In this document: positions 1-64,000 of the stretch, one piece after another
Position numbering within the stretch: the stretch's first letter is position 1
How the letters are laid out: every line of letters starts with the position of its first letter
NCBI GenBank assembly: GCA_010672585.1
Contig: JAAHGF010000008.1
Coordinates: 249,964-313,963 of the forward strand
Length of the DNA: 64,000 nt
Direction: 5' to 3'
DNA from: Okeania sp. SIO1I7
GTDB lineage: Bacteria > Cyanobacteriota > Cyanobacteriia > Cyanobacteriales > Microcoleaceae
Made by a program: the position numbers and the translations under genes
The notes under the pieces: model-generated
Told to the model about the DNA's origin: nothing
Databases searched by the model: none
What the model saw: the letters and a program-made list of their open reading frames with translations, nothing else

Positions 1-143
1 ACTGGCAAAGCCAGCATTTTCCAGTGAGGTGTCAACCCGCCCTGAATCTTTCAAGTGGCTTAGTCTGTTTGATTGATGGATGGGAATCGGTGCGCTGTAT
101 CGTAGAGCAGCGTCGGGAGGATGTCAATGAGGTAAAATTATGA
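1..143 (+). CDS. C-terminal end of an unidentified protein (5' end outside window)
   Basis: An open frame enters the window (first full codon at base 3) and ends at TGA 141-143, giving about 46 residues that end in the sequence REDVNEVKL. Its stop overlaps the start codon of the next gene in an ATGA arrangement (140-143), which is typical of translationally coupled genes and is the main reason for believing the frame. The family cannot be recognised from this tail. The upstream sequence would be needed to name it. Confidence 0.5.
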   Translation, partial: WQSQHFPVRCQPALNLSSGLVCLIDGWESVRCIVEQRREDVNEVKL

Positions 144-1180
144 GTGTTATGTCTTCTGCTTTAGTAACTGGTGGCTCTGGATATTTTGGGTCACTGTTGG
201 TAAAAAAGCTACTGGAGAAAGGGATATCTTGCAGTATCCTAGATATAATTGATACACCCGATCGCCCCTCTAATGTTAAGCTATTCCAATGCGACATTCG
301 AGATGCTGAAGCAGTCAAAGCTGCCTGCAAAAATGTAGATGTAGTTTACCATAGCGTTGCACAAGTCCCACTTGCTAAAAATAAAGAATTGTTCAACTCT
401 GTAAATATCCAAGGGACTGAAAATATTTTAGCAGCAGCTCTGGCAAACAGTGTTAAAAAAGTTGTTTATACTTCATCTAGCTCAATTTTTGGAGTACCCA
501 AGAAAAATCCTGTCACAGAAGCTGACATACCTGAGCCTTTTGAGGCTTATGGTAAAGCGAAACTAGAAGGTGAACATCTCTCCAAAAAGTATATTCAGCA
601 GGGGTTGGATGTTTCAATAGTGCGCCCACGCACCATGCTGGGTCATGGTCGCCTGGGAATTTTTCAAATTCTTTTCGAGTGGATTCGCCAAGGCTATAAC
701 GTACCAGTTCTAGGAAAAGGTGACAATCTCTATCAGTTTGTTCATTCTGACGATCTTGCTGAAGCGTGCATTTTAGCAGCAGGTCGTCCCGGTTCTGAAC
801 TTTATAACTGTGGCACAGACCGCTTTGGCACGATGCGAGAACTCCTAGAAGCACTTTGTCAGCACGCCAAAACTGGCTCCCTAGTCAAAGGACTACCAGC
901 TCTACCCACAATTTGGGCGATGAAGGCCACCAGCGCTCTAGGGATTTCTCCTTTGGGAATGTATCATGCCATGTTATACGGTGGAGAGATGTATTTTGAT
1001 ATTTCCAAAGCCAGTACAGAACTGGGTTGGCAGCCACAATACTCTAATAGTGAAATGCTGATCCAGAGCTATGAGTGGTATTTGGCTAATCGCGAAACTG
1101 TCTTGACCTCTAGTGGTGGTAGTCCTCATCGCTCTCCAGTCAAACAGGGAGTGTTGAACGCAGTAAAGTGGATTCTTTAG
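140..1180 (+). CDS. NAD(P)-dependent epimerase/dehydratase (extended SDR family)
   Basis: This is a 346-residue Rossmann-fold protein of the extended short-chain dehydrogenase/reductase type, related to the 3-beta-hydroxysteroid dehydrogenase/isomerase and sugar-epimerase group. The N-terminus carries the dinucleotide-binding glycine motif TGGSGYFG (about residues 10-17). An acidic residue after beta-2 (LDIID) suggests preference for NAD. The SSS...YGKAK stretch (about residues 112-140) supplies the catalytic Ser-Tyr-Lys set. The start at 140 has a GAGG sequence just upstream (129-132) and overlaps the stop of the preceding frame, so both are probably one operon; an ATG at 149 is an alternative. 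The substrate cannot be read from sequence: it may be a nucleotide sugar or a hydrophobic alcohol or ketone. Confidence 0.85.
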   Translation: MSVMSSALVTGGSGYFGSLLVKKLLEKGISCSILDIIDTPDRPSNVKLFQCDIRDAEAVKAACKNVDVVYHSVAQVPLAKNKELFNSVNIQGTENILAAALANSVKKVVYTSSSSIFGVPKKNPVTEADIPEPFEAYGKAKLEGEHLSKKYIQQGLDVSIVRPRTMLGHGRLGIFQILFEWIRQGYNVPVLGKGDNLYQFVHSDDLAEACILAAGRPGSELYNCGTDRFGTMRELLEALCQHAKTGSLVKGLPALPTIWAMKATSALGISPLGMYHAMLYGGEMYFDISKASTELGWQPQYSNSEMLIQSYEWYLANRETVLTSSGGSPHRSPVKQGVLNAVKWIL

Positions 1181-1208
1181 TTAAATAGGTTTGGCTGAAA
1201 AGGCGTTG

Positions 1209-1434
1209 TTCATTAATTGATAATGGATAATGGATAATTACCTCTGGTTAAAACCGCTACGGAATTGAATATCAGGAGATATTATTTATTTTCTCTTGGT
1301 CTCATGGATATGGTTAGGAAACCCATCCATCCCACCCTACGGGAAGCTGCGCTAACGACCACTTTTTCCCCTTAAAAGGGGAGGCTTCAAGGCGCGAATT
1401 ATTTAATTATTAATAATTAATAATTAATAATTGG
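1209..1434. repeat. Dispersed repeat, AT-rich ends with CCTTAAAAGG palindromic core (family C)
   Basis: The segment starts TTCATTAATTGATAATGG and ends in TTAATAATTGG. In the middle it has CCCCTTAAAAGGGGAGGC and GGCTTCAAGGCGCGAATTA. Closely similar copies lie at 36028-36251 and 36391-36550, and the last interrupts a tnpB zinc finger, so the unit is or was mobile. No coding capacity was seen. It fills most of the gap between the epimerase gene and the tnpB pseudogene. Confidence 0.7.
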
Positions 1435-1615
1435 GTAACAAAATTCTGGGCAGCAGGTAAAGATGACAAGACATCTCCACCGAAAGAGGGAATAGAGATA
1501 AATAGTTCATAAAAATATAGTCACATAAGACATATCCTTATTTTGCAGGAGTTACCCTGACTGGGTGTTAGCGCAGCTCCTCCGGAGGAGGCACTACAAC
1601 ACCACGCCAGTTGCT
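1435..1615 (-). ncRNA. 3' flank of the tnpB element; candidate omega-RNA / right end
   Basis: Read on the minus strand this follows directly after the tnpB stop and contains a perfect 14-bp palindrome CTCCTCCGGAGGAG (1577-1590) next to a TGTTGTAGTGCC segment. TnpB genes of IS200/IS605 elements are known to overlap a guide RNA (omega-RNA) that runs through the tnpB 3' end to the element's right end. The position and hairpin fit that, but the exact 3' boundary and guide cannot be defined by eye. Confidence 0.4.
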
Positions 1616-2833
1616 TTAAGTCGGGGGACCCGCCCAACGCACTGGCTCCTCTATCCCATAGTCAAAAACATTTGGGACTGCTTTTCTCATAATGTTCAAA
1701 GAACCATTAACATCAGCATTGATTAATCTTTTGCTGGCGGTACGATACAAACCTCTTTTTACTCTTTTTCCTGAAAAGGTGACATTATTTTTCTCACTTT
1801 TGTTGTAAACAGGAATCAAATCATTATCTATAAAACTCGCTTTTGAGGTGTAAGATTCTTCTATAAGAATTACATCTATCCCTACCATCTCGGCTTTATA
1901 AGATAACATTTCTATTAACTTGTTGTAGGGAACAGATACAAAATTTTGATTATTTCTTTTCCCTAGATTTATCTTCTGTTTCCACTCTTCATTGTGCCCT
2001 ATTATCAATGTTCATATTTTGTGATTAATTAGAGTATTAATAATTAAACGGGATGTTTTATGAAGATAATCGTTGATTTTAAATTCTCTTTTATTACAAA
2101 GTTTTTTCAGTCTCAGACTTGATTGATTTTCCTTGAGTTGAGATTGTAAGGAACTCTTAACTTTGTTATAGTATTGATTGATAGATTTTAAAGGTCTGCC
2201 ATTTATCAAGAGCGGTTTTATGCCAGCTTGATTAAAAGTTAATGTAGCTAAGTTGTTTAATCCTATATCAATACTGGCACAACTATTTTTCTCTAGCTCG
2301 TATTGTTTTTCGCATTTATCATAAATCACCTCAATTACATAATGGTTAAGTTTAGACACTAGACGAACTTGTTTAATTTGTGAAGTAAATACTAATGTTT
2401 TGAGATAAATCCCTGTTTTACTTGGATTAATAATTCCTTGTTTTAATTGCCTCTTACTGATGGCTTGTTTTGTATAAACTACAATATTTATTCCCGTTAT
2501 TTTATTTTTATATCTAGGAAGACGAGGACGAGCCTTAAACTTTGATGGGTTCTGTTTATAAACTTTGTTTGCTGCTAAAAAACTCTTCCAGTTTCTATCT
2601 AAAATTATCAAGATTTGTTGAGATATTTTAGCTGGCATTGCTTGATAGTCTGGTTGAGTAGAGAGTGTTTTTTGCAGGTAGTAATAGTGACGATAATTAT
2701 TTTCAAAGATGAAAGATTGACGAACTAAATAGTTAGAATAGTTATAAAGATTTTTCGACAATAAACATAGTCGGTCAATTTCATCATAAAACCGATGATT
2801 TTTTTGAATAATATGTCTCTCAACTAATTTCAT
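1616..2833 (-). pseudogene. tnpB: tnpB (IS200/IS605-type RNA-guided nuclease) interrupted by an in-frame TGA
   Basis: Two pieces in the same frame (2833-2012 and 2008-1616) join into one TnpB of about 405 residues. The first part begins MKLVERHIIQKNHRF and contains the RuvC-I motif IDIGLNNLATL. The second holds the RuvC-II glutamate (IEESYTSKAS) and the RuvC-III motif ADVNGSLNIMRK. Between them lies TGA (2014-2012) followed by ACA TTG, so a single nonsense codon rather than a frameshift breaks the gene. Relatives usually have Gly here, which suggests GGA to TGA. There is no Cys4 zinc finger; this belongs to the branch lacking it. No tnpA partner is present. All three acidic RuvC residues remain, so the inactivation looks recent. 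Confidence 0.85.
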
Positions 2834-3434
2834 AAATCCAGGGGTGAGAATTATATTAGAATTTAGGATATTTTATTATTATTTAGTCTGGAATTATTAG
2901 CCAATTTAATTGTAGCATTAAATATCAGGTTGAGAGTTATTAAACTTTGTCAAATATTTAGTAGCTCTTCTGTACAAATTAACGAAGATACTTGGCATTG
3001 TTTGACTATATATGACTATATTTATGTATAAAGTTTATTATACTTGATAGTTTATGGATTTGAATGGATTTTATTTTTTAATTTTGTAGCTGTCTATAGA
3101 ACCTTAATCTTAACTATATTATCAAAAAATAAAAATTCTGTAAATTTTGGCCTTTCTATTAGACCTCTCCAATCATAAAAAGTCAAATCAATTATCCTAC
3201 AGAAATCATCAATCTCTTTTCTGGAGATTTCTACTGTCAAAACCTGCATAACTTGCTACAATCCAGATTTACCATAAGTAGACGCAGTACAACGTATCTT
3301 AGTCCGAAGGGATCTACAGGGTTTGCCGAGCAGTCCAGAACGGAAAGTCATCTTAAATCCTAGTCTTTCGTAACTCATGCGTAAGTCCTGCCGATGTTAA
3401 GTATAAATTCCAACAAAAAAACAGAATCCAAACC
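2834..3434. other. Intergenic, AT-rich; upstream region of the first DUF4347 gene
   Basis: About 600 bp separate the tnpB pseudogene from the first giant gene. No open frame of note, tRNA or clear palindrome was seen. The last 60 bp run into AAACAGAATCCAAACC just before the ATG at 3435, without a strong Shine-Dalgarno sequence. A promoter for the DUF4347 gene presumably lies here but I cannot point to one. Confidence 0.5.
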
Positions 3435-6400
3435 ATGAATCAAGCTAAAGTTTTATTCATAGACTACAGGGTAGACAACTACAATCACCTAATCTCACAA
3501 ATTGACTCTCAGACAAGGGTAGTTATCCTTAAACCAAATCAAAATGGTATAGACCAAATATCTGAAAGTCTAGATGAATGCTGTGATGTGGACACCGTTC
3601 ATATTATTTCCCATGGGGCAAAAGGTACTTTGTACTTGGGTGATAATATCCTCAATTCTGAAAATATTCATCTATACGTTGAGAGTATTCAGCAGTGGGG
3701 TAAATGTTTGTCTGCTGAAGGGGAGATATTAATCTATGGTTGTCAGGTGGCAAGTGGTAACGAAGGTAAAGAATTTGTTCGACAACTGCATCAACTCACA
3801 GGAGCAAATATTGCTGCATCGGAAACACTGACTGGAAATGTTAGCAAAGGTGGTAACTGGAATTTAGAAGTAATATTTGGTCAACTCAAGTCAGCATTGG
3901 CATTTACTCCAGAAGTTAGGGCGAGTTACGCTGGCGTTTTGGCAGATATTGTGGTGAATACTACTAATGATGTAGTGGATGATAGTGATGGTGTTACTTC
4001 TTTGCGAGAAGCAATTATTGAAGCTAACAGTACCCCGGAAGATGACACTATTCAACTTACGGCAGGAGAAACGTATAATCTGACGATCTCAGGAAGTGAC
4101 GAAGATGCTGCTGCCACAGGAGATTTAGATATTGTTGCTGGTGGTGGAGAAATAACAGTTATTTCAGAGGGACAAGAGCAAGCTGTTATTGATGCTGGAC
4201 TTGGAGATGGAATCAATGACAGGGTGTTTCATGTTTTGGAAGATGCTGCCCTACAGTTGGAGAATGTAGAAGTAACTCGTGGGTTTCTAATTAATGGTAA
4301 TGGTGGAGGTATCAACAACTCAGGTACTGTTGATATTAGCAATAGCACTATTAGTGGTAATTTGGGCAATACTGGTGGCGGTATCTACAACACAGGTACA
4401 GTTAATGTTAACGACAGCAGTATTGGTGGCAACCTAGCAACCATAGGTGGTGGTATAGGTAACTACTCATCAGGTGTAGTCAACATCAATAACAGCATTA
4501 TTACTGTTAATATAGCTCCTAATGGTGCAGGTATAAGAAACTCAAACACACTTAATGTCACTGATAGCACTATTACTTTAAACTCAGGAAGTTTCGGTGG
4601 AGGTATCGAAAACACTGGTACAGCTACTATCAGCAACAGCACTATCAGTCAGAATTTTGCAGTTTCTACTGAAACTGTTGAGAATAGTTTTGGTGGAGGT
4701 ATCTCCAACATAGCAGATGGTAGCATCACTATCAGTGATAGTAATATTAGTGGTAATTCATCAGATTTTGACGGTGGAGGTATCTCTATTGTCTCAGGTA
4801 CAGTTAATATCAGCGATACCACTATTAGTGAGAATACAGCAGGTTTTGGTGGAGGCATCTCCAACATAAATGGTACAGCTAATATCAGCAACAGTACTAC
4901 TATTAGTAGTAATTTAGCAGCTTTTGGTGGAGGTATCTTAAACTCAAGCACACTCAATGTCACCGATAGCACTATTAGTAGCAATGCAGGAATTTACGGT
5001 GGAGGTATCGAAAACACTGGTACAGCTACCATCAGCAACAGCACAGTCAGTGGGAATTTGGCAGTTTCTACTGAAGCTGTTGAGAATAGTTATGGTGGAG
5101 GTATCTCCTCATCAGGTACAGCTAATATCAGCAACAGCACTATTAGTGATAATTCAGCAGATATAGGTGGAGGCATCTCCTCATCAGGTACAGCTAATAT
5201 CAGCAACAGTACTATTAGTGATAATTCAGCATATTTAGGTGCTGGAGGTATCTCCTTAGCAGGTACAGATAATATCAGCAACAGCACTATTAGTGGTAAC
5301 TCAGCAAATGTAGGTGGAGGCATCTCCTCATTTGGTACAGCTAATATCAGCAACAGCACTATTAGTGGTAACTCAGCAAATGTAGTTGGTGGAGGTATCT
5401 TAAACTTATCAGGTACAGCTACTATCAGCAATAGTACAGTTACTGATAATGAAGCTGCTGCAAATCAAGGAAGTGGTATTTTCCAAGATGAAGGCTCTAC
5501 TGATATAACCTCTAGCATTGTTGCTGGTAATGTTAACAGTGATATTGATGCCGCAAGTAACGATAACCTTACCAGTGGTGATAATAATCTAATTGGTACA
5601 GGTAACGCCATTGATGTTTTTGACGGTGATAACGACCAAACAGGTGTAACTGACCCTCTACTCGGAGACCTTGCTGACAATGGTGGCCCCACCTTGACTC
5701 ATTTACCTCTCCCCAATAGTCCCGCTATTGATGCAGGCAGTAATCCTGATGGACTTGATACTGACCAACGAGGGGAACAGCGTTTAGTCGGTGATGGGGT
5801 TGATATTGGTGCCGTGGAATTAGTTTTACCAGAACCTACGCCAGAACCTACTCCGGAACCTACTCCAGAGCCTACTCCAGAGCCTACTCCGGAACCTACT
5901 CCGGAACCAACGCCGGAACCTACTCCGGAACCAACGCCGGAACCTACTCCGGAACCAACGCCGGAACCTACTCCGGAACCAACGCCGGAACCAACGCCGG
6001 AACCAACGCCGGAACCTACTCCAGAACCAACGCCGGAACCAACGCCGGAACCTACTCCGGAACCTACTCCGGAACCTACTCCGGAACCTACTCCGGAACC
6101 TACTCCAGAACCAGAACCAGAAGACCAGACCATTATTGGAGACAGCGGTGACAATATCCTCAATGGAGCAGGTGGTAATGACACCATGACAGGTTTAGCA
6201 GGTAATGACATTATAGATGGTCGTGGTGGTGATGACCAAATTATCGGTAGTCGAGGTAGCGACTCTCTCTATGGCAAAGATGGCAATGATACCCTTGAAG
6301 GTCGTCTAGGTAACGATCGCCTCTTTGGTGGAAATGGTGAAGACTCTCTCGTTGGTGGTCAAGGTCGCGATCGCTTCAATGGTGGTGCTGGCGACGATAC

Positions 6401-6770
6401 TCTCACTGGAGGAGCAAGTATTGACCGCTTTATTTTTGCTACAACTGATGAATTTGACTCCCAGGATATCGGTATAGATACCATCACTGATTTTGTGCCG
6501 GATCAAGATATCATTCTACTTGACAAAACCACGTTTAGTGCTATTACCAGTGACTCAGGAACAGGTTTTACTGTAGATGCTGAATTTGCCATAGTTACCA
6601 GTGATGCTGATGCCGAAACCTCTTCAGCAGTCATTGTTTACAATAGCAACAACGGTAAATTGTTCTACAATGCTAACGGTATAGAAGCGGAATTTGGCAG
6701 TGGTGGTGAATTTGCTAATCTGACTAATATTGCATCTATTAGTGAGAATGATTTCTTCCTCAGAGGATAA
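3435..6770 (+). CDS. Giant secreted DUF4347 / beta-helix / RTX protein, paralogue 1
   Basis: The product has 1111 residues. Residues about 5-165 form a DUF4347 domain with HIISHG and IYGCQVASG. The [10 protein letters not shown] motif follows, then about 16 imperfect units of 24-30 residues of the type [20 protein letters not shown], predicted to wind into a right-handed parallel beta-helix, and a choice-of-anchor-like cap ([19 protein letters not shown]). A long PTPE linker (about residues 798-895) is present only in this paralogue. RTX nonapeptides (GGxGxDxL) and a conserved C-terminal block ending [11 protein letters not shown] complete it. There is no N-terminal signal peptide; RTX plus a C-terminal block points to type I secretion and calcium-dependent folding outside the cell (inference). 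It may act as an adhesin or surface protein. Transporter genes are not in the window. Confidence 0.85.
5827..6117 (+). repeat. 12-bp coding minisatellite (Pro-Thr-Pro-Glu)n
   Basis: About two dozen tandem 12-bp units, chiefly CCTACTCCGGAA and CCAACGCCGGAA, encode a rigid PTPE linker between the beta-helix and the RTX block of paralogue 1. The two codon versions are shuffled, which fits slippage and unequal crossing-over. The other three paralogues lack the tract. Its length is likely to vary between strains. Confidence 0.9.
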
Positions 6771-7152
6771 AATCCATTATTAGGAGTTACGCAGAAACCG
6801 GGTTATTCGACAAATTTTTGCGATTTGACAATAGGGTAATAAACCCGGTTTCTCCTTTGGGTGTTTCAACAATTAATAATTAATAATTAATAATTAATTA
6901 TTAATTATTACCTCTCCTTTAAAGGAGAAACAAAAAAAAATTTTCCTTTTATTCAATACTCTTCCTTTTAGGGATAGGTAATTATCAATTATCCATTATC
7001 CATTATTGAACTCCTGTATCCTAGCTAAAAAAACGCGCATATTTATGAAGATACGATCAGGGGTTCTATATAAGTCCTGATTATGTGTGACTCGAAAAAT
7101 ATAAAATTTTCACAAAGAAGGAATTTGTGGCTATTGCATAAGTGTTAGCGTA
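6771..7152. other. Intergenic with a 12-bp inverted repeat and AT-rich repeats
   Basis: AGAAACCGGGTT (6793-6804) and AACCCGGTTTCT (6842-6853) are perfect inverted repeats with a 37-nt loop, just after the stop of paralogue 1. They may act as a terminator-like hairpin or may be ends of a small element. The rest holds TTAATAATT-type AT repeats shared with family C and no gene. Confidence 0.5.
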
Positions 7153-7259
7153 TTATAGCGGTTTTCAGAAAGATGGAATATACTCTTAATCACAAAAACC
7201 GTTGTAGAGACGTTATGGAAAGTCCCTACTCTATTCTACTTAATTGAAAACCGCTATAA
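7153..7259. mobile_element. 107-bp MITE-like element with perfect 15-bp terminal inverted repeats
   Basis: TTATAGCGGTTTTCA (7153-7167) is repeated inverted as TGAAAACCGCTATAA (7245-7259). The interior has no reading frame. It sits 37 bp before the start codon of paralogue 2, so it forms part of that gene's upstream region, and its right end supplies a TATAAT string that could serve as a -10 box (inference). Confidence 0.7.
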
Positions 7260-7296
7260 TAATTTTTTTTCTGGTACTGGAAAACCTTTATCAACT

Positions 7297-10152
7297 ATGA
7301 ATCAAACCAAAGTATTATTCATCGACTCCAAGGTAGAAAATTACAATTACCTCATCTCACAGGTTGACCCTCAGGCAAAAATAGTTATCCTACAACCTAA
7401 TCAAAATGGTATAGATCAAATATCTAAAAGTCTGAGTGAATGCCTAGATCTAGAGACAATTCATATTATTTCTCATGGAGAAACAGGCACTTTGTACTTG
7501 GGAAATAGTATCCTGAGTTTAAACAATATTCATCAATATAGTGAGAGTATTCAACAGTGGGGCAAATGTTTGTCTGCTGGTGGTGAAATCTTGATTTATG
7601 GTTGTCAGGTAGCAAGTGGTAAGGAAGGTAAAGAATTTGTTCGACAACTACATCAACTCACAGGAGCAAATATTGCAGCATCGGAAACACTGACTGGAAA
7701 TGTTAGCAGAGGTGGTAACTGGAATTTAGAGGTAATATTTGGTCAACTCAAGTCAGCGTTGGCATTTACACCAGAAGTTAGGGCAAGTTATCCAGGAGTA
7801 TTGGCAAATATTGTAGTGGATACTACTAATGATGTAGTGGATGATAGTGATGGTGTGACATCTTTGCGGGAAGCAATAATTGAAGCTAACAGTACCCCGG
7901 AAGACGATACTATTCAACTGACGGCAGGAGCAACATATAATCTGACTATTTCAGGAAGTGATGAAGATGCTGCTGCTACAGGAGATTTAGATATTGTTGC
8001 TGGTGGTGGGGAAATAACAGTGATTTCTGAGGGAGAGGAACAAGCTGTTATTGATGCTGGGGGTGAAACAGGAATAGGCGATCGGGTATTTCATGTTTTG
8101 GAGGATGGCTCCCTACAGTTGGAGAATATAGAAATCACTGGTGGTTTTATAACTAATGGTTCCGGTGGTGGTATTGATAACTCAGGTACAATTAGTATCA
8201 ACAACAGCACTATTAGTGGAAACTTAGAAGACTTCTTAAGTGATGGTGGTGGTGGAATAAACAACTCAGGTACAGCTAATATCAGCAACAGTACTATTAG
8301 TGATAACTCAGCATTTTATGGTGGAGGCATTCAAAACACGGGTACAGCTACTATTAGCGACAGCGCTATTAGTGGTAATTTTAGTAATACCTCTGGTGGA
8401 GGCATTTTAAACCGCTATGGCACCGTCAGTATTAGTAACAGTAATATTAGTGGAAATTCAGCAGATTTTGACGGTGGAGGCATCCAAAACACAGGTACAG
8501 CTAATATTAGCGACAGCACTATTAGTAATAATTCAGCAGGTGTAGGTGGAGGTACCTCAAACTTTTTAGGCACAATTAGTATCACCAACAGCACTATTAG
8601 TGGCAATTCAGCAAGTATAGGTGGTGGTATAGGGAACTACTCAGGTGGTGTTGAAAGCTACTCAGGTATAGCTAATATTAGCAATAGCATTATTAGTAAT
8701 AATTCAGCAGATACAGCAGGTGGTATCTACAACTCAAATACAGTTAATATCAGCAACAGCGTTATTAGTGACAATTCAGCAGAACGTCTTGGTGGCGGCA
8801 TTAACAACTTAGGTACAGCTAATATAAGTGACAGCACTATTAGTGATAATTCTGCTACTCGTGGTGGTGGTATCAGAAATTCTGATGGTACAGCTAATAT
8901 AAGTGACAGCACTATTAGCGGTAATTCAACATTTTTTTATGGTGGAGGTATCTACAACTTAGGTGCTACAGCTACTATCAACAACAGCACTATTAGTAGC
9001 AATTCTGCATCTTACGGTGGTGGAGGCGGTATCGGTAATCTTGGTGTAGCTAACATTAGCAACAGTACCATTACTGGTAATGAAGCTCCTTCAAACTTAG
9101 GGAGTGGTATTCTCCAAAAAGCAGCATATCTTTATAATGACACTAACAACACCTTCTTCACCGTTGACGCCAATGCCACTGTAACCTCTAGCATTATCTC
9201 TGGTAATGTTAACAGTGACGTTGACTCTGTAGAAAATAGCAACACCCTTACCAGTGAAAACCATAATCTCATTGGCACTGGTAACGCTATCAATAACTTC
9301 AACGGTGACAACGACCAAACAGGTATCACCAACCCTCTACTTGGAGACCTTGCTAATAATGGTGGCCTCACCTTAACCCATTTACCTCTTCCCAATAGTC
9401 CCGCCATTGATGCAGGTAGTAACCCCAATAACCTTGATACAGACCAACGAGAGGAACCAAGGTTTGTAGGTAGGGCAGTTGATATTGGAGCAGTAGAAGT
9501 TCAAACCACACAAATTACTGGTACTCCTGAAAGTGAAATTCTCAATGGTACAAATGAAAACGATACCATTACAGGTTTAGCAGGTAATGACACTATTAAT
9601 GGTCGTGGTGGTGATGACCAAATTATTGGTAGTCGAGGTAGCGACTTCCTCTATGGAAAAGACGGCGATGATACTCTAGAAGGTCGTCAAGATAACGACT
9701 TCCTCTTTGGTGGTAATGGTAACGACTCTCTCATAGGCGGCCAAGGACGCGATCGCTTCAATGGTGGTGCAGGCGACGATACTCTGACTGGTGGTGCTAG
9801 TATTGACCGTTTTATTTTCAATACTACTCAAGAATTTACCCCGGCAGATTTTGGGATAGATACTATCACAGACTTTGTGCCACAACAAGATAAAATTCTG
9901 CTGGACAAAAGTACATTTACAGCTATTACCAGTGACTCAGGAACAGGTTTTAGTGTCGATGCTGAATTTGCCATAGTTTCCAGTGACTCTGATGCCGAAA
10001 TCTCAGAAGCAGTCATTGTTTACAATAGCAACAACGGTAAATTATTCTACAATGCAAATGGTACAGCAGCAGAATTTGGCAGTGGTGGTGAATTTGTTAA
10101 TCTCACGAATACTGCATCTATTAGTGAGGATGATTTTTTGCTCAGAGGATAA
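7297..10152 (+). CDS. Giant secreted DUF4347 / beta-helix / RTX protein, paralogue 2
   Basis: The product has 951 residues and starts MNQTKVLFIDSKVENYNYL. It has the same order of parts as paralogue 1: DUF4347 (about 5-165, [23 protein letters not shown]), [10 protein letters not shown], a run of GGGI...[12 protein letters not shown] beta-helix units (about 250-590), the [10 protein letters not shown] cap, RTX repeats ([20 protein letters not shown]) and the conserved C-terminus ending SISEDDFLLRG. It lacks the PTPE linker. The first 250 and last 200 residues are nearly identical to those of its neighbours, whereas the middle differs in unit number and order. A TGGTACTG-AAAACC string upstream is shared with paralogue 3. 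The role is probably an exported surface protein; the function of DUF4347 is not known. Confidence 0.85.
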   Translation: MNQTKVLFIDSKVENYNYLISQVDPQAKIVILQPNQNGIDQISKSLSECLDLETIHIISHGETGTLYLGNSILSLNNIHQYSESIQQWGKCLSAGGEILIYGCQVASGKEGKEFVRQLHQLTGANIAASETLTGNVSRGGNWNLEVIFGQLKSALAFTPEVRASYPGVLANIVVDTTNDVVDDSDGVTSLREAIIEANSTPEDDTIQLTAGATYNLTISGSDEDAAATGDLDIVAGGGEITVISEGEEQAVIDAGGETGIGDRVFHVLEDGSLQLENIEITGGFITNGSGGGIDNSGTISINNSTISGNLEDFLSDGGGGINNSGTANISNSTISDNSAFYGGGIQNTGTATISDSAISGNFSNTSGGGILNRYGTVSISNSNISGNSADFDGGGIQNTGTANISDSTISNNSAGVGGGTSNFLGTISITNSTISGNSASIGGGIGNYSGGVESYSGIANISNSIISNNSADTAGGIYNSNTVNISNSVISDNSAERLGGGINNLGTANISDSTISDNSATRGGGIRNSDGTANISDSTISGNSTFFYGGGIYNLGATATINNSTISSNSASYGGGGGIGNLGVANISNSTITGNEAPSNLGSGILQKAAYLYNDTNNTFFTVDANATVTSSIISGNVNSDVDSVENSNTLTSENHNLIGTGNAINNFNGDNDQTGITNPLLGDLANNGGLTLTHLPLPNSPAIDAGSNPNNLDTDQREEPRFVGRAVDIGAVEVQTTQITGTPESEILNGTNENDTITGLAGNDTINGRGGDDQIIGSRGSDFLYGKDGDDTLEGRQDNDFLFGGNGNDSLIGGQGRDRFNGGAGDDTLTGGASIDRFIFNTTQEFTPADFGIDTITDFVPQQDKILLDKSTFTAITSDSGTGFSVDAEFAIVSSDSDAEISEAVIVYNSNNGKLFYNANGTAAEFGSGGEFVNLTNTASISEDDFLLRG

Positions 10153-10455
10153 AATTAATTATGGTGGTGGTGCATTGTCATTATTTTTTACGAGGTACGG
10201 CAGTGGGAGCATCTTGCTCCCGTGCCAGATATTCCTTTTTCCTGTATACCATTACGCGAGCAGGACTACCTTATATCATGTCCGGATAAGAGCGTGATCA
10301 AAAACTTTCTCCTTCAACTCCAGTTCTTCTTCTTCCTTCCCTCTTTCCTCCTGACTCGGTTCTTCCCCTCCTGGGAGGGGGAGGGGCGAGGGGTGGGTTG
10401 ACTCCTGAGGACTCCGTCGTTATTTTTTTATGGTACTGAAAAACCCTTTTAAATT
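10153..10455. other. Intergenic with a left end of repeat family A and a GGGAGGGG-rich repeat
   Basis: ATATCATGTCCGG at 10273-10285 is the left end of the family A element described at 20644 and 43493. The interior that follows matches those copies (ACTTTCTCCTTCAACTCC), but no right end is present. A GGGAGGGGGAGGGGCGAGG tract, recurring at many intergenic sites here, lies at about 10371-10390. No gene was seen. Confidence 0.6.
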
Positions 10456-12960
10456 ATGAATCAAACCAAAGTATTATTCATCGACTCCAAGGTAGAAAAT
10501 TACAATTACCTCATCTCACAGGTTGACCCTCAGACAAAAACAGTTATCCTACAACCCAATCAAAATGGTATAGACCAAATATCTCAAAGTCTGGCTAAAT
10601 GCCTAGATGTAGGGACAATTCATATTATTTCTCATGGAGAAACAGGCACTTTGTACTTGGGAAATAGTATCCTGAGTTTAAACAACATTCATCAATATAG
10701 CGAGAGTATTCAAAAGTGGGGCAAATGTTTATCTGCTGATGGTGAAATCTTGATTTATGGTTGTCAGGTAGCAAGTGGTCAGTCAGGTCGAAAATTTGTC
10801 CGACAACTGCATCAACTCACAGGAGCAAATATTGCAGCATCAGAAACACTGACTGGAAATGTTAGCAGAGGTGGTAACTGGAATTTAGAAATAATATTCG
10901 GTCAACTCAAGTCAGCATTGGCGTTTACTCCAGAAGTTAGGGCAAGTTATCCAGGAGTATTGGCAAATATTGTGGTGGATACTACTAATGATGTAGTGGA
11001 TGATAGTGATGGTGTGACATCTTTGCGGGAAGCTATTATTGAAGCTAACAGTACTCCAGAAGATGATACTATTCAACTGACAGCGGGAGCAACATATAAT
11101 CTGACTATTTCAGGAAGTGATGAAGATGCTGCTGCTACAGGAGATTTAGATATTGTTGCTGGAGGTGGAGAAATAACAGTGATTTCTGAGGGAGAGGAAC
11201 AAGCTGTTATTGATGCTGGGGGTGAAACAGGACTCAATGACAGGGTGTTTCATGTTTTAGAAAATGCTGCGCTACAGTTGGAAAATGTAGAAGTTACTGG
11301 TGGATTAGTAACTGGTGATTCAGGTGGTGGTATATTTAATACAGGTACAGCTAATATCATTAATACTACTATTAGTGGTAACTCAGCAAGTTTAAATGGT
11401 AGTGGTATAAATAACTCAGGTACAGTCAGTATCAGCAATAGCACTATTACTAGCAATTCAAATAATAGTGGTGGTGGTGGCATTCACAACTTTTTGGGGA
11501 TAGCTAATATCAGCGACAGCACCATCAGTAATAATTCAGCAATTTCAGGTGGTGGCATTCTCAACAACACAGGTACAGTCAGTATCAACAACAGCACCAT
11601 CAGTGATAATTCAGCTACTGGTAGTGGAGGGGGTATCAACACCTTAAGCACTACAAATTACTTGTTAGGTATAACCAGTATCAATAATAGCACTATTAGT
11701 AGTAATTCAGCAGATTCTGGTGGTGGCATCTATAATTCAGGTATAACCAATATCAATAATAGCACTATTAGTGGCAATTCAGCAGATAGAGCTGCTGGAA
11801 TCTATAACTTCGACACAGCTAGTATCATTAACAGCACTATCACTGGCAATTCATCATTTTTTGGCGCTAGTGGCATCACAGCTGCTGGAAGCGTAACAGT
11901 TACCTCTAGCATTGTCTCTGGTAATGCCAACATTGATGCTGCCATTACACAAAGCACCAATAACTTAATCAGTGCCAACAATAACTTGATTGGCACGGGT
12001 AACGCTATCAATAGCTTCAATGGCGATCGCGACCAAGTAGGTGTGACCAACCCTCTACTGGGAGAGCTAGCTGACAATGGTGGCCCCACCTTGACCCATT
12101 TACCTCTGTCCAATAGTCCTGTCATTGATGCAGGTAGTAATCCCAACGCATTGACCACTGACCAACGAGGCCAACCTCGAGTTGCTGGTGCAGGAGTTGA
12201 TATTGGTGCTGTGGAATTACAACCTACACAAGAAATCATGGGCACTGTGTCAAATGATACCCTTGATGGTACAGCAGGAGAAGATAGCATTTTTGGGTTG
12301 GATGGCAACGATGTTATTAATGGTTTAGATGATGACGATGTTTTATTTGGTAATCGAGACCTAGATACTATCAACGGAGATGCAGGTAACGACACAATAT
12401 ATGGTGGTAGAGATAACGATTTAGTTATTGGCAACATAGGAGAAGATTTTCTCAGGGGAGATAGAGGTAGTGATTCAGTTTTTGGTCAGGAAGGTAACGA
12501 TATTGCTTTTGGTGGTAAAGATAGTGATTTAATAGATGGGGGTTTTGGTAACGATTCAATCTCAGGCGATCTAGGTAGCGACACGTTAATTGGAGGTCAA
12601 GGAATAGATACCCTCAATGGTGGTAGTGATGCCGATATTTTTGAATTAGCTGTTGGCGAAGGTCTCGATTTGATCGCCGACTTTGTGCCACAACAAGATA
12701 TAATTCTGCTGGACAAAAGTATATTTACAGCTATTACCAGTGACTCAGGAACAGGTTTTAGTGTCGATGCTGAATTTGCTATAGTTACCAGTGATGCTGA
12801 TGCCGAAACCTCCTCAGCAGTCATTGTTTATAATAGCAACAATGGCAAATTGTTCTACAATGCAAATGGTACAGAAGCAGAATTTGGCAGTGGTGGTGAA
12901 TTTGCTAATCTCACGAATATCGCATCTATCAGTGAGAATGATTTCTTGCTCAGAGGATAA
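10456..12960 (+). CDS. Giant secreted DUF4347 / beta-helix / RTX protein, paralogue 3 (different RTX block)
   Basis: The product has 834 residues and the shortest beta-helix section. The DUF4347 part and [10 protein letters not shown] region are almost identical to paralogue 2. The RTX part differs from the other three: they share a [19 protein letters not shown] block, while this one has a longer run (about residues 595-740) with motifs such as GLDGNDVINGLDDDDVLFG and GGRDNDLVIGNIGED. After that it returns to the common C-terminus ([13 protein letters not shown] to SISENDFLLRG). The swap of a single module between conserved ends points to recombination among paralogues or import of an RTX cassette. 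Secretion by a type I system is inferred. Confidence 0.85.
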   Translation: MNQTKVLFIDSKVENYNYLISQVDPQTKTVILQPNQNGIDQISQSLAKCLDVGTIHIISHGETGTLYLGNSILSLNNIHQYSESIQKWGKCLSADGEILIYGCQVASGQSGRKFVRQLHQLTGANIAASETLTGNVSRGGNWNLEIIFGQLKSALAFTPEVRASYPGVLANIVVDTTNDVVDDSDGVTSLREAIIEANSTPEDDTIQLTAGATYNLTISGSDEDAAATGDLDIVAGGGEITVISEGEEQAVIDAGGETGLNDRVFHVLENAALQLENVEVTGGLVTGDSGGGIFNTGTANIINTTISGNSASLNGSGINNSGTVSISNSTITSNSNNSGGGGIHNFLGIANISDSTISNNSAISGGGILNNTGTVSINNSTISDNSATGSGGGINTLSTTNYLLGITSINNSTISSNSADSGGGIYNSGITNINNSTISGNSADRAAGIYNFDTASIINSTITGNSSFFGASGITAAGSVTVTSSIVSGNANIDAAITQSTNNLISANNNLIGTGNAINSFNGDRDQVGVTNPLLGELADNGGPTLTHLPLSNSPVIDAGSNPNALTTDQRGQPRVAGAGVDIGAVELQPTQEIMGTVSNDTLDGTAGEDSIFGLDGNDVINGLDDDDVLFGNRDLDTINGDAGNDTIYGGRDNDLVIGNIGEDFLRGDRGSDSVFGQEGNDIAFGGKDSDLIDGGFGNDSISGDLGSDTLIGGQGIDTLNGGSDADIFELAVGEGLDLIADFVPQQDIILLDKSIFTAITSDSGTGFSVDAEFAIVTSDADAETSSAVIVYNSNNGKLFYNANGTEAEFGSGGEFANLTNIASISENDFLLRG

Positions 12961-13047
12961 ACTCTTAACATAAAATAATATTAATAAATTAGGAAATAAT
13001 ACAAAATGATGGTATATTTTAGTTCTACCCTACAACCCTCCTAGATT

Positions 13048-16000
13048 ATGAATCAAACCAAACTTTTATTCATCGACTCTAAGGTAGAAAATTACCATCA
13101 TTTAATTCCAGAGATTGAGCTTGATACAAAAGTATTTATCTTAGAACCCAATGAAAATGGTATTGACCAAATAACTGAAAACTTAGGTAAATACCATCAG
13201 GTAGAGACAATTCATATTATTTCTCATGGAGAAACAGGCACTTTGTACTTGGGAAATAGTATCCTGAGTTTAAACAATATTCATCAATATAGTGAGAGTA
13301 TTCAACAGTGGGGCAAATGTTTGTCTGCTGGTGGTGAAATCTTGATTTATGGTTGTCAGGTAGCAAGTGGTAAGGAAGGTAAAGAATTTGTCAGACAACT
13401 GCATCAACTCACAGGAGCAAATATTGCTGCCTCAGAAACACTTACTGGAAATGTTAGCAGAGGTGGTAACTGGAATTTAGAAGTAATATTTGGTCAACTC
13501 AAGTCAGCATTGGCATTTCCCCCAGAAGTTAGGGCGAGTTATGCAGGGGTATTGGCAAATATTGTGGTGGATACTACTAATGATGTAGTGGATGATAGTG
13601 ATGGTGTGACATCTTTGCGGGAAGCAATAATTGAAGCTAACAGTACCCCGGAAGACGATACTATTCAACTTACGGCAGGAGCAACATATAATCTGACTAT
13701 TTCAGGGAGTGATGAAGATGGTGGTGCCACCGGAGATTTAGATATTGTTGCTGGTGGTGGGGAAATAACTGTTATTTCTGAGGGAGAGGAACAAGCTGTT
13801 ATTGATGCTGGGGGTGAAACTGGAATAGGCGATCGGGTATTTCATGTTTTGGAGGATGGTTTCCTACAGTTGGAGAATATAGAAGTTACTGGAGGCTTTT
13901 TAAATGCTGCCGGTGGTGGTATTGATAACTTAGGTACAATTAGTATCAACAACAGCACTATTAGTGGCAATTCAGTAGCAACTTTTGGTGGTGCTATCTA
14001 CAACTCAGGTACAGTCAATATTAACGACAGCACTATTAGTGACAATTCAGCAGAAAGTATTGGTGGTGGCATCGATAACTACCGTGGTACAGTCAATATT
14101 AACAACAGCACTATTAGTGGCAATTCAGCAGCAAGTTTTGGTGGTGCTATCTACAACTCAGGTACAGTCAATATTAACGACAGCACTATTAGTGACAATT
14201 CAGCAGAAAGTATTGGTGGTGGTATCGATAACTACCGTGGTACAGTCAATATTAACGACAGCACTATTAGTGGTAATTCAGCAAGTTTGCGTGCTGGTGG
14301 CATCAACAACTCAGGTACATTGAGTCTTAACAATACCAATATTAGTGGCAACTCAGCAACTTTGCGTGGTGGTGGCATTGAAAACTCAGGTACAGCTAAT
14401 ATAAGCGATAGCAATATTAGTGGTAATTCAGCAACTTATTATGGTGGTGGCATCTTCAGCATAAATAGCGCATACAACCTAAGTAGCGCACTTGTTACTA
14501 TCAACAACAGCACCATCAGTGGCAATTCAACAGGTTCTAATGGTGGTGGAATTACAAGCGAAACCGGCACAGTCACCATCAGTAATAGCACTATCAGTGG
14601 TAATTCCACATTTAATGGTGGTGGTATATATAATTCAGGTACAGCAAGTATCAGCTATACCACTATTAGTGATAATTCTGCAGTTAATGGTGGTGGCATC
14701 AACAACTCAGGTACAGCAAGTATCAGTGACAGCACTATTAGTAGTAATTCTGCAGTTAATGGTAGCGGAATAGAAAACTCAGGCACAGGCAGTATTAGTG
14801 ATAGCACTATTAGTGGTAATTTCGCATATGTTGGTGGTGGCATCAATAACTTTAGTGGTACAGCAAGTATCACTGACAGCACCATCAGTGGTAATTCAGC
14901 ATCTTACAGTGGTGGTATCGCAAACAACTCAGGTACAGCAAGTATCAGTAACAGCACTATTAGTAGTAATTCTGCAGTTAATGGCGGTGGTTTTTCTAAC
15001 TTAAGTGGTACAGCAAGTATCAGTAACAGTACCATTAGTGGTAATTCAGCAAATTACGGTGGTGGCATCAACAATTATTCAGGTGCAGCAAGTATCATTG
15101 ACAGCACTATTAGTGGCAATTCAGCATCTTACGGTGGTGGAATCAGCAATTATTCAGGTACAACCAGTATTAGCAACAGTACTATTAGTGGCAATTCAGC
15201 ATCTTATGGTGGTGGCATCAACAATTATTCAGGTACAACCAGTATTAGCAACAGTACCATTACTCGTAATGAAGCTGTTTCAAGTCAAGGAAGTGGCATT
15301 TTGCACTATGATGCCTTTACTGATGTCACCTCTAGCATTGTTTCCGGTAATGTCAACAGTGATGTTGATTCCACAAGTAACGACAACTTTACCAGTGGTG
15401 GGAATAATCTAATTGGCACAGGTAATGCCACCGCTATCTTCGATGGTGAAAACGACCAAACAGGTATCACTGACCCTTTACTTGGAGAATTAGACGATAA
15501 TGGTGGCCCCACTTTCACCCATTTACCTCTGTCCAACAGTCCCGCCATTGATGCAGGTAGTAATCCCAACGCACTTACTAACGACCAACGGGGCGAACCG
15601 CGATTAGTAGGCGAAGGGGTTGATATTGGTGCTGTAGAATTACAAATTCCACTAGAAATCATTGGTACTTCTGAAAGCGAAGTCCTTAATGGTGCAGGTG
15701 AAAATGATACCATGACAGGTCTTGCAGGTGATGACACTATTAATGGTCGTGGTGGTGATGACCAAATTATTGGTAGTCGAGGTAGCGACTTTCTCTATGG
15801 AAAAGACGGCGATGATACTCTAGAAGGTCGTCAAGACAGCGATCGCCTGTTTGGTGGTAATGGTAATGACTCTCTCCTTGGTGGTCAAGGGCGCGATTTT
15901 TTCAATGGTGGTGCTGGCGACGATACTCTGACTGGTGGAGCTAGTATTGACCGCTTTATTTTCAATACGACTGATGAATTTAACTCAGATGATATTGGAG

Positions 16001-16296
16001 TAGATGACATTACTGACTTTGTTCCGGGACAAGATAAAATTCTGCTAGACAAAAGCACTTTTACTGAAATTACCAGTGACTCAGGAGAGGGTTTCAGCGT
16101 TAATAGTGAATTTGCTATAGTTACCAGTGATGCTGATGCTGAAATCTCAGCAGGAGTTATTATTTATAATAGTAGTAACGGCAAGTTATTCTATAATCCC
16201 AATGGCACAGAAGCAGAATTTGGCAGTGGTGGTGAATTTGCTAATCTCACGAATACCGCATCTATTAGTGAGGATGATTTCTTGCTGAGAGGATAA
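13048..16296 (+). CDS. Giant secreted DUF4347 / beta-helix / RTX protein, paralogue 4
   Basis: The product has 1082 residues and the longest beta-helix, with more than 20 GGGI-type units. Its first 45 residues (MNQTKLLFIDSKVENYHHLI, then IELDTKVFILEPNENG) are the most divergent of the set; from HIISHGETGTLYLG on it matches the others. [10 protein letters not shown], the [10 protein letters not shown] cap, RTX repeats and the conserved C-terminus (SISEDDFLLRG) are present. Only 87 bp separate it from paralogue 3, so the two may be co-transcribed. The beta-helix contains a fresh 153-bp tandem duplication. As for the others, export and a surface role are inferred. Confidence 0.85.
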   Translation: MNQTKLLFIDSKVENYHHLIPEIELDTKVFILEPNENGIDQITENLGKYHQVETIHIISHGETGTLYLGNSILSLNNIHQYSESIQQWGKCLSAGGEILIYGCQVASGKEGKEFVRQLHQLTGANIAASETLTGNVSRGGNWNLEVIFGQLKSALAFPPEVRASYAGVLANIVVDTTNDVVDDSDGVTSLREAIIEANSTPEDDTIQLTAGATYNLTISGSDEDGGATGDLDIVAGGGEITVISEGEEQAVIDAGGETGIGDRVFHVLEDGFLQLENIEVTGGFLNAAGGGIDNLGTISINNSTISGNSVATFGGAIYNSGTVNINDSTISDNSAESIGGGIDNYRGTVNINNSTISGNSAASFGGAIYNSGTVNINDSTISDNSAESIGGGIDNYRGTVNINDSTISGNSASLRAGGINNSGTLSLNNTNISGNSATLRGGGIENSGTANISDSNISGNSATYYGGGIFSINSAYNLSSALVTINNSTISGNSTGSNGGGITSETGTVTISNSTISGNSTFNGGGIYNSGTASISYTTISDNSAVNGGGINNSGTASISDSTISSNSAVNGSGIENSGTGSISDSTISGNFAYVGGGINNFSGTASITDSTISGNSASYSGGIANNSGTASISNSTISSNSAVNGGGFSNLSGTASISNSTISGNSANYGGGINNYSGAASIIDSTISGNSASYGGGISNYSGTTSISNSTISGNSASYGGGINNYSGTTSISNSTITRNEAVSSQGSGILHYDAFTDVTSSIVSGNVNSDVDSTSNDNFTSGGNNLIGTGNATAIFDGENDQTGITDPLLGELDDNGGPTFTHLPLSNSPAIDAGSNPNALTNDQRGEPRLVGEGVDIGAVELQIPLEIIGTSESEVLNGAGENDTMTGLAGDDTINGRGGDDQIIGSRGSDFLYGKDGDDTLEGRQDSDRLFGGNGNDSLLGGQGRDFFNGGAGDDTLTGGASIDRFIFNTTDEFNSDDIGVDDITDFVPGQDKILLDKSTFTEITSDSGEGFSVNSEFAIVTSDADAEISAGVIIYNSSNGKLFYNPNGTEAEFGSGGEFANLTNTASISEDDFLLRG
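13983..14288 (+). repeat. Near-identical 153-bp tandem duplication inside paralogue 4
   Basis: The block at 13983-14135 is repeated at 14136-14288 with only a few base changes, adding 51 codons (two beta-helix units, around GGAIYNSGTVNINDS and GGGIDNYRGTVNIN). The unit length is an exact multiple of three and of the structural repeat, so the fold should be preserved. It is the clearest case of recent repeat expansion in the array. Confidence 0.85.
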
Positions 16297-17012
16297 GCGA
16301 GTATAGCGCTGCGCGCAGGCAAGACAGCGGTGCGACCCCGCGGGGTGCGATAGACGCAAGGGAATGCGGGCGTTGGTGATTTGAGGTATGATATCAAATC
16401 CGGAGCAGAGCGCGATAGAACTCTGTTCCGCGCTCCGCGACCAAAAAACTTTCTCCTTCTACTGCTCTTTCTTCTTCTTTCTTCCCCTCCTGGGAGGGGC
16501 TAGGGGTGGGTTTACTCCTGAGGACTGACTCCTGATATCATGTCCGTTGGGGCGCGTTTGTGTAAAAGTTAGCGTGGATATCTACAGGAAATTTAAGTTT
16601 TTTTCTTGCCTGTTGCCTCACAGGAGTGCGCATTCCCTCTCTTGGTCGGCGTTCCCTTGCGACTGGCGTCGTCGCGGGGTCGCACCGCTGTTGCCAGATG
16701 AGCTGTTGCCTACCTTTGCGAGACAAGACCGATGCTACCGGACATGATATGACTTCCCCTCCTGGGATGGGGAGGGGCTAGGGGTGATAGTTTTTTCTTG
16801 CTCTTAAGCATTCCTACTTCTTCCCTCTTCCTTCTTCCCTCTTCCTTCTTGCTTCTTCCTTACCTTAGCTATACAATACCGATGCTACCGGACATGATAT
16901 TACGCAGAGACTCTACTTATGGCTAGGGTGAATACCATTTGCGCTCCGCAAAGCTCCGAATGGTGCCTCTACAAATGGTGCTTTAAAAGTCAATTTGCGT
17001 AAGTCCTGATTA
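16297..17012. other. Repeat-rich intergenic region (families A and B, SDR-like pieces)
   Basis: No gene is supported. It holds a family B left end (GGCGTTGGTGATTTGAGGTATG, from 16369), a degenerate family A end (16389), a family A pair ATATCATGTCCG (16535-16546) and CGGACATGATAT (16739-16750), and a further right end CCGGACATGATAT at 16888-16900. GGTGCGACCCCGC-type GC-rich fragments (around 16330 and 16680, also near 43857) and GGGAGGGG tracts are nested in it. It looks like a landing zone where small elements insert into each other. Confidence 0.6.
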
Positions 17013-20000
17013 TCAAGAAGTTGATGAAAATCTCAAGCAACGATATCGAGCATCTAATAAAGCTTTTACTTCTGGTGGTTTAGAAGTAAATTGGATATAA
17101 AAATAACCACTTTCTACAGGTTTATCCAAAACTTTAGCATAAATATCTTCTGTTAATACTCCGGAAGTTGAAGGGAATAAATTGAGTTTAATATTAGTAA
17201 ATACAGAAGGTATAGAACTTGTTTCTTGTGAAGCAGATTTTACCAATGCTCCTTTAGCAGAAAGTTTAACTAAACTACCTAAAAATAAATTTTCTGCAAC
17301 GTGCTTACCTTCCAAAATTGTATATTGGGTAGGTATTTCTTCAGTGAGGTCTAAAAATATTTGTTCCTCTTCTTTTAAAAATAAGTTATACTCTCCAGCA
17401 ATCCCAGTAATATTATAAATATTAATAGGTTGTTTGACTCCTTTTGGTTGCACTAATTTTCGCCTACCAATTCTCAAAAGTGATTCTCCTACCTCTTGAA
17501 GTGTAGTTTCAGAAATGAGAATTTCACCACCAGTAGAATAAGATTCAATCCGATAAGTCAAATTAACTTGGTTTCCAACTACACCATATTTTGTACGTTT
17601 CTCAGAACCAATATTTCCAACTACAACCTCCCCAGTATTAATACCAATTCCCATTTCTAAAGGAGCTAAACCCCAAGCTTGTATTTGTTTATTAACAGAT
17701 TCCATTGCCAACTGCATAGCTAAAGCACAAGCAACTGCTCTTTCTGGATCGTTTTCTCTAGTTGTTGGGGCACCAAATAAAACTAAAATCCCATCACCCA
17801 TAAACTCATCAATAGTACCATGAAAAGAGGTAATAATATCTGCCATAGAAGAAAGATAAAAGTTAATAATAGTCACAACTTCTTCTGGTGCTAATCGTTC
17901 AGAAGTACTGGTAAAACCCCGGATATCGGAAGTAAGAATCGTAATTTTTCTCCGCTCACCCCCTAGTTTTAAACCTTCTGGTGTTTCTAAGAGATTTGAA
18001 ACTACTTCATCTGTCACATAACGACCAAAAGTTTGGCGAATATGTGCTTTTTCTGTGCGGAGTTTTTTAATATTAATATGTGTCTTAATTCGAGCTAGTA
18101 ATTCTTCTTTCTGGAATGGTTTAGATAAATAATCATTAGCACCTACTTCTAATCCGACTACTAAATCTGAGACTCTATTTTTAGCAGTTAATATCATGAT
18201 TGGTAGTTGATGAAGCGGCCATATTTCCCGAACTTTTTGTATAACTTCATAACCAGTCATACCAGGCATCATTATATCTAGTAAAATTAAATCTGGTAGA
18301 AAACCTTCATCAAGAATGTTTAAAGCTTTCTGGCCACTATTAGCTTGAATAACTTCATAATTATGCAAAGAAAGTTGATTAGTTAATACCATTAAATTCA
18401 CAGGTTCATCATCAACAATGAGAATTTGAAATTCACCTTCTTTTTGTTGGTTATTTAGTGGAGTAACATCAGATGTTTGAACTGGATTTATTTCTGATTC
18501 TGAATAGGTTTCATCTGAAACAGATGCTGCTAAATGAGAGGCACTCAAAAAAGACATTTGCTGTTTGAGAGAAGATTCAATTTCACTACTTTCTGCTGGT
18601 TTTTCAGAAATATCTAAAGTAAAAGTAAAATCAGATCCAATATCAGGAGTTGATTTTACTGAAATAGTACCACTGTGTAATTCAACTAATTTTTTAGTAA
18701 TTGCTAAACCTAAACCTGTACCACCATATTGACGTTCTGTAGATCCGTCTCCTTGTTCAAAGGACTGAAAAATTGCCTCCTGTTTATCTTCAGGAATACC
18801 AATACCATTGTCAGAGACAGTGACTGCTATTTTTTGGTGGTTATCAACATCAACTAATTCTGCTGAAACTCTCACAATACCCCGCTCTGTAAATTTGATT
18901 GCATTTTCCACCAAATTATGCAAAATTTGCTGAACGCGATTTTCATCTGCAGTCGCAGGAGGAAAATTTGAGGGAATGGCATTAATAAGTTGCAAATCTT
19001 TGCCTCGCACCAAAATACGGCAAAAGGCAAGAACTACTTCCGTAACCTCTCGCATTCCTACTGAACCTAATTGTAGTTGAATATCATGGTGTCGTAGTTT
19101 GGAAAAATCCAGAATATCATTGACTAAATTGGCGAGACGATATCCACTTCCAACAACCATTAATAGATTGTTCTTTTGCAGTTCTGACATAGACCCAGTA
19201 GCACCGTCAATCATAGATTCTGCTATACCAATCATTCCGTTTAAAGGTGTACGGAGTTCGTGAGATGTATTTGCTAAAAATTCATCTTTGAGTTGATCTA
19301 GGTGTTGCAACTCCTGATTTTTTGTTTCTAGATGATTAAATGATTCTTCTAATTGTTCTGTCATTTGATTAAAAGATTTAGCTAACATAACTAACTCTTT
19401 TACTCCTTTAATTGGCACATTTTGACCTAAATTTCCATGAGAAATTTCGCTAGCTGCTGTTGATAATTTTTTGATTGGTTTAGTTATCCAACGCACTATT
19501 AATAGTCCCAAACCTACAGCTATTCCCAATGCTAAAAAACATAGTTGAATAGTGGAGCGAGTATTGGCGTTTATTTGCCCCATAAATTGTTTTTCTGGGA
19601 TGACTACTACTGTCAACCAATTAAGACCATAATTATCAGCATAAGGTGAAACTTTTATAAATATTCGCTCGCCATTGAGCATAAATTCAAGTTCTTTCTT
19701 AGTGTCAATGTTACTCAATTCTCTGTATTGCTCTGTCAAATATTGTGCTGTTGATTTGATTAAATTACTATTACTATCTACTGCCTTTTGTATTCCCAGT
19801 TCATCTATTTCTTGCGATGCTTCTGTTTCCATGGAACTTGCTATTAATACACCTTCTGTATTTAAAATAAAAGCTTCTCCAATTTCACCAATTTCTATGT
19901 TTTGTAGGAATTGACTTAATTGTTGAGATAGGTAAATATCAACACCACATACTGCTTTGAGATTATTTTCCCCATCATATATTGGTAAAGCAGCAGTAAT

Positions 20001-20618
20001 GATAGAGACGTCGGAGCTAAAGTCTAGGTAAATTTCACTCCATGTAGGTTTACCTGCTTTAACAGCGGCCTGATACCAGGGACGATTCCGAGAATCATAT
20101 TTTCTAGAACTTTTTCTAACTAAATTAGTAGTATTACCTTCGCTGTCTAGAGCATATTCATGACGGAAAAAATCCGTCGTTCCATTATTAATAACTAATC
20201 GTAATTTATTATTTTCTCCTAGTCTTGTTACTCCTAAAAATTCACCTTTAGGACTACCACAATAAATCCATTTAGCTGATTTAAGTAATTTCATTTGTTG
20301 CCAGAAAATATTTTGACCTTTTACTGGAGATATACTCAGATTATTTTCTTTGATAGGATACACATTTAATTGATTAATCAGATGAGGAATTTTTAAATAG
20401 TCCTCTATTTCGTGATCGATGTGGGCAGAAACTTCTCCGCGGAACTTACTAGCTAGGTCATTAATAGCTCTCTGTCCATTCCTAAAAGATAACCATCCTG
20501 TTAATCCAAATACAATCAATAACTCCAAGAAAAATGGAATAATTAGGATGATTCTTAAAGGTATTTTTTTCAAAAAATTTGTATTTTTATTTAATGGCTT
20601 GATAGGTTTTATTTTCAT
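17013..20618 (-). CDS. dCache-HAMP histidine kinase / receiver / class III adenylate cyclase hybrid
   Basis: This 1201-residue inner-membrane signalling protein resembles the cyanobacterial CyaC type. Order of parts: transmembrane helix about 20-45; periplasmic dCache-like sensor about 50-350 (RPWYQAAVKAGKPTWSEIY); second helix about 353-375; HAMP about 375-430; HisKA with phospho-acceptor His in HELRTPLNG (about 452); HATPase with NAIKFT, DNGIGIP and GGTGLGLAI; receiver from about 730 with DD, DIMMPG and K in LSKPF; cyclase from about 890 (TSDIRGFTS, DEFMGDGILVLFG, GINTGEVVVGN). The last 120 residues resemble a PilZ-like barrel (tentative). It probably couples an external signal to cAMP through phosphotransfer. 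It stands alone, bordered by repeats. The start has no clear ribosome site. Confidence 0.9.
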   Translation of the reverse strand: MKIKPIKPLNKNTNFLKKIPLRIILIIPFFLELLIVFGLTGWLSFRNGQRAINDLASKFRGEVSAHIDHEIEDYLKIPHLINQLNVYPIKENNLSISPVKGQNIFWQQMKLLKSAKWIYCGSPKGEFLGVTRLGENNKLRLVINNGTTDFFRHEYALDSEGNTTNLVRKSSRKYDSRNRPWYQAAVKAGKPTWSEIYLDFSSDVSIITAALPIYDGENNLKAVCGVDIYLSQQLSQFLQNIEIGEIGEAFILNTEGVLIASSMETEASQEIDELGIQKAVDSNSNLIKSTAQYLTEQYRELSNIDTKKELEFMLNGERIFIKVSPYADNYGLNWLTVVVIPEKQFMGQINANTRSTIQLCFLALGIAVGLGLLIVRWITKPIKKLSTAASEISHGNLGQNVPIKGVKELVMLAKSFNQMTEQLEESFNHLETKNQELQHLDQLKDEFLANTSHELRTPLNGMIGIAESMIDGATGSMSELQKNNLLMVVGSGYRLANLVNDILDFSKLRHHDIQLQLGSVGMREVTEVVLAFCRILVRGKDLQLINAIPSNFPPATADENRVQQILHNLVENAIKFTERGIVRVSAELVDVDNHQKIAVTVSDNGIGIPEDKQEAIFQSFEQGDGSTERQYGGTGLGLAITKKLVELHSGTISVKSTPDIGSDFTFTLDISEKPAESSEIESSLKQQMSFLSASHLAASVSDETYSESEINPVQTSDVTPLNNQQKEGEFQILIVDDEPVNLMVLTNQLSLHNYEVIQANSGQKALNILDEGFLPDLILLDIMMPGMTGYEVIQKVREIWPLHQLPIMILTAKNRVSDLVVGLEVGANDYLSKPFQKEELLARIKTHINIKKLRTEKAHIRQTFGRYVTDEVVSNLLETPEGLKLGGERRKITILTSDIRGFTSTSERLAPEEVVTIINFYLSSMADIITSFHGTIDEFMGDGILVLFGAPTTRENDPERAVACALAMQLAMESVNKQIQAWGLAPLEMGIGINTGEVVVGNIGSEKRTKYGVVGNQVNLTYRIESYSTGGEILISETTLQEVGESLLRIGRRKLVQPKGVKQPINIYNITGIAGEYNLFLKEEEQIFLDLTEEIPTQYTILEGKHVAENLFLGSLVKLSAKGALVKSASQETSSIPSVFTNIKLNLFPSTSGVLTEDIYAKVLDKPVESGYFYIQFTSKPPEVKALLDARYRCLRFSSTS

Positions 20619-20643
20619 GGAAAAAAATCCTAAATAATAACTA

Positions 20644-20788
20644 ATATCATGTCCGGATAATTAGTGATCAAAAAACTTTCTCCTTCAACTCCAGTTCTTC
20701 CTCTTCCAACTTCAGTCTTCCCTCCTGAGGACTGAGGACTGAGGACTCCGTCATTATTTATTTATAACTGTTCAACCGGACATGATAT
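20644..20788. mobile_element. Family A MITE-like element, 145 bp
   Basis: ATATCATGTCCGG (20644-20656) and CCGGACATGATAT (20776-20788) are perfect 13-bp terminal inverted repeats. The interior (ACTTTCTCCTTCAACTCC, CTGAGGACTGAGGAC) is shared with 43493-43658 and with the single-ended copies at 10273 and 24668. No open frame is present, so it would need a transposase in trans. It lies just upstream of the kinase-cyclase start codon, within its likely promoter region. Confidence 0.8.
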
Positions 20789-21186
20789 AATTTTGTATTA
20801 TACTATAGCCATCTTATTTGAGTTGCAGGTAAAAATATATTTGAATTTTGGGAGCATTGACTTAATCAGAGAATAACGATATAATACGCTCTTTAGCATA
20901 CTTTTAGACAGGCTGCACTCACTCAGGAATGAAATCCATGATTAACAAAGCTGAAACTTAATAATAAACAGAAAACGCTATGCGCTCAACACGCAGGCTA
21001 TTCACGCTGGTGTTATAACTGGGGTTTAAGTCTGTGGAATGCTGCAGTTCGAGATGGTTATAAGCCAAATTCCCGTAAGCTAAGAGAGGTTTTTTACCAA
21101 TCACACAAAACCCCTCTACCCCTGGATGAAAAACTTATCATCTAAAGTTTATCAATATGCTTTTATAAACTTAGGTGAAGCATTTA

Positions 21187-21313
21187 ATATCATGTCCGGC
21201 TGAATACTTACACTTTGGAGGAGGTAAGGCAGGAGGCAGGAGGCAGGAGGCAGAAGGGTTTCCCGCAATTTCAACCTAATTCTATACACAAACGATGCTA
21301 CCGGACATGATAT
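21187..21313 (+). mobile_element. Family A MITE-like element, 127 bp, copy 1 (inside tnpB relic)
   Basis: The element has perfect 13-bp ends ATATCATGTCCGG and CCGGACATGATAT. Deleting 128 bp (21186-21313) restores the tnpB reading AFKRFFQG, which fits insertion with duplication of a TA dinucleotide, as IS630/Tc1-mariner transposases produce. It is base-for-base identical, in opposite orientation, to 24459-24585. The interior has GGAGGCA tandem units and no reading frame. Confidence 0.85.
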
Positions 21314-21379
21314 AAGAGGTTCTTCCAAGGGTTGGGTAAACGCCCACGATTTAAAAAGAAAGGTAAGTCTGATTCATTT

Positions 21380-21400
21380 CCTACGGAATGCTACGCAAAC
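21380..21400 (+). repeat. 21-bp small dispersed repeat inserted in tnpB relic
   Basis: CCTACGGAATGCTACGCAAAC splits the tnpB codons that read DSF and TIDNCG; taking it out rejoins them in frame. The same unit with one change lies at 31868-31888. Very small (about 20-27 bp) mobile repeats of this sort are known from Nostoc genomes as SDRs. Confidence 0.75.
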
Positions 21401-21597
21401 ACAATAGATAATTGTGGAAAACCCATAGAATTAAACGGATGGAGTCACAAATTACCTTTTATTGGTATTGTGAAAACTTATGAACAAGAGTGAAGCAACA
21501 ACTCAGAAAATAACTATCAGCAGACAAGCTGGTGATTGGTATTTAAGTTGCAGCTATGAATTTACTCCGACTGCAACTAATAAAACTACAGAAGTTG

Positions 21598-21807
21598 GGC
21601 GTTGCTGAATTGAAGTATGAATGTGCGATTGTTTGGTTCTGGTAAAGCCCCCTAAATTCCCCATTCAACAAAAAGCGCAGCATCCTCTGGCTTCCCCCTT
21701 TCTAAGGGGGACGGGAGGGGGATAAAATCGGGGGACTTTTAGAGTTTTATTCCCCCCAATTTTGGGGGGGTAGGGGGGCTTACATCATACCCAGAATCAG
21801 CAACGCC
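21598..21807 (+). mobile_element. Family B MITE-like element, 210 bp, with 8-9 bp target duplication
   Basis: The ends are GGCGTTGCTGA and TCAGCAACGCC, part of a longer imperfect inverted repeat that includes GTATGA. CAGAAGTTG flanks it on both sides (21589-21597 and 21808-21816). Removing the element and one flank copy restores TEVVGVDLGIKT in the tnpB relic. The interior contains polypurine and polypyrimidine stretches and no reading frame. Other copies: 28101-28436 and 34165-34479. Confidence 0.85.
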
Positions 21808-22579
21808 CAGAAGTTGTAGGTGTAGATTTAGGAATTAAGACACTAGCAACACTAAGTACAGGTGAAGTCTTCGAGAGTGTTAAGCCTTACAAAAAAGCGC
21901 AAAACAGACAAGCTTTGTTACAACGACAACTGAGTAGGAAAGTTAAGCATTCAAGCAATTGGTACAAAGCAGTAGTCAAGCTAGCCAAACAACATAGACG
22001 AGTAGCTAATATCCGTAAAGATGCACTTGATAAATTGACAACATATTTAGCCAAAAACCACGGCACTGTTGTGATTGAGGTATGACAATGTGTCTGGTAT
22101 GTTAGCTAACCAGAAGCTAGCTAAATCAGTTAGCAGATAGTGCTTTTATGAGTTTAGAAGACAGCTTGAATACAAGTGTCAATGGTATGGCTGTGAATTA
22201 GTAGTAGTAGACAGATTTTTTCCATCTTCTAAGACTTGCAGTAGGTGTGGTCATGTTATGAATATGCCTTTGAAAATCAGAATTTATGACTGCCCAGAAT
22301 GTGGTTTATCCATTGACCGAGACAGATGTGCCTCAATTAATTTAAGAAGTGCGGTCGGCTTGACCGTTGATGCCTGCGGACGGAGTGCTGCCGACAGTTC
22401 CGGTAGAAGCAGGAAGTAAACAGTAAAATGTCGCTATATGACGTTTTATGAAGCAGTAACTAAAGCTAGGCGATCGCTTCTTACTTTATAATGTCCAAAA
22501 ATGTGCGACCGCTCAGGGACATTTAGTCATTGGATCGCAAAGATGGCCTATAGAGTCTATTTGTCTAAGAATTTTTTTG

Positions 22580-22697
22580 TACCGAATCCGGTTTATACAG
22601 GGGGTTTATTAAAAGGGTAAGGCAGGCGGCAGAAGGCAGAAGGCAGATAGGTTAGAGAGGAAGAACAAAAAAGCTGGTTTTGATACCGGATTTGGTA
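22580..22697. mobile_element. 118-bp MITE-like element with 13-bp inverted ends
   Basis: TACCGAATCCGGT (22580-22592) and ACCGGATTTGGTA (22685-22697) are inverted repeats with one mismatch. The interior has the same AAGGCAG-type purine repeats as the 127-bp family A copies. It occupies much of the 378-bp gap between the tnpB relic and the next gene and ends about 100 bp before that gene's start. Confidence 0.55.
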
Positions 22698-22797
22698 TTA
22701 CATGGACAACAGAGCAATAAAAAAAAATGTTTTGAATGTTGATTGCTTGTTTGTTTGATGATATTCTAACAATTGGAAATACTCTAACAACTCAAGA

Positions 22798-24420
22798 ATG
22801 AAACAAATACTATCGTGGTTGATGTCAGCACTACTGACATTTTCCTGCTGGAACTTTATGCCTTCAGTGACATCTGTTGCTATAGCTGCCACTGATTGCA
22901 GCGGCACAGTTATTTTTGAGGATAGCTTTGATGAAGACCCTCTCAAGTTAGGAAATTCAAGTTTAACACACTGGGATGTAGAAAAAGCGATCGCCGATCT
23001 CCAAGGTCAAGATGAACCCAAAAACCCAAATCAGAATGGTTATAATCTCTACGGTTACTATGGACTAGGCCATTATCTAGATTTGAGTGGAGGTGGAATT
23101 TCAACAATTAACACTAAAAAAACATTCATCTTGACCCCTGGTACTTATCAACTTTCTTTTGAGATCGGTGGCAGTCCTGGCTATATAAGTAGGTACGCAG
23201 TTGAAGTAGGGAATATTTTCCATGAGGATTTTCTTGTAGACGGCGATGATAGAATATTTAGCACTATTAGCCGCCAAATTAAGGTTGATACCGATACTAA
23301 TGCTTGGTTGTCATTCATTAACTCTGGCCCAAATGGAACTTATGGCCCAATATTGAATAAAGTAAGTTTCAACAAACTTCCCGATTCAAGTATTTGTCCT
23401 CCACCTAATCAATCTAACCTTTGTTGCGACGCTACATCAGTTGAACCTGAAGTTATTTTTAAGGAAACCTTTGACCAAGAACCTTTGAAAATAACGGTCA
23501 ATAATTTGGCAAATTGGAAAGTAGGAAGCTTAAAGGTGAGTGCAAATGGAGGCTTTATTGATGTCATAGGCCAAAAAGAAGATGGTGCTCCTTTATACGA
23601 TTACTATGGACCGGGAACTTATATTGATTTAAGTGGAGGTGGAATATCAACTATTTCTACCAAAGAGAAATTCACCTTGACTCCAGGGATCTATGAACTA
23701 TCCTTTGAGATGGGTGGTACTCCTAAATCCTACTTAAGTACGTACACAGTCCAATTGGGAGATGTTTTCGATGAGAAATTTATTGCAGACGGCCAAAAGG
23801 AAGAATTTGTAACTGTTAAGCGCCAAATTAAGGTCGAGAAGGAAACTAATGCTTGGTTGTCATTCATTAACTACGGCCCAAATGCAACTTATGGTCCGAT
23901 ATTGAATCAAGTTAGCTTAAGCAAAATAGCAACTTGTAATGGAGGAGAAGTCGAGAAGGAAAACTTGGTAGAGAATGGCAGCTTTGAAGAACCTGAATTA
24001 GAAGGTTTCTATAGTTTTGAACAATCAATTCCAGGGTGGGAAAAAGTTCAGGGGTATGCGATCGAAATTAATAAGAGACCCATAACCGCTCCCAAAGATG
24101 GGTCACAAGTTGTAGAACTTGACAGTTATTCAACGACCAAAATTGCTCAAGATATTACTACTGAGGTGGGTAAGACCTACACACTTTCCTTTGCATTCAA
24201 GGCTAATCCTAATGCTTCTGAGAACAAGTTGAATGTGTATTGGGGAGATACTGTAGTTGCCAATCTGAATAAAACAGCAACGGAAACCGAATGGCAAACC
24301 TATACCTATGATAACCTCAAAGCTACTAGCACCACTACTAGCTTAAGTTTTGACAATCTTGATGAGATATCTGATTCTGCTGGTACTTACATTGATGCAG
24401 TGAGTGTGTTAGAGAACTAG
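22798..24420 (+). CDS. Secreted protein with two tandem repeats and a C-terminal DUF642-like domain
   Basis: The product has 540 residues with a signal peptide (about 1-30: LMSALLTFSCW, cleavage near AIAA). Two similar domains follow (about 40-195 and 220-380), each with VIF.(D/E)(S/T)F(D).(E/D)PLK, YYG.G.Y(L/I)DLSGGGIST, LTPG.Y.LSFE(I/M)GG and NAWLSFIN.GPN.TYGPILN. The C-terminal domain (about 390-540) begins NLVENGSFEEPELEG and continues IPGWE and AQDITTEVGKTYTLSFAF; this is the pattern of DUF642 jelly-roll carbohydrate-binding-like proteins. A role in binding cell-surface or matrix polysaccharide is inferred. It is monocistronic and lies between two identical inverted family A elements. 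Confidence 0.75.
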   Translation: MKQILSWLMSALLTFSCWNFMPSVTSVAIAATDCSGTVIFEDSFDEDPLKLGNSSLTHWDVEKAIADLQGQDEPKNPNQNGYNLYGYYGLGHYLDLSGGGISTINTKKTFILTPGTYQLSFEIGGSPGYISRYAVEVGNIFHEDFLVDGDDRIFSTISRQIKVDTDTNAWLSFINSGPNGTYGPILNKVSFNKLPDSSICPPPNQSNLCCDATSVEPEVIFKETFDQEPLKITVNNLANWKVGSLKVSANGGFIDVIGQKEDGAPLYDYYGPGTYIDLSGGGISTISTKEKFTLTPGIYELSFEMGGTPKSYLSTYTVQLGDVFDEKFIADGQKEEFVTVKRQIKVEKETNAWLSFINYGPNATYGPILNQVSLSKIATCNGGEVEKENLVENGSFEEPELEGFYSFEQSIPGWEKVQGYAIEINKRPITAPKDGSQVVELDSYSTTKIAQDITTEVGKTYTLSFAFKANPNASENKLNVYWGDTVVANLNKTATETEWQTYTYDNLKATSTTTSLSFDNLDEISDSAGTYIDAVSVLEN

Positions 24421-24458
24421 GTTCTGAGTGTTATTTATCCCAAGTTTTTTTTGGGGTA

Positions 24459-24585
24459 ATATCATGTCCGGTAGCATCGTTTGTGTATAGAATTAGGTTG
24501 AAATTGCGGGAAACCCTTCTGCCTCCTGCCTCCTGCCTCCTGCCTTACCTCCTCCAAAGTGTAAGTATTCAGCCGGACATGATAT
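24459..24585 (-). mobile_element. Family A MITE-like element, 127 bp, copy 2 (inverted)
   Basis: The ends are ATATCATGTCCGG and CCGGACATGATAT. Its reverse complement matches 21187-21313 at every one of 127 positions. It begins 38 bp after the stop codon of the DUF642-like gene, where it may also act as part of the transcript end. Confidence 0.85.
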
Positions 24586-24629
24586 AAATTTATTGGATAA
24601 CATTCGACAAACAATAAAATCAACTAGAA

Positions 24630-24664
24630 AAGCGATCGCCTAGTTTTAATCTGGGCGATCGCTT
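24630..24664. terminator. Hairpin made of two inverted HIP1 sites
   Basis: AAGCGATCGCC (24630-24640) and GGCGATCGCTT (24654-24664) form an 11-bp stem with a 13-nt loop, followed by CTTATATC. It could terminate transcripts of the preceding gene, but the T-run is poor, so it may be only a paired HIP1 motif. Confidence 0.4.
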
Positions 24665-24667
24665 CTT

Positions 24668-25088
<421 letters not shown>

Positions 25089-26471
25089 TTAATTGTTGAA
25101 CAAGCTTTCAATTGAATCAATATCGCTAGGCAATTCTTGAGTCAAAACTTCAGCACCATTTGCAGTTACTAAAACATCATCCTCAATTCTAATACCTCGA
25201 ACATCATCAAATTTTTCTAGCTTTTCCCAATTCACAATATCTTGATATTTTTGACGCATTTCTTTGTCATTTAAAATTCCTGGTACTTGATAAAAACCAG
25301 GTTCAATTGTGACTAACATTCCAGGGATTAATGGACGATTTAATCGTAGAAAACCTAAACCAAAACGACTACTACGCTCCCTACCTATTTCATATCCAGC
25401 TAAATCTCCTAAATCTTCCATATCGTGAACATCTAAACCTAATAAATGACCGATTCCATGAGGAAAAAATAAGGCATGAGCATCCATTTCTACTAAGTCT
25501 TCTGCTTGACCTTTTAAAATTCCTAAATTGACTAATCCTTCCGCAATAACTTGAGCTGCTAATAGATGAATATCTAAATATTCAATACCAGGTTTAACTT
25601 TAGCAATACAAGTATCATGGGCAGCTAAAACTACATCATAAATATCTCGTTGGGTGGGAGAAAATTTACCAGAAACAGGCCAAGTTCGAGTCACATCACT
25701 CGCCCAACCTAAACTTGTTTCTGCTCCCACATCTGCTAATAGTAAATCTCCTGTTTGTAGGGGGTGATGATATTGTTCATTGTGCAAAACTTCTCCATGT
25801 ACAGTCACAATACTGGAGTAAGCACAAGTCATATTATGAGAGATAATAATACTCTCCATTGCAGCTCGAATATTAGACTCGAATTTAGCATTTTTGGTGC
25901 TTGCCATTCCAGCTTTATGAGCTTCTACAGTTACTGCTACTGCTTGTTTTATTTCTGTTAAAGCTGTGGCATCATGGCTAAGTCTTAAAGAGATAATAGC
26001 TTTGGTTAATTCTAAGTCAATTTCTTGGGGTTTATTAGGTGCAGAAATATCTCTATTTAGAGTCTGAGATTGTGTGTTTTGAGTAGGAGAATTTTGCACA
26101 TAAATAGTTGCAGCATTTGTGGCGCGAGATTTCAATTCTTGCATAGGAAAAGCTGCATCAGCACCAATAATTTCAGCTAGGCGATCGCGGGTGGGTATTT
26201 CTCCATGCCAAAGTTGACTACTAGGTGGTGCATTATCCATAAATAGTTCTAATTTTTCTCCATCTAAATGTATAGCAGCATCTTCAATAGGTAGGCCAGC
26301 AAAATAGAGAAAATGACTGCTAGGACGGAAGGGAAAAGTATTAGCTGGAAAGTTGCGGGGACTAGGAATTCCTGACCAAAGTATGACGGGAAAATTGATT
26401 AATTTGGCTAATTTTTGTCTTCGGTTACGAAGTGTTGTTGCTAGAGAAGTTTGTAAGTTAGGAATGTGCAT
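25089..26471 (-). CDS. pepP: Xaa-Pro aminopeptidase (M24B family)
   Basis: This 460-residue cytoplasmic metallopeptidase removes N-terminal residues preceding proline. Residues about 10-150 form the aminopeptidase P N-terminal domain (SGIPSPRNFPAN, HFLYFAGLP). The pita-bread catalytic domain carries the five metal ligands of M24: Asp in LLADVGAE, Asp in WASDVTRTW (about 259), His in FFPHGIGHLLGLDVHD (about 335), Glu in TIEPGFY (about 388) and Glu in RIEDD (about 427). The length fits the family. The start ATG (26469-26471) lacks an obvious Shine-Dalgarno sequence, which is common in this window. No partner genes are adjacent. Symbol by family resemblance. Confidence 0.9.
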   Translation of the reverse strand: MHIPNLQTSLATTLRNRRQKLAKLINFPVILWSGIPSPRNFPANTFPFRPSSHFLYFAGLPIEDAAIHLDGEKLELFMDNAPPSSQLWHGEIPTRDRLAEIIGADAAFPMQELKSRATNAATIYVQNSPTQNTQSQTLNRDISAPNKPQEIDLELTKAIISLRLSHDATALTEIKQAVAVTVEAHKAGMASTKNAKFESNIRAAMESIIISHNMTCAYSSIVTVHGEVLHNEQYHHPLQTGDLLLADVGAETSLGWASDVTRTWPVSGKFSPTQRDIYDVVLAAHDTCIAKVKPGIEYLDIHLLAAQVIAEGLVNLGILKGQAEDLVEMDAHALFFPHGIGHLLGLDVHDMEDLGDLAGYEIGRERSSRFGLGFLRLNRPLIPGMLVTIEPGFYQVPGILNDKEMRQKYQDIVNWEKLEKFDDVRGIRIEDDVLVTANGAEVLTQELPSDIDSIESLFNN

Positions 26472-26558
26472 GGAAGTTATTTATATAAAGTAAGAAAGGA
26501 AGAAGGAAGAGGGAAGAGGGAAGAAGGAAGAAGGAAACAATGATATAAATAAATAGTT

Positions 26559-26845
26559 TCTGATTTTCTTTTTGCAGTATGATTATTGGTGATTGGTATC
26601 ACAAATTATAGATAATTTGAAAAAATATCTAATTTACTATTATAGCAGGTTAAAAAGGAAGAAGGAAGAAGAAATTAAGAGAAAGTCAACAATGATATAA
26701 ATAAATAGTTTTTAGGATTAGAGAGAAATCAATTCTCAGCAAAATTTTCTGATTTCCTTTTTGCAGTATGATTATTGGTGATTGGTATCACAAATTATAG
26801 AGAATTTGAAAAAATATCTAATTTACTATTATAGCAGATTAAAAA
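26559..26845. repeat. Direct repeat of 98 bp, two copies
   Basis: 26559-26656 and 26748-26845 are nearly identical (TTTTTGCAGTATGATTATTG, ATTTGAAAAAATATCTAATT) with a handful of changes. A shorter match (CAATGATATAAATAAATAG) precedes both, the second copy having about 38 extra bases between the two parts. They fill the 573-bp gap between two divergently placed genes, together with GAAGGAAGAGGGAAGA purine repeats. No gene or RNA could be assigned. Confidence 0.65.
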
Positions 26846-27044
26846 TTAACTATACTACTGGAGTGACACAGGGGGATGGGGCGAGTTCATCTAAATTTAA
26901 TGTTGAGCAATTAATTTAACGCGGAACCCGTCCTTACTATTCCTTTTCGGCCTTTCACGCCACTACTTATTACTAGGAAAGATCAATTATCTGATATTTC
27001 CCCCTAGTCAATACAGCAAAAAGCAAAATCAACTAGAGATAAAA

Positions 27045-28043
27045 ATGTCAATTATAAAATTTTTGACCATCGCGTCAATTTTCTTATTAACAACAGTAGT
27101 TACTATATTTAATGATAGTAGAACTGAAGCTAAAAATAATAAGAATCTTGTCTCTCAAAATAATTATTTCCAATTAGCTGAAACTAACTCAGTAGAAAAT
27201 TTACAGGATATTGTTGGGGAAAATGCACAAGTAGAAAAAGTAGTAGAAGGTTTCAAATTTATTGAGGGACCTGTCTGGCATCCTGACGGTTTTTTACTAT
27301 TTAGTGATATTCCAGAAAATACAATTTATCAATGGCAACCTAATCAAGAAGTCAAAGTATTTCGTCGTCCTTCCGGGAAGGCTAATGGTAATACACTAGA
27401 TTTACAAGGAAGATTAATTACTGGCGAACATAATAATCGTCGGGTATCGAGAACTGAAAAAGATGGCAAAATAATTACACTTGCTGATAAATATAACGGT
27501 AAACGTCTGAATAGTCCTAATGATTTAGTTGTCAAATCAGATGGCAGTATTTATTTTACAGACCCTCCTTATGGAATTAAATCAGAACAGGAAGAATTAG
27601 GTTTTTATGGTGTTTATAAGATTGCACCAGATGGTAAATTAACTTTATTAGTTGATGATTTTACTCGTCCTAATGGTATTGCTTTATCACCTGATGAAAC
27701 TAAACTTTATGTTAATGATTCTGAAAAAGGTCATATTCGTGTTTTTGATATTAAGTCCGATGGAACTCTAGAAAATGGCATGATTTTTGCTGAATTAAAA
27801 GACTCAAATAAACGAGGTGTACCTGATGGAATGAAAGTAGATTTACAAGGAAATGTTTATAGCACTGGACCCGGAGGAGTTTGGGTTTTTGCTCCATCAG
27901 GAAAGTTATTAGGAATTATTGCCGTACCAGAAAAAGTTGCTAATTTAGCATGGGGAAATAATGACTATAAAACTCTTTATTTAACAGCTAGTAAAAGTCT
28001 CTATCGAATTACTCTTAAAGTTGCCGGAGTTAGACCTGGTTGA
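27045..28043 (+). CDS. SMP-30/gluconolactonase-family lactonase, exported
   Basis: The 332-residue protein has a hydrophobic signal segment (about 4-20: IKFLTIASIFLLTTVVTIF) and then a six-bladed beta-propeller of the SMP-30/gluconolactonase/LRE family. Family signatures are FIEGPVWHPDG (metal-binding Glu), LNSPNDLVVKSDGSIYFTDPPYG (Asn), RPNGIALSPDE and GVPDGMKVDLQGNVYSTG (Asp). Such enzymes hydrolyse sugar or other lactones with a divalent metal; the substrate is not predictable here. The export signal suggests a periplasmic site. It is preceded by a long repeat-filled gap and followed by a family B element. Confidence 0.85.
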   Translation: MSIIKFLTIASIFLLTTVVTIFNDSRTEAKNNKNLVSQNNYFQLAETNSVENLQDIVGENAQVEKVVEGFKFIEGPVWHPDGFLLFSDIPENTIYQWQPNQEVKVFRRPSGKANGNTLDLQGRLITGEHNNRRVSRTEKDGKIITLADKYNGKRLNSPNDLVVKSDGSIYFTDPPYGIKSEQEELGFYGVYKIAPDGKLTLLVDDFTRPNGIALSPDETKLYVNDSEKGHIRVFDIKSDGTLENGMIFAELKDSNKRGVPDGMKVDLQGNVYSTGPGGVWVFAPSGKLLGIIAVPEKVANLAWGNNDYKTLYLTASKSLYRITLKVAGVRPG

Positions 28044-28100
28044 AGAAGGAAGAAGGAAAAATTAAGGTAAGGAAGAAGGCGTTTCGCTATCTAGGCAATT

Positions 28101-28436
28101 GGGGTTGCTGATTTTGGGTATGATTTGTATTTTTGGCGTTGCTGAGTGGTAATGATTTTGAGATTAACTTTGGGCGCAAAACATCAGTTTTTCAATTTTA
28201 CCTTCAGCTAATAGACATCTCTAAGAATCAAAAATCAATATCTATATCCCAAAGAAATTATCAATTATTTACCCCTACTACCTACAGCAAAGCTCCCTAC
28301 TCCCTATGGGTGGAGTAGATTTCTAATTATCATTACATTTAAGCAACGCCGTATTTTTTGGTAGTTGCTAAACTATTGAATAACAAATATTTGAGATTGT
28401 TCAATTTTTATTTTCATACCTTGATTCAGCAACGCC
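28101..28436. mobile_element. Family B MITE-like element, 336 bp, with 8-bp target duplication
   Basis: The ends are GGGGTTGCTGA (28101-28111) and TCAGCAACGCC (28426-28436); AGGCAATT flanks both sides (28093-28100 and 28437-28444). A second GGCGTTGCTGA at 28135-28145 and an AAGCAACGCC at 28341 suggest nested or composite structure. The short open frames inside are not conserved-looking and I treat the element as non-coding. Confidence 0.7.
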
Positions 28437-28444
28437 AGGCAATT

Positions 28445-28962
28445 AGTTATAGCAGTCGTCACTATAGTTAGGATAGTAATTATGATGATTCATAACGCGA
28501 GCAAGATGCTCGCACTAATTGTCAAACACCAACCTGGCGATTGCTATATGTAGTAGAGAAAGAAAAATCTTGTGTTATCTGATACCAATTCACAAGCATT
28601 AATGCTATACCTATAACATTTCTCAATAGTAATGCTATATTTGAGATCAAATCCGTTGGCTACGGTTCCCGAGAAATTGGAGTAATATAATTCCGTCGAT
28701 CATCATACAATGCGTAGGGGTGAATGGCCATTTGCTAACGCAAAGCTCCGCTAACCTCCTTAAAATATAGACTCTTATCTTTAAATACTGAATAACACCG
28801 ATGCTACCGGATTTGATATGATTACTGTCTCCTCATCTCCCCATCTCCCCTTAGACAAGTTAATAAATTTCATAATTCTGTGCCACCTCACATCAAATTG
28901 GTATAACACTCAATACCTAAAACCTACGACCTACCACCTATTAAATCTTTACAGCCAAATTA
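28445..28962. other. Intergenic, repeat fragments only
   Basis: It holds a degraded relative of the 28-bp palindrome (about 28715-28733), SDR-like TGCTAACGCAAAGCTCCGC (28734-28752), a degenerate family A end (CCGGATTTGATAT, 28807-28819) and a segment at about 28853-28905 that reappears inverted at about 39968-40022. No gene was seen. Confidence 0.55.
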
Positions 28963-29853
28963 ATGTTAAATAATTATCTATCTAAAGCATCATATCAAGC
29001 AGCATTTCTCGGCTATAACTTTTTACCAAGAATTACTTGGAAACTATGGTCAAATTCTGCTGCTGAAGTTGTGGCATTTTTCAACAACTATCGTATTCAT
29101 AAACAGATTACATATTTGACTATCAATAACTACGATTTAAAATTAGACATTTATCAGTCTCTCAAAAATAAACCCCACCCAGTAGTTATTTTTATTCACG
29201 GTGGAGGATGGGTAGACCGCCCAAAAGAAGTGGAATTATTTTTTTTATTGCCATATCTGAAAATGGGTTTTTCCATTGTGAATGTGGGGTATCGTTTGGC
29301 AGCACAGTCCTTAGCACCCGCAGCAGTAATAGACTGTCAGTCTGCTTTACGTTGGACGATAAAAAATGCCCAAAAGTATAATTTCGATTCTGAAAAAATC
29401 ATTGTCAGTGGCTTTTCTGCTGGAGGTCATTTAGCCATGACAACTGCTATGTTACCTACTTCTGCTGATGAGGAATTGAAGGTAGCTGCGGTAGTCAATT
29501 GGTATGGCATTACAGATGTCAAAGATTTACTTGGGGGGCCTAATGTTCAAGATTATGCTTTGGAGTGGATGGGCAACCAGAGCGATCGCTTGGAAATTGC
29601 CGAGGGAATTTCTCCTATTAATTATATACATTCTCAACTCCCACCAATTTTCACTGTTCATGGCGATGCCGACTTAAGTGTCCCATATAATCATGCTTTG
29701 AAATTTCACCAAGCACTTAATCAAGCAAATGTACCAAATCAATTATTAAATATTTCAGGGGGTGGACATGGAGGATTTAGTTATAGTCAAAATATGAAAG
29801 TTTATAAAGATATTGAGGATTTTTTCATAAAAAATAATTTATTAGGTGATTAA
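28963..29853 (+). CDS. Alpha/beta hydrolase (esterase/lipase, HSL/BD-FAE-like)
   Basis: The 296-residue serine hydrolase has the oxyanion motif HGGGW (about 79), nucleophile elbow SGFSAGG (Ser about 151), catalytic Asp in HGDADLSVPY (about 234) and His in GGGHGG (about 267). The order and spacing match the alpha/beta hydrolase-3 and BD-FAE-like esterase group that acts on short acyl or carbohydrate esters. The first 60 residues carry no clear signal peptide. The gene stands alone between repeat-containing gaps. Confidence 0.85.
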   Translation: MLNNYLSKASYQAAFLGYNFLPRITWKLWSNSAAEVVAFFNNYRIHKQITYLTINNYDLKLDIYQSLKNKPHPVVIFIHGGGWVDRPKEVELFFLLPYLKMGFSIVNVGYRLAAQSLAPAAVIDCQSALRWTIKNAQKYNFDSEKIIVSGFSAGGHLAMTTAMLPTSADEELKVAAVVNWYGITDVKDLLGGPNVQDYALEWMGNQSDRLEIAEGISPINYIHSQLPPIFTVHGDADLSVPYNHALKFHQALNQANVPNQLLNISGGGHGGFSYSQNMKVYKDIEDFFIKNNLLGD

Positions 29854-30170
29854 CAATTAGGTAGTAGTAAATAGTCATGGTAGAGGCCAGATTGAGAATT
29901 TTTAGCAACTCCCAAATTCCCAATTAATATTTCTTTACCATTAATTCCGACTACCACCTAATTAACTGCCAAAATGGCTGGAAAAACCAGAAAAAACTGA
30001 GGCAGTGTTGTTAACCTTAATCAATTAAGACATCAGAAGTCAGAAGTCAGAAGTTAACCCACCCCTAACCCCTCCCAGGAGGGGAAGTAGAGGATTTGAG
30101 CAACTCTCCAAAAATATTTCGCCTTAAAAGGCGGGGTTTTAGACTCAATTATTTTGATAAAGAAATTGAA
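29854..30170. other. Intergenic, short repeats only
   Basis: It contains AGAAGTCAGAAGTCAGAAG, a CCCACCCCTAACCCCTCCCA repeat and CCTTAAAAGGCGGGG. The frame of the next gene stays open upstream to a TTG at 30096, but the extra codons overlap these repeats and are probably not translated. Confidence 0.5.
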
Positions 30171-30656
30171 ATGCAAAAGTTTTCTGAATTTCTATCCGAT
30201 AAAGAGCGATGTCAGCGATATGTTTATCTGGCGATCGCTCTTCTTCCTATTATTGGCAGCTACTTTTTGAATTTTGGGCTGAAAATACCTTTTATCGGAT
30301 GTCCACTGTTACGTTATGTAGGTATTCCTTGCCCTGGATGGGGGTTGACCCGCTCCCTAACGGCAGTTGCACGAGGAGATTTTAGTCAGGCGATTGCTTA
30401 TCATTTATTTGGACCTATATTTTTTGTTCTGTTTGTCATTGCAATTTTACATATTGTTTTAGAATTAATAAATAATCGAAAAATCCGCACATTTTATGTA
30501 CCTTTAATTCAAAATCATCATTTTCATATTTTTTGTTTTCTAGTTTTATTTGGTTATCATGGAACGAGGCTACAAGAGTTGTGGAAAACAGGAGAAATTT
30601 ATAATTTTTTGATTCATTCCACCCTGGGAAATTGGTTATTTGGGGTTATTAGTTAA
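30171..30656 (+). CDS. DUF2752 membrane protein
   Basis: From the ATG at 30171 this gives 161 residues. The signature FIGCPLLRYVGIPCPGWGLTRS (shortened here: GCPLLRYVGIPCPGWGLTR) is that of DUF2752 proteins, with paired Cys-Pro motifs near the first membrane segment. Hydrophobic segments are seen at about 16-36, 75-98 and 115-130. Function of the family is unknown; some members sit near secretion or TM2-type genes. I preferred this ATG to a TTG at 30096 because the upstream codons are repeat-derived. Confidence 0.7.
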   Translation: MQKFSEFLSDKERCQRYVYLAIALLPIIGSYFLNFGLKIPFIGCPLLRYVGIPCPGWGLTRSLTAVARGDFSQAIAYHLFGPIFFVLFVIAILHIVLELINNRKIRTFYVPLIQNHHFHIFCFLVLFGYHGTRLQELWKTGEIYNFLIHSTLGNWLFGVIS

Positions 30657-31051
30657 GTGTGGAGACCCACCCCTAACCCCTCCCAAGATGAGAATGTGGG
30701 GAGATGGGGAAATAGTGAAGATGAAATATAAAAAAGAATGCTACGAATAATTTAGCTGATTAAAAAACTTTACCGAAAAATCCTGGTCTAAAGCCTCCCC
30801 TTTTTTTATTGCCATATTTGAAAATGGGTTTTTCTGTATTAATTAGTGGTGAATAGTAATGGTTGAGGGTTGATATTGCAATCTTAGCTCCTGATACTTA
30901 TGGCACTGCTCTCACTACTTCAGCTTAATTGCATTGGAGAAGCTTCATTAATGATTAAATACTGAATATTCTTTATTAATAAAATTATTTCAAGGGAAGT
31001 AATTTGCTATTTGATATAATTTCTCTAGTCAAACAAAACAATTAATTAGCA
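30657..31051. other. Intergenic with family D repeat fragment
   Basis: A CCCACCCCTAACCCCTCCCA repeat, an ACCGAAAAATCC ... AAAGCCTCCCCTTTT fragment (about 30772-30806) and a stretch duplicated from the hydrolase gene (ATTGCCATATTTGAAAATGG, about 30809-30828; compare 29249) are present. No gene was seen. Confidence 0.5.
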
Positions 31052-31840
31052 ATGAATCTACAAGAACAAAATTGGAATAACCTATTCGGAAATCATACCC
31101 CAGAAGGAACAGCTTGGTATGGTATTTGGACTAGATATTCTCCAGAATTAGAAGTTATAAAATCTTTTCAAGGTATCAGAAAATTCTCAGCTAATCAGGA
31201 TAAAACAGTAATTACTCACCATAATAGTTATACTTATGCTGATGGTAGTGCCAAAGAAAAACAATGGCAAATTGAGAAAGAAATTGCTAATCAACCAGAT
31301 GGAATCATTCATCCGGCATTTGAATCAATGAGGACATTATCTTTCAGTAAAGAAGCCAAAACTTGGATGTGTCTACAATTAAAAATAGGGAATCGTTTTG
31401 GTTGTGAATTATTTTTCCAACATCAAAATTTTCGGACTAGCGTTGTTTCTGGTTATGGAGAGAATGGGGAGCTAGCAGGATTTACACAAATTCGCGAACA
31501 TCTTAATAGTTATCCTGACCAAAAACCAGGAGCAGAATTAAAGAATATATCGGGAAATTGGGTGGGTCAAAAACAGTCTATGACTCCCGATTTACAAATT
31601 TCTCAAGAAGCAGATATGACAGAACTTGAATTAGATCCAACTGCAGGTAAAAATCAAACATTTTTTCTGCCTGATGGTATAGTTATTAATGTTCCTGAAA
31701 AGGTAAAAATAGGAGAAGAATTTGAACTTGTAGTAGGTAAGATGGTGAGAGAAAATAAGTATAAACGAATGACGATTAAATATAATCAAGATGGTGAATT
31801 TCTTCAGTTAATTTATGAAGTTTTTGACCGGAAAGATTAA
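31052..31840 (+). CDS. DUF3598-like protein
   Basis: The 262-residue soluble protein begins MNLQEQNWNNLFGNHTPEGT. Motifs such as FQGIRKFSANQD, GIIHPAFESMRTLSFS and FFQHQNFRTSVVSGY match the cyanobacterial DUF3598 proteins, which are lipocalin-like barrels distantly related to phycobilin lyases. The function is not established. There is no signal peptide. Spacing to both neighbours is large, so it is probably transcribed alone. Confidence 0.65.
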   Translation: MNLQEQNWNNLFGNHTPEGTAWYGIWTRYSPELEVIKSFQGIRKFSANQDKTVITHHNSYTYADGSAKEKQWQIEKEIANQPDGIIHPAFESMRTLSFSKEAKTWMCLQLKIGNRFGCELFFQHQNFRTSVVSGYGENGELAGFTQIREHLNSYPDQKPGAELKNISGNWVGQKQSMTPDLQISQEADMTELELDPTAGKNQTFFLPDGIVINVPEKVKIGEEFELVVGKMVRENKYKRMTIKYNQDGEFLQLIYEVFDRKD

Positions 31841-31867
31841 ACTAAAAAAAGTAATAATTCAGAATTT

Positions 31868-31888
31868 CCTACGGAATGCTCCGCAAAC
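31868..31888 (+). repeat. 21-bp small dispersed repeat
   Basis: CCTACGGAATGCTCCGCAAAC differs at one base from the copy in the tnpB relic at 21380-21400. AGAATT occurs on both sides, suggesting a short duplication at insertion. Confidence 0.65.
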
Positions 31889-32086
31889 AGAATTCAGGAT
31901 TCAGAATGAAATTAATAGATTTAATACCAGTTTTTAGGTCGTAAATTCTCTTTTTTGTCAATTAGTTGAAGATGATAAACAAGTAACGCACAATTTGTTG
32001 CCTGGTGCGTTACGCTATCGCGCTTCAGCAACCTACAGCACGAAAGAATTAAGATTAATACCATGCACTAATTCAGCAACGCCAGT

Positions 32087-32428
32087 ATGAAAATTCTCTT
32101 AGTTGAAGATGATAAACAAGTTGCGGATGCACTCTCGGAGGCATTGCGCGATCGCAATTATGTTGTAGAAATTGCTCAAGATGGAACAGAAGGTTTAGAG
32201 CTGGCCAAAACTTTTACTTATGATTTAATTATCCTCGACCTAATTTTACCTAAACTAGATGGAATTACTCTTTGCCAACAGTTACCAAGTTCAGGAGACC
32301 GGACGTTAATTTTAATGCTGACAGGTAAAGATACTAGCGATGACCGAGTTTTAGGATTAGATGATTATGTTGTCAAACCCTTTGAGATGAAAGAGTTATT
32401 AGCCAGAATTCGAGCAAGGCGTTTATGA
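32087..32428 (+). CDS. Truncated OmpR-type receiver domain, probably a degraded response regulator
   Basis: The 113-residue product starts MKILLVEDDKQVADALSEAL and has the phospho-acceptor Asp in LIILDLILPKLDG and Lys in YVVKPF. Two oddities: around LGLDDYVVKPF four residues (usually AGAD between LD and DYVVKPF) are missing, and the protein stops at ARIRARRL, right where the winged-helix DNA-binding domain would begin. It therefore cannot be a normal transcription factor. A family B right end (32073-32083) lies 3 bp before the ATG, and a 23-bp copy of its 5' end lies upstream at 31962-31984. I regard it as a remnant. Confidence 0.6.
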   Translation: MKILLVEDDKQVADALSEALRDRNYVVEIAQDGTEGLELAKTFTYDLIILDLILPKLDGITLCQQLPSSGDRTLILMLTGKDTSDDRVLGLDDYVVKPFEMKELLARIRARRL

Positions 32429-32586
32429 CTAAGTCAAGACGACTGCACAGTAAAGTCTTCAACTACCATTACCTGATTCAAGGGCAAACGGTCTTTCTAA
32501 CTAACTACTGACTACTAAATGGAAGTGAGGTTGTTCAACCAGATTTGATCTCAAATGTAAATGCCATATATTTTTCAATTATACTT

Positions 32587-33909
32587 TTAATATTTATCCT
32601 GAAAAATAGCTCCACGTTTAACTAACTCCTGCTTCATTTCTTCAGTAATTCCTAAATTTTCACCAAATATAGCACCTTTTAATTCTGCACCTTTGAGGTT
32701 AATTTCTCTTAAATCAGCTTTCCATAACTTGGTATTTTTTAAGTTAGCATCCATCAGATTTGCCATTTTCAATTTTGCATTTGATAATTCTGCATCACAC
32801 AGTTGGACTTTTAGCAATTTAGCTTCATTTAATAAAGCACCTGCCAAGATAGCATTAAATAATAAAGTGTTGCTCAAGTTAGCACCTTGCATATTAGAAT
32901 TAGACAAATTGGCTTTGATCAAATTAACATCTGTCAGATTAGTATTAGTTAATTTACTATTGGTGAGATTAGTATTGCTGAGGTTAGCATATCTGAAATT
33001 AGCATCTGCTAAATTAGCATCTGCTAAATTAGCATTTCCCATATTAGCGCCTTTAAGGTCCGCTCCTTCAAGGTTAACACCATTTAAAGTTCTACCATAA
33101 GCGCCATGATTCACAATATCCCAAACAAGATACCACTTATCATTTAATTCTGTTTCATGATTAATTTTTACTCCCCTGAAATTAACATGATTTAAGTTAG
33201 CATTCATCAACTTTGCATAATTAAGATTAGCATCACTTAAATTAGCACCTTCTAGATTAGCACCTTCTAGATTAGCACCTTCTAGATTAGCTCGATGTAA
33301 TTGACCTCTGACAAGGTTAATTTTAGATAAATTAGCACCTTTTAAATTAGAATCTTTAAGGTTAACATCTGTCAAATTAGCATAACTAAAATTAGCATCT
33401 GTGAGATTAGCTTCACTGATGTTTGCTTCATCAAGTTGAGCATGACTAAAATTAGCATCTGTGAGATTAGTATTTCTGAGATTAGTACGAATTAAATTAG
33501 CATTAGTTAAATTGGCTTGAATTAATTGTGCATCTGTAATCTCACTACGCCAGAGATTAGCACTCTCTAGGTTAGAACTGTTGAGGTTAGCACCTCTCAA
33601 ACTTACCCCTCTAAGGTCTGCACTCTTTAAATTAATATTATTAAGGTTGGCAAACCACATTATTGCCCCACTCAGATTAGCATGACTCAGATCGCTATTA
33701 CTAAAATTAGTTCTTTTCAGGTTTGCACAAAGTAGATAAGCATCCCTGAGAATAGCTTCAGTGAAATTAATATCATTTAGATCGCAAAGACTCAGGTCAG
33801 CAAACTCAAGATTTATACCAGTAAAATTGTTAGTCAATTTTTGATTGCTAGTTTGAGCTGTATCATTAATTAGTTTCTGCAGTTTATCAAGTGATTTTTG
33901 ATTAGCCAT
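32587..33909 (-). CDS. Pentapeptide-repeat protein (440 aa)
   Basis: From about residue 30 to 410 the protein is made of A(N/D)Lxx pentapeptides, which form a four-sided right-handed beta-helix. The helix is interrupted at about residues 243-280 by a non-repeat loop (NDKWYLVWDIVNHGAYGR), an insert recurring in cyanobacterial members. The C-terminus (ENLGITEEMKQELVKRGAIF) is shared with the two other pentapeptide proteins downstream. There is no signal peptide or membrane segment. Role unknown; DNA mimicry is known for Qnr/MfpA relatives but nothing here shows it. Codons are short-range repetitive, so long antisense frames are artefacts. Confidence 0.85.
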   Translation of the reverse strand: MANQKSLDKLQKLINDTAQTSNQKLTNNFTGINLEFADLSLCDLNDINFTEAILRDAYLLCANLKRTNFSNSDLSHANLSGAIMWFANLNNINLKSADLRGVSLRGANLNSSNLESANLWRSEITDAQLIQANLTNANLIRTNLRNTNLTDANFSHAQLDEANISEANLTDANFSYANLTDVNLKDSNLKGANLSKINLVRGQLHRANLEGANLEGANLEGANLSDANLNYAKLMNANLNHVNFRGVKINHETELNDKWYLVWDIVNHGAYGRTLNGVNLEGADLKGANMGNANLADANLADANFRYANLSNTNLTNSKLTNTNLTDVNLIKANLSNSNMQGANLSNTLLFNAILAGALLNEAKLLKVQLCDAELSNAKLKMANLMDANLKNTKLWKADLREINLKGAELKGAIFGENLGITEEMKQELVKRGAIFQDKY

Positions 33910-34164
33910 ATAAAGTTATTCTTTAACAATATATAATAGTATGTTATTTAAAGGCGATCGCTGTAATTAATTTAGTCAAGTATAATTCTGAATAATTACA
34001 CTATGACTAATATAATTATAATCTAGCAAACTTTCTCATGGTTAATTTGTACCATTTCATCTATACTCTCAAAAATTACTAAAAAATCATCAGCTAGGAT
34101 CAACAGAAGCATCTGAGAAAGAATACAAAATCAATAAGATTGATAATTATTAATTAGATGATTT

Positions 34165-34479
34165 GGCGTTGGTGATTTGAGATATGATATCATGTCCGGG
34201 TCAGAGCGCTATAGAACTCAGTTCCGCACTCCGCGATGATGCTGACGCAATGCTTCGCGTTAACGTTTGCGATAGCATTCCGACAGGAAAGTTGTGCGCC
34301 AGCAAACAAAAAACTTTCTCCTTCTACTCGGGGTTTCTTCTTCTTTCTTCCCCTCCTGGGAGGGGCTAGGGGTGGGTAGACTCCTGAGGACTGTCTTCCT
34401 CTTGGGAGGGGGAGGGGCTAGGGGTGGGTTAACTCCTAAATAATTAAGATTAATATCATACACGCGCTTCAGCAACGCC
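34165..34479. mobile_element. Family B MITE-like element, 315 bp, with 7-bp target duplication
   Basis: The ends are GGCGTTGGTGA (34165-34175) and TCAGCAACGCC (34469-34479). ATGATTT occurs at 34158-34164 and, after one extra base, at 34481-34487. A family A left end (34187-34199), an SDR-like TGCTGACGCAATGCTTCGCG (from 34239) and GGGAGGGGCTAGGGG repeats are nested inside. It fills most of the 589-bp gap between two pentapeptide genes, of which the rest (33910-34164) shows nothing. Confidence 0.65.
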
Positions 34480-34498
34480 AATGATTTTTTTTCTGATT

Positions 34499-35320
34499 CT
34501 AATTATCCTCAAAAAACGCTCCACGATTAATTAAATCTTGCTTCATTTCATCAGATAAACCAGAATCATGCCATAACCTAGCATTCTCTACTTTTGTATT
34601 CTGAAAATTAGCTCCTTTTAAATTTGTTAATGCTAATCCAGCTTGACTTAGATCGGCATTAGTTAAATTAGTATTACTCAAATCTGCATCACTTAAATTG
34701 GCATTACTCAAATTAGCTTCACTCAAATTTGCCCCACTCAAATTTGCCCCACTCAAATTAGCTAAAGCTAGACTAACACGGCGCAAATTTGCCTCAGTTA
34801 GATCGGCATTACTTAACAATGCTCCACTCAAATCTGCTCCACCTAAATTCACTTTTCCAAGATTAGCTTCACTCAAATCTGCATCACTTAAATCTGCACC
34901 CCGTAGATAAGCTTCATACAAGTTTGCACCACTCAAATCAACACCACATAAATTAACTCCTAATAACTTAGCTCCTGCAAAATCTAAAGCAGGATTTATA
35001 CCAGCTATATTTGCTAACTCCAGTAAATTTTCTGTATCAGCTTCAACCACGCTCTTAATTATTATTCTAAACTCTGAAAAATCACAACCTGCAGTAGTTG
35101 CAGACAATATCAAAGTTTGTAATTCCTCTGAAGATTTGTATTGCAACGACTCAGAAGTTAAATTAGAGTCAAATTTTTGCGATCGCAACCAAAGCACCAA
35201 TTTTTTTTCTAGCACAGCGAGTCGATTGGGGCTAATATTATGAGGCCATAATCCTTCAATAGCAGTCATAGAATCAACAATTTTCTCAGCTATATTTTTA
35301 ATTGTTATAGCAGTTTTCAC
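34499..35320 (-). CDS. Pentapeptide-repeat protein (273 aa)
   Basis: The first 110 residues are helical and not repetitive (MKTAITIKNIAEKIVDSM..., SPNRLAVLEKKLVLWL). Pentapeptide repeats (LSGANLSEANLSNANLSDAD) run from about 115 to 240. It ends DSGLSDEMKQDLINRGAFF, the same tail pattern as its neighbours. It is probably cytoplasmic. Location between two other pentapeptide genes on the same strand suggests local duplication, although repeat-rich gaps of 0.6 and 1.5 kb make an operon unlikely. Confidence 0.85.
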   Translation of the reverse strand: MKTAITIKNIAEKIVDSMTAIEGLWPHNISPNRLAVLEKKLVLWLRSQKFDSNLTSESLQYKSSEELQTLILSATTAGCDFSEFRIIIKSVVEADTENLLELANIAGINPALDFAGAKLLGVNLCGVDLSGANLYEAYLRGADLSDADLSEANLGKVNLGGADLSGALLSNADLTEANLRRVSLALANLSGANLSGANLSEANLSNANLSDADLSNTNLTNADLSQAGLALTNLKGANFQNTKVENARLWHDSGLSDEMKQDLINRGAFFEDN

Positions 35321-36265
35321 TACCGGAAAATAATTTTAGAGTCAGGAGTCATAACTCAGAAGTCATAAGTCAGGATTCAGGTTTAGGGGCGAACGGCCCG
35401 TACAGGAGTCAGGATATAGATAGGGCTTGCTGATTAAATCTAAGAGTTTTTATAGATAAAGGTAAGTGCCTTTTTAAGTATCAAAAAGTGTGAGGTTTTA
35501 AGTGGTAATGGTTCAATTTAGGAGCGGATTTTGGTCAAGATTTGGGCAGAAAAATTAAGGAACAAAACGCCCGCTCCTACCTCCTCGCTCATTCCCCGTT
35601 CTCCCCTCCTGGGAGGGGCTAGGGGTGGGTTGTCTTCCCCTACCCTCCAGGGAGGGGCCCGCGGGTGGGTTGTCTCCTACCTCTATTAAAAGACTAGTGA
35701 AGCGCAAACCCTAGATAAATAAAGCGTTGCATATTTGTGGGATAAATTAGAGTGTGAGGGGTGGAGGGTGTTATACCATTTCTCAAAAACTTTTCTACAT
35801 TTTATTGACCAGAGGAGTAGACGAGTAGGAAAGAAGTAAACATCAGCAACGCTTATTCTTCTTTACTGGGAGATGAATCACGACCAAACAAACAATAAGC
35901 ACCCCAGAGATAGAATTATGATACAATGCGGATGATAATACTAAGCTAGCTGATCATTTGTGTGACTAAGCTGGAATGATATTCGTTGAAGACCTAGACT
36001 TGAGAATCTGGGCCAAAGGAATGTTAGTTCATTAATTGATAATGGATAATTGATAATTGATAATTACCTCGGGTTTTAACCGCTACGGAATTGAATATAA
36101 GGAATATTTTCTTTTCTTGGTCGATGGTCGGACAGCGCAGGTTTCGGAGCCATCCCACCCAACGGGTGCGCTGCGCGAACGACCGCTTTTTTCCCCTTAA
36201 AAGGGGAGGCTTCAAGGCGCGAATAATTAATAATTAATTATTAATTATTCGGTAAACATACTTTA
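35321..36265. other. Long intergenic region with a family C copy (36028-36251)
   Basis: It contains AGTCATAACTCAGAAGTCA-type repeats, a degraded relative of the 28-bp palindrome (about 35383), two GGGAGGGG tracts, and a family C repeat from 36028 to 36251 (CTCGGGTTTTAACCGCTACG, CCCCTTAAAAGGGGAGGC). No gene is supported. Confidence 0.6.
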
Positions 36266-36684
36266 GATGCAGGCTTCGGTCAGTTTTTCAAGCCTCTTGG
36301 CTTGGGTATGCAGGAAACGAGGGGTTTATTTTGGCCAGGTAGACTACAGATATACCAGTCAAATTTGTCCGAACTGTGGAGCGCATACAGTTCATTAATG
36401 GATAATGGATAATTGATAATTGATAATTACCTCGGGTTTTAACCGCTACGGAATTGAATATAAGGAATATTTTCTTTTTTTTTCCCCTTAAAAGGGGAGG
36501 CTTCAAGGCGCGAATTATTTAATTATTAATTATTAATTATTAATTATTCGGTAAAAAAGACCAGTCTGAGCGCGAACATAAATGCCCTAAATGTCACTAC
36601 TCAATCAATCGTGATGTGGCAGTGGCAAAAGTGATTTGTCATCGAGGTGTCACTGCGACCTTTACAGATCGTAGCAGAAATTGA
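36266..36684 (+). pseudogene. tnpB: C-terminal fragment of tnpB split by a family C insertion
   Basis: One frame reads SLLAWVCRKRGVYFGQVDYR then CPNCGAHT; after a 160-bp insertion (36391-36550) it continues GKKDQSEREHKCPKCHYSIN and RDVAVAKVICHRG to TGA 36682-36684. Together these are the zinc finger and RuvC-III region of a TnpB. The N-terminal two thirds are missing. Removing the insertion rejoins the codons for T-G-K-K exactly. Confidence 0.8.
36391..36550 (+). mobile_element. Family C repeat inserted into the tnpB zinc finger, 160 bp
   Basis: It starts TTCATTAATGGATAATGG and ends TTAATTATTCG, with TTTTCCCCTTAAAAGGGGAG inside. It lies between the two CxxC knuckles of a TnpB zinc finger, which fixes its borders. 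No clear target duplication is seen. Copies at 1209-1434 and 36028-36251 are longer by about 65 bp in the middle. Confidence 0.75.
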
Positions 36685-36805
36685 CGCTCGTTAGTGTATT
36701 GTCGGTGGTGGCAAACAATCTAGATAAGTGCCACTCAAGCAGTAACCCTAAATCGTGAGGTTTGGGTTTCTCCTATTATAATCTTTGATTTAACGGCAGA
36801 GAATG

Positions 36806-37981
36806 TCAATCTGAAATCTCAAACAATGCCCCTCGTTCCACCCATTCCTGCTTTTGATGTTCAGAAATACCTATATTTTGAGCAAATATTGTCTTCTCTA
36901 AAATAGCATCTTTTAAATCTGTCCGTTTTAAATTAGCTCCGCGTAAATTGGCCCTACTTAAATTAACTCCACTGAGGTCAGCATTTTGTAAAGAAGCATT
37001 ACTTAAATCCACATTGACTAATTTAGCACTGGGCAGATAAGCACTACTCAAGTCAGCACCACTGAGGTTAGCATTGGTTAAATCGGCACGAGGTAATTTT
37101 GTCCGCAAATCTGCATCTTTGAGATAAGCTTCTACAAGTTTAGCATCTCGTAAATTAGCATTACAGAGATTAGCTTGACTTAAATTCGCACCATTAAGAT
37201 TAGCTCCACTTAAGTCAGCAAGGGTTAAGTTAGCCCCACTGAGATTGGTCTTTTGTAAGTCTGCTCCAACAAAATTAGTATATTGGAGGTCTATTTTACT
37301 CAGATCGCTACCTGCAAAATCTGTGGTAAAATTTAGAGCTACAGTTTGAGCAATTTCTGTAAAATTATTGCCCAGTTGCTTTGATAATAATTCTTTGGCG
37401 ATCGCTATTTGTTGTTGTCTACATTCTTCTGCCTTTCCACCATCCTCCATTGATTGGTATACTAACCGGAGATTAAACAAAGCATCTCCTTGACTAATAT
37501 AATTATCTATTTTCTTCGCAAAAGCTAACTGCTGTTGATAACATTCTTTGGCCTGGGCAAATTCTCCCGAACCATGATAAGTTATCCCTAAACTAGAATA
37601 GGCTTGTTCGCAACTAAATTCATCTTGCATTTCAAGAGCGATCGTCAAACGTTTTTGTTGATATGCAACTGCTTGTGAATAATTCTCTAGAGAATAATAA
37701 GCATTTCCTAAATTACCTAAGGCTTTTCCTTGTCCTTCTCGGTCTTGAATTTCTCTAGCAATATTTAAGTGTCGCTGATAATATTCTATGGCTGAGTGAT
37801 AATCTAATAATGCGTCATAAGCAACACCAATATTTCCTAGAACTGCGGCTTGTTTTCGGCAATCGGAAATTTCTTGGTAGATAGCTAATGCTTGTTGCCA
37901 AGATTCCAAAGCTGCTTCAAATTTATGATTTTGATATTGATAAATCCCTTGTTTGAGCAGTTTGTCTGCTATTTCACTCAT
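36806..37981 (-). CDS. TPR and pentapeptide-repeat fusion protein
   Basis: The 391-residue protein has about five tetratricopeptide repeats at residues 1-195 (YQNHKFEAALESWQQALAIY, GNLGNAYYSLENYSQAVAYQ) followed by a pentapeptide beta-helix at about 225-365 (LSGANLTLADLSGANLNGAN). It ends NIGISEHQKQEWVERGALF, the tail shared with 32587-33909 and 34499-35320. TPRs bind partner proteins, so this may tether the beta-helix to a complex. It is on the minus strand like the other two. Function is not predictable beyond protein interaction. Confidence 0.85.
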   Translation of the reverse strand: MSEIADKLLKQGIYQYQNHKFEAALESWQQALAIYQEISDCRKQAAVLGNIGVAYDALLDYHSAIEYYQRHLNIAREIQDREGQGKALGNLGNAYYSLENYSQAVAYQQKRLTIALEMQDEFSCEQAYSSLGITYHGSGEFAQAKECYQQQLAFAKKIDNYISQGDALFNLRLVYQSMEDGGKAEECRQQQIAIAKELLSKQLGNNFTEIAQTVALNFTTDFAGSDLSKIDLQYTNFVGADLQKTNLSGANLTLADLSGANLNGANLSQANLCNANLRDAKLVEAYLKDADLRTKLPRADLTNANLSGADLSSAYLPSAKLVNVDLSNASLQNADLSGVNLSRANLRGANLKRTDLKDAILEKTIFAQNIGISEHQKQEWVERGALFEISD

Positions 37982-38281
37982 ATTTTTACAGTTTTTTTAC
38001 AGTTCCTTAAAAATACTATATTACCTAGTTTAATTTCTTTTTTAGTTCTACAATTTCTACAATATAGTATGAGAAAGAGTTGATTATACTAAATCCTGTT
38101 ATCAAAAATACTAGCTTGTCATCTCCTCCACACCTTATTTCCTCATCTATAGCAATCCTCAATGATTTGTGAGAATTTTTATAATAGTTAAGATTGACGA
38201 AAAACTTTGAAAATTATGACTCCTGACTCCTGACTACCACAGAAATATTACAATTGGAATAGGATTGTTATATTACTGGTA
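37982..38281. other. Intergenic, no recognised feature
   Basis: AT-rich sequence with one TGACTCCTGACTCCTGACT fragment near 38219. Nothing else was seen. Confidence 0.5.
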
Positions 38282-39676
38282 TTATTCATGTTTATTCCAG
38301 TTAATACAATTGCCTTTTTTTACCCCACTAATTGCCTGTTTACGACTCTCAAATAATTCTAAAACTCCATCAATAATCATTTTCACTAAATCTTGGTTAC
38401 AGCCATCAATAAAATCTTCAGGAGAAATATTTTTTTGAAATAATTCCTTAATTCTTTCCCTTTGTTTTTTTACTTCTTCAAATCCTATATATCTAACTAT
38501 AAATGTACTCAAGGGTGAGTTTCTCATATCATAAGCTGCATTTTGACATCGCCCATCTGCCAACAAAGTTAATACTTCACGTTCTAAACTATTTTTAGGT
38601 TGATAAGGATTATGAATATCTGGTAAAAAACTCTCCAAATGAGCCGGGTCGAATCCTTGAGTTGGCAACTCTCCAATCATTGTTGAAAGAGGTATATTCA
38701 AGCCTAATCGCATAGATAATGCCTCAATAAAACCTAGAGTAAAAATTTTACTTCCTAGATAAATTTTAGCAATTTCTAGATTTTTCTTTGCCTGATTAAC
38801 CAAACTTCTGTAAGTTTTTTCATTGGGTTCTCCATCGAATTTGCGAAAAATTAAATTGGGATTTAAAGATTTAATAAAACCTTCAGTTTTTTCTAAGGCA
38901 ATTCGGTACTCAGAAATAGTGTATGAATTACCATTAATGAGATTGTGGTTAGTTTCTGGCAATAAATTCCAGGTATTATCTAGAAAAATTGAACTAGGTG
39001 AACCAAAACCAATAACATCTCGATTAGAGAGTCTAACTGATTTTTTTATTGTTTGATATAGTTCAGCATCAGTTAAATTAAGATGCCACTTAATATTAGT
39101 TTCTCTAAGTCTTTGATAGAGACGTTCAGTAGCAGTTAAGTCATCTTCTGAAATAGGTTGAAATGGAATACTCGCTTCAATACAAGCAGCGATTTTTAAC
39201 AGATGTTTAGGTGTCAAAAATGTTTCCATTGCTTTGGTCGCAACAACAGCGCTCATAAATTCATTTTGCCCACCGAAAGGTAACAAAGCCTGACCACTAA
39301 CAAAACCAAAAACAGATGCTATTATTTCAAAAGTTCGGTCTTTTGGTAATTCATTTTTTTCCCTGATTTTTAACTTTCCTTGTACCTCTTTAATATAAGG
39401 AGTAATATAATAACTGAGATTAAAATTCACACTATGATCTATTTGTAGATAGACTACATCATGGAATAAAGCAGCTAATACTTCAATCGCATCTTGTGAA
39501 CCTCCCACTTCAAATATATGATCTGGAGTATGAAAATAACGCCAGGGACTCATCATTGGTTGGACGACTAACTCGGCAATTTCAGCAAGTTTTTCTGATT
39601 GAACTTCTACCTGTAATTTCCCAGTTGCCCATTTTAGTTTTTCTAAGCATCGTTGATATTCATATTCAAAATTCAT
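38282..39676 (-). CDS. HD-superfamily-like protein, unassigned
   Basis: The 464-residue protein carries, near its N-terminus, HTPDHIFEVGG (about 47-57) and LAALFHDVVYLQIDHSVN (about 67-84). The H...HD spacing resembles predicted metal-dependent HD phosphohydrolases of the COG4339 type. The remaining 380 residues are mostly helical and I do not recognise them. No membrane segment or signal peptide is visible. The HD assignment rests on short motifs; a nucleotide or phosphate ester hydrolase is possible. It is not in an obvious operon. Confidence 0.5.
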   Translation of the reverse strand: MNFEYEYQRCLEKLKWATGKLQVEVQSEKLAEIAELVVQPMMSPWRYFHTPDHIFEVGGSQDAIEVLAALFHDVVYLQIDHSVNFNLSYYITPYIKEVQGKLKIREKNELPKDRTFEIIASVFGFVSGQALLPFGGQNEFMSAVVATKAMETFLTPKHLLKIAACIEASIPFQPISEDDLTATERLYQRLRETNIKWHLNLTDAELYQTIKKSVRLSNRDVIGFGSPSSIFLDNTWNLLPETNHNLINGNSYTISEYRIALEKTEGFIKSLNPNLIFRKFDGEPNEKTYRSLVNQAKKNLEIAKIYLGSKIFTLGFIEALSMRLGLNIPLSTMIGELPTQGFDPAHLESFLPDIHNPYQPKNSLEREVLTLLADGRCQNAAYDMRNSPLSTFIVRYIGFEEVKKQRERIKELFQKNISPEDFIDGCNQDLVKMIIDGVLELFESRKQAISGVKKGNCINWNKHE

Positions 39677-40377
39677 GATTTTTTTACTCCTAGTTGATGA
39701 ATAAAATTTTGTACTTTACTAAGTTTTCCTTCCTCAGAGCGATCGCTAGATTTTTTATATATGGCTGTTATATCACAGTTTTTTTATTTAGCTCTAGGAA
39801 ATAGCATTATTGATACTAATTCACCAAAATTATATGACATAAACTGTACAGTTTGTTTGATTTTTTTGCCTGCCTTTACCTATCTAAATTTTTTATATGC
39901 TTTGCAGATAACTTACTACCAATTTTATGTAAGACTGCATAGAATGAAGTTTTAGGTTTTAGGTTTGATACCAATTTTATGTGAGGCTGCACAGAATTAT
40001 GAAATTTATTAACTTGTCTGTCTCAATTTACACTCAACTCTGATTAAAATATTATTCTATGCAACTTAGAAATGAATTTGGTATTAACTCTTAAAAACTT
40101 GACCAATAAATATCAAATACTTAAGGCTTCAGAATAGACAAAAATAACAACTAATTTTAATACCAAATACCCTCATCTCTTTTGCCTATTCTCTATTCCT
40201 CACTTTCTAAAGTTGAGAAATTTGTACTTCATAAAAGTGATAAATTCCACAAAATTTCAATCAGACTTTCTTGCTCCTGATGAAAATTATCCCTAGAAGT
40301 GAAAATTAATAGTTGACTTTTAACTACAAATTAGGTTAAATTATCAACTATAAACATTATCATGGCCTTAATCATTA
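39677..40377. other. Intergenic with a short direct repeat
   Basis: ATACCAATTTTATGTAAGAC (about 39915) and ATACCAATTTTATGTGAGGC (about 39968) are imperfect direct repeats. The second extends into a segment that occurs inverted at about 28853-28905. No gene, RNA or terminator was recognised. Confidence 0.5.
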
Positions 40378-41133
40378 CTAAAATTTCACGTCCATTAAAG
40401 TCTTCAAAGCAAAATGTGGTAAAGCCAACATTCGTCGCCAGCGCCAAGGTTCTTGATAAAGTCGATACAACCACTCCAAGGAATTGTCACAAAACCAAGC
40501 AGGCGCTCTTTCCTTCACTCCAGCCCATATATCCAAACTACCGCCAATACCAATCCAGACTGCTTGAGGACAAATATATTTATGTTCTGCAATCCACAAC
40601 TCCTGACGAGGTACTCCTAAACCTACAAATATTAGTTTCGGCTGCAATTGTGCTAAAGTATTAAGCAATTCTGTTTCTTCTGCCGGAGATAAATAACCAT
40701 GCTGACAAGCGACCGCTAACTGTGACACTTTTTGTTGCCAAATGTCTGCTGCTTTCATAGCTACCCCTGGTTTTCCTCCATAGAAAAATACCAAATTGTC
40801 TGGATTCTGTCTTGGTACTTGCCACAAAAGACTCTCTGCTAATTCAATACCAGGACAACGCTGTACAGATTTACCCTTAAGCCTTAAGTATAGAACAACA
40901 CCTGCCCCATCAGGAACTACCAATTCAGCTCGACTGATTATCTCAGCCAAGACGTGATTTTTCTCTCCCTGCATCACCATTTCAGCATTGAGTGTCACTA
41001 CATGAGTTCCCAGTCCCTTCTCTAATCGAGAAAGTAAATAACCAGAATAGTCATCAATACAATGTATTGGTAAACCTAGGACAAAATTTTTTTTAGGTAG
41101 ACTAAGTGCGGACTCAGAATTTTTTTCACTCAT
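40378..41133 (-). CDS. WecG/TagA/CpsF-family glycosyltransferase
   Basis: The 251-residue GT26 enzyme has the family signatures TLNAEMVMQGEKN, VVPDGAGVVLYLR, VFFYGGKPGVA, FVGLGVPRQELW and WIGIGGSLDIWAGV. Members transfer N-acetyl-D-mannosaminuronic acid, N-acetylmannosamine or a similar sugar to a lipid-linked intermediate during exopolysaccharide or teichoic-acid-like polymer synthesis at the inner face of the membrane. The product here is unknown. No other polysaccharide genes are adjacent. The start ATG (41131-41133) follows an AT-rich leader with no strong ribosome site. Confidence 0.9.
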   Translation of the reverse strand: MSEKNSESALSLPKKNFVLGLPIHCIDDYSGYLLSRLEKGLGTHVVTLNAEMVMQGEKNHVLAEIISRAELVVPDGAGVVLYLRLKGKSVQRCPGIELAESLLWQVPRQNPDNLVFFYGGKPGVAMKAADIWQQKVSQLAVACQHGYLSPAEETELLNTLAQLQPKLIFVGLGVPRQELWIAEHKYICPQAVWIGIGGSLDIWAGVKERAPAWFCDNSLEWLYRLYQEPWRWRRMLALPHFALKTLMDVKF

Positions 41134-41355
41134 ATTTATATTGATTTATTTTCTTGTTTTACCATCCTCAAATACTTACTAATTTAGATTAGCTAATTCC
41201 GCTCTTTCAGGCTAGTGCTTAACCACTTTCTTTCACCCCGATCCATATCAAGATTTTCCAATTTGAGAAACTTCATCTATAATCAATCAAGCAGAATCAA
41301 CTACAAAATATTGTTGTATTCTGACAAGTAACGCTTTTGGTGAAAATTAGTGTTT

Positions 41356-42939
41356 ATGAATCTTAAACCAGGAGTTGTCCTTCAAAAAGGAAAATATACT
41401 ATTGATAGTATTTTAGGCCAAGGAGGCTTTGGTATAACCTACCGAGCTATTGATCATCAACTCAATCAAATTGTTGTCCTGAAAACCCTGAATGAAAGTC
41501 TACGCCATCATCAAGATTTTGCTAAATTTCAGCATCAATTTATAGCTGAGGTTAATCTTCTAGCAAACTTGAGACATCCTAACATGGTTAGAGTGTGGGA
41601 CTTTTTTGAGGAAGAGCAGCTTTTCTTCATGGTGATGGACTATATTCCTGGTCAAAATTTAGCTGATTTAATACAGTCTGGCCATAAACTTCATCCCAAC
41701 GAAGCTATTGATTATGTACATCAAATTGCTTCAGCTCTATCAGTAGTTCACAAAAATGGTTTTTTACATCGGGACATACAACCTAAGAATATTATTAGGC
41801 AAGCAGGAACTAATACAGTGATACTCACTGATTTTGGCATTACCTGTGACTTAACTACTGGAATTAGGCAAACTTATGCTAATTTATTTTCTGTGGGATA
41901 TGCACCACCTGAACAGTGTGATCTAGAACAAAAGTTAACCCCCGCAGCAGATATTTATGCTTTGACTGCTACATTATACTATTTACTTACTGGTAAAGCT
42001 CCTACTCCTGCAGCTTTAAGGCTCAGTGATGAAGCTATTCCTCAAACACTTATAGTGTCTACAACTGAATTAAGATTACTTGAAACGAATCTTTCTCCAA
42101 ATATTGAGAATGCGATTATCAAAGGATTGGAAATAGACCTTCAAAAACGACCTCAAACTTTGGAAAATTGGTTTGCACTACTGTTGGATAAGTCAGATAT
42201 TTCAGAGGTAAATAAACAACTTGACCAGCCAAAAGAAAGTTGTTGTGAAGTTAATAGTAATTATGGCTTAATGGATACTAACTTTAAGTCAAAGATGAAT
42301 AATCAAATGGCAAATAATCTGATCGATCAATCAAGAATTAAGAATAATTATAAAAATAATATAGCTCCAATTCATATTTTAAAAAATTGTTCTTTGGAAA
42401 AGAATTTCAATTGGATTAATCAACTTTCTTTGCAATTGACGATTTTTTTAGTATTTCTATTTACAGCAGCAACTTTTGGTTGGATAGGTTTTGAGATTAC
42501 CCTTCGTTATAGTTATGCAAAAACTAACAAAAAAACAGTATCTTTGACGACAAGTAATTTACTAGAAACTCTAAAGAATGAGTATGACTATACTTTCAGA
42601 GACCGCGATCCATCTAGTCCTCTTTTTGATTCTCCTTCGGTAAAAACTTACTCTACAACTCCACCAAAATTGAACAAATTACCTAAACCTTATGTTGACC
42701 GAGAGGAAATTTTTCCTAATAGTTTGTCTGACTTGAATGGGGATAATTATGAGTCAAATCAGCCATATTATTCTTCTGATTTAAAAACTCAAATACCTAG
42801 CCACAATTATTCTGTCAATGAAGAAATTGATTTGCCAGAAAAATTAGAATACCCTTCTGACTATCAATCTAAACCTCTTGAGTATAACTATCAAAAATAT
42901 CAACAACAAAATCACTATCCTGATGACTACTACTATTAA
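41356..42939 (+). CDS. Membrane-bound Ser/Thr protein kinase with altered catalytic loop and Tyr-rich tail
   Basis: From ATG 41356 the product has 527 residues (a GTG at 41350 would add two). The Hanks-type kinase domain spans about 12-275, with glycine loop GQGGFGITY, Lys in VVLKTL, catalytic loop HRDIQPKN and DFG in TDFGI. The usual HRDxKxxN lysine is replaced by Gln, which may lower or abolish activity. One transmembrane helix lies at about 358-378 (LTIFLVFLFTAATFGWIGF). The exterior tail is rich in Tyr, Pro and Ser and ends DDYYY, with about 13 Tyr in the last 65 residues. No sensor domain is recognised. Its target is unknown. Confidence 0.85.
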   Translation: MNLKPGVVLQKGKYTIDSILGQGGFGITYRAIDHQLNQIVVLKTLNESLRHHQDFAKFQHQFIAEVNLLANLRHPNMVRVWDFFEEEQLFFMVMDYIPGQNLADLIQSGHKLHPNEAIDYVHQIASALSVVHKNGFLHRDIQPKNIIRQAGTNTVILTDFGITCDLTTGIRQTYANLFSVGYAPPEQCDLEQKLTPAADIYALTATLYYLLTGKAPTPAALRLSDEAIPQTLIVSTTELRLLETNLSPNIENAIIKGLEIDLQKRPQTLENWFALLLDKSDISEVNKQLDQPKESCCEVNSNYGLMDTNFKSKMNNQMANNLIDQSRIKNNYKNNIAPIHILKNCSLEKNFNWINQLSLQLTIFLVFLFTAATFGWIGFEITLRYSYAKTNKKTVSLTTSNLLETLKNEYDYTFRDRDPSSPLFDSPSVKTYSTTPPKLNKLPKPYVDREEIFPNSLSDLNGDNYESNQPYYSSDLKTQIPSHNYSVNEEIDLPEKLEYPSDYQSKPLEYNYQKYQQQNHYPDDYYY

Positions 42940-44465
42940 TTTTATTTTTTACAGATAAATTAAATTTTGGCATAAATATTTTTAGCAGTCTTTTCTCACA
43001 ATTATCTCACATTAATTGAGTAAAATTGACTTAATACTAAAAATTATATACTACCTACCATATCTGATACTTGCTATGGTGAGCGACCGCTACTTTCAAA
43101 TAAATATATAATATATAATAATTCAGCTAACAGCTAGTTATATCAATTATCAAAAATAATATTAAAAAAATCTGCATAGAAAGAGTTTATCAAATCCTAG
43201 TTGCCATATATCTCTATCATTATTTCTGATTTTTTTCTTTCTTTATTTATTCTTCATCCCTTCCTCTTCCCTACTGTTACTATTAGACATCTCAAAAAAT
43301 TCAAAATAAAATCAATTATTTATCCCTGTTATCTATTCTCTGTTCCCTCTTTTCTAGAAATTTTTATTCTGGTATTAGCTAAATAGAATTGGTCTTTAGA
43401 GTAGATAAATATACTTGTATTCTATAACACTTTAATCTGGGAAAGATTTTCATTAACTATTGGAAATGGCCTGTATGATCATTGTACTCATAATATCATG
43501 TCCGTTTAATTAATAATAAAAAACTTTCCTCTTCTCTTTCTTCTTCTTCCCTCCTGACTCAGTCCTTCCTCTACCCTCCTGGGAGGGGGAGGGGCGAGGG
43601 GTGGGTAGACTCCTGAGGACTCCGTAGTTATTTATAAGTATTCAACCGGACATGATATAACACATCTGTAAGTCCAGACTAGAAAAATCAAACAAAGCTA
43701 GATATCTTGCTAACTGAAAGATTCGGATATTTATAAGATGATGTGATACAATACTTTACAATTATGAGAGTATTATACCAAGCGTTAAAAAAGAATGTTA
43801 CGAATAGTAAGAGCGATAAAAATACTTTACAGGAGCTGTCCCTTTGACAAAGCGGTGCGACCCCGCGACGACGATAGTCGCATCTGGTAGCGCACCAAGA
43901 GAAAAAGATAATTTATGCCCTAAAAAATGGTATTGAAGCCATTCCCATACGACTCCTGAGGACTGAGGACTGACTTCCCCTCCCAGGAGGGGAGGGGGAG
44001 GGGCGAGGGGTGGGTTGACTCCTTACGAAATAGCCTAACTATTTGTAGCAAACATTTATCAATTTGGTATTACAGCACTTTTCATATTGATCAACCACAT
44101 CGTTACAAGCATGAACTTTGTAGGGACTAACCATGGTTAGTCCCTCTTGTGGTCTACCGTGCAGGAAAAGCACTGCTGTAATCGCCAACTGAGATAATTA
44201 GGTCTCACAAATTGGAAAAGATTAACAAATAAAGTAAATAATTAGAAGGATTTTCAAAGGGTGGTGATTAAAATATTTTTATAGTAAATATATAGTAAAT
44301 AAATCAAGCATAAAGTATTGAAATTTGCTTAACCATAAGTAGCATAATTGAAAAATTAATAGAAAACTTGTTAAGCAAATAAAAATAAAAACAAATTTGC
44401 CTTGCTTTTCCAGAAAATATCAATCAAAATTAATTAGTAAATTCTCAAGATAGACAACTTTAATT
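42940..44465. other. 1.5-kb intergenic region, repeats only
   Basis: Apart from the family A element at 43493-43658 it holds a GGTGCGACCCCGCGACGACG fragment (about 43857), GGGAGGGGGAGGGGCGAGG (about 43988) and long AT-rich stretches. Small open frames are not supported by codon use or motifs. A promoter for the gene at 44466 presumably lies in the last 200 bp. Confidence 0.55.
43493..43658. mobile_element. Family A MITE-like element, 166 bp
   Basis: The ends are ATATCATGTCCG (43493-43504) and CCGGACATGATAT (43646-43658). The interior matches 20644-20788 (AAAAACTTTC, ACTCCTGAGGACTCCGTAG) but carries an extra GGGAGGGG tract. No coding capacity. Confidence 0.8.
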
Positions 44466-44783
44466 ATGAGTAAATCACCACTTCATGCATTTTTCGTTGG
44501 TAGAGCTATTGCAGAAGGAGTTTACGAACAACTAGAAAATGTTGTTACCAATTCTCTTAGTACAATAGGAAAATTTGATGCAGAGCAAAGAGAGAATTTA
44601 CGAAGTTTCATTGAAGAAGCATTAGAAAGAGCAGACCGGGAAGCTCAAGCAGAAAATAATATCAGTAGCTCCAGCAACTTAAACGATCAACCCAAAGACC
44701 TACAAGCTATAATCGACGACTTAAGAGCTGAAGTCGCTCAAGTTAGATCGGAACTACAAAAATATCGTAGTGGTTCTGTCTAA
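44466..44783 (+). CDS. Small conserved cyanobacterial protein with coiled-coil tail (DUF6825-like, tentative)
   Basis: The 105-residue protein begins MSKSPLHAFFVGRAIAEGVY, continues with FDAEQRENLRSFIEEALERA, and ends in a heptad-like helix (LQAIIDDLRAEVAQVRSELQ). This arrangement matches a small family conserved in cyanobacteria that I recall as DUF6825; function unknown. It lies 147 bp upstream of the ABC1 kinase start on the same strand, so they may be co-transcribed. Confidence 0.6.
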   Translation: MSKSPLHAFFVGRAIAEGVYEQLENVVTNSLSTIGKFDAEQRENLRSFIEEALERADREAQAENNISSSSNLNDQPKDLQAIIDDLRAEVAQVRSELQKYRSGSV

Positions 44784-44930
44784 AGACAATCCGACAACTA
44801 ACTTTGTCCATTGCTATCAGCTAAACTTTAATCATATCACAAATTATTATATACTGCTATTGTGTCTGTTCTCCTTGATGACAACATCATTAACCGCAAG
44901 GGACAAGCTAACTATACAACTGGAGGCTCA

Positions 44931-46622
44931 ATGACCAAAGCCTCCACAAAATCCTATAGTGATAAAGCTTATCGCTGGAATAAAGAGAATTATTCTCGCC
45001 AGCGTCGTTACATTGATATTTGGGCTTTTTTTCTCACCTGGCTAACTTGGCTATGGGTAGACAAAAAAAATTGGAGCTACCGAGGGGGAGTAACAGAAGA
45101 AAAGAAAAATCTCAGACGTCGCAAACAAGCAATTTGGGTACGAGAGACAATGCTAGAATTAGGCCCCACCTTCATCAAGTTGGGACAGCTATTCTCTACT
45201 CGTGCAGACTTATTTCCTGTTGAGTATGTCGAAGAGCTTTCCAAACTCCAAGATAAAGTCCCCGCTTTCAACTACGAACAGGTAGAAACAATAATCTTAG
45301 AAGACCTGGGAAAAAAGATAGACGAACTATACCATAGCTTTGAACCAGTACCTCTAGCTGCTGCAAGTTTAGGTCAAGTTCATAGAGCACAACTTCATTC
45401 TGGTGAAGATATAGTAGTCAAGATACAAAGACCGGGGCTGAAAAAACTATTCCAAATCGATTTAACTATTCTTAAAGGGGTAGCTCGTTATTTTCAAAGA
45501 CATCCAGAATGGGGTCGCGGCCGAGATTGGTTGGGTATCTATGAAGAATGTTGCAGAATTCTGTGGCTAGAGATAGATTATCTCAACGAAGGTCGCAATG
45601 CAGATACCTTTCGCCGTAACTTCCGAAACTGTAACTGGGTAAAAGTACCCAGAGTTTATTGGCGGTATTCAGCACCACGGGTACTGACCTTAGAATATGT
45701 TCCAGGTATCAAAATTAGTAATTATGAAGCTCTCGAAGCATCAGGTCAAGACCGCAAAGCTTTGGCTAGAATGGGTGCTGAAGCTTACTTACGACAACTA
45801 TTGAATGATGGCTTTTTCCATGCCGATCCTCATCCGGGCAATATTGCTGTTAGTCCAGAGGGGGGATTAATTTTCTATGATTTTGGCATGATGGGACAAA
45901 TCAAGTCCAATATCCGGGAAAAACTCATGGGAACTCTTTATGGCATTGCTTCAAAAGATGCTGAAAGAGTGATTATCTCTCTAATAGATTTAGGAGCATT
46001 AACTCCTACTGGAGATATGGGTCCTGTGAGACGGTCGATCCAATATATGTTGGATAATTTTATGGATAAGCCGTTTGAAGCTCAGTCAATTACAGCTATT
46101 AGTGATGATTTGTATGAGGTTGCTTATGACCAACCTTTCCGTTTTCCGGCAACTTTTACTTTTGTGATGCGAGCTTTCTCTACTTTGGAGGGGGTTGGTA
46201 AGGGTTTAGACCCAGAGTTTAATTTTATGGAGGTGGCACAACCGTTTGCCATGGATTTGATGTCTGATGGAAATTCTCAAAATACTATTTTTAATGAACT
46301 AGGTCGTCAAGCGGCTCAGGTTAGTTCTACTGCTTTGGGTTTGCCTCGTCGTATTGAGGATGCGATTGATAAGTTGGAGCAGGGGGATATTAGGGTTCGA
46401 GTCCGAGCTACGGAAACTGATAGGTTGGTTCGCCGGGTTAGTAATGTGCAAATGGGTACTAATTATGCCCTGCTTATCAGTGGTTTTACTTTGTCGGCTA
46501 CTATTCTCTATGTTAATAATCAGCCTGGTCTAGCATTTGCTTTGATTTTAGTGGTTGTTGTGATGGGGTTTGCTTTTATACGATTGTTGAAGCGTATTAA
46601 TAGGTTAGACAAGATGATGTGA
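44931..46622 (+). CDS. ABC1/AarF/UbiB-family atypical kinase
   Basis: From ATG 44931 the protein has 563 residues. I chose this start because GGAGG lies at 44922-44926, four bases before the ATG; an in-frame GTG at 44862 lacks such a site. Family motifs: the KxGQ block (FIKLGQLFSTRADLFP), AAASLGQVHRAQL (Ala-rich loop replacing the glycine loop), VVKIQRPG, FHADPHPGN and YDFGMMG. Two hydrophobic helices end the protein (about 505-550). Relatives act in ubiquinone or plastoquinone/tocopherol metabolism as lipid-associated ATPases. A strong hairpin terminator follows. Confidence 0.9.
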   Translation: MTKASTKSYSDKAYRWNKENYSRQRRYIDIWAFFLTWLTWLWVDKKNWSYRGGVTEEKKNLRRRKQAIWVRETMLELGPTFIKLGQLFSTRADLFPVEYVEELSKLQDKVPAFNYEQVETIILEDLGKKIDELYHSFEPVPLAAASLGQVHRAQLHSGEDIVVKIQRPGLKKLFQIDLTILKGVARYFQRHPEWGRGRDWLGIYEECCRILWLEIDYLNEGRNADTFRRNFRNCNWVKVPRVYWRYSAPRVLTLEYVPGIKISNYEALEASGQDRKALARMGAEAYLRQLLNDGFFHADPHPGNIAVSPEGGLIFYDFGMMGQIKSNIREKLMGTLYGIASKDAERVIISLIDLGALTPTGDMGPVRRSIQYMLDNFMDKPFEAQSITAISDDLYEVAYDQPFRFPATFTFVMRAFSTLEGVGKGLDPEFNFMEVAQPFAMDLMSDGNSQNTIFNELGRQAAQVSSTALGLPRRIEDAIDKLEQGDIRVRVRATETDRLVRRVSNVQMGTNYALLISGFTLSATILYVNNQPGLAFALILVVVVMGFAFIRLLKRINRLDKMM

Positions 46623-46651
46623 TAAATTTTTTCTATCTTTAATTATTTTTG

Positions 46652-46684
46652 CCCACCCAAGTAAATTACATTTGGTGGGTTTTT
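46652..46684 (+). terminator. Rho-independent terminator after the ABC1 kinase gene
   Basis: CCCACC (46652-46657) pairs with GGTGGG (46674-46679), followed by TTTTT (46680-46684). It begins 30 bp after the TGA stop of the kinase gene. Confidence 0.7.
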
Positions 46685-47080
46685 AAGTTTTAGTTATAGG
46701 TTTTAGTTTTTTGTTTGAAAATTTTAAAGTTTGTAATCGATCTCTGACAAAAAAATGTTGAAGTTTTCTTTATTGGCTAACGAAGTTTCAATATTTTCAC
46801 TACTCTTGTTCAATTCTGTAGTAAGCTATCAACAGTGGTATATTCCAGCGGTTAGTTATTACTTGAGTAGATTTTGAGGCTGCAAATACTTATTATTTCG
46901 TTTTTTTGTCGGACGATCGCTCCTCTCTTCCTTTAGTATTAATAACTAATTTTTCTCTTCTCTTTTTTATGGGATTTGACCGAAAAATTGGGTCTCAAGC
47001 CTCGCCCTTCAAGGGCGACTTTTTATTTGCTAAATGTTTCAATCAAGATGTTATAATACTGTTAGTATAGTTAGCAAATT
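46685..47080. other. Intergenic; left flank of the tnpB element
   Basis: A tight hairpin TCGCCCTTCAAGGGCGA followed by CTTTTTAT lies at 47002-47025 and could be a terminator or the element's left-end hairpin. The preceding ACCGAAAAATTGGGTCTCAA segment recurs near 24970 and 30772. TATAAT at 47052-47057 may be the tnpB -10 box. No gene was seen. Confidence 0.5.
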
Positions 47081-48305
47081 ATGAAAGCTAGGTTTAAGTA
47101 TCGTATATATCCTACACAGGGACAAAAGCATCGATTAGCAAAGCTATTTGGTTGTGTTTGCTGACGCAACACTTCGTGAACGTGTTGTTTGGAATGATAG
47201 CCTAGCTTGCTGTCAAGAAAAATACAAATCAGGAGGCAAGAAACCCAGTAACTCACAGCTGCAAAAACAGTTTATTACTCAGGCAAAAAACACTGAAGAT
47301 AGAGAGTGGCTTAAAGAAGTTTCTAATATACCATTGCAGCAATCTTTGAATGATTTAAACCAGGGTTATCAAAACTTTTTTAAATCGACTAAAGGCCAGA
47401 GAAAAGGTAAACCTGTAAAACCTCCTAAATTTAAAAGTAGAAAGTCAAAGCAAACTGCTAGGTTTACAAAGGGAGGGTTTAAAGTTGGTCAACATAAAGT
47501 TTATTTAGCCAAGATTGGAAAGCTCAAAATTGTTTGGTCAAGAGAGTTACATACTGCTCCATCATCAGTAACAGTAATCAAAGATTCAGCTAATAGATAT
47601 TTTTTGAGTTTTGTAGTAGAAATACAACCAGAAATCTTACCTCAAACGGATAATTCATTAGGTATAGATTTAGGAATTAAAACCTTTGCTACATTCAGCA
47701 ACGGTGAAAAAGTTGATGCACCAAAACCGTTGAAAAAACGGATTAAAAAATATCGCAAGTTGAGTAGGTCATTATCTAACAAAACTAGAGATTCTAAACG
47801 ATATGAAAAAGCAAGACTAAAAATAGCTAAGTTCCATGGAAAATTGAAAGATACAAGGACAGATTTTCTGCATAAATTGTCTACTAAAATAATTCGTGAA
47901 AACCAAACAGTTGTTTTAGAAGATTTGAATGTTTCTGGAATGGTTAAAAACCGTAAATTATCTAGAGCAATTTCTGATTTAGGTTGGCGAAAATTTAGAA
48001 CTTTATTAGAAGGAAAAGCTGAGAAATACGGTCGTGATTTTAGAATAATTAGCCGCTGGGAACCTACAAGTCAAGTTTGCTCAAATTGTGGCTTTAAAGG
48101 TGGTAAACTAGACCTTCAGGTAAGAGAATGGGAGTGTCTCAACTGCGGTGCAAAACATGATAGAGACGAAAATGCAGCAATAAATATATTAGTCGCGGGC
48201 GGGCAGTCCGAGACATTAAACGGACGTGGAGGCAAGCGTAAGACTACTGTAAAAGTAGCAGCAGCCTGTGAAGCGTCAACTCGCCGAGGAGCTACGGCTC
48301 AGTAG
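47081..48305 (+). pseudogene. tnpB: tnpB frameshifted by a 22-bp insertion near its start
   Basis: The ATG at 47081 opens MKARFKYRIYPTQGQKHRLA then KLFGCV and meets TGA at 47162. Removing 22 bp (47159-47180) restores GCVRVVWNDSLACCQEKY and an uninterrupted TnpB of about 400 residues to TAG 48303-48305. It retains RuvC-I (LGIDLGIKTFATFS), RuvC-II (VVLEDLNVSGM), zinc finger (CSNCG ... CLNCG) and RuvC-III (DRDENAAINIL). The insertion is open in the downstream frame, so a TTG at 47148 could still start a protein missing the first strand of the wedge domain. No tnpA lies nearby. Confidence 0.85.
47159..47180 (+). repeat. 22-bp small dispersed repeat inserted in tnpB
   Basis: TGCTGACGCAACACTTCGTG then AA separates the codons for GCV and RVVW. 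Related strings are TGCTGACGCAATGCTTCGCG (34239) and TGCTAACGCAAAGCTCCGC (28734). It matches the size and style of SDR elements known in Nostoc. Confidence 0.7.
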
Positions 48306-48345
48306 GAATCCCCGCGCCTTTAGGCCGGGGAGGATGTCAACTATC
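48306..48345 (+). ncRNA. Right-end hairpin of the tnpB element / omega-RNA 3' end
   Basis: CCCCGCGCCTTTAGGCCGGGG (48310-48330) folds into an eight-pair hairpin with one bulged C and is followed by AGGATGTCAA. This is the typical right end of cyanobacterial IS605-like tnpB elements and marks where the omega-RNA scaffold ends and its guide begins, by comparison with known systems. Confidence 0.6.
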
Positions 48346-48812
48346 TACTTTTTTGTGATACTTGGTTTGTGATTTTGGTAGATATTAGTCTTTATTTCGG
48401 GTAGTTCTTCAGCTTTTTGGTGTTTTTTAGTTGAATAAAAAGTCATGCGTAGGGGCAAGCAACACCCAATAATAAAATTGTATCAGAATTTTTGAGGCAA
48501 GGCAACAATCCTTCCCATTACCGATTTTTTTTGGAGCTTCAGAGAATGAATGTTTTTGTTGTGGGTTTATAGATAGATAGCGATCGCTTCTAGAATTTTT
48601 CAGTTGATTGACACTTAAGAGGATATGAACATGGAAAAAATCAACCGCTGATGAATTTTTTTTAGCTTCACAAAATGATTTTCGGCGGTCTAGGTTTGGG
48701 TAGCTATTTTTATGACAAAAGAGATTATTAGTCTGAAAAAATACTTTTACCGGGTTGAATAAAAAGTCATGCGTAGGGGCGAGCAGGCCCCAATAATAAA
48801 ACTGTATCATGG
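48346..48812. repeat. Intergenic region bounded by 56-bp direct repeats
   Basis: 48430-48485 and 48754-48809 share GTTGAATAAAAAGTCATGCG then TAGGGGC and CCCAATAATAAAA with few changes. Between them is AT-rich sequence with one HIP1 site (around 48581) and no supported gene. Confidence 0.6.
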
Positions 48813-49016
48813 TTATTTGGGGAGTGCAAGGCAAAATCCATCGCTATGGTCATTAGCGTGGTCACTTCCTACGGGAGACATTTCTATTCTAAGTTTTCCG
48901 TTATTGTAATAACTTTTGGCTTTTTCGTAAGTTGGGTCTTGAATAGTTTGGATATATTCTTGCCAAGTTGCTGTTACCCAGGTATCTGTGGGTAGTTGGG
49001 TTTGGGTTTGATTCAT
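48813..49016 (-). pseudogene. Truncated duplicate of the uma2 gene (N-terminal third)
   Basis: The first 57 codons (MNQTQTQLPTDTWVTATWQE ... MSPVGSDHANDH) match the complete gene at 49179-49823 almost exactly, including the leader. After HANDH the similarity stops and ten unrelated codons (SDGFCLALPK) lead to a stop. The catalytic part is absent, so it is a partial tandem duplicate. Confidence 0.8.
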
Positions 49017-49178
49017 TGTCGAATAATTTTAATTTTTGGAGATGTCTATTTGTTTGTTAGTTGCAGTAGATTTTATCTTAGTTTAGCGTGGGGAAAAAGG
49101 ATGCAAACAAGGATTTGGCCACGAATGCGCTCACACGGATTTGGCCACGGATGTACGGATGGATTGGCGGGTTTATTT

Positions 49179-49823
49179 TTACTTCTGTTGAAATTCCTTT
49201 AATAACCAAGGATAAACTTGACCTTGGTTTGTTTGGCAACTGCGCTGAAGTGCTTCTTCTAACAAAGAAATGGCTAAAGCAGGCAAAACTTGAGAGTGAT
49301 TAATTTTTCTACTTCCTCCATTGGCAACTGCAAAAGCAATAATTTCTAGATTCTGTACGTCAACTATCCAATATTCAGAGACATTCATTGCTTCATACAA
49401 CAAACGTTTTTCGCCTTTATCATCAGCAAGAGAAGTATTAGCAACTTCAATGACTAGGGTTGGTGGAGGATAAATATCTAGATCGATAATAGAAGTTCCC
49501 CTGGGAATAATATTTGCATTTTCAGCAATGTAACAGGAGACATCGGGTTGAGCTTCTCGAAGCCCAGTTTTGCGATAGGTGCAGTTATCTTTAAAGTTTA
49601 GGTTGATATTTCTGGTAGCAGCAAAGAGGCCAACTGCAATAGTGATAACTGCATGGTCATTAGCGTGGTCGTTGCCTACGGGGGACATTTCTATTCTAAG
49701 TTTTCCTTTGTGATAGTAACTTTTAGCTTTTTCGTAAGTTGGGTTTTGAATAGTTTGGATATATTCTTGCCAAGTTGCTGTTACCCAGGTATCTGTGGGT
49801 AGTTGGGTTTGGGTTTGATTCAT
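49179..49823 (-). CDS. Uma2-family (DUF820) PD-(D/E)XK nuclease-like protein
   Basis: The 214-residue protein belongs to the Uma2/DUF820 family, abundant in cyanobacteria. The core shows the nuclease-fold pattern: REAQPDVSCYI (Asp), TLVIEVANTSLADDKGEKRLLYEAMNVSEYWIVD (broken here: LVIEVANTS, the Glu, and DKGEKRLLY, the Lys). The role is unknown despite the fold; many copies per genome suggest a mobile or addiction-like behaviour (inference). Its 5' third and leader are duplicated about 0.8 kb downstream at 48813-49048. Confidence 0.85.
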   Translation of the reverse strand: MNQTQTQLPTDTWVTATWQEYIQTIQNPTYEKAKSYYHKGKLRIEMSPVGNDHANDHAVITIAVGLFAATRNINLNFKDNCTYRKTGLREAQPDVSCYIAENANIIPRGTSIIDLDIYPPPTLVIEVANTSLADDKGEKRLLYEAMNVSEYWIVDVQNLEIIAFAVANGGSRKINHSQVLPALAISLLEEALQRSCQTNQGQVYPWLLKEFQQK

Positions 49824-49936
49824 TGTCGAATAATTTTAATTTATTGCAGTAAGGGAATTTCAAAAAAATTTCGACGCGCGTTAGTGCGACTCAAAGGAAA
49901 GAGGAAAAAAGGGGAAAAGAAAAGAGGGGAAGAATA

Positions 49937-51790
49937 CTAGGAAGCAAAGGCAGACGAGACAACGCGAAAACCCACATAGTTGTAGTGGTTGCCCGCATAG
50001 TCGTCGTTACGCCTGGCACTCCTACAATACCAAGAATCGTTGAGCCAGCTACCGCCACGGAGCACTTGGCCTCCACCAAAGATCGATTTGAAAAATCCTT
50101 TTTCTGGGGTTTCCCAAGGACTACCATTAGTAGGCGCACCATTATAGTTATCATGCCAGATATCCTGACACCATTCCCAGACGTTGCCGTGCATATCGTA
50201 TAAACCAAAAGCATTAGGAGGAAAACTTCCTACATCACAAGTAGACTGACTATTGTAGTTAACCAAACTAGGGGTAATACTCGAACCAAAATAGAAAGGA
50301 GTAGTTGTACCAGCACGGCAAGCATATTCCCACTGACTCTCACTGGGTAGTATATAAGCTTTTCCAGTTTTTATAGATAGTTTTTGGCAAAATTCAGTTG
50401 CATCAAGCCATGTCACATTTTCGACTGGACGCTTTTCTCCTTCAGAGTCTTTTCTAAATAGTTTTTTTCCTTTAAATCGAGAGGGGTTTTTGCCCATAAT
50501 AACTAAATATTGTTCTTGAGTAATGGGGTATTTACTCATATAAAAAGGTTGGAGAGTAACTTGATGCTGCGGACCTTCATTTTTATTTCTTCCCTCTTCA
50601 TTTTCTGGCGAACCCATGAGAAAACTTCCCCCAGGAATATAAACCACTTCTAATTTAATTCCACTACCTAAATCTTCTATTTTTTGCCTCGCACTTCCCT
50701 GGGTACGGTGAGTAAGATAGCTGGAATTATCGAAAGTTAAAACTTCAAAAGTAAATAGCTCTCCTTTTTCTGATTCTGCTGAATAGAAAACACAGGGCAT
50801 TGATGATTGAGATATTTCTGGTGGAGAAGTAAATTGTTCTTGTAGTTGATTGGTAGGCGGAATAATTGATGGTTGAGATATTTGCGATGGAACAGTAGGC
50901 TGTATTTTTCTTTGATAGTTAGGCAGAATAAGAGGCAAAATTTCTCCTACATTTTTAAACCTTTTTTTCGTTCCTGCAACAATCATTTTATCCAAGATTT
51001 CTCCTACTCCATCACTCAGACTCGACTTTAAATAATATCGCCAAACCCAATCATTTTCACTCATATCAAATAAATCAAAAGGTTCTACTTGAGTTAATAA
51101 ATGAATACAAGTCAGACCCAAACTATAAATATCACTAGCAAAAGTTGCTTTTCCTACTGCTTGTTCTGGTGCAGTATATCCGGCAGAACCTATAACAGTT
51201 CCCGTCACAGCTAAAGCAGTCTTTGTGGCATATTTAGCCGCCCCGAAATCTACCAATATTAATTGATTATCATTCTTTCTCCTAATAATATTCTCTGGTT
51301 TAATATCTCGATGAATTACCTGCTGAGAATGAATAAATTTCAACACAGGCAACAAACTTTTTAATAACTCTAAAATTTGACTTTCATCAAAATATCCCGA
51401 CTCTTCTAATTCCTGTTGTAAATTTTGCCCGTCGATAAATTCTTGTACTAAATACTGTCGATTATCCTGAGTAAAATATGCGAAAAGTTCGGGAATTTGT
51501 GGATGTCTACCTAAACCATCTAAACGTTGAGCTTTTTGAGCAAATAATTCCGCAGCTTTTTCTAAAGTTTTAGTTCCTTGTGCTTGAGGAAAAAATTGTT
51601 TAATTACGCAAAAAGGCTTTGAAGGTTTATATTCATCTACAGCTTGAAAAGTTCTGCCAAAACCTCCTTGTCCGATAATTTTTAGAGCGCGATAACGTTC
51701 GGCTAAAACTAATTTTTCACCACAGCTTTGACAGAATTTTGTTTGTGGTGGGTTGGATTTTAAACAGTCAGGATTTAAACATTGAGTCAT
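49937..51790 (-). CDS. Ser/Thr kinase fused to FGE-sulfatase (SUMF1/C-type lectin fold) domain
   Basis: From MTQCLNPDC (ATG 51788-51790, matching its paralogue) the protein has 617 residues. It begins with a zinc ribbon (CLNPDC ... FCQSCG), then a Hanks-type kinase at about 35-290 (GQGGFGRTF, CVIKQF, HRDIKPENI, VDFGAAK, APEQ), a linker, and an FGE/SUMF1 domain at about 375-617 (IPGGSFLMGSPENE, ENVTWLDATEFCQKLS, LPSESQWEYACRAGT, GLYDMHGNVWEWCQD, VLRGGSW, GFRVV). FGE-fold tails in cyanobacteria are often ligand-binding and are known targets of diversity-generating retroelements. The segment before GFRVV is hypervariable relative to the neighbour. The kinase appears intact. Confidence 0.9.
   Translation of the reverse strand: MTQCLNPDCLKSNPPQTKFCQSCGEKLVLAERYRALKIIGQGGFGRTFQAVDEYKPSKPFCVIKQFFPQAQGTKTLEKAAELFAQKAQRLDGLGRHPQIPELFAYFTQDNRQYLVQEFIDGQNLQQELEESGYFDESQILELLKSLLPVLKFIHSQQVIHRDIKPENIIRRKNDNQLILVDFGAAKYATKTALAVTGTVIGSAGYTAPEQAVGKATFASDIYSLGLTCIHLLTQVEPFDLFDMSENDWVWRYYLKSSLSDGVGEILDKMIVAGTKKRFKNVGEILPLILPNYQRKIQPTVPSQISQPSIIPPTNQLQEQFTSPPEISQSSMPCVFYSAESEKGELFTFEVLTFDNSSYLTHRTQGSARQKIEDLGSGIKLEVVYIPGGSFLMGSPENEEGRNKNEGPQHQVTLQPFYMSKYPITQEQYLVIMGKNPSRFKGKKLFRKDSEGEKRPVENVTWLDATEFCQKLSIKTGKAYILPSESQWEYACRAGTTTPFYFGSSITPSLVNYNSQSTCDVGSFPPNAFGLYDMHGNVWEWCQDIWHDNYNGAPTNGSPWETPEKGFFKSIFGGGQVLRGGSWLNDSWYCRSARRNDDYAGNHYNYVGFRVVSSAFAS
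49973..50044 (-). other. Hypervariable segment 1 (candidate DGR variable repeat)
   Basis: These 24 codons between GGSW and GFRVV differ from the matching segment at 52001-52072 at 21 bases, 19 of them at codon positions 1 or 2, replacing 12 residues; bases immediately outside are identical or differ only at third positions. Every difference at positions 1 and 2 can be derived from an A in a common template. Confidence 0.6.
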
Positions 51791-51949
51791 TTCTGAAAAT
51801 ATGGGGATCAACTTCTATCTCATTCCCATCCTCTAAATGGAAATTTAGGGTATTTGTTCATAATTTTGATGGTCATTTTTTCCAAACACTAAAGCAGGAG
51901 AGGGAGAGGAAAGAGGAAAAAAAAGACAAAGAGAAAAAGGGGAAGAATT

Positions 51950-53743
51950 CTAGGAACAAAAGGCAGAAACTACCGGAACAGAGGAGACGACACGAAAACC
52001 CCAAAAGTTGTAGAAGTTGACGGCAAGGATGCAGTTACGCCTGGCACTCCGGCAATTCCTAGAATAGCTGTACCAGCTACCGCCACGGAGCACTCTGTCT
52101 GCTCCAAAGATCGATTTCAAAAATCCCTTTTCTTCAGATTCCCAAGCACTACCATCATTAGGCGCTCCATTATAATTATTGTGCCAAAGATCCTGACACC
52201 ATTCCCAGACATTCCCGTGCATATCGTATAAACCAAAAGCATTGGGTGGGAAAATTCCTACTTCAGTTGTTTCTCCTAGACATTTACCTTTAGGAGCATA
52301 AGCATAAGGAAATTTACTGTCGTAGTTAACTAAGTCCGACGTTATAGTTTCTCCAAAATAGAAAGGAGTAGTTGTCCTGGCACGACAAGCATATTCCCAC
52401 TGACTTTCGCTGGGCAGTCTGTAAACTTTCTCAGTTTTCTCAGATAGCTTTTGACAAAACTCTCTAGCGTTACGCCAGTTCATATTTTCTACTGGGCGCT
52501 TTTTTCCTTTAAATCCAGAAGGATTTTCACCCGTAATGACTTGATATTGTTCTTGAGTAATGGGGTATTTACTCATATAAAAAGGTTGGAGAGTAACTTG
52601 ATGTTGCGGACTTTCATTTTTATCTCTTCCTTTTTCATTTTCTGGAGAACCCATGATAAAACTTCCCCCAGGAATATAAACCATTTCTAATTTAATTCCA
52701 TTACCTAAATCTTCTATTTTTTGCCTAGCACTTTCCTGGGTTTGGTTAATAATATTGCCTGAGTTATCGACAGTAAAAACATCAAAAGTAAATAGCTCTT
52801 CTTTTTCTGATTCTCCTGTTAATGGTTGAGATATTTGTGGTGAAGAAGTAGACGGTTTTTCAGTTTCATAAGTAGACAGAATCAGAGACAAAATTTCTCC
52901 TACATTTTCAAACCTTTTCTGAGTTGCTCCAACAATCATTTTATCCAATATTTTTCCAAGTTCATCACTCACATTTGACTGTAAATAATCTCGCCATATC
53001 CATTTACCTTCAATATTGTCAAATAAATCAAGAGGTGTGACTTGAGTTAATAAATGAATACAAGTTGCACCCAAACTATAAATATCGCTAGCAAAAGTTG
53101 CTTTTCCTAAAGCTTGTTCCGGTGCAACATATCCAGGAGAACCAATAGCAGTTCCCGTTCTTGCTAAAGCAGTCTTTGTGGCATATTTAGCCGCCCCGAA
53201 ATCTACCAATATTAGTTGATTATCATTCTTTCTCCTAATAATATTCTCTGGTTTAATATCTCGATGAATTACCTGCTGAGAATGAATAAATTCTAAGACA
53301 GGTAACAAACTTTTTAATAATTCCAAAATTTGACTTTCATCAAAAGTTCCCGACTCTTCTAATTCCTGTTGTAAATTTTGCCCGTCGATAAACTCTTGTA
53401 CTAAATACTGTCGATTATCCTGAGTAAAATATGCGAAAAGTTCGGGAATTTGTAGATGTCTACCTAAACCATCCAAACGTTCAGCTTCTCAAGCAAATAA
53501 TTCAGCAGCTTTTTCCAAACTTTTAGTTCCTTGTACTTGAGGAAAAAACTGTTTAATTACGCAAAAAGGCTTTGAAGGTTTGTCTTCATCTACAGCTTGA
53601 AAAGTTCTGCCAAAACCTCCTTGTCCGATAATTTTTAGAGGGCGATAACGTTCTTTTAAAACTAATTTTTCACCACAGCTTTGACAGAATTTTGTTTGTG
53701 GTGGGTTAGGTCTTAAACAGTCAGGATTTAAACATTGAGTCAT
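51950..53743 (-). pseudogene. Second kinase-FGE paralogue, interrupted by an in-frame TGA
   Basis: This is a tandem duplicate of the gene at 49937-51790 with the same plan: zinc ribbon, kinase (HRDIKPENI, VDFGAAK) and FGE domain (GGSFIMGSPENE, GLYDMHGNVWEWCQD, VLRGGSW). After residue 84 (KAAELFA) a TGA at 53491-53489 stands where the paralogue has Gln, and the same frame then continues EAERLDGLGR to the end at 51950. The rest is well preserved, so the loss is recent, or the stop is a sequence error. A protein started internally would lack the glycine loop and kinase lysine. Its hypervariable segment is at 52001-52072. Confidence 0.85.
52001..52072 (-). other. Hypervariable segment 2 (candidate DGR variable repeat)
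   Basis: The partner of 49973-50044 in the broken paralogue. It reads YSYSRNCRSARRNC and then ILAVNFYNFW, compared with LNDSWYCRSARRND and DYAGNHYNYV. Conserved codons (AGT GCC AGG CGT AAC) sit in the middle of the changed ones. Confidence 0.6.
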
Positions 53744-54062
53744 TTTTAGTTATCAGTTATCAGTTAAAAGCTCTTTCAGTTATTAGTTTATCAGTAAAAT
53801 TTGTAGGGTGCATTTAATTTTTTAAATTTCTTATCAGTAATGCCAATAACTCTTTTTATTTATTTTGGGTAGTTATTGAGATATTCTAATAGAAAGAAAC
53901 AGGTAGAAACAAGCTGAAATATTAACATTCCTATGTGGGAGTTTGGAGCAGGGTTTGGAGACCAAACCCCTACCTTAGTTTTGGTGTTCAAGCTTTAATA
54001 TTTTCATGTATCATTACATATAAAAAATAATCCTCTAATTCTGAAGAATTCTCGGTTGATTT
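53744..54062. other. Intergenic between divergent kinase-FGE pseudogene and glgX
   Basis: It carries TTATCAGTTATCAGTTA-type repeats next to the pseudogene start and an AT-rich leader before glgX. Two divergent promoters are expected but none is convincing by eye. Confidence 0.5.
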
Positions 54063-56186
54063 ATGTATGTACCTCTTTGGCCTGGAAAACCATATCCTCT
54101 AGGAGCTTCCTGGGATGGTAAAGGCACTAACTTTGCTATATTCTCTGAAAATGCTACTAAGGTTGAACTTTGCCTATTTGACAAGCAAAATAAAGAAACA
54201 CGCTTCACTCTGACAGAAGTTAGTAACTTTGTCTGGCATAGCTATGTACCAGGTATAGGTCCAGGTCAAAGATATGGATTTCGAGTACATGGCCCTTACG
54301 AACCATCCCAAGGTCATCGTTTTAATGCCAATAAACTACTAATTGACCCTTACGCAAAAGCAATTGATGGGGATATACTCTATGGTCAAGAAATATTTGC
54401 TTATTCTTGGGATGATCCAGAAAAAGATTTAGTCTGCACCTTGGATGATGATGCTCATCTAATGCCAAAGGCTATAGTAATTGATGAAAGTTTTGATTGG
54501 GGAAATGACCAATTATTAAATATTGCCAACCATGAAACAATAATTTATGAAATTCATCTCAGAGGGTTTACTAAACTGCATCCTGACATTCCAGAAAATC
54601 TTAGGGGTACTTATGCTGGGTTAGCACATCCAACAGCGATCGCCTATCTTCAATCTTTAGGTATTACGGCGTTGGAATTAATGCCAGTTCATCATTTTCT
54701 CCGATATCCAGGACATTTAGTTGATAAGGAATTATCTAATTATTGGGGTTATGACTCGATTAATTATTTTGCTCCCTACAGTGGTTATAGTTCTAGTGGT
54801 AAAGCAGGGGAACAAGTTAAAGAATTTAAACAAATGGTCAAGGCTTTACATAAGGCTGGTATTGAGGTGATATTGGATGTGGTTTATAACCATACTGGAG
54901 AAGGTAATCATTTCGGTCCGACTTTATCTTTCAAAGGTATTGATAATGCTGCTTATTATCGCCTAGTAGAAGATGACCCCCGCTACTATATGGATTTTAC
55001 TGGTTGTGGTAATTCTCTCAATGTTCGTCACCCTCAAATATTGAAGTTAATTATGGATAGTCTGCGCTACTGGGTGACGGAAATGCACGTTGATGGTTTT
55101 AGATTCGATCTAGCTTCGGCTTTGGCGCGAGAATTATATGAAGTGGATAGTTTGGCAGCTTTCTTTGATATTGTTCATCAAGACCCGGTTATTTCTAATG
55201 TGAAATTAATTGCTGAACCTTGGGATGTTGGAGAAGGTGGTTATCAAGTTGGTAATTTTCCTCTATTGTGGTCGGAATGGAATGGTAAATATCGAGATGC
55301 AGTTAGAGATTTTTGGCGAGGAGAAGAGGAAACATTAGCTGAATTTGCTTATCGTTTTACGGGTAGTTCTGACTTATATGCTTCTAATGGTAGGTTGCCT
55401 CATGCAAGTATTAATTTTGTCACTGCCCATGATGGTTTTACTCTGAATGATTTAGTTAGTTATAACGAAAAACATAACGAAGCAAATGGGGAAGATAATA
55501 ATGATGGAGAGGAACATAATCGTTCTTGGAATTCTGGAGAGGAAGGAGAAACTGACGACCAAGAAGTGTTGGATTTAAGGAACCGTCAAAGGCGTAATTT
55601 TTTAGTGACTTTAATGTTGTCTCAGGGCGTACCAATGTTATTAGGTGGAGATGAATTTTGCCGGACGCAAAAAGGTAATAATAATGCTTATTGTCAAGAT
55701 AATGAAATTTCTTGGTTAGATTGGAATTTACAAGTAGAAAATTCAGATTTATTAGATTTTACTCGACAGTTAATTTATTTCCGTTGTCAACATCCAGTAT
55801 TTCATAGACGTAAGTGGTTTCAAGGTCGTGCTATTCATGGTTCCGATGTGAGTGATATAGGTTGGTATAATCCTGATGGAGGAGAAATGACTGAGGAACA
55901 ATGGAATATTGATTTTGCTAAGGCTGTTGGTATCTTTTTAAATGGGGAAGAAATTCCTGCTAGTGGCGAGCGTGGGGAAAGGATTATTGATGATTGTTTT
56001 ATGATATTTTTTAATGCTCATTATGAATTAATAGAGTTTACAATTCCTCCTAAGTTTCAAGATAGAAGTTGGGGAGTTGTTGTTGATACGACTAAGTCTC
56101 GTTTTGTGGAAAATGGTAAGCAATATCAAGGTGAGGTTCCTATTCCTGTTATGGAACGTTCAATTGTTGTTTTACAGCGTTTGTAA
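54063..56186 (+). CDS. glgX: Glycogen debranching enzyme GlgX (isoamylase-type)
   Basis: The 707-residue cytoplasmic GH13_11 enzyme cleaves alpha-1,6 branches of glycogen. It starts with a CBM48-like domain ([19 protein letters not shown], about 10-95). The catalytic barrel shows [10 protein letters not shown], the nucleophile Asp in [11 protein letters not shown] (about 348), the acid Glu in [12 protein letters not shown] (about 384) and the transition-state Asp in TAHDGFTL (about 457). [20 protein letters not shown] is characteristic of GlgX/TreX. The length is normal. With treZ 5 kb downstream it would feed debranched glucan into trehalose synthesis. Confidence 0.92.
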
Positions 56187-56637
56187 GTATTTAGGTATTA
56201 GCAGTCAGCTCTCATATTTTTAAGGAATGAAAAATTATTTGTAAGCATTTAGGTATTAGCTATCATCTCTCAGTTCTTTAATAAATAGGGTGCATCTCAG
56301 ATCTGTAAAAATACTTTTTTTCTATTCCCTGTTGTCTATTGCTTGTTCCTTAAAAACTATAGATTTTTGGCTTTATTCAAAATTTAGATGCACCCAATGA
56401 ATGAAACAATAATTTATTTAGCTTCCTGCTTAAAATTGATTCTTAATGATAAGTTATCAGGAATTGGTAATTTATCGACTGATATATAAGTATTGCCACC
56501 AAAAAATCAACATGGGAGAAGAAAGAATTTAAAACTTAGGTATTATATATCTATGGTCTTTCAGGAACAAAGTATAAAGAGTAGACCTTTCTATTCCGAA
56601 CCAAATAAAATAAATAAATATCCGGTATTTCAATAAA
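56187..56637. other. Intergenic with a 35-bp imperfect direct repeat
   Basis: TTTGTAAGTATTTAGGTATT (from 56182, overlapping the glgX stop) and TTTGTAAGCATTTAGGTATT (from 56238) start a 35-bp repeat ending CTCTCA. The remainder is AT-rich and probably holds the promoter of the following four-gene cluster. Confidence 0.5.
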
Positions 56638-56772
56638 ATGGCAAAAAATTATCTGAAAGCTGTCGCTAAGGCAGCTCATAGATTTGCTGGTTTTTTTGCA
56701 ACTCCTTTTGACGTTGTTCTTAGTCTCTATGAAGATGAACAAATGGAAAAACGTGAAGCTAAACTAGACTAA
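56638..56772 (+). CDS. 44-residue peptide, first gene of the SPFH-vWA cluster
   Basis: ATG 56638 to TAA 56770-56772 encodes 44 residues starting MAKNYLKAVAKAAHRFAGFF and ending EDEQMEKREAKLD. The first half could form an amphipathic helix with basic residues and a hydrophobic face, the second is strongly charged. The stop is directly followed by the ATG of the next gene, which argues for translation of both from one message. I do not recognise a family. It could anchor the complex to membrane (speculative). Confidence 0.55.
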   Translation: MAKNYLKAVAKAAHRFAGFFATPFDVVLSLYEDEQMEKREAKLD

Positions 56773-57273
56773 ATGATTAATGAAGGGCAAAACCTGAGCC
56801 GTGAAACTCTTGCTGAAATATTTGAAGCTAGAAGCGAGATTAAAGAATTAAGAGAACAATTTATCTTGGGAATGGAAATTTGTTTTTCTATTCTGGCTAC
56901 AAATACGGCATTAATGTCTAGTTCAGATTTAGAAGAAAATCTTCCTGTTTTGATGGAAGCATATAGGGAAAAGTTAGAAGCAGGTGGGTTGATTACAGAT
57001 GAAGTTTTAGTTGATGAACTTTGCAAATGTTATAAGACAGGTTCCCAACTTTTTTTAGCACATATTTATGCTTATTTTCCTGTGGAAGAACTTCGCCATA
57101 ATGAAGCTTTACCAGTTATTATTTCTGATTTTTTAACTAGGTGTTCTGCTCAGAAATTAAATCAACAAGCTAACATATTTAATGCTTTAAGTAAAAAAAA
57201 TCCAGGTAGTGAACCTTTAAAGGTAAAAAGCTTAATGCTTCAAGAACAAGTTATTTATCAAATAGGGGAATGA
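56773..57273 (+). CDS. Helical protein of unknown function, SPFH-vWA cluster
   Basis: The 166-residue, mainly helical, acidic protein has no signal peptide or membrane helix and no family I can name. Its second half (DEVLVDELCKCYKTGSQLF then EALPVIISDFLTRCSAQKL and IFNAL) lines up with the next protein (EEIIDDLVEVYQTEPSLF then KPLRVIILDFLSQCNSLNI and IFSKL), so the two share a domain. It begins with no gap after the 44-residue gene and ends 10 bp before the next start. A structural partner of the SPFH-vWA protein is the simplest guess. Confidence 0.7.
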   Translation: MINEGQNLSRETLAEIFEARSEIKELREQFILGMEICFSILATNTALMSSSDLEENLPVLMEAYREKLEAGGLITDEVLVDELCKCYKTGSQLFLAHIYAYFPVEELRHNEALPVIISDFLTRCSAQKLNQQANIFNALSKKNPGSEPLKVKSLMLQEQVIYQIGE

Positions 57274-57283
57274 GGAAATATTT

Positions 57284-57814
57284 ATGGCTAGTAAATTTCA
57301 AAAGGTTCTAGACGAGATTAGAAAACGAAGTGATAATTATAAAGATATTGATGATATTAAGGAGGAAATTATTGACGATCTTGTAGAGGTTTATCAAACA
57401 GAGCCATCTTTATTTACTTCTCTTCTAAAAGAAGGGGGATTTGATATTGGTAATTTGACTCTAAATAAACCTTTGCGAGTAATTATATTGGATTTTTTAA
57501 GTCAATGTAATAGTCTAAATATAGAGAAATTATCTAAAATTTTTAGTAAGTTATATAAAAAAAATAACGGTATTCAGCTATTAAAGGAAATTAGAGATAC
57601 ATTAGAACCAGCTAAAAATTCAACAACTAAATTTTATGTTAAAAATACACCACTACCAGACCTATCAATACTATCAAGTTCAGATTCTCTTACAGAATTA
57701 CCTATAGATAAATCGGTTCCAGAAAAACCAGAAGAAATCACTATTTTAGAATCAAACTTAGATCCAGAAATTTATGAAAAATTAGAAGATTTTCTGCAAA
57801 ACCAACAATATTAA
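57284..57814 (+). CDS. Helical protein of unknown function, paralogous to its neighbour
   Basis: The 176-residue protein has a GAGG ribosome site (57272-57275), 8 bases before the ATG. Residues about 25-105 carry the domain shared with the preceding protein (VIILDFLSQC, IFSKLYKKN). The C-terminal 60 residues are Ser/Pro/Glu-rich and probably disordered, ending in LDPEIYEKLEDFLQNQQY. No known family. Gene order and 15-bp spacing to the SPFH gene's apparent ATG place it in the same operon. Confidence 0.7.
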   Translation: MASKFQKVLDEIRKRSDNYKDIDDIKEEIIDDLVEVYQTEPSLFTSLLKEGGFDIGNLTLNKPLRVIILDFLSQCNSLNIEKLSKIFSKLYKKNNGIQLLKEIRDTLEPAKNSTTKFYVKNTPLPDLSILSSSDSLTELPIDKSVPEKPEEITILESNLDPEIYEKLEDFLQNQQY

Positions 57815-57828
57815 TACGGAAATATTCA

Positions 57829-57878
57829 ATGTCAAAAAAGTCCCTATTATTTCTATTCGTCCAGGAGAAATAGGACTG
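57829..57878 (+). other. Out-of-frame 5' end of the SPFH-vWA gene
   Basis: ATG 57829, preceded by CGGAAATATTCA, opens MSKK and then leaves the main frame at an AAAAAA run (57834-57839). The main frame just past this run reads VKKVPIISIRPGEIGL and joins seamlessly to the following gene, as flotillin-type N-termini do. One extra A would restore MSKKVPIISIRPGE. So one base has been lost, or the run allows slippage. Confidence 0.6.
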
Positions 57879-60101
57879 GTGATAGCTAACTATGGAGCTT
57901 TAATGCCAGTCGAACAAATATTAGGCAAAGTAATAGAATGTAATGATTTTCAAGATGCAGAAGCATTTCTAAATAGTGGAGGACAAAGAGGTAAGCAGCT
58001 TGCTATTTTGAGAGCAGGAAAATATAAAATTAATACTGATTTATTTACTGTAATTACTACGGATAATTCCCATGAACATAAAGAACATCCACAGAATTTA
58101 AAGGTTTGCAAAATTGATAAAGATAAGATTGGCATTGTAACTACAATGACTGGAAAAACTCTCCCTAAAGATGAAATTGCCGGACGAGAAATTGAGGGAC
58201 ATAATAATTATCAAGATGGGCAGAAATTCTTAGATTTAGGAGGAGAAAGAGGTTTACAAGAAGAAGTTTTGAAAGAAGGAGAGTGGAATCTAAATCCTTG
58301 GTTTGTCAAAGTTGAGCAAGTACCAGTAACTAAAATTCAGCAAGAAGAAGTAGGAGTTGTTATCTCTTCTGTTGGAAAAAAATACAACAGACATGATGAC
58401 GATTCGAGTAGCTCCGAATATCAATTAGTTGATCCTGGATACAAGGGAGTTGAAAACAAACCTCTTACAGCTAATACTTATCCTATTAATACCAGAGTTA
58501 AAGAAGTGAAGCGAGTTCCAACTACCCAAATTATACTTAACTGGTCAGATGATAAAAAAAATCGTTTTAATTATGATTATGAATTGAAAAAAATGAAGCT
58601 AATTTCATTGGATGGTTATGAAATTTCTGTACAGTTTACTCAAATTATTCGTATTGCTCCTGAAAATGCTCCTAAGATGATTTTCCGAATTGGTTCTGAC
58701 GGAGAAGAAGACAAAAAATCTTATACTGATGATAAATCTGGGCAAACTGTTGTTAAATATCCAGCTATTAGAAATCTAGTTTCTCGTGAATTGGCAAGAG
58801 TTGTTTCTAGTTATTTTAGACAAGCTGCTACAGGTAAAACTGCAATTGAATTTCAAGAGGGAAGAGCTAGTTGTCAAGAGGAAGCAGAAATATATATCAA
58901 CGCTCGTCTGGCAGAAAATGGTGTTGAAGGATGTGGCACTGTTATTGATGAAGTTAATTTACCCAAAGAATTAGATGAACATAGACAAAGATTAGAGAAA
59001 CAAAAGCAAGAGAAAAAGGAAGCTCAAGCAAAAATTGAAGCGGAAAAAAAACTTCAAGAACTTGTTAAGGCACAAAAAGATAGAGAAGAAATTATATTAG
59101 TAGGAGATGCTAAAATCAAATCTACAGTTTCTCAAATCAATGCTCAAACTAAAGCACAGAACGAACGATTAGAGTTAGAAACATATCAGAAAGAGCTAGA
59201 TATTAGAGCCGCTCAAGAAAAAACAATTAGTCAAATAAAGCTTGATGATCTTCGTGCCAGAATTGCTGCTCTTAGTCCCGAACTTTATGCTCAAATAGAA
59301 ACACAAAGAAAATGGGCAGATGCACTGACTCAAGCGAAAATTACTTTGCCTCAAATTATGGTAACTGGTGGTAATAATAATGGTTCAGGAGATTCTGCAT
59401 CAAATTTATTGAATTTATTACAAATAGAACATTTAACTGGACTTGCCAGTCACCTTCAGCTTAACCAAGGAACATCCACACCGCTACTTTCCAAACCAGA
59501 AACAAAAAATTCCCTTCCCCCAAACCCAGAACAGAAAAGTTTACCAGCAAATTCTGCTGAACTTAAGATTCCAGTTGTTCTAGTAGTAGATACATCTACT
59601 TCTATGTCTGGTGAACGTATTGATTCCTTAAATGCTGGAATTGCTGCTTTTAAAAAAGAATTTGAACCGAGTAGCAAAATATCCCAATCTGTGGAATTAG
59701 CCATCGTAACTTCTAATAGTAATGGGCAAGGAATTCAAAATTTTGTGAATATGGATAAATTTGTCCTATCTCCTCTCAAAGCTGAAGGAGAAACTATGAT
59801 GGGCAAAGGAATTAATTTAGCATTACAAGAAATAGAAAATTATCAGGACTCTCAAAAACCTTGGTTATTTTATATTATAGGTATCCCTCCAACTGACAAC
59901 AATTGGCAAAAATCAGCGGAACGTGCATGGGAAAGTGCAAAGGCAAATAAACTCAATTTTTTTGTAGTAACTGTTAAGGGAGTAGAGATGATTAACCTCA
60001 CAGAAATTACTTCTTCACAAACGCAATCCAAGTCGCTCAATGGTTTCCCTGAATTATTCCGCTCGATTGCTGAAAATCTCAAAAAAAGTTTCCAGGAGTG
60101 A
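57879..60101 (+). CDS. SPFH (flotillin-like)-coiled coil-vWA fusion protein
   Basis: The first available start in the main frame is GTG 57879 (740 residues), but the true N-terminus probably begins at 57829 in another frame. Residues 1-170 hold two copies of a motif GxxIExxNxxQDxxxFLxxGG(Q/E)RGxQ. An SPFH domain follows (about 225-370: ISVQFTQIIRIAPENAPKMI, LVSRELARVVSSYFRQAAT), then a charged coiled coil (about 365-470), a Gly/Asn/Pro linker, and a vWA domain (about 560-735) with MIDAS-type DTSTSMSG and GETMMGKG. SPFH proteins form membrane-bound rings; vWA domains bind partners through metal. No membrane helix is visible. The combination suggests a scaffold with a regulated partner site; the function is unknown. 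Confidence 0.8.
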   Translation: MIANYGALMPVEQILGKVIECNDFQDAEAFLNSGGQRGKQLAILRAGKYKINTDLFTVITTDNSHEHKEHPQNLKVCKIDKDKIGIVTTMTGKTLPKDEIAGREIEGHNNYQDGQKFLDLGGERGLQEEVLKEGEWNLNPWFVKVEQVPVTKIQQEEVGVVISSVGKKYNRHDDDSSSSEYQLVDPGYKGVENKPLTANTYPINTRVKEVKRVPTTQIILNWSDDKKNRFNYDYELKKMKLISLDGYEISVQFTQIIRIAPENAPKMIFRIGSDGEEDKKSYTDDKSGQTVVKYPAIRNLVSRELARVVSSYFRQAATGKTAIEFQEGRASCQEEAEIYINARLAENGVEGCGTVIDEVNLPKELDEHRQRLEKQKQEKKEAQAKIEAEKKLQELVKAQKDREEIILVGDAKIKSTVSQINAQTKAQNERLELETYQKELDIRAAQEKTISQIKLDDLRARIAALSPELYAQIETQRKWADALTQAKITLPQIMVTGGNNNGSGDSASNLLNLLQIEHLTGLASHLQLNQGTSTPLLSKPETKNSLPPNPEQKSLPANSAELKIPVVLVVDTSTSMSGERIDSLNAGIAAFKKEFEPSSKISQSVELAIVTSNSNGQGIQNFVNMDKFVLSPLKAEGETMMGKGINLALQEIENYQDSQKPWLFYIIGIPPTDNNWQKSAERAWESAKANKLNFFVVTVKGVEMINLTEITSSQTQSKSLNGFPELFRSIAENLKKSFQE

Positions 60102-60337
60102 AAAAGGAAGTCCTGCTATTTCAATTTTCCCTATTACAGAATGGGCAAAAGATAAGGATTGATTTTTAGACATTATTTTCTAGGGGAGAATAGCCATTCA
60201 CCCCTACTTTGGTCTACCAAAATGAAAACCGTTGTAATATTATTATCTTCCCTGAAGAGAATTTATAGATCAAGATGAGCGATCGCCACACATCTTTCCC
60301 AAAATTCACCCAAAAACACCATATATAGTAGTCAAAA

Positions 60338-60352
60338 ACTATAACGTTGCAG
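60338..60352. promoter_or_regulatory. Copy of operator-like motif at the gene's 3' end
   Basis: ACTATAACGTTGCAG shares its first 12 bases with the palindromic motif at 60883-60898 and overlaps the stop codon of the gene between them. The purpose is unclear: a second binding site or a terminal repeat of a small mobile unit. Confidence 0.45.
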
Positions 60353-60881
60353 ATACACAGCGTTTAGCCTTCCGATTTTTTTGTTTTGCCCGCTGCTGAA
60401 CCACTTCCGGAGGCGGACCATAATCTCCATCACTGAAATACACTCGCTCTACTCTATTTCCCGGTTCTACTTCAATCCAGAGCCGGGCACCTCCAGCTTG
60501 ACTTGTATTTGGTTGATGGGGTCGATAGACTATTTGACAAGGCCCATGAATTTTTACAGCGTGGCAATAATCTTTTTTACTTCCTACTTTTACGGCGACT
60601 GCTGTATGAGAGGTTCCATGGTCTCGGTTATAGTCTATAGTCTTTCGCAAAACATGAATAAAAGTATTGCCTGTGCGTTGATTTTTATTCCAAGTGGGTT
60701 CTGGACCTCGACGACCAGGTGTAATTTCTGGCATTCCTCTATGATTTAGGGGAATCCGCCAAAGTCTTTTGACTTTTTTCGCACCAATAACACGACCAGT
60801 ATTTAGTAGAAATCGCAATCTACCTGTAGAGATATTTAGAAGAAAAGCTGCTTCAGTTGTACTCACTAATGAGACAGTCAT
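60339..60881 (-). CDS. Putative HTH DNA-binding protein, unassigned
   Basis: The 180-residue basic protein has an N-terminal segment (STTEAAFLLNISTGRLRFLL then NTGRVIGAKKVKRLWRIP) that looks like the winged-helix of excisionase/MerR-type proteins. The rest (about 60-180), with TAVAVKVGSKKDYCHAVKIH and RLWIEVEPGNRVERVYF, is beta-rich and unknown to me, and the tail is rich in Lys and Arg. The start ATG (60879-60881) is preceded after one base by a 16-bp near-palindrome (60883-60898), so self-repression is plausible. It points against its neighbours and splits the SPFH cluster from treZ. Confidence 0.55.
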   Translation of the reverse strand: MTVSLVSTTEAAFLLNISTGRLRFLLNTGRVIGAKKVKRLWRIPLNHRGMPEITPGRRGPEPTWNKNQRTGNTFIHVLRKTIDYNRDHGTSHTAVAVKVGSKKDYCHAVKIHGPCQIVYRPHQPNTSQAGGARLWIEVEPGNRVERVYFSDGDYGPPPEVVQQRAKQKNRKAKRCVSATL

Positions 60882-60882
60882 A

Positions 60883-60898
60883 ACTATAACGTTGTAGT
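60883..60898. promoter_or_regulatory. 16-bp near-perfect palindrome abutting a start codon
   Basis: ACTATAACGTTGTAGT has matching halves except for one inner pair. It lies one base upstream of the ATG of the putative HTH gene, covering the place of its ribosome site. It fits an operator for that protein (inference). Confidence 0.5.
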
Positions 60899-61054
60899 TT
60901 TGAATAATTTACATGAAAAGGAAAATTTATAATTTTTTTTCAAAAAAGTAATTTTATTTTAAGAGGTTAATTAAGTTAACAGATAAAAATGTAGTCTAAA
61001 ATTAGACAACATTATTATTGTAAAAAATTCAACTTCCTAAGAATCTATAAATCT

Positions 61055-62911
61055 ATGATAATTGGTAGCCATTATTCAGCAGAAACAAATAAATGCCAAT
61101 TTACTGTTTGGGCACCTCTACGAGAAAAGTTAGCTGTACATATTGTACATCCTCAAGAAAAATTAATAGGTTTGCAAAAAAATGAATGGGGATATTGGCA
61201 AGGAGAAGCAAAAGACATTGACCCAGAAACTCTCTATTTTTACCAACTAGATGGAGAAACTGACCGACCAGACCCAGCTTCTAACTGGCAACCTCAAGGA
61301 GTACATGGTCCCTCAAAAATAGTAGACCATCAAAAATTTACCTGGAATGATAGTTCTTGGCAAGGTATCCCCTTGGCAGAAATGATTATCTATGAACTTC
61401 ATGTCGGTACTTTTACCCCCGAAGGAACTTTTGCGGCAATTATTCCCAGGTTGCCAGAATTAAAAGATTTAGGGATAAACGTTATAGAAATTATGCCAGT
61501 TGCCCAATTTCCTGGCGATCGCAACTGGGGCTACGATGGAGTTTATCTATATGGTGTCCAAGATTCTTATGGTGGGCCGGATGGTCTAAAGGAACTTGTT
61601 AATGCTTGTCATCAAATGGGCATTTCTGTAATTTTGGATGTTGTTTATAATCATTTTGGTCCAGAAGGAAATTATCTCTGGGATTATGGTCCTTATTTTA
61701 CGGATAAATATCATACTCCTTGGGGTAATGCTGTTAATTTTGATGACGCATATAGTAATGAAGTCCGTAATTTTTTTATTGAAAATACTTTGTATTGGTT
61801 AGATAAATATCATATTGATGGTTTACGTTTGGATGCTGTTCATGCCATTTATGATATGAGTGCTGAACCTTTTTTACAACAGTTAGCTGACCGAGTAGAA
61901 GAGTTTAGTAAAAATGGTAGTTGGAAACGTTATTTAATTGCGGAAAGTGACTTGAATGATGTGCGAGTTTTACGTTCAAAAGAAAATGGAGGTTTTGGTC
62001 ACGATGCTCAATGGTGTGATGATTTTCATCACTCTTTACATAGTCTTTTAACAGGAGAAAGTTCTGGATATTATTCTGATTTTAAGAGTATAGAATCTCT
62101 GAAAAAGTCTTACAAAGAAGGATATGTTTATACTGGAGAATATTCACCTCATCGCCAGAGAAATCATGGTAATTCGACTCAGGGTTTTGCGGGAGAAAAG
62201 TTTGTAGTTTGTATTCAAAATCACGACCAAATAGGTAATAGATTAATTGGAGAAAGATTATCAGCTTTAGTAAATTTTGAAGGATTAAAATTAGCAGCAG
62301 GAGCAGTTTTAATTTCTCCATTTGTACCAATGTTATTTATGGGAGAAGAGTATGGAGAAGAAAATCCTTTTTTGTATTTTGTTAGTCATGGAGATCCTAA
62401 CTTAGTTGAAGCAGTCAGAAAAGGAAGGGCAGAAGAATTTAAGTCTTTCAATTGGTCTGGAGAAGTACCCGATCCTCAAGGAGAGAAAGTATTTATGGAT
62501 TCTAAATTAAATTGGGAAAAATCTAGGGAAGGTAAATATGGAGTTTTACGTTCTTTTTATAAAAGGTTAATTGAACTACGGAAAAACAATCCAGTATTAG
62601 CTCAACTTGATACCTCTCAAATAGAAGTACAAAGTTTGGCAGATAAAAATGTCTTATTGCTTCACAGGTGGGGAGAAAAAAGTAGTGTATTGAGTCTGAT
62701 GAATTTTGAAAAGCATTCTGTCACATTTGAACCTCAACTGCCCACAGGAAATTGGCAAAAGATGATTAATTCCTCAGATCGAGAATGGATGGGAGAAGGT
62801 GCTGTTTTACCTGAAAAATTATTATTATCTGGACAAACCGTGACAATTAATCCTTTAAGCTTTGCTCTTTATGAGACTCGATCAGAGTATTCCCCAGAGA
62901 ATATACATTAG
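61055..62911 (+). CDS. treZ: Malto-oligosyltrehalose trehalohydrolase TreZ
   Basis: The 618-residue GH13_10 enzyme releases trehalose from maltooligosyl-trehalose. An N-terminal beta domain (QFTVWAPLREKLAVHIV, about 12-90) precedes the barrel with ELHVGTFTPEG, DVVYNHFGPEGNYLWDYGPY (typical of TreZ), nucleophile Asp in DGLRLDAVHAI (about 258), Glu in LIAESDLND (about 293) and Asp in QNHDQIGNR (about 389). LFMGEEYGEENPFLYFVSH is also TreZ-like. The partner treY is not in the window and may lie elsewhere. With glgX it forms the glycogen-to-trehalose route used for osmotic or desiccation tolerance. Confidence 0.92.
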   Translation: MIIGSHYSAETNKCQFTVWAPLREKLAVHIVHPQEKLIGLQKNEWGYWQGEAKDIDPETLYFYQLDGETDRPDPASNWQPQGVHGPSKIVDHQKFTWNDSSWQGIPLAEMIIYELHVGTFTPEGTFAAIIPRLPELKDLGINVIEIMPVAQFPGDRNWGYDGVYLYGVQDSYGGPDGLKELVNACHQMGISVILDVVYNHFGPEGNYLWDYGPYFTDKYHTPWGNAVNFDDAYSNEVRNFFIENTLYWLDKYHIDGLRLDAVHAIYDMSAEPFLQQLADRVEEFSKNGSWKRYLIAESDLNDVRVLRSKENGGFGHDAQWCDDFHHSLHSLLTGESSGYYSDFKSIESLKKSYKEGYVYTGEYSPHRQRNHGNSTQGFAGEKFVVCIQNHDQIGNRLIGERLSALVNFEGLKLAAGAVLISPFVPMLFMGEEYGEENPFLYFVSHGDPNLVEAVRKGRAEEFKSFNWSGEVPDPQGEKVFMDSKLNWEKSREGKYGVLRSFYKRLIELRKNNPVLAQLDTSQIEVQSLADKNVLLLHRWGEKSSVLSLMNFEKHSVTFEPQLPTGNWQKMINSSDREWMGEGAVLPEKLLLSGQTVTINPLSFALYETRSEYSPENIH

Positions 62912-63192
62912 ACTTCTCCGGAAAAGAGGGAGTAGGGAGTAGGGGGAAAGAATTGATGATTTTTGCGTGATAATTGATTTGATTTTTGATTATCGTAGAT
63001 GTCTATTTTTAATTCTCCATTTTAGCTAAATCCTCGAGAAGCCTCGCGCCATAATCTCTGATTTGGCGACCAGATGAATCGGCGGTAAATTAATGGGGTG
63101 AGTACGCCCCATTAATCTACAAATATTGCTTTTTGCTCAAGACTTCGATTGTTGATGTTATCATAACAATGATCGAATTAATGTTGATAGTA

Positions 63193-63399
63193 ATGCGGAC
63201 GGCTTATCAGTACAGATTAAAGCCTAATAATGAACTTGTGTCTACCATAGAACTATGGCTGGACTTGTTGCGTCGGCAGTACAACTATCGATTGGGTGAG
63301 CTGTTTTCGTGGTGGTCAGAAAATCGCTGTCCGGTTAATGCTTGCCCTTTAATAACGCCAATTCCTCAACTAAGAAATAACCCGGATTATTATTCGTAA
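63193..63399 (+). pseudogene. tnpB: N-terminal scrap of a tnpB
   Basis: MRTAYQYRLKPNNELVSTIE, LWLDLLRRQYNYRLGELFSW and RNNPDYYS match the start of a TnpB subfamily. It stops at a TAA after 68 codons, and no downstream continuation was found. The rest of the gene has been deleted. Confidence 0.75.
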
Positions 63400-63497
63400 G
63401 AATTAAGATTTAGTCAATACTAAAGATAAATTTCGGGAGTACAAACTAATTCATTGTCTATTGTTGAGTCTTAATTTAATATAATACTTAAAAACTA

Positions 63498-64000
63498 ATG
63501 ATAAATTTCCCAAAAAACGTTTTTTCTGAGTCTTTTCCAATTTTTCAAAAATTACCTCCTTCCATGACTTCCATAAGGGAAAGAAAAGTTCTTAAGTATT
63601 TCGCTCGTTGCCTTTACTCTGGTACGGGAGAAATAGTCGATCTTGGTTCAGGAGTAGCAGGAACAGTATATCCCTTTGCTTTGGGATTATCAAAAAATCA
63701 ACAAGTATTAGAGAAAAATTCTAGAATTTATGCCTATGATGCTTTTACAACTCCAAAACAAAAAGTTGCAGCTAGAGGAGGAGAAATTTATTTCCAAAAT
63801 ACTAGAGGATCTCAAAAACAAGACTCCTACTTACACATATTTCAAAAAAACTGTAAGACTTTGATTGACTATGTTAATGTTTGTGATGGAGATATTACTA
63901 CATTGTCATGGCGACATAAACCCATTGAAATTATTCACATTGATATAGCCAAAAAATTAAAAGTATGGCAACACATTGTCAAAGAATTTTTTCCTGATTT
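63498..64000 (+). CDS. Class I methyltransferase-like protein (3' end outside window)
   Basis: ATG 63498 opens a frame that runs to the window edge (167 codons plus two bases). It begins MINFPKNVFSESFPIFQKLP. Around residue 47 it has EIVDLGSGVAGTVYPFALGL, in the place of the SAM-binding glycine motif I, an acidic residue in IYAYDAF, and a later IEIIHIDIAKKLKVW. These resemble TylF-like or FkbM-like methyltransferases often found with sugar or surface-polymer genes. The substrate is unknown. AT-rich sequence precedes it, without a clear ribosome site. Confidence 0.6.
   Translation, partial: MINFPKNVFSESFPIFQKLPPSMTSIRERKVLKYFARCLYSGTGEIVDLGSGVAGTVYPFALGLSKNQQVLEKNSRIYAYDAFTTPKQKVAARGGEIYFQNTRGSQKQDSYLHIFQKNCKTLIDYVNVCDGDITTLSWRHKPIEIIHIDIAKKLKVWQHIVKEFFPD

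Follow-up and report, generated by a model that had tools for sequence, protein, structure and literature searches.

The closest described systems are found in cyanobacteria where, in the part of Vallota-Eastman et al. 2020 (PMC7517822) drawn on here, the variable proteins of diversity-generating retroelements (DGRs) include CLec domains fused to Ser/Thr kinases, and targets can be remote from the element. Two DGR reverse transcriptases (RTs) are described for Trichodesmium erythraeum IMS101 in an excerpt of PMC8867640, together with 18 loci of template repeat (TR)/variable region (VR) homology, at least 11 of them hypervariable in metagenomes. Degenerate DGR loci, with key machinery missing or pseudogenised, are described for Thiohalocapsa PB-PSB1 (PMC10907252, in extract), and more than one TR per DGR was already known from a survey (PMC6642488, also in extract). 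Our literature search returned no paper that links a diversity-generating retroelement with Okeania.

The window, a 64,000-nucleotide stretch of the Okeania sp. SIO1I7 genome, contains a pair of genes, copy a and copy b, that share with the targets in the PMC7517822 excerpt a C-terminal CLec/FGE module with a VR, a kinase N-terminus and dispersed paralogs. All 52 genomes considered in that excerpt have complete DGR cassettes, whereas neither an RT nor a template was found in the SIO1I7 assembly. IMS101 and SIO1I7 are both marine filamentous cyanobacteria that have numerous remote targets, but in the PMC8867640 excerpt IMS101 retains its two RTs, while none was found in SIO1I7. Thiohalocapsa PB-PSB1, as described in the PMC10907252 extract, has one complete locus per class in the same genome, unlike SIO1I7. 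The nearest named relatives include Trichodesmium. The features of the two genes are as follows.

49937..51790, minus strand: copy a, an intact ORF for a 4-Cys-prefix Ser/Thr protein kinase with a C-terminal FGE-sulfatase (C-type-lectin-like) domain (ORF and start; Pfam Pkinase and FGE-sulfatase; NCBIfam 4-Cys prefix)
49958..50062, minus strand: VR of copy a, 105 nt, from alignment to the templates of G004, a genome of the same genus (apparently Okeania SIO2C9)
49928..49935, minus strand: ATTCTTCC, a candidate IMH-like element (putative function) located at/after the copy a stop codon
51950..53743, minus strand: copy b, a kinase-FGE gene with its kinase domain broken by an in-frame TGA (ORF analysis)
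53489..53491, minus strand: the in-frame stop codon (TGA) of copy b (ORF analysis)
51986..52090, minus strand: VR of copy b, 105 nt (template alignment and comparison with SIO3I5)
51941..51948, minus strand: ATTCTTCC, a candidate IMH-like element (putative function) that follows the copy b stop codon

An earlier note on this DNA had described two tandem kinase-FGE genes. Both are present, but copy b is not intact, its TGA lying within the kinase domain; in Okeania SIO3I5 the copy b ortholog reads through as a single open frame. The proposal that a variable FGE domain is joined to a kinase holds, given the Pfam Pkinase and FGE-sulfatase matches and the cyanobacterial precedent in the PMC7517822 excerpt, and the C-terminal VR sits in an FGE-type domain in both copies, each with its own FGE-sulfatase match. 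Against the PDB, the FGE profile matched PvdO best (5hha, E 1.3e-53), followed by 2y3c (E 1.2e-33). The latter is Treponema denticola variable protein 1 (TvpA), a DGR target; its 294-residue chain has no kinase in the solved construct. An AlphaFold model was too poor for use (mean pLDDT 58.1).

The tails of the two genes (49973-50044 and 52001-52072, minus strand) span 24 corresponding codons in which 21 bases differ, ten at codon position 1, nine at position 2 and two at position 3, with 12 of the 24 residues replaced. One copy has an A at 11 of the 19 differing position-1/2 sites, and the block AGT GCC AGG CGT AAC is unchanged between them. On recount, the codons, differences, residues and A sites agreed exactly with those given earlier. 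Elsewhere in the two FGE domains, over 190 aligned codons, differences by codon position numbered 26, 21 and 50. The pattern of the window tails exceeds chance, and the FGE body shows the opposite codon-position pattern. Genome-wide, 14 such tails were counted in SIO1I7, nine of them dispersed (including the two of the window) and five in a tandem array (C66). Among the nine SIO1I7 tails first compared, three or four bases are common at codon positions 1-2, and most third positions show little or no variation.

In G004, an RT and an Avd are intact and flanked by two template repeats (TR1 and TR2), which together with an adjacent VR make up the complete set. The RT matches the DGR profile at E 7.6e-184 and contains the YVDD and GNLTSQ motifs, and the Avd matches NF033474 with 137.2 bits (cutoff 80). 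Judged from its sequence, this locus is a complete DGR. It differs from the multi-template DGRs in the PMC6642488 extract in that its two templates, unequal in tail length, flank a single avd-RT pair. A candidate for a second two-template locus, at C268 of genome G001, proved instead to be two tandem kinase-FGE genes.

A template inferred from nine SIO1I7 tails is 94.3% and 93.3% identical to the two real template repeats of G004. Compared with these, the window tails together carry changes at 25 of the 60 template-A sites and 16 of the 150 others. Aligned with TR2, the copy a VR is changed at 12/30 template-A sites and 11/75 others, a modest A-bias when taken alone (p 6e-3), and the copy b VR at 13/30 and 5/75. 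The A-site bias reached p<0.01 in 10 of the 14 SIO1I7 tails and was absent at p<0.05 in four, all of the C66 array. In the four dispersed tails of G004, changes at A versus other sites were 10/30 vs 0/75, 14/30 vs 0/75, 9/30 vs 1/75 and 9/30 vs 5/75, and one tail of genome G002 fits TR1 with 13/30 and 0/75. The G002 assembly is without a DGR RT, so an assembly that lacks the RT need not hold decayed tails. Private non-A changes numbered 1-6 of 74 per tail in nine dispersed SIO1I7 tails versus 0-1 in four G004 tails, a comparison of small and related samples that favours G004, from which the templates were taken; the range was 0-7 in eleven tails of G001-G003. This count leaves out 12 tandem-array tails by choice; of the 26 tail-search matches, two were the templates, and L109 and L111, which failed the anchor pattern, are absent from both the A-bias and the private-change counts. 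The match to real templates beside a DGR RT in a genome of the same genus, and the concentration of changes at template adenines, bear out the suggested DGR origin and support the assignment of the window tails as VRs of such origin, with a template known from a same-genus genome.

Searches of the SIO1I7 assembly (9.48 Mb, 109 contigs, completeness 99.99%) with RVT_1, with Brt and with a DGR RT profile built from five cyanobacterial sequences found no DGR RT; with 109 contigs, an RT could still lie on an unassembled replicon. By eye, most of the 14 RVT_1 matches resemble group II intron RTs, and by score none is a DGR RT. The best SIO1I7 match to the DGR profile (2.2e-11; C69) is a UG4-like RT broken by a TAG, and the next-best matches resemble group II intron RTs by eye, as does, from its ORFs, the RT at C88:406270, which lies downstream of the window at a distance of about 92 kb and was rejected as the engine. 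At E<=1e-30 the DGR profile has matches in 17 of the 59 genomes, of which those in G002 and G009 resemble RT-Cas1 fusions by eye. Inspection by eye led us to reject the matches of G002, G009, SIO2F4 (its second match) and Trichodesmium MAG_R03 as DGR RTs; they have in common an RT that, in the two long matches, continues into a Cas1-like part. Queried with the VRs and the inferred template, the assembly yielded no template repeat; short matches (15-28 bp, E above 1) were rejected as template candidates, and a search with the template 3' segment gave no template among the 40 of 84 SIO1I7 candidates scored.

At the menF-menD site, which holds avd, RT and both templates in G004, synteny shows that SIO1I7 (C28) retains the adjacent target gene while the cassette is missing. 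The search for avd covered that locus, where it is absent, and no recognisable piece of avd, RT or TR is left there, so that loss at C28 rests on synteny, on the tails themselves and on a scar in G001, which retains 173 bp and 54 bp of cassette spacer at the syntenic site. The earlier note reasoned that the element would have to act from a distance, and named the lack of an RT or template in the genome as evidence that would refute its DGR reading. That lack is what the assembly gives, and it counts against present activity, not against origin; action from a distance is further opposed by the missing cassette and by the history of the copy b tail. The copy b VR is identical to SIO3I5 copy b at 103 of 105 positions and 0 of the 30 template-A sites differ from this ortholog, so the tail has apparently not been rewritten since the split from the SIO3I5 lineage. 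About half of the A sites in the copy a tail are unlike those of its orthologs, and the copy a FGE body is likewise only ~80% identical, so cassette exchange and rewriting are not separable for copy a. At the window locus, five sequences were compared in pairs: their identity is 0.30-0.57 over the A sites against 0.80-0.95 over the rest of the VR, and 0.90-0.96 in the kinase versus 0.79-0.86 in the FGE body. An insertion common to copies a and b is also found in a Trichodesmium MAG and is therefore old.

Downstream, ATTCTTCC follows the VR in 8 of 9 dispersed SIO1I7 tails and 16 of the 22 tails examined, and in only 2 of 4 in G004, where both templates carry CACTCTTCA in the place of the ATTCTTCC of the window tails. 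It is a candidate IMH-like element and may act as one. Sequence beyond the VR is common to different loci. Neither window tail has a hairpin 3' of the VR that is significant against shuffles, and no conserved hairpin emerged from the 22 tails (the 24 of the private-change set minus G001_L105 and G002_L110), of which just one, own_L135, forms a stem that outperforms shuffled sequence at p<0.05 (p 0.01).

Ordinary paralog divergence, with diversifying selection on a binding surface and no retroelement, is hardly credible. Position-1/2 changes can rise under positive selection and the FGE bodies diverge too, but the altered sites are the adenines of the G004 templates, which lie beside an RT, third positions, which vary most of all in the FGE body, hardly vary in the VR, and two G004 tails and the G002 tail have no non-A changes at all. 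We also think it unlikely that the tails are still diversifying under a DGR engine that works in trans from some plasmid or region outside the assembly. DGR RTs have been found on cyanobacterial plasmids, ATTCTTCC is kept after the VR in nearly all dispersed tails, G002 combines an RT-less assembly with an undecayed tail, and remote targets are common in cyanobacteria (PMC7517822, in the part drawn on). Against this stand the near-complete assembly with no RT or template found, the empty syntenic site, the agreement of copy b with SIO3I5 at every A site and, within the limits of small, related samples and G004 templates, the private non-A changes.

A third account, to which we give real weight though not the balance of probability, is that whole FGE cassettes moved mainly by paralog recombination after DGR writing that took place earlier and elsewhere, neither window copy being rewritten in place. 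The higher identity of the kinase than of the FGE body at the window locus, the presence of copy b's FGE and tail in SIO3I5 and the post-VR sequence common to several loci are in its favour; the DGR origin remains in either case, and such movement is compatible with the explanation we prefer. This explanation, which we hold to be highly probable, is that the tails are orphaned targets of the known cyanobacterial DGR kind whose engine has been lost. The error-prone RT of a cyanobacterial DGR would have copied a template repeat, randomising template adenines, and the cDNA would then have overwritten the 3' end of C-type-lectin-like FGE domains joined to kinases and other proteins. The engine was probably lost in the SIO1I7 lineage or an ancestor, and the tails would be frozen products, subject since then to ordinary mutation, with copy b perhaps also losing its kinase through the stop codon. 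By homology and a published hypothesis, the FGE tail may bind a ligand or substrate and tune the kinase.

Kinase-FGE targets of DGRs are already published; less expected are the genome-wide orphaning, the two-template locus and a kinase with five FGE domains. G004, with its intact two-template DGR, and SIO1I7, with targets only by its assembly, form a natural before/after pair, which allows a test of whether selection retains DGR-made binding sites once mutagenesis stops. The case suggests that RT-first searches would overlook proteins made by DGRs where a genome has since lost its RT. A tentative extension, which we would sooner doubt than accept, is that DGR engines built sensor repertoires and were then repeatedly lost in Okeania and its Trichodesmium/Hydrocoleum neighbours, with winning tails retained in the form of fixed genes, up to a stack of five FGE domains on a single kinase. 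If this were true, RT-less genomes would hold 'fossil' repertoires invisible to RT-anchored surveys.

Tails of variable sequence end the two tandem kinase-FGE genes on the minus strand of the window, copy a (49937..51790) and copy b (51950..53743), each of which codes for a protein kinase domain and, at the C-terminus, for an FGE-sulfatase domain; copy a additionally has a 4-Cys prefix. The earlier note had described 24-codon tails differing at 21 bases, mostly at codon positions 1 and 2, and all of its numbers were reproduced on recount. The window spans C88:249964-313963 of a cyanobacterial genome (9.48 Mb, 109 contigs) whose nearest relatives are Okeania. The pair is adjoined by a gene at 47148-48305 (+), which we take to be an IS200/IS605-type TnpB-like gene, and by one at 49179-49823 (-), presumably resembling Uma2/DUF820 proteins. 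Copy b is interrupted, and orthologs of the locus in relatives are single kinase-FGE genes, likewise damaged:

53489-53491 (-): in-frame TGA within the kinase domain of copy b, from ORF reading
L148, ortholog in G004 (apparently SIO2C9): stop in the kinase
L149, ortholog in G001 (apparently SIO3B5): frame break in the FGE domain
L150, ortholog in the relative G003: mostly deleted

Searches with the copy a tail and an inferred template, followed by fetching of the regions, yielded twelve more tails of this genome outside the window: a tandem array on contig C66 accounts for five of them, and the other seven are dispersed. When the first nine tails were compared, variable codons often showed three or four bases at positions 1 and 2, and most third positions were fixed or nearly so. 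The inferred template was written by hand, with A at variable positions 1 and 2 and the majority base at third positions, prior to sight of any relative's templates. The array belongs to a gene whose kinase is the same as that of the window pair and whose FGE domains all end in a VR-like tail (VR, the variable 3' end of the domain):

G000:C66:176067-181967 (-), L133, own genome: kinase plus five tandem FGE domains in one open frame, 1,967 aa

Diversity-generating retroelements (DGRs) copy adenines in an error-prone manner and replace the 3' end of a target. With a profile built from the DGR RTs of five cyanobacterial plasmid loci, 17 of 59 genomes gave a match at E<=1e-30, among them the same-genus G004, whose RT is intact (E 7.6e-184). 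The matches in G002 (apparently SIO2B3) and G009 were rejected, as by eye they look like RT-Cas1 fusions. The G004 locus also holds an Avd (NF033474, 137.2 bits, cutoff 80), an adjacent target gene that carries a VR, and two templates, TR1 and TR2, whose tail lengths differ:

L065 303-407 and 2585-2689 (G004:C2:240195-242581): two template repeats flanking one RT/Avd pair

The inferred template matched these repeats at 94.3% (303-407) and 93.3% (2585-2689), and by sequence the tails are related to templates that have an RT and Avd next to them. Part of what follows each template is duplicated, and TR2 is followed by a stretch similar to the start of avd.

Each tail was scored against whichever G004 template it matched better. 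Copy a is changed at 12/30 A-sites and at 11/75 of the remaining sites (p 6e-3); for copy b the figures are 13/30 and 5/75 (p 3e-5). This bias reached p<0.01 in 10 of 14 own tails, the four lacking it all being in the C66 array (p 0.08-0.74). The four dispersed G004 tails gave 10/30 and 0/75, 14/30 and 0/75, 9/30 and 1/75, and 9/30 and 5/75. Among the five sequences compared pairwise at the window locus (copies a and b, G001, G002, G004), identity was 0.90-0.96 for the kinase, 0.79-0.86 for the FGE body and 0.80-0.95 at non-A sites of the VR, but only 0.30-0.57 at A-sites.

A short block follows the tails. ATTCTTCC is found at or after the stop codon in 8 of 9 own dispersed tails, including both in the window; at this position both G004 templates read CACTCTTCA. 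Across all genomes it is present in 16 of 22 tails, but in only two of four in G004, the other two reading GAATCTTCC. This looks like a putative IMH versus IMH* pair, and in the plasmid control L055 the VR and the TR differ in a similar way. The distance from GGTTTT to the block takes two registers, 37 and 52 bases, in most dispersed block-bearing tails (49 in one own tail). Because internal markers sometimes disagree with the register, it was not used to assign tails to TR1 or TR2. No shared hairpin was found after the 22 tails.

In the own genome, neither the DGR RT nor the A-bearing template repeat sought on the strength of the earlier note was found in the assembly. None of its 14 RVT_1 matches was a DGR RT by Brt (best 5.3e-13, 26% identity), the DGR profile gave none at 1e-20 (best 2.2e-11), and no template was found with the copy a tail or inferred-template queries. 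In the plasmid controls TR-VR identity was 85-89% (5/5) and the template lay directly after the RT (4/5), so an own-genome template should have surfaced in these searches. The segment 3' of the G004 template matched only tail ends and short stretches among the 40 of 84 own candidates scored. A UG4-type (DRT, defence-class) RT with an in-frame TAG lies at G000:C69:7278-8030 (-), L012.

The G004 cassette sits between two genes we take to be menF and menD. Own contig C28 has the same interval, with the neighbouring target and its VR kept and ~2.7 kb (TR1, avd, RT, TR2) swapped for ~0.3 kb. The FGE part of that target (L137 6129-6941, C28) has an open frame of 271 aa, compared with 829 aa for the gene in G004, which suggests that the N-terminal part is out of frame here. 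The cassette is missing in G003 and G002 as well, with different break points. G001 retains 173 bp (89.6%) plus 54 bp of the TR1-avd spacer, correctly placed, and the lead-up sequence to the first ~16 bases of TR1; this scar argues for loss of the cassette rather than gain in G004.

The DGR-type RT matches from the neighbouring genus-level group are either fragments or contain stops:

SIO3I5: truncated
Hydrocoleum CS-953: truncated RT that contains a stop
T. erythraeum GBRTRLIN201: stops in the two copies
SIO2F4: split over two frames, plus a stop
Trichodesmium MAG_R02: broken by a stretch of N

These apparently broken RTs are only suggestive, because four of the five neighbours are metagenome assemblies. 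There was no DGR-profile match at 1e-20 in Okeania hirsuta, Microcoleaceae MO_207.B10 or Lyngbya aestuarii, and the MAG_R03 match was set aside as Cas1-associated by eye.

SIO3I5, which the genome classification places in another genus of the same family, also has the tandem pair, with matching surroundings, and there copy b is one open frame. Between it and the window, copy b is 97.8% identical outside the VR (1590/1625) and 103/105 within it, with 0/30 A-sites different, and the VR changes no faster than the rest of the gene (p 0.61). Nothing in the copy b tail points to rewriting after the lineages of the window and SIO3I5 separated. Three of the five C66 tails were set against their orthologs from G001, G004 or both (five pairs) and differ at 0-1 of 30 A-sites. 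Private non-A changes numbered 1-6 of 74 in nine dispersed own tails versus 0-1 in four G004 tails (p 0.004), a comparison of small, related samples with templates taken from G004. The eleven tails of G001-G003, whose assemblies also lack a DGR RT, had 0 to 7 such changes, and a G002 tail differs from TR1 at 13/30 A-sites but at 0/75 of the other sites; this spread and the clean G002 tail speak against a simple rule tying RT absence to private changes. The FGE body of copy a is about as divergent as FGE paralogs are from one another, so copy a may have acquired the domain by cassette exchange.

We class the tails as made by a DGR of a known kind and not as members of a complete one, because the RT and template were tested for and not found in the own genome. 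Between them, PMC7517822, PMC8867640, PMC10907252 and PMC6642488 already describe targets that join a kinase to CLec, remote targets, the use of several templates, and degenerate loci. In literature searches that covered few subscription journals, no paper joined 'diversity-generating retroelement' with 'Okeania', and no title or abstract start among those listed described whole-genome engine loss with targets kept. Following the hypothesis of PMC7517822, the FGE tail would bind a ligand or substrate and the fused kinase would signal. In this genome the DGR engine would have been lost, and the tails it once diversified would now be inherited unchanged.
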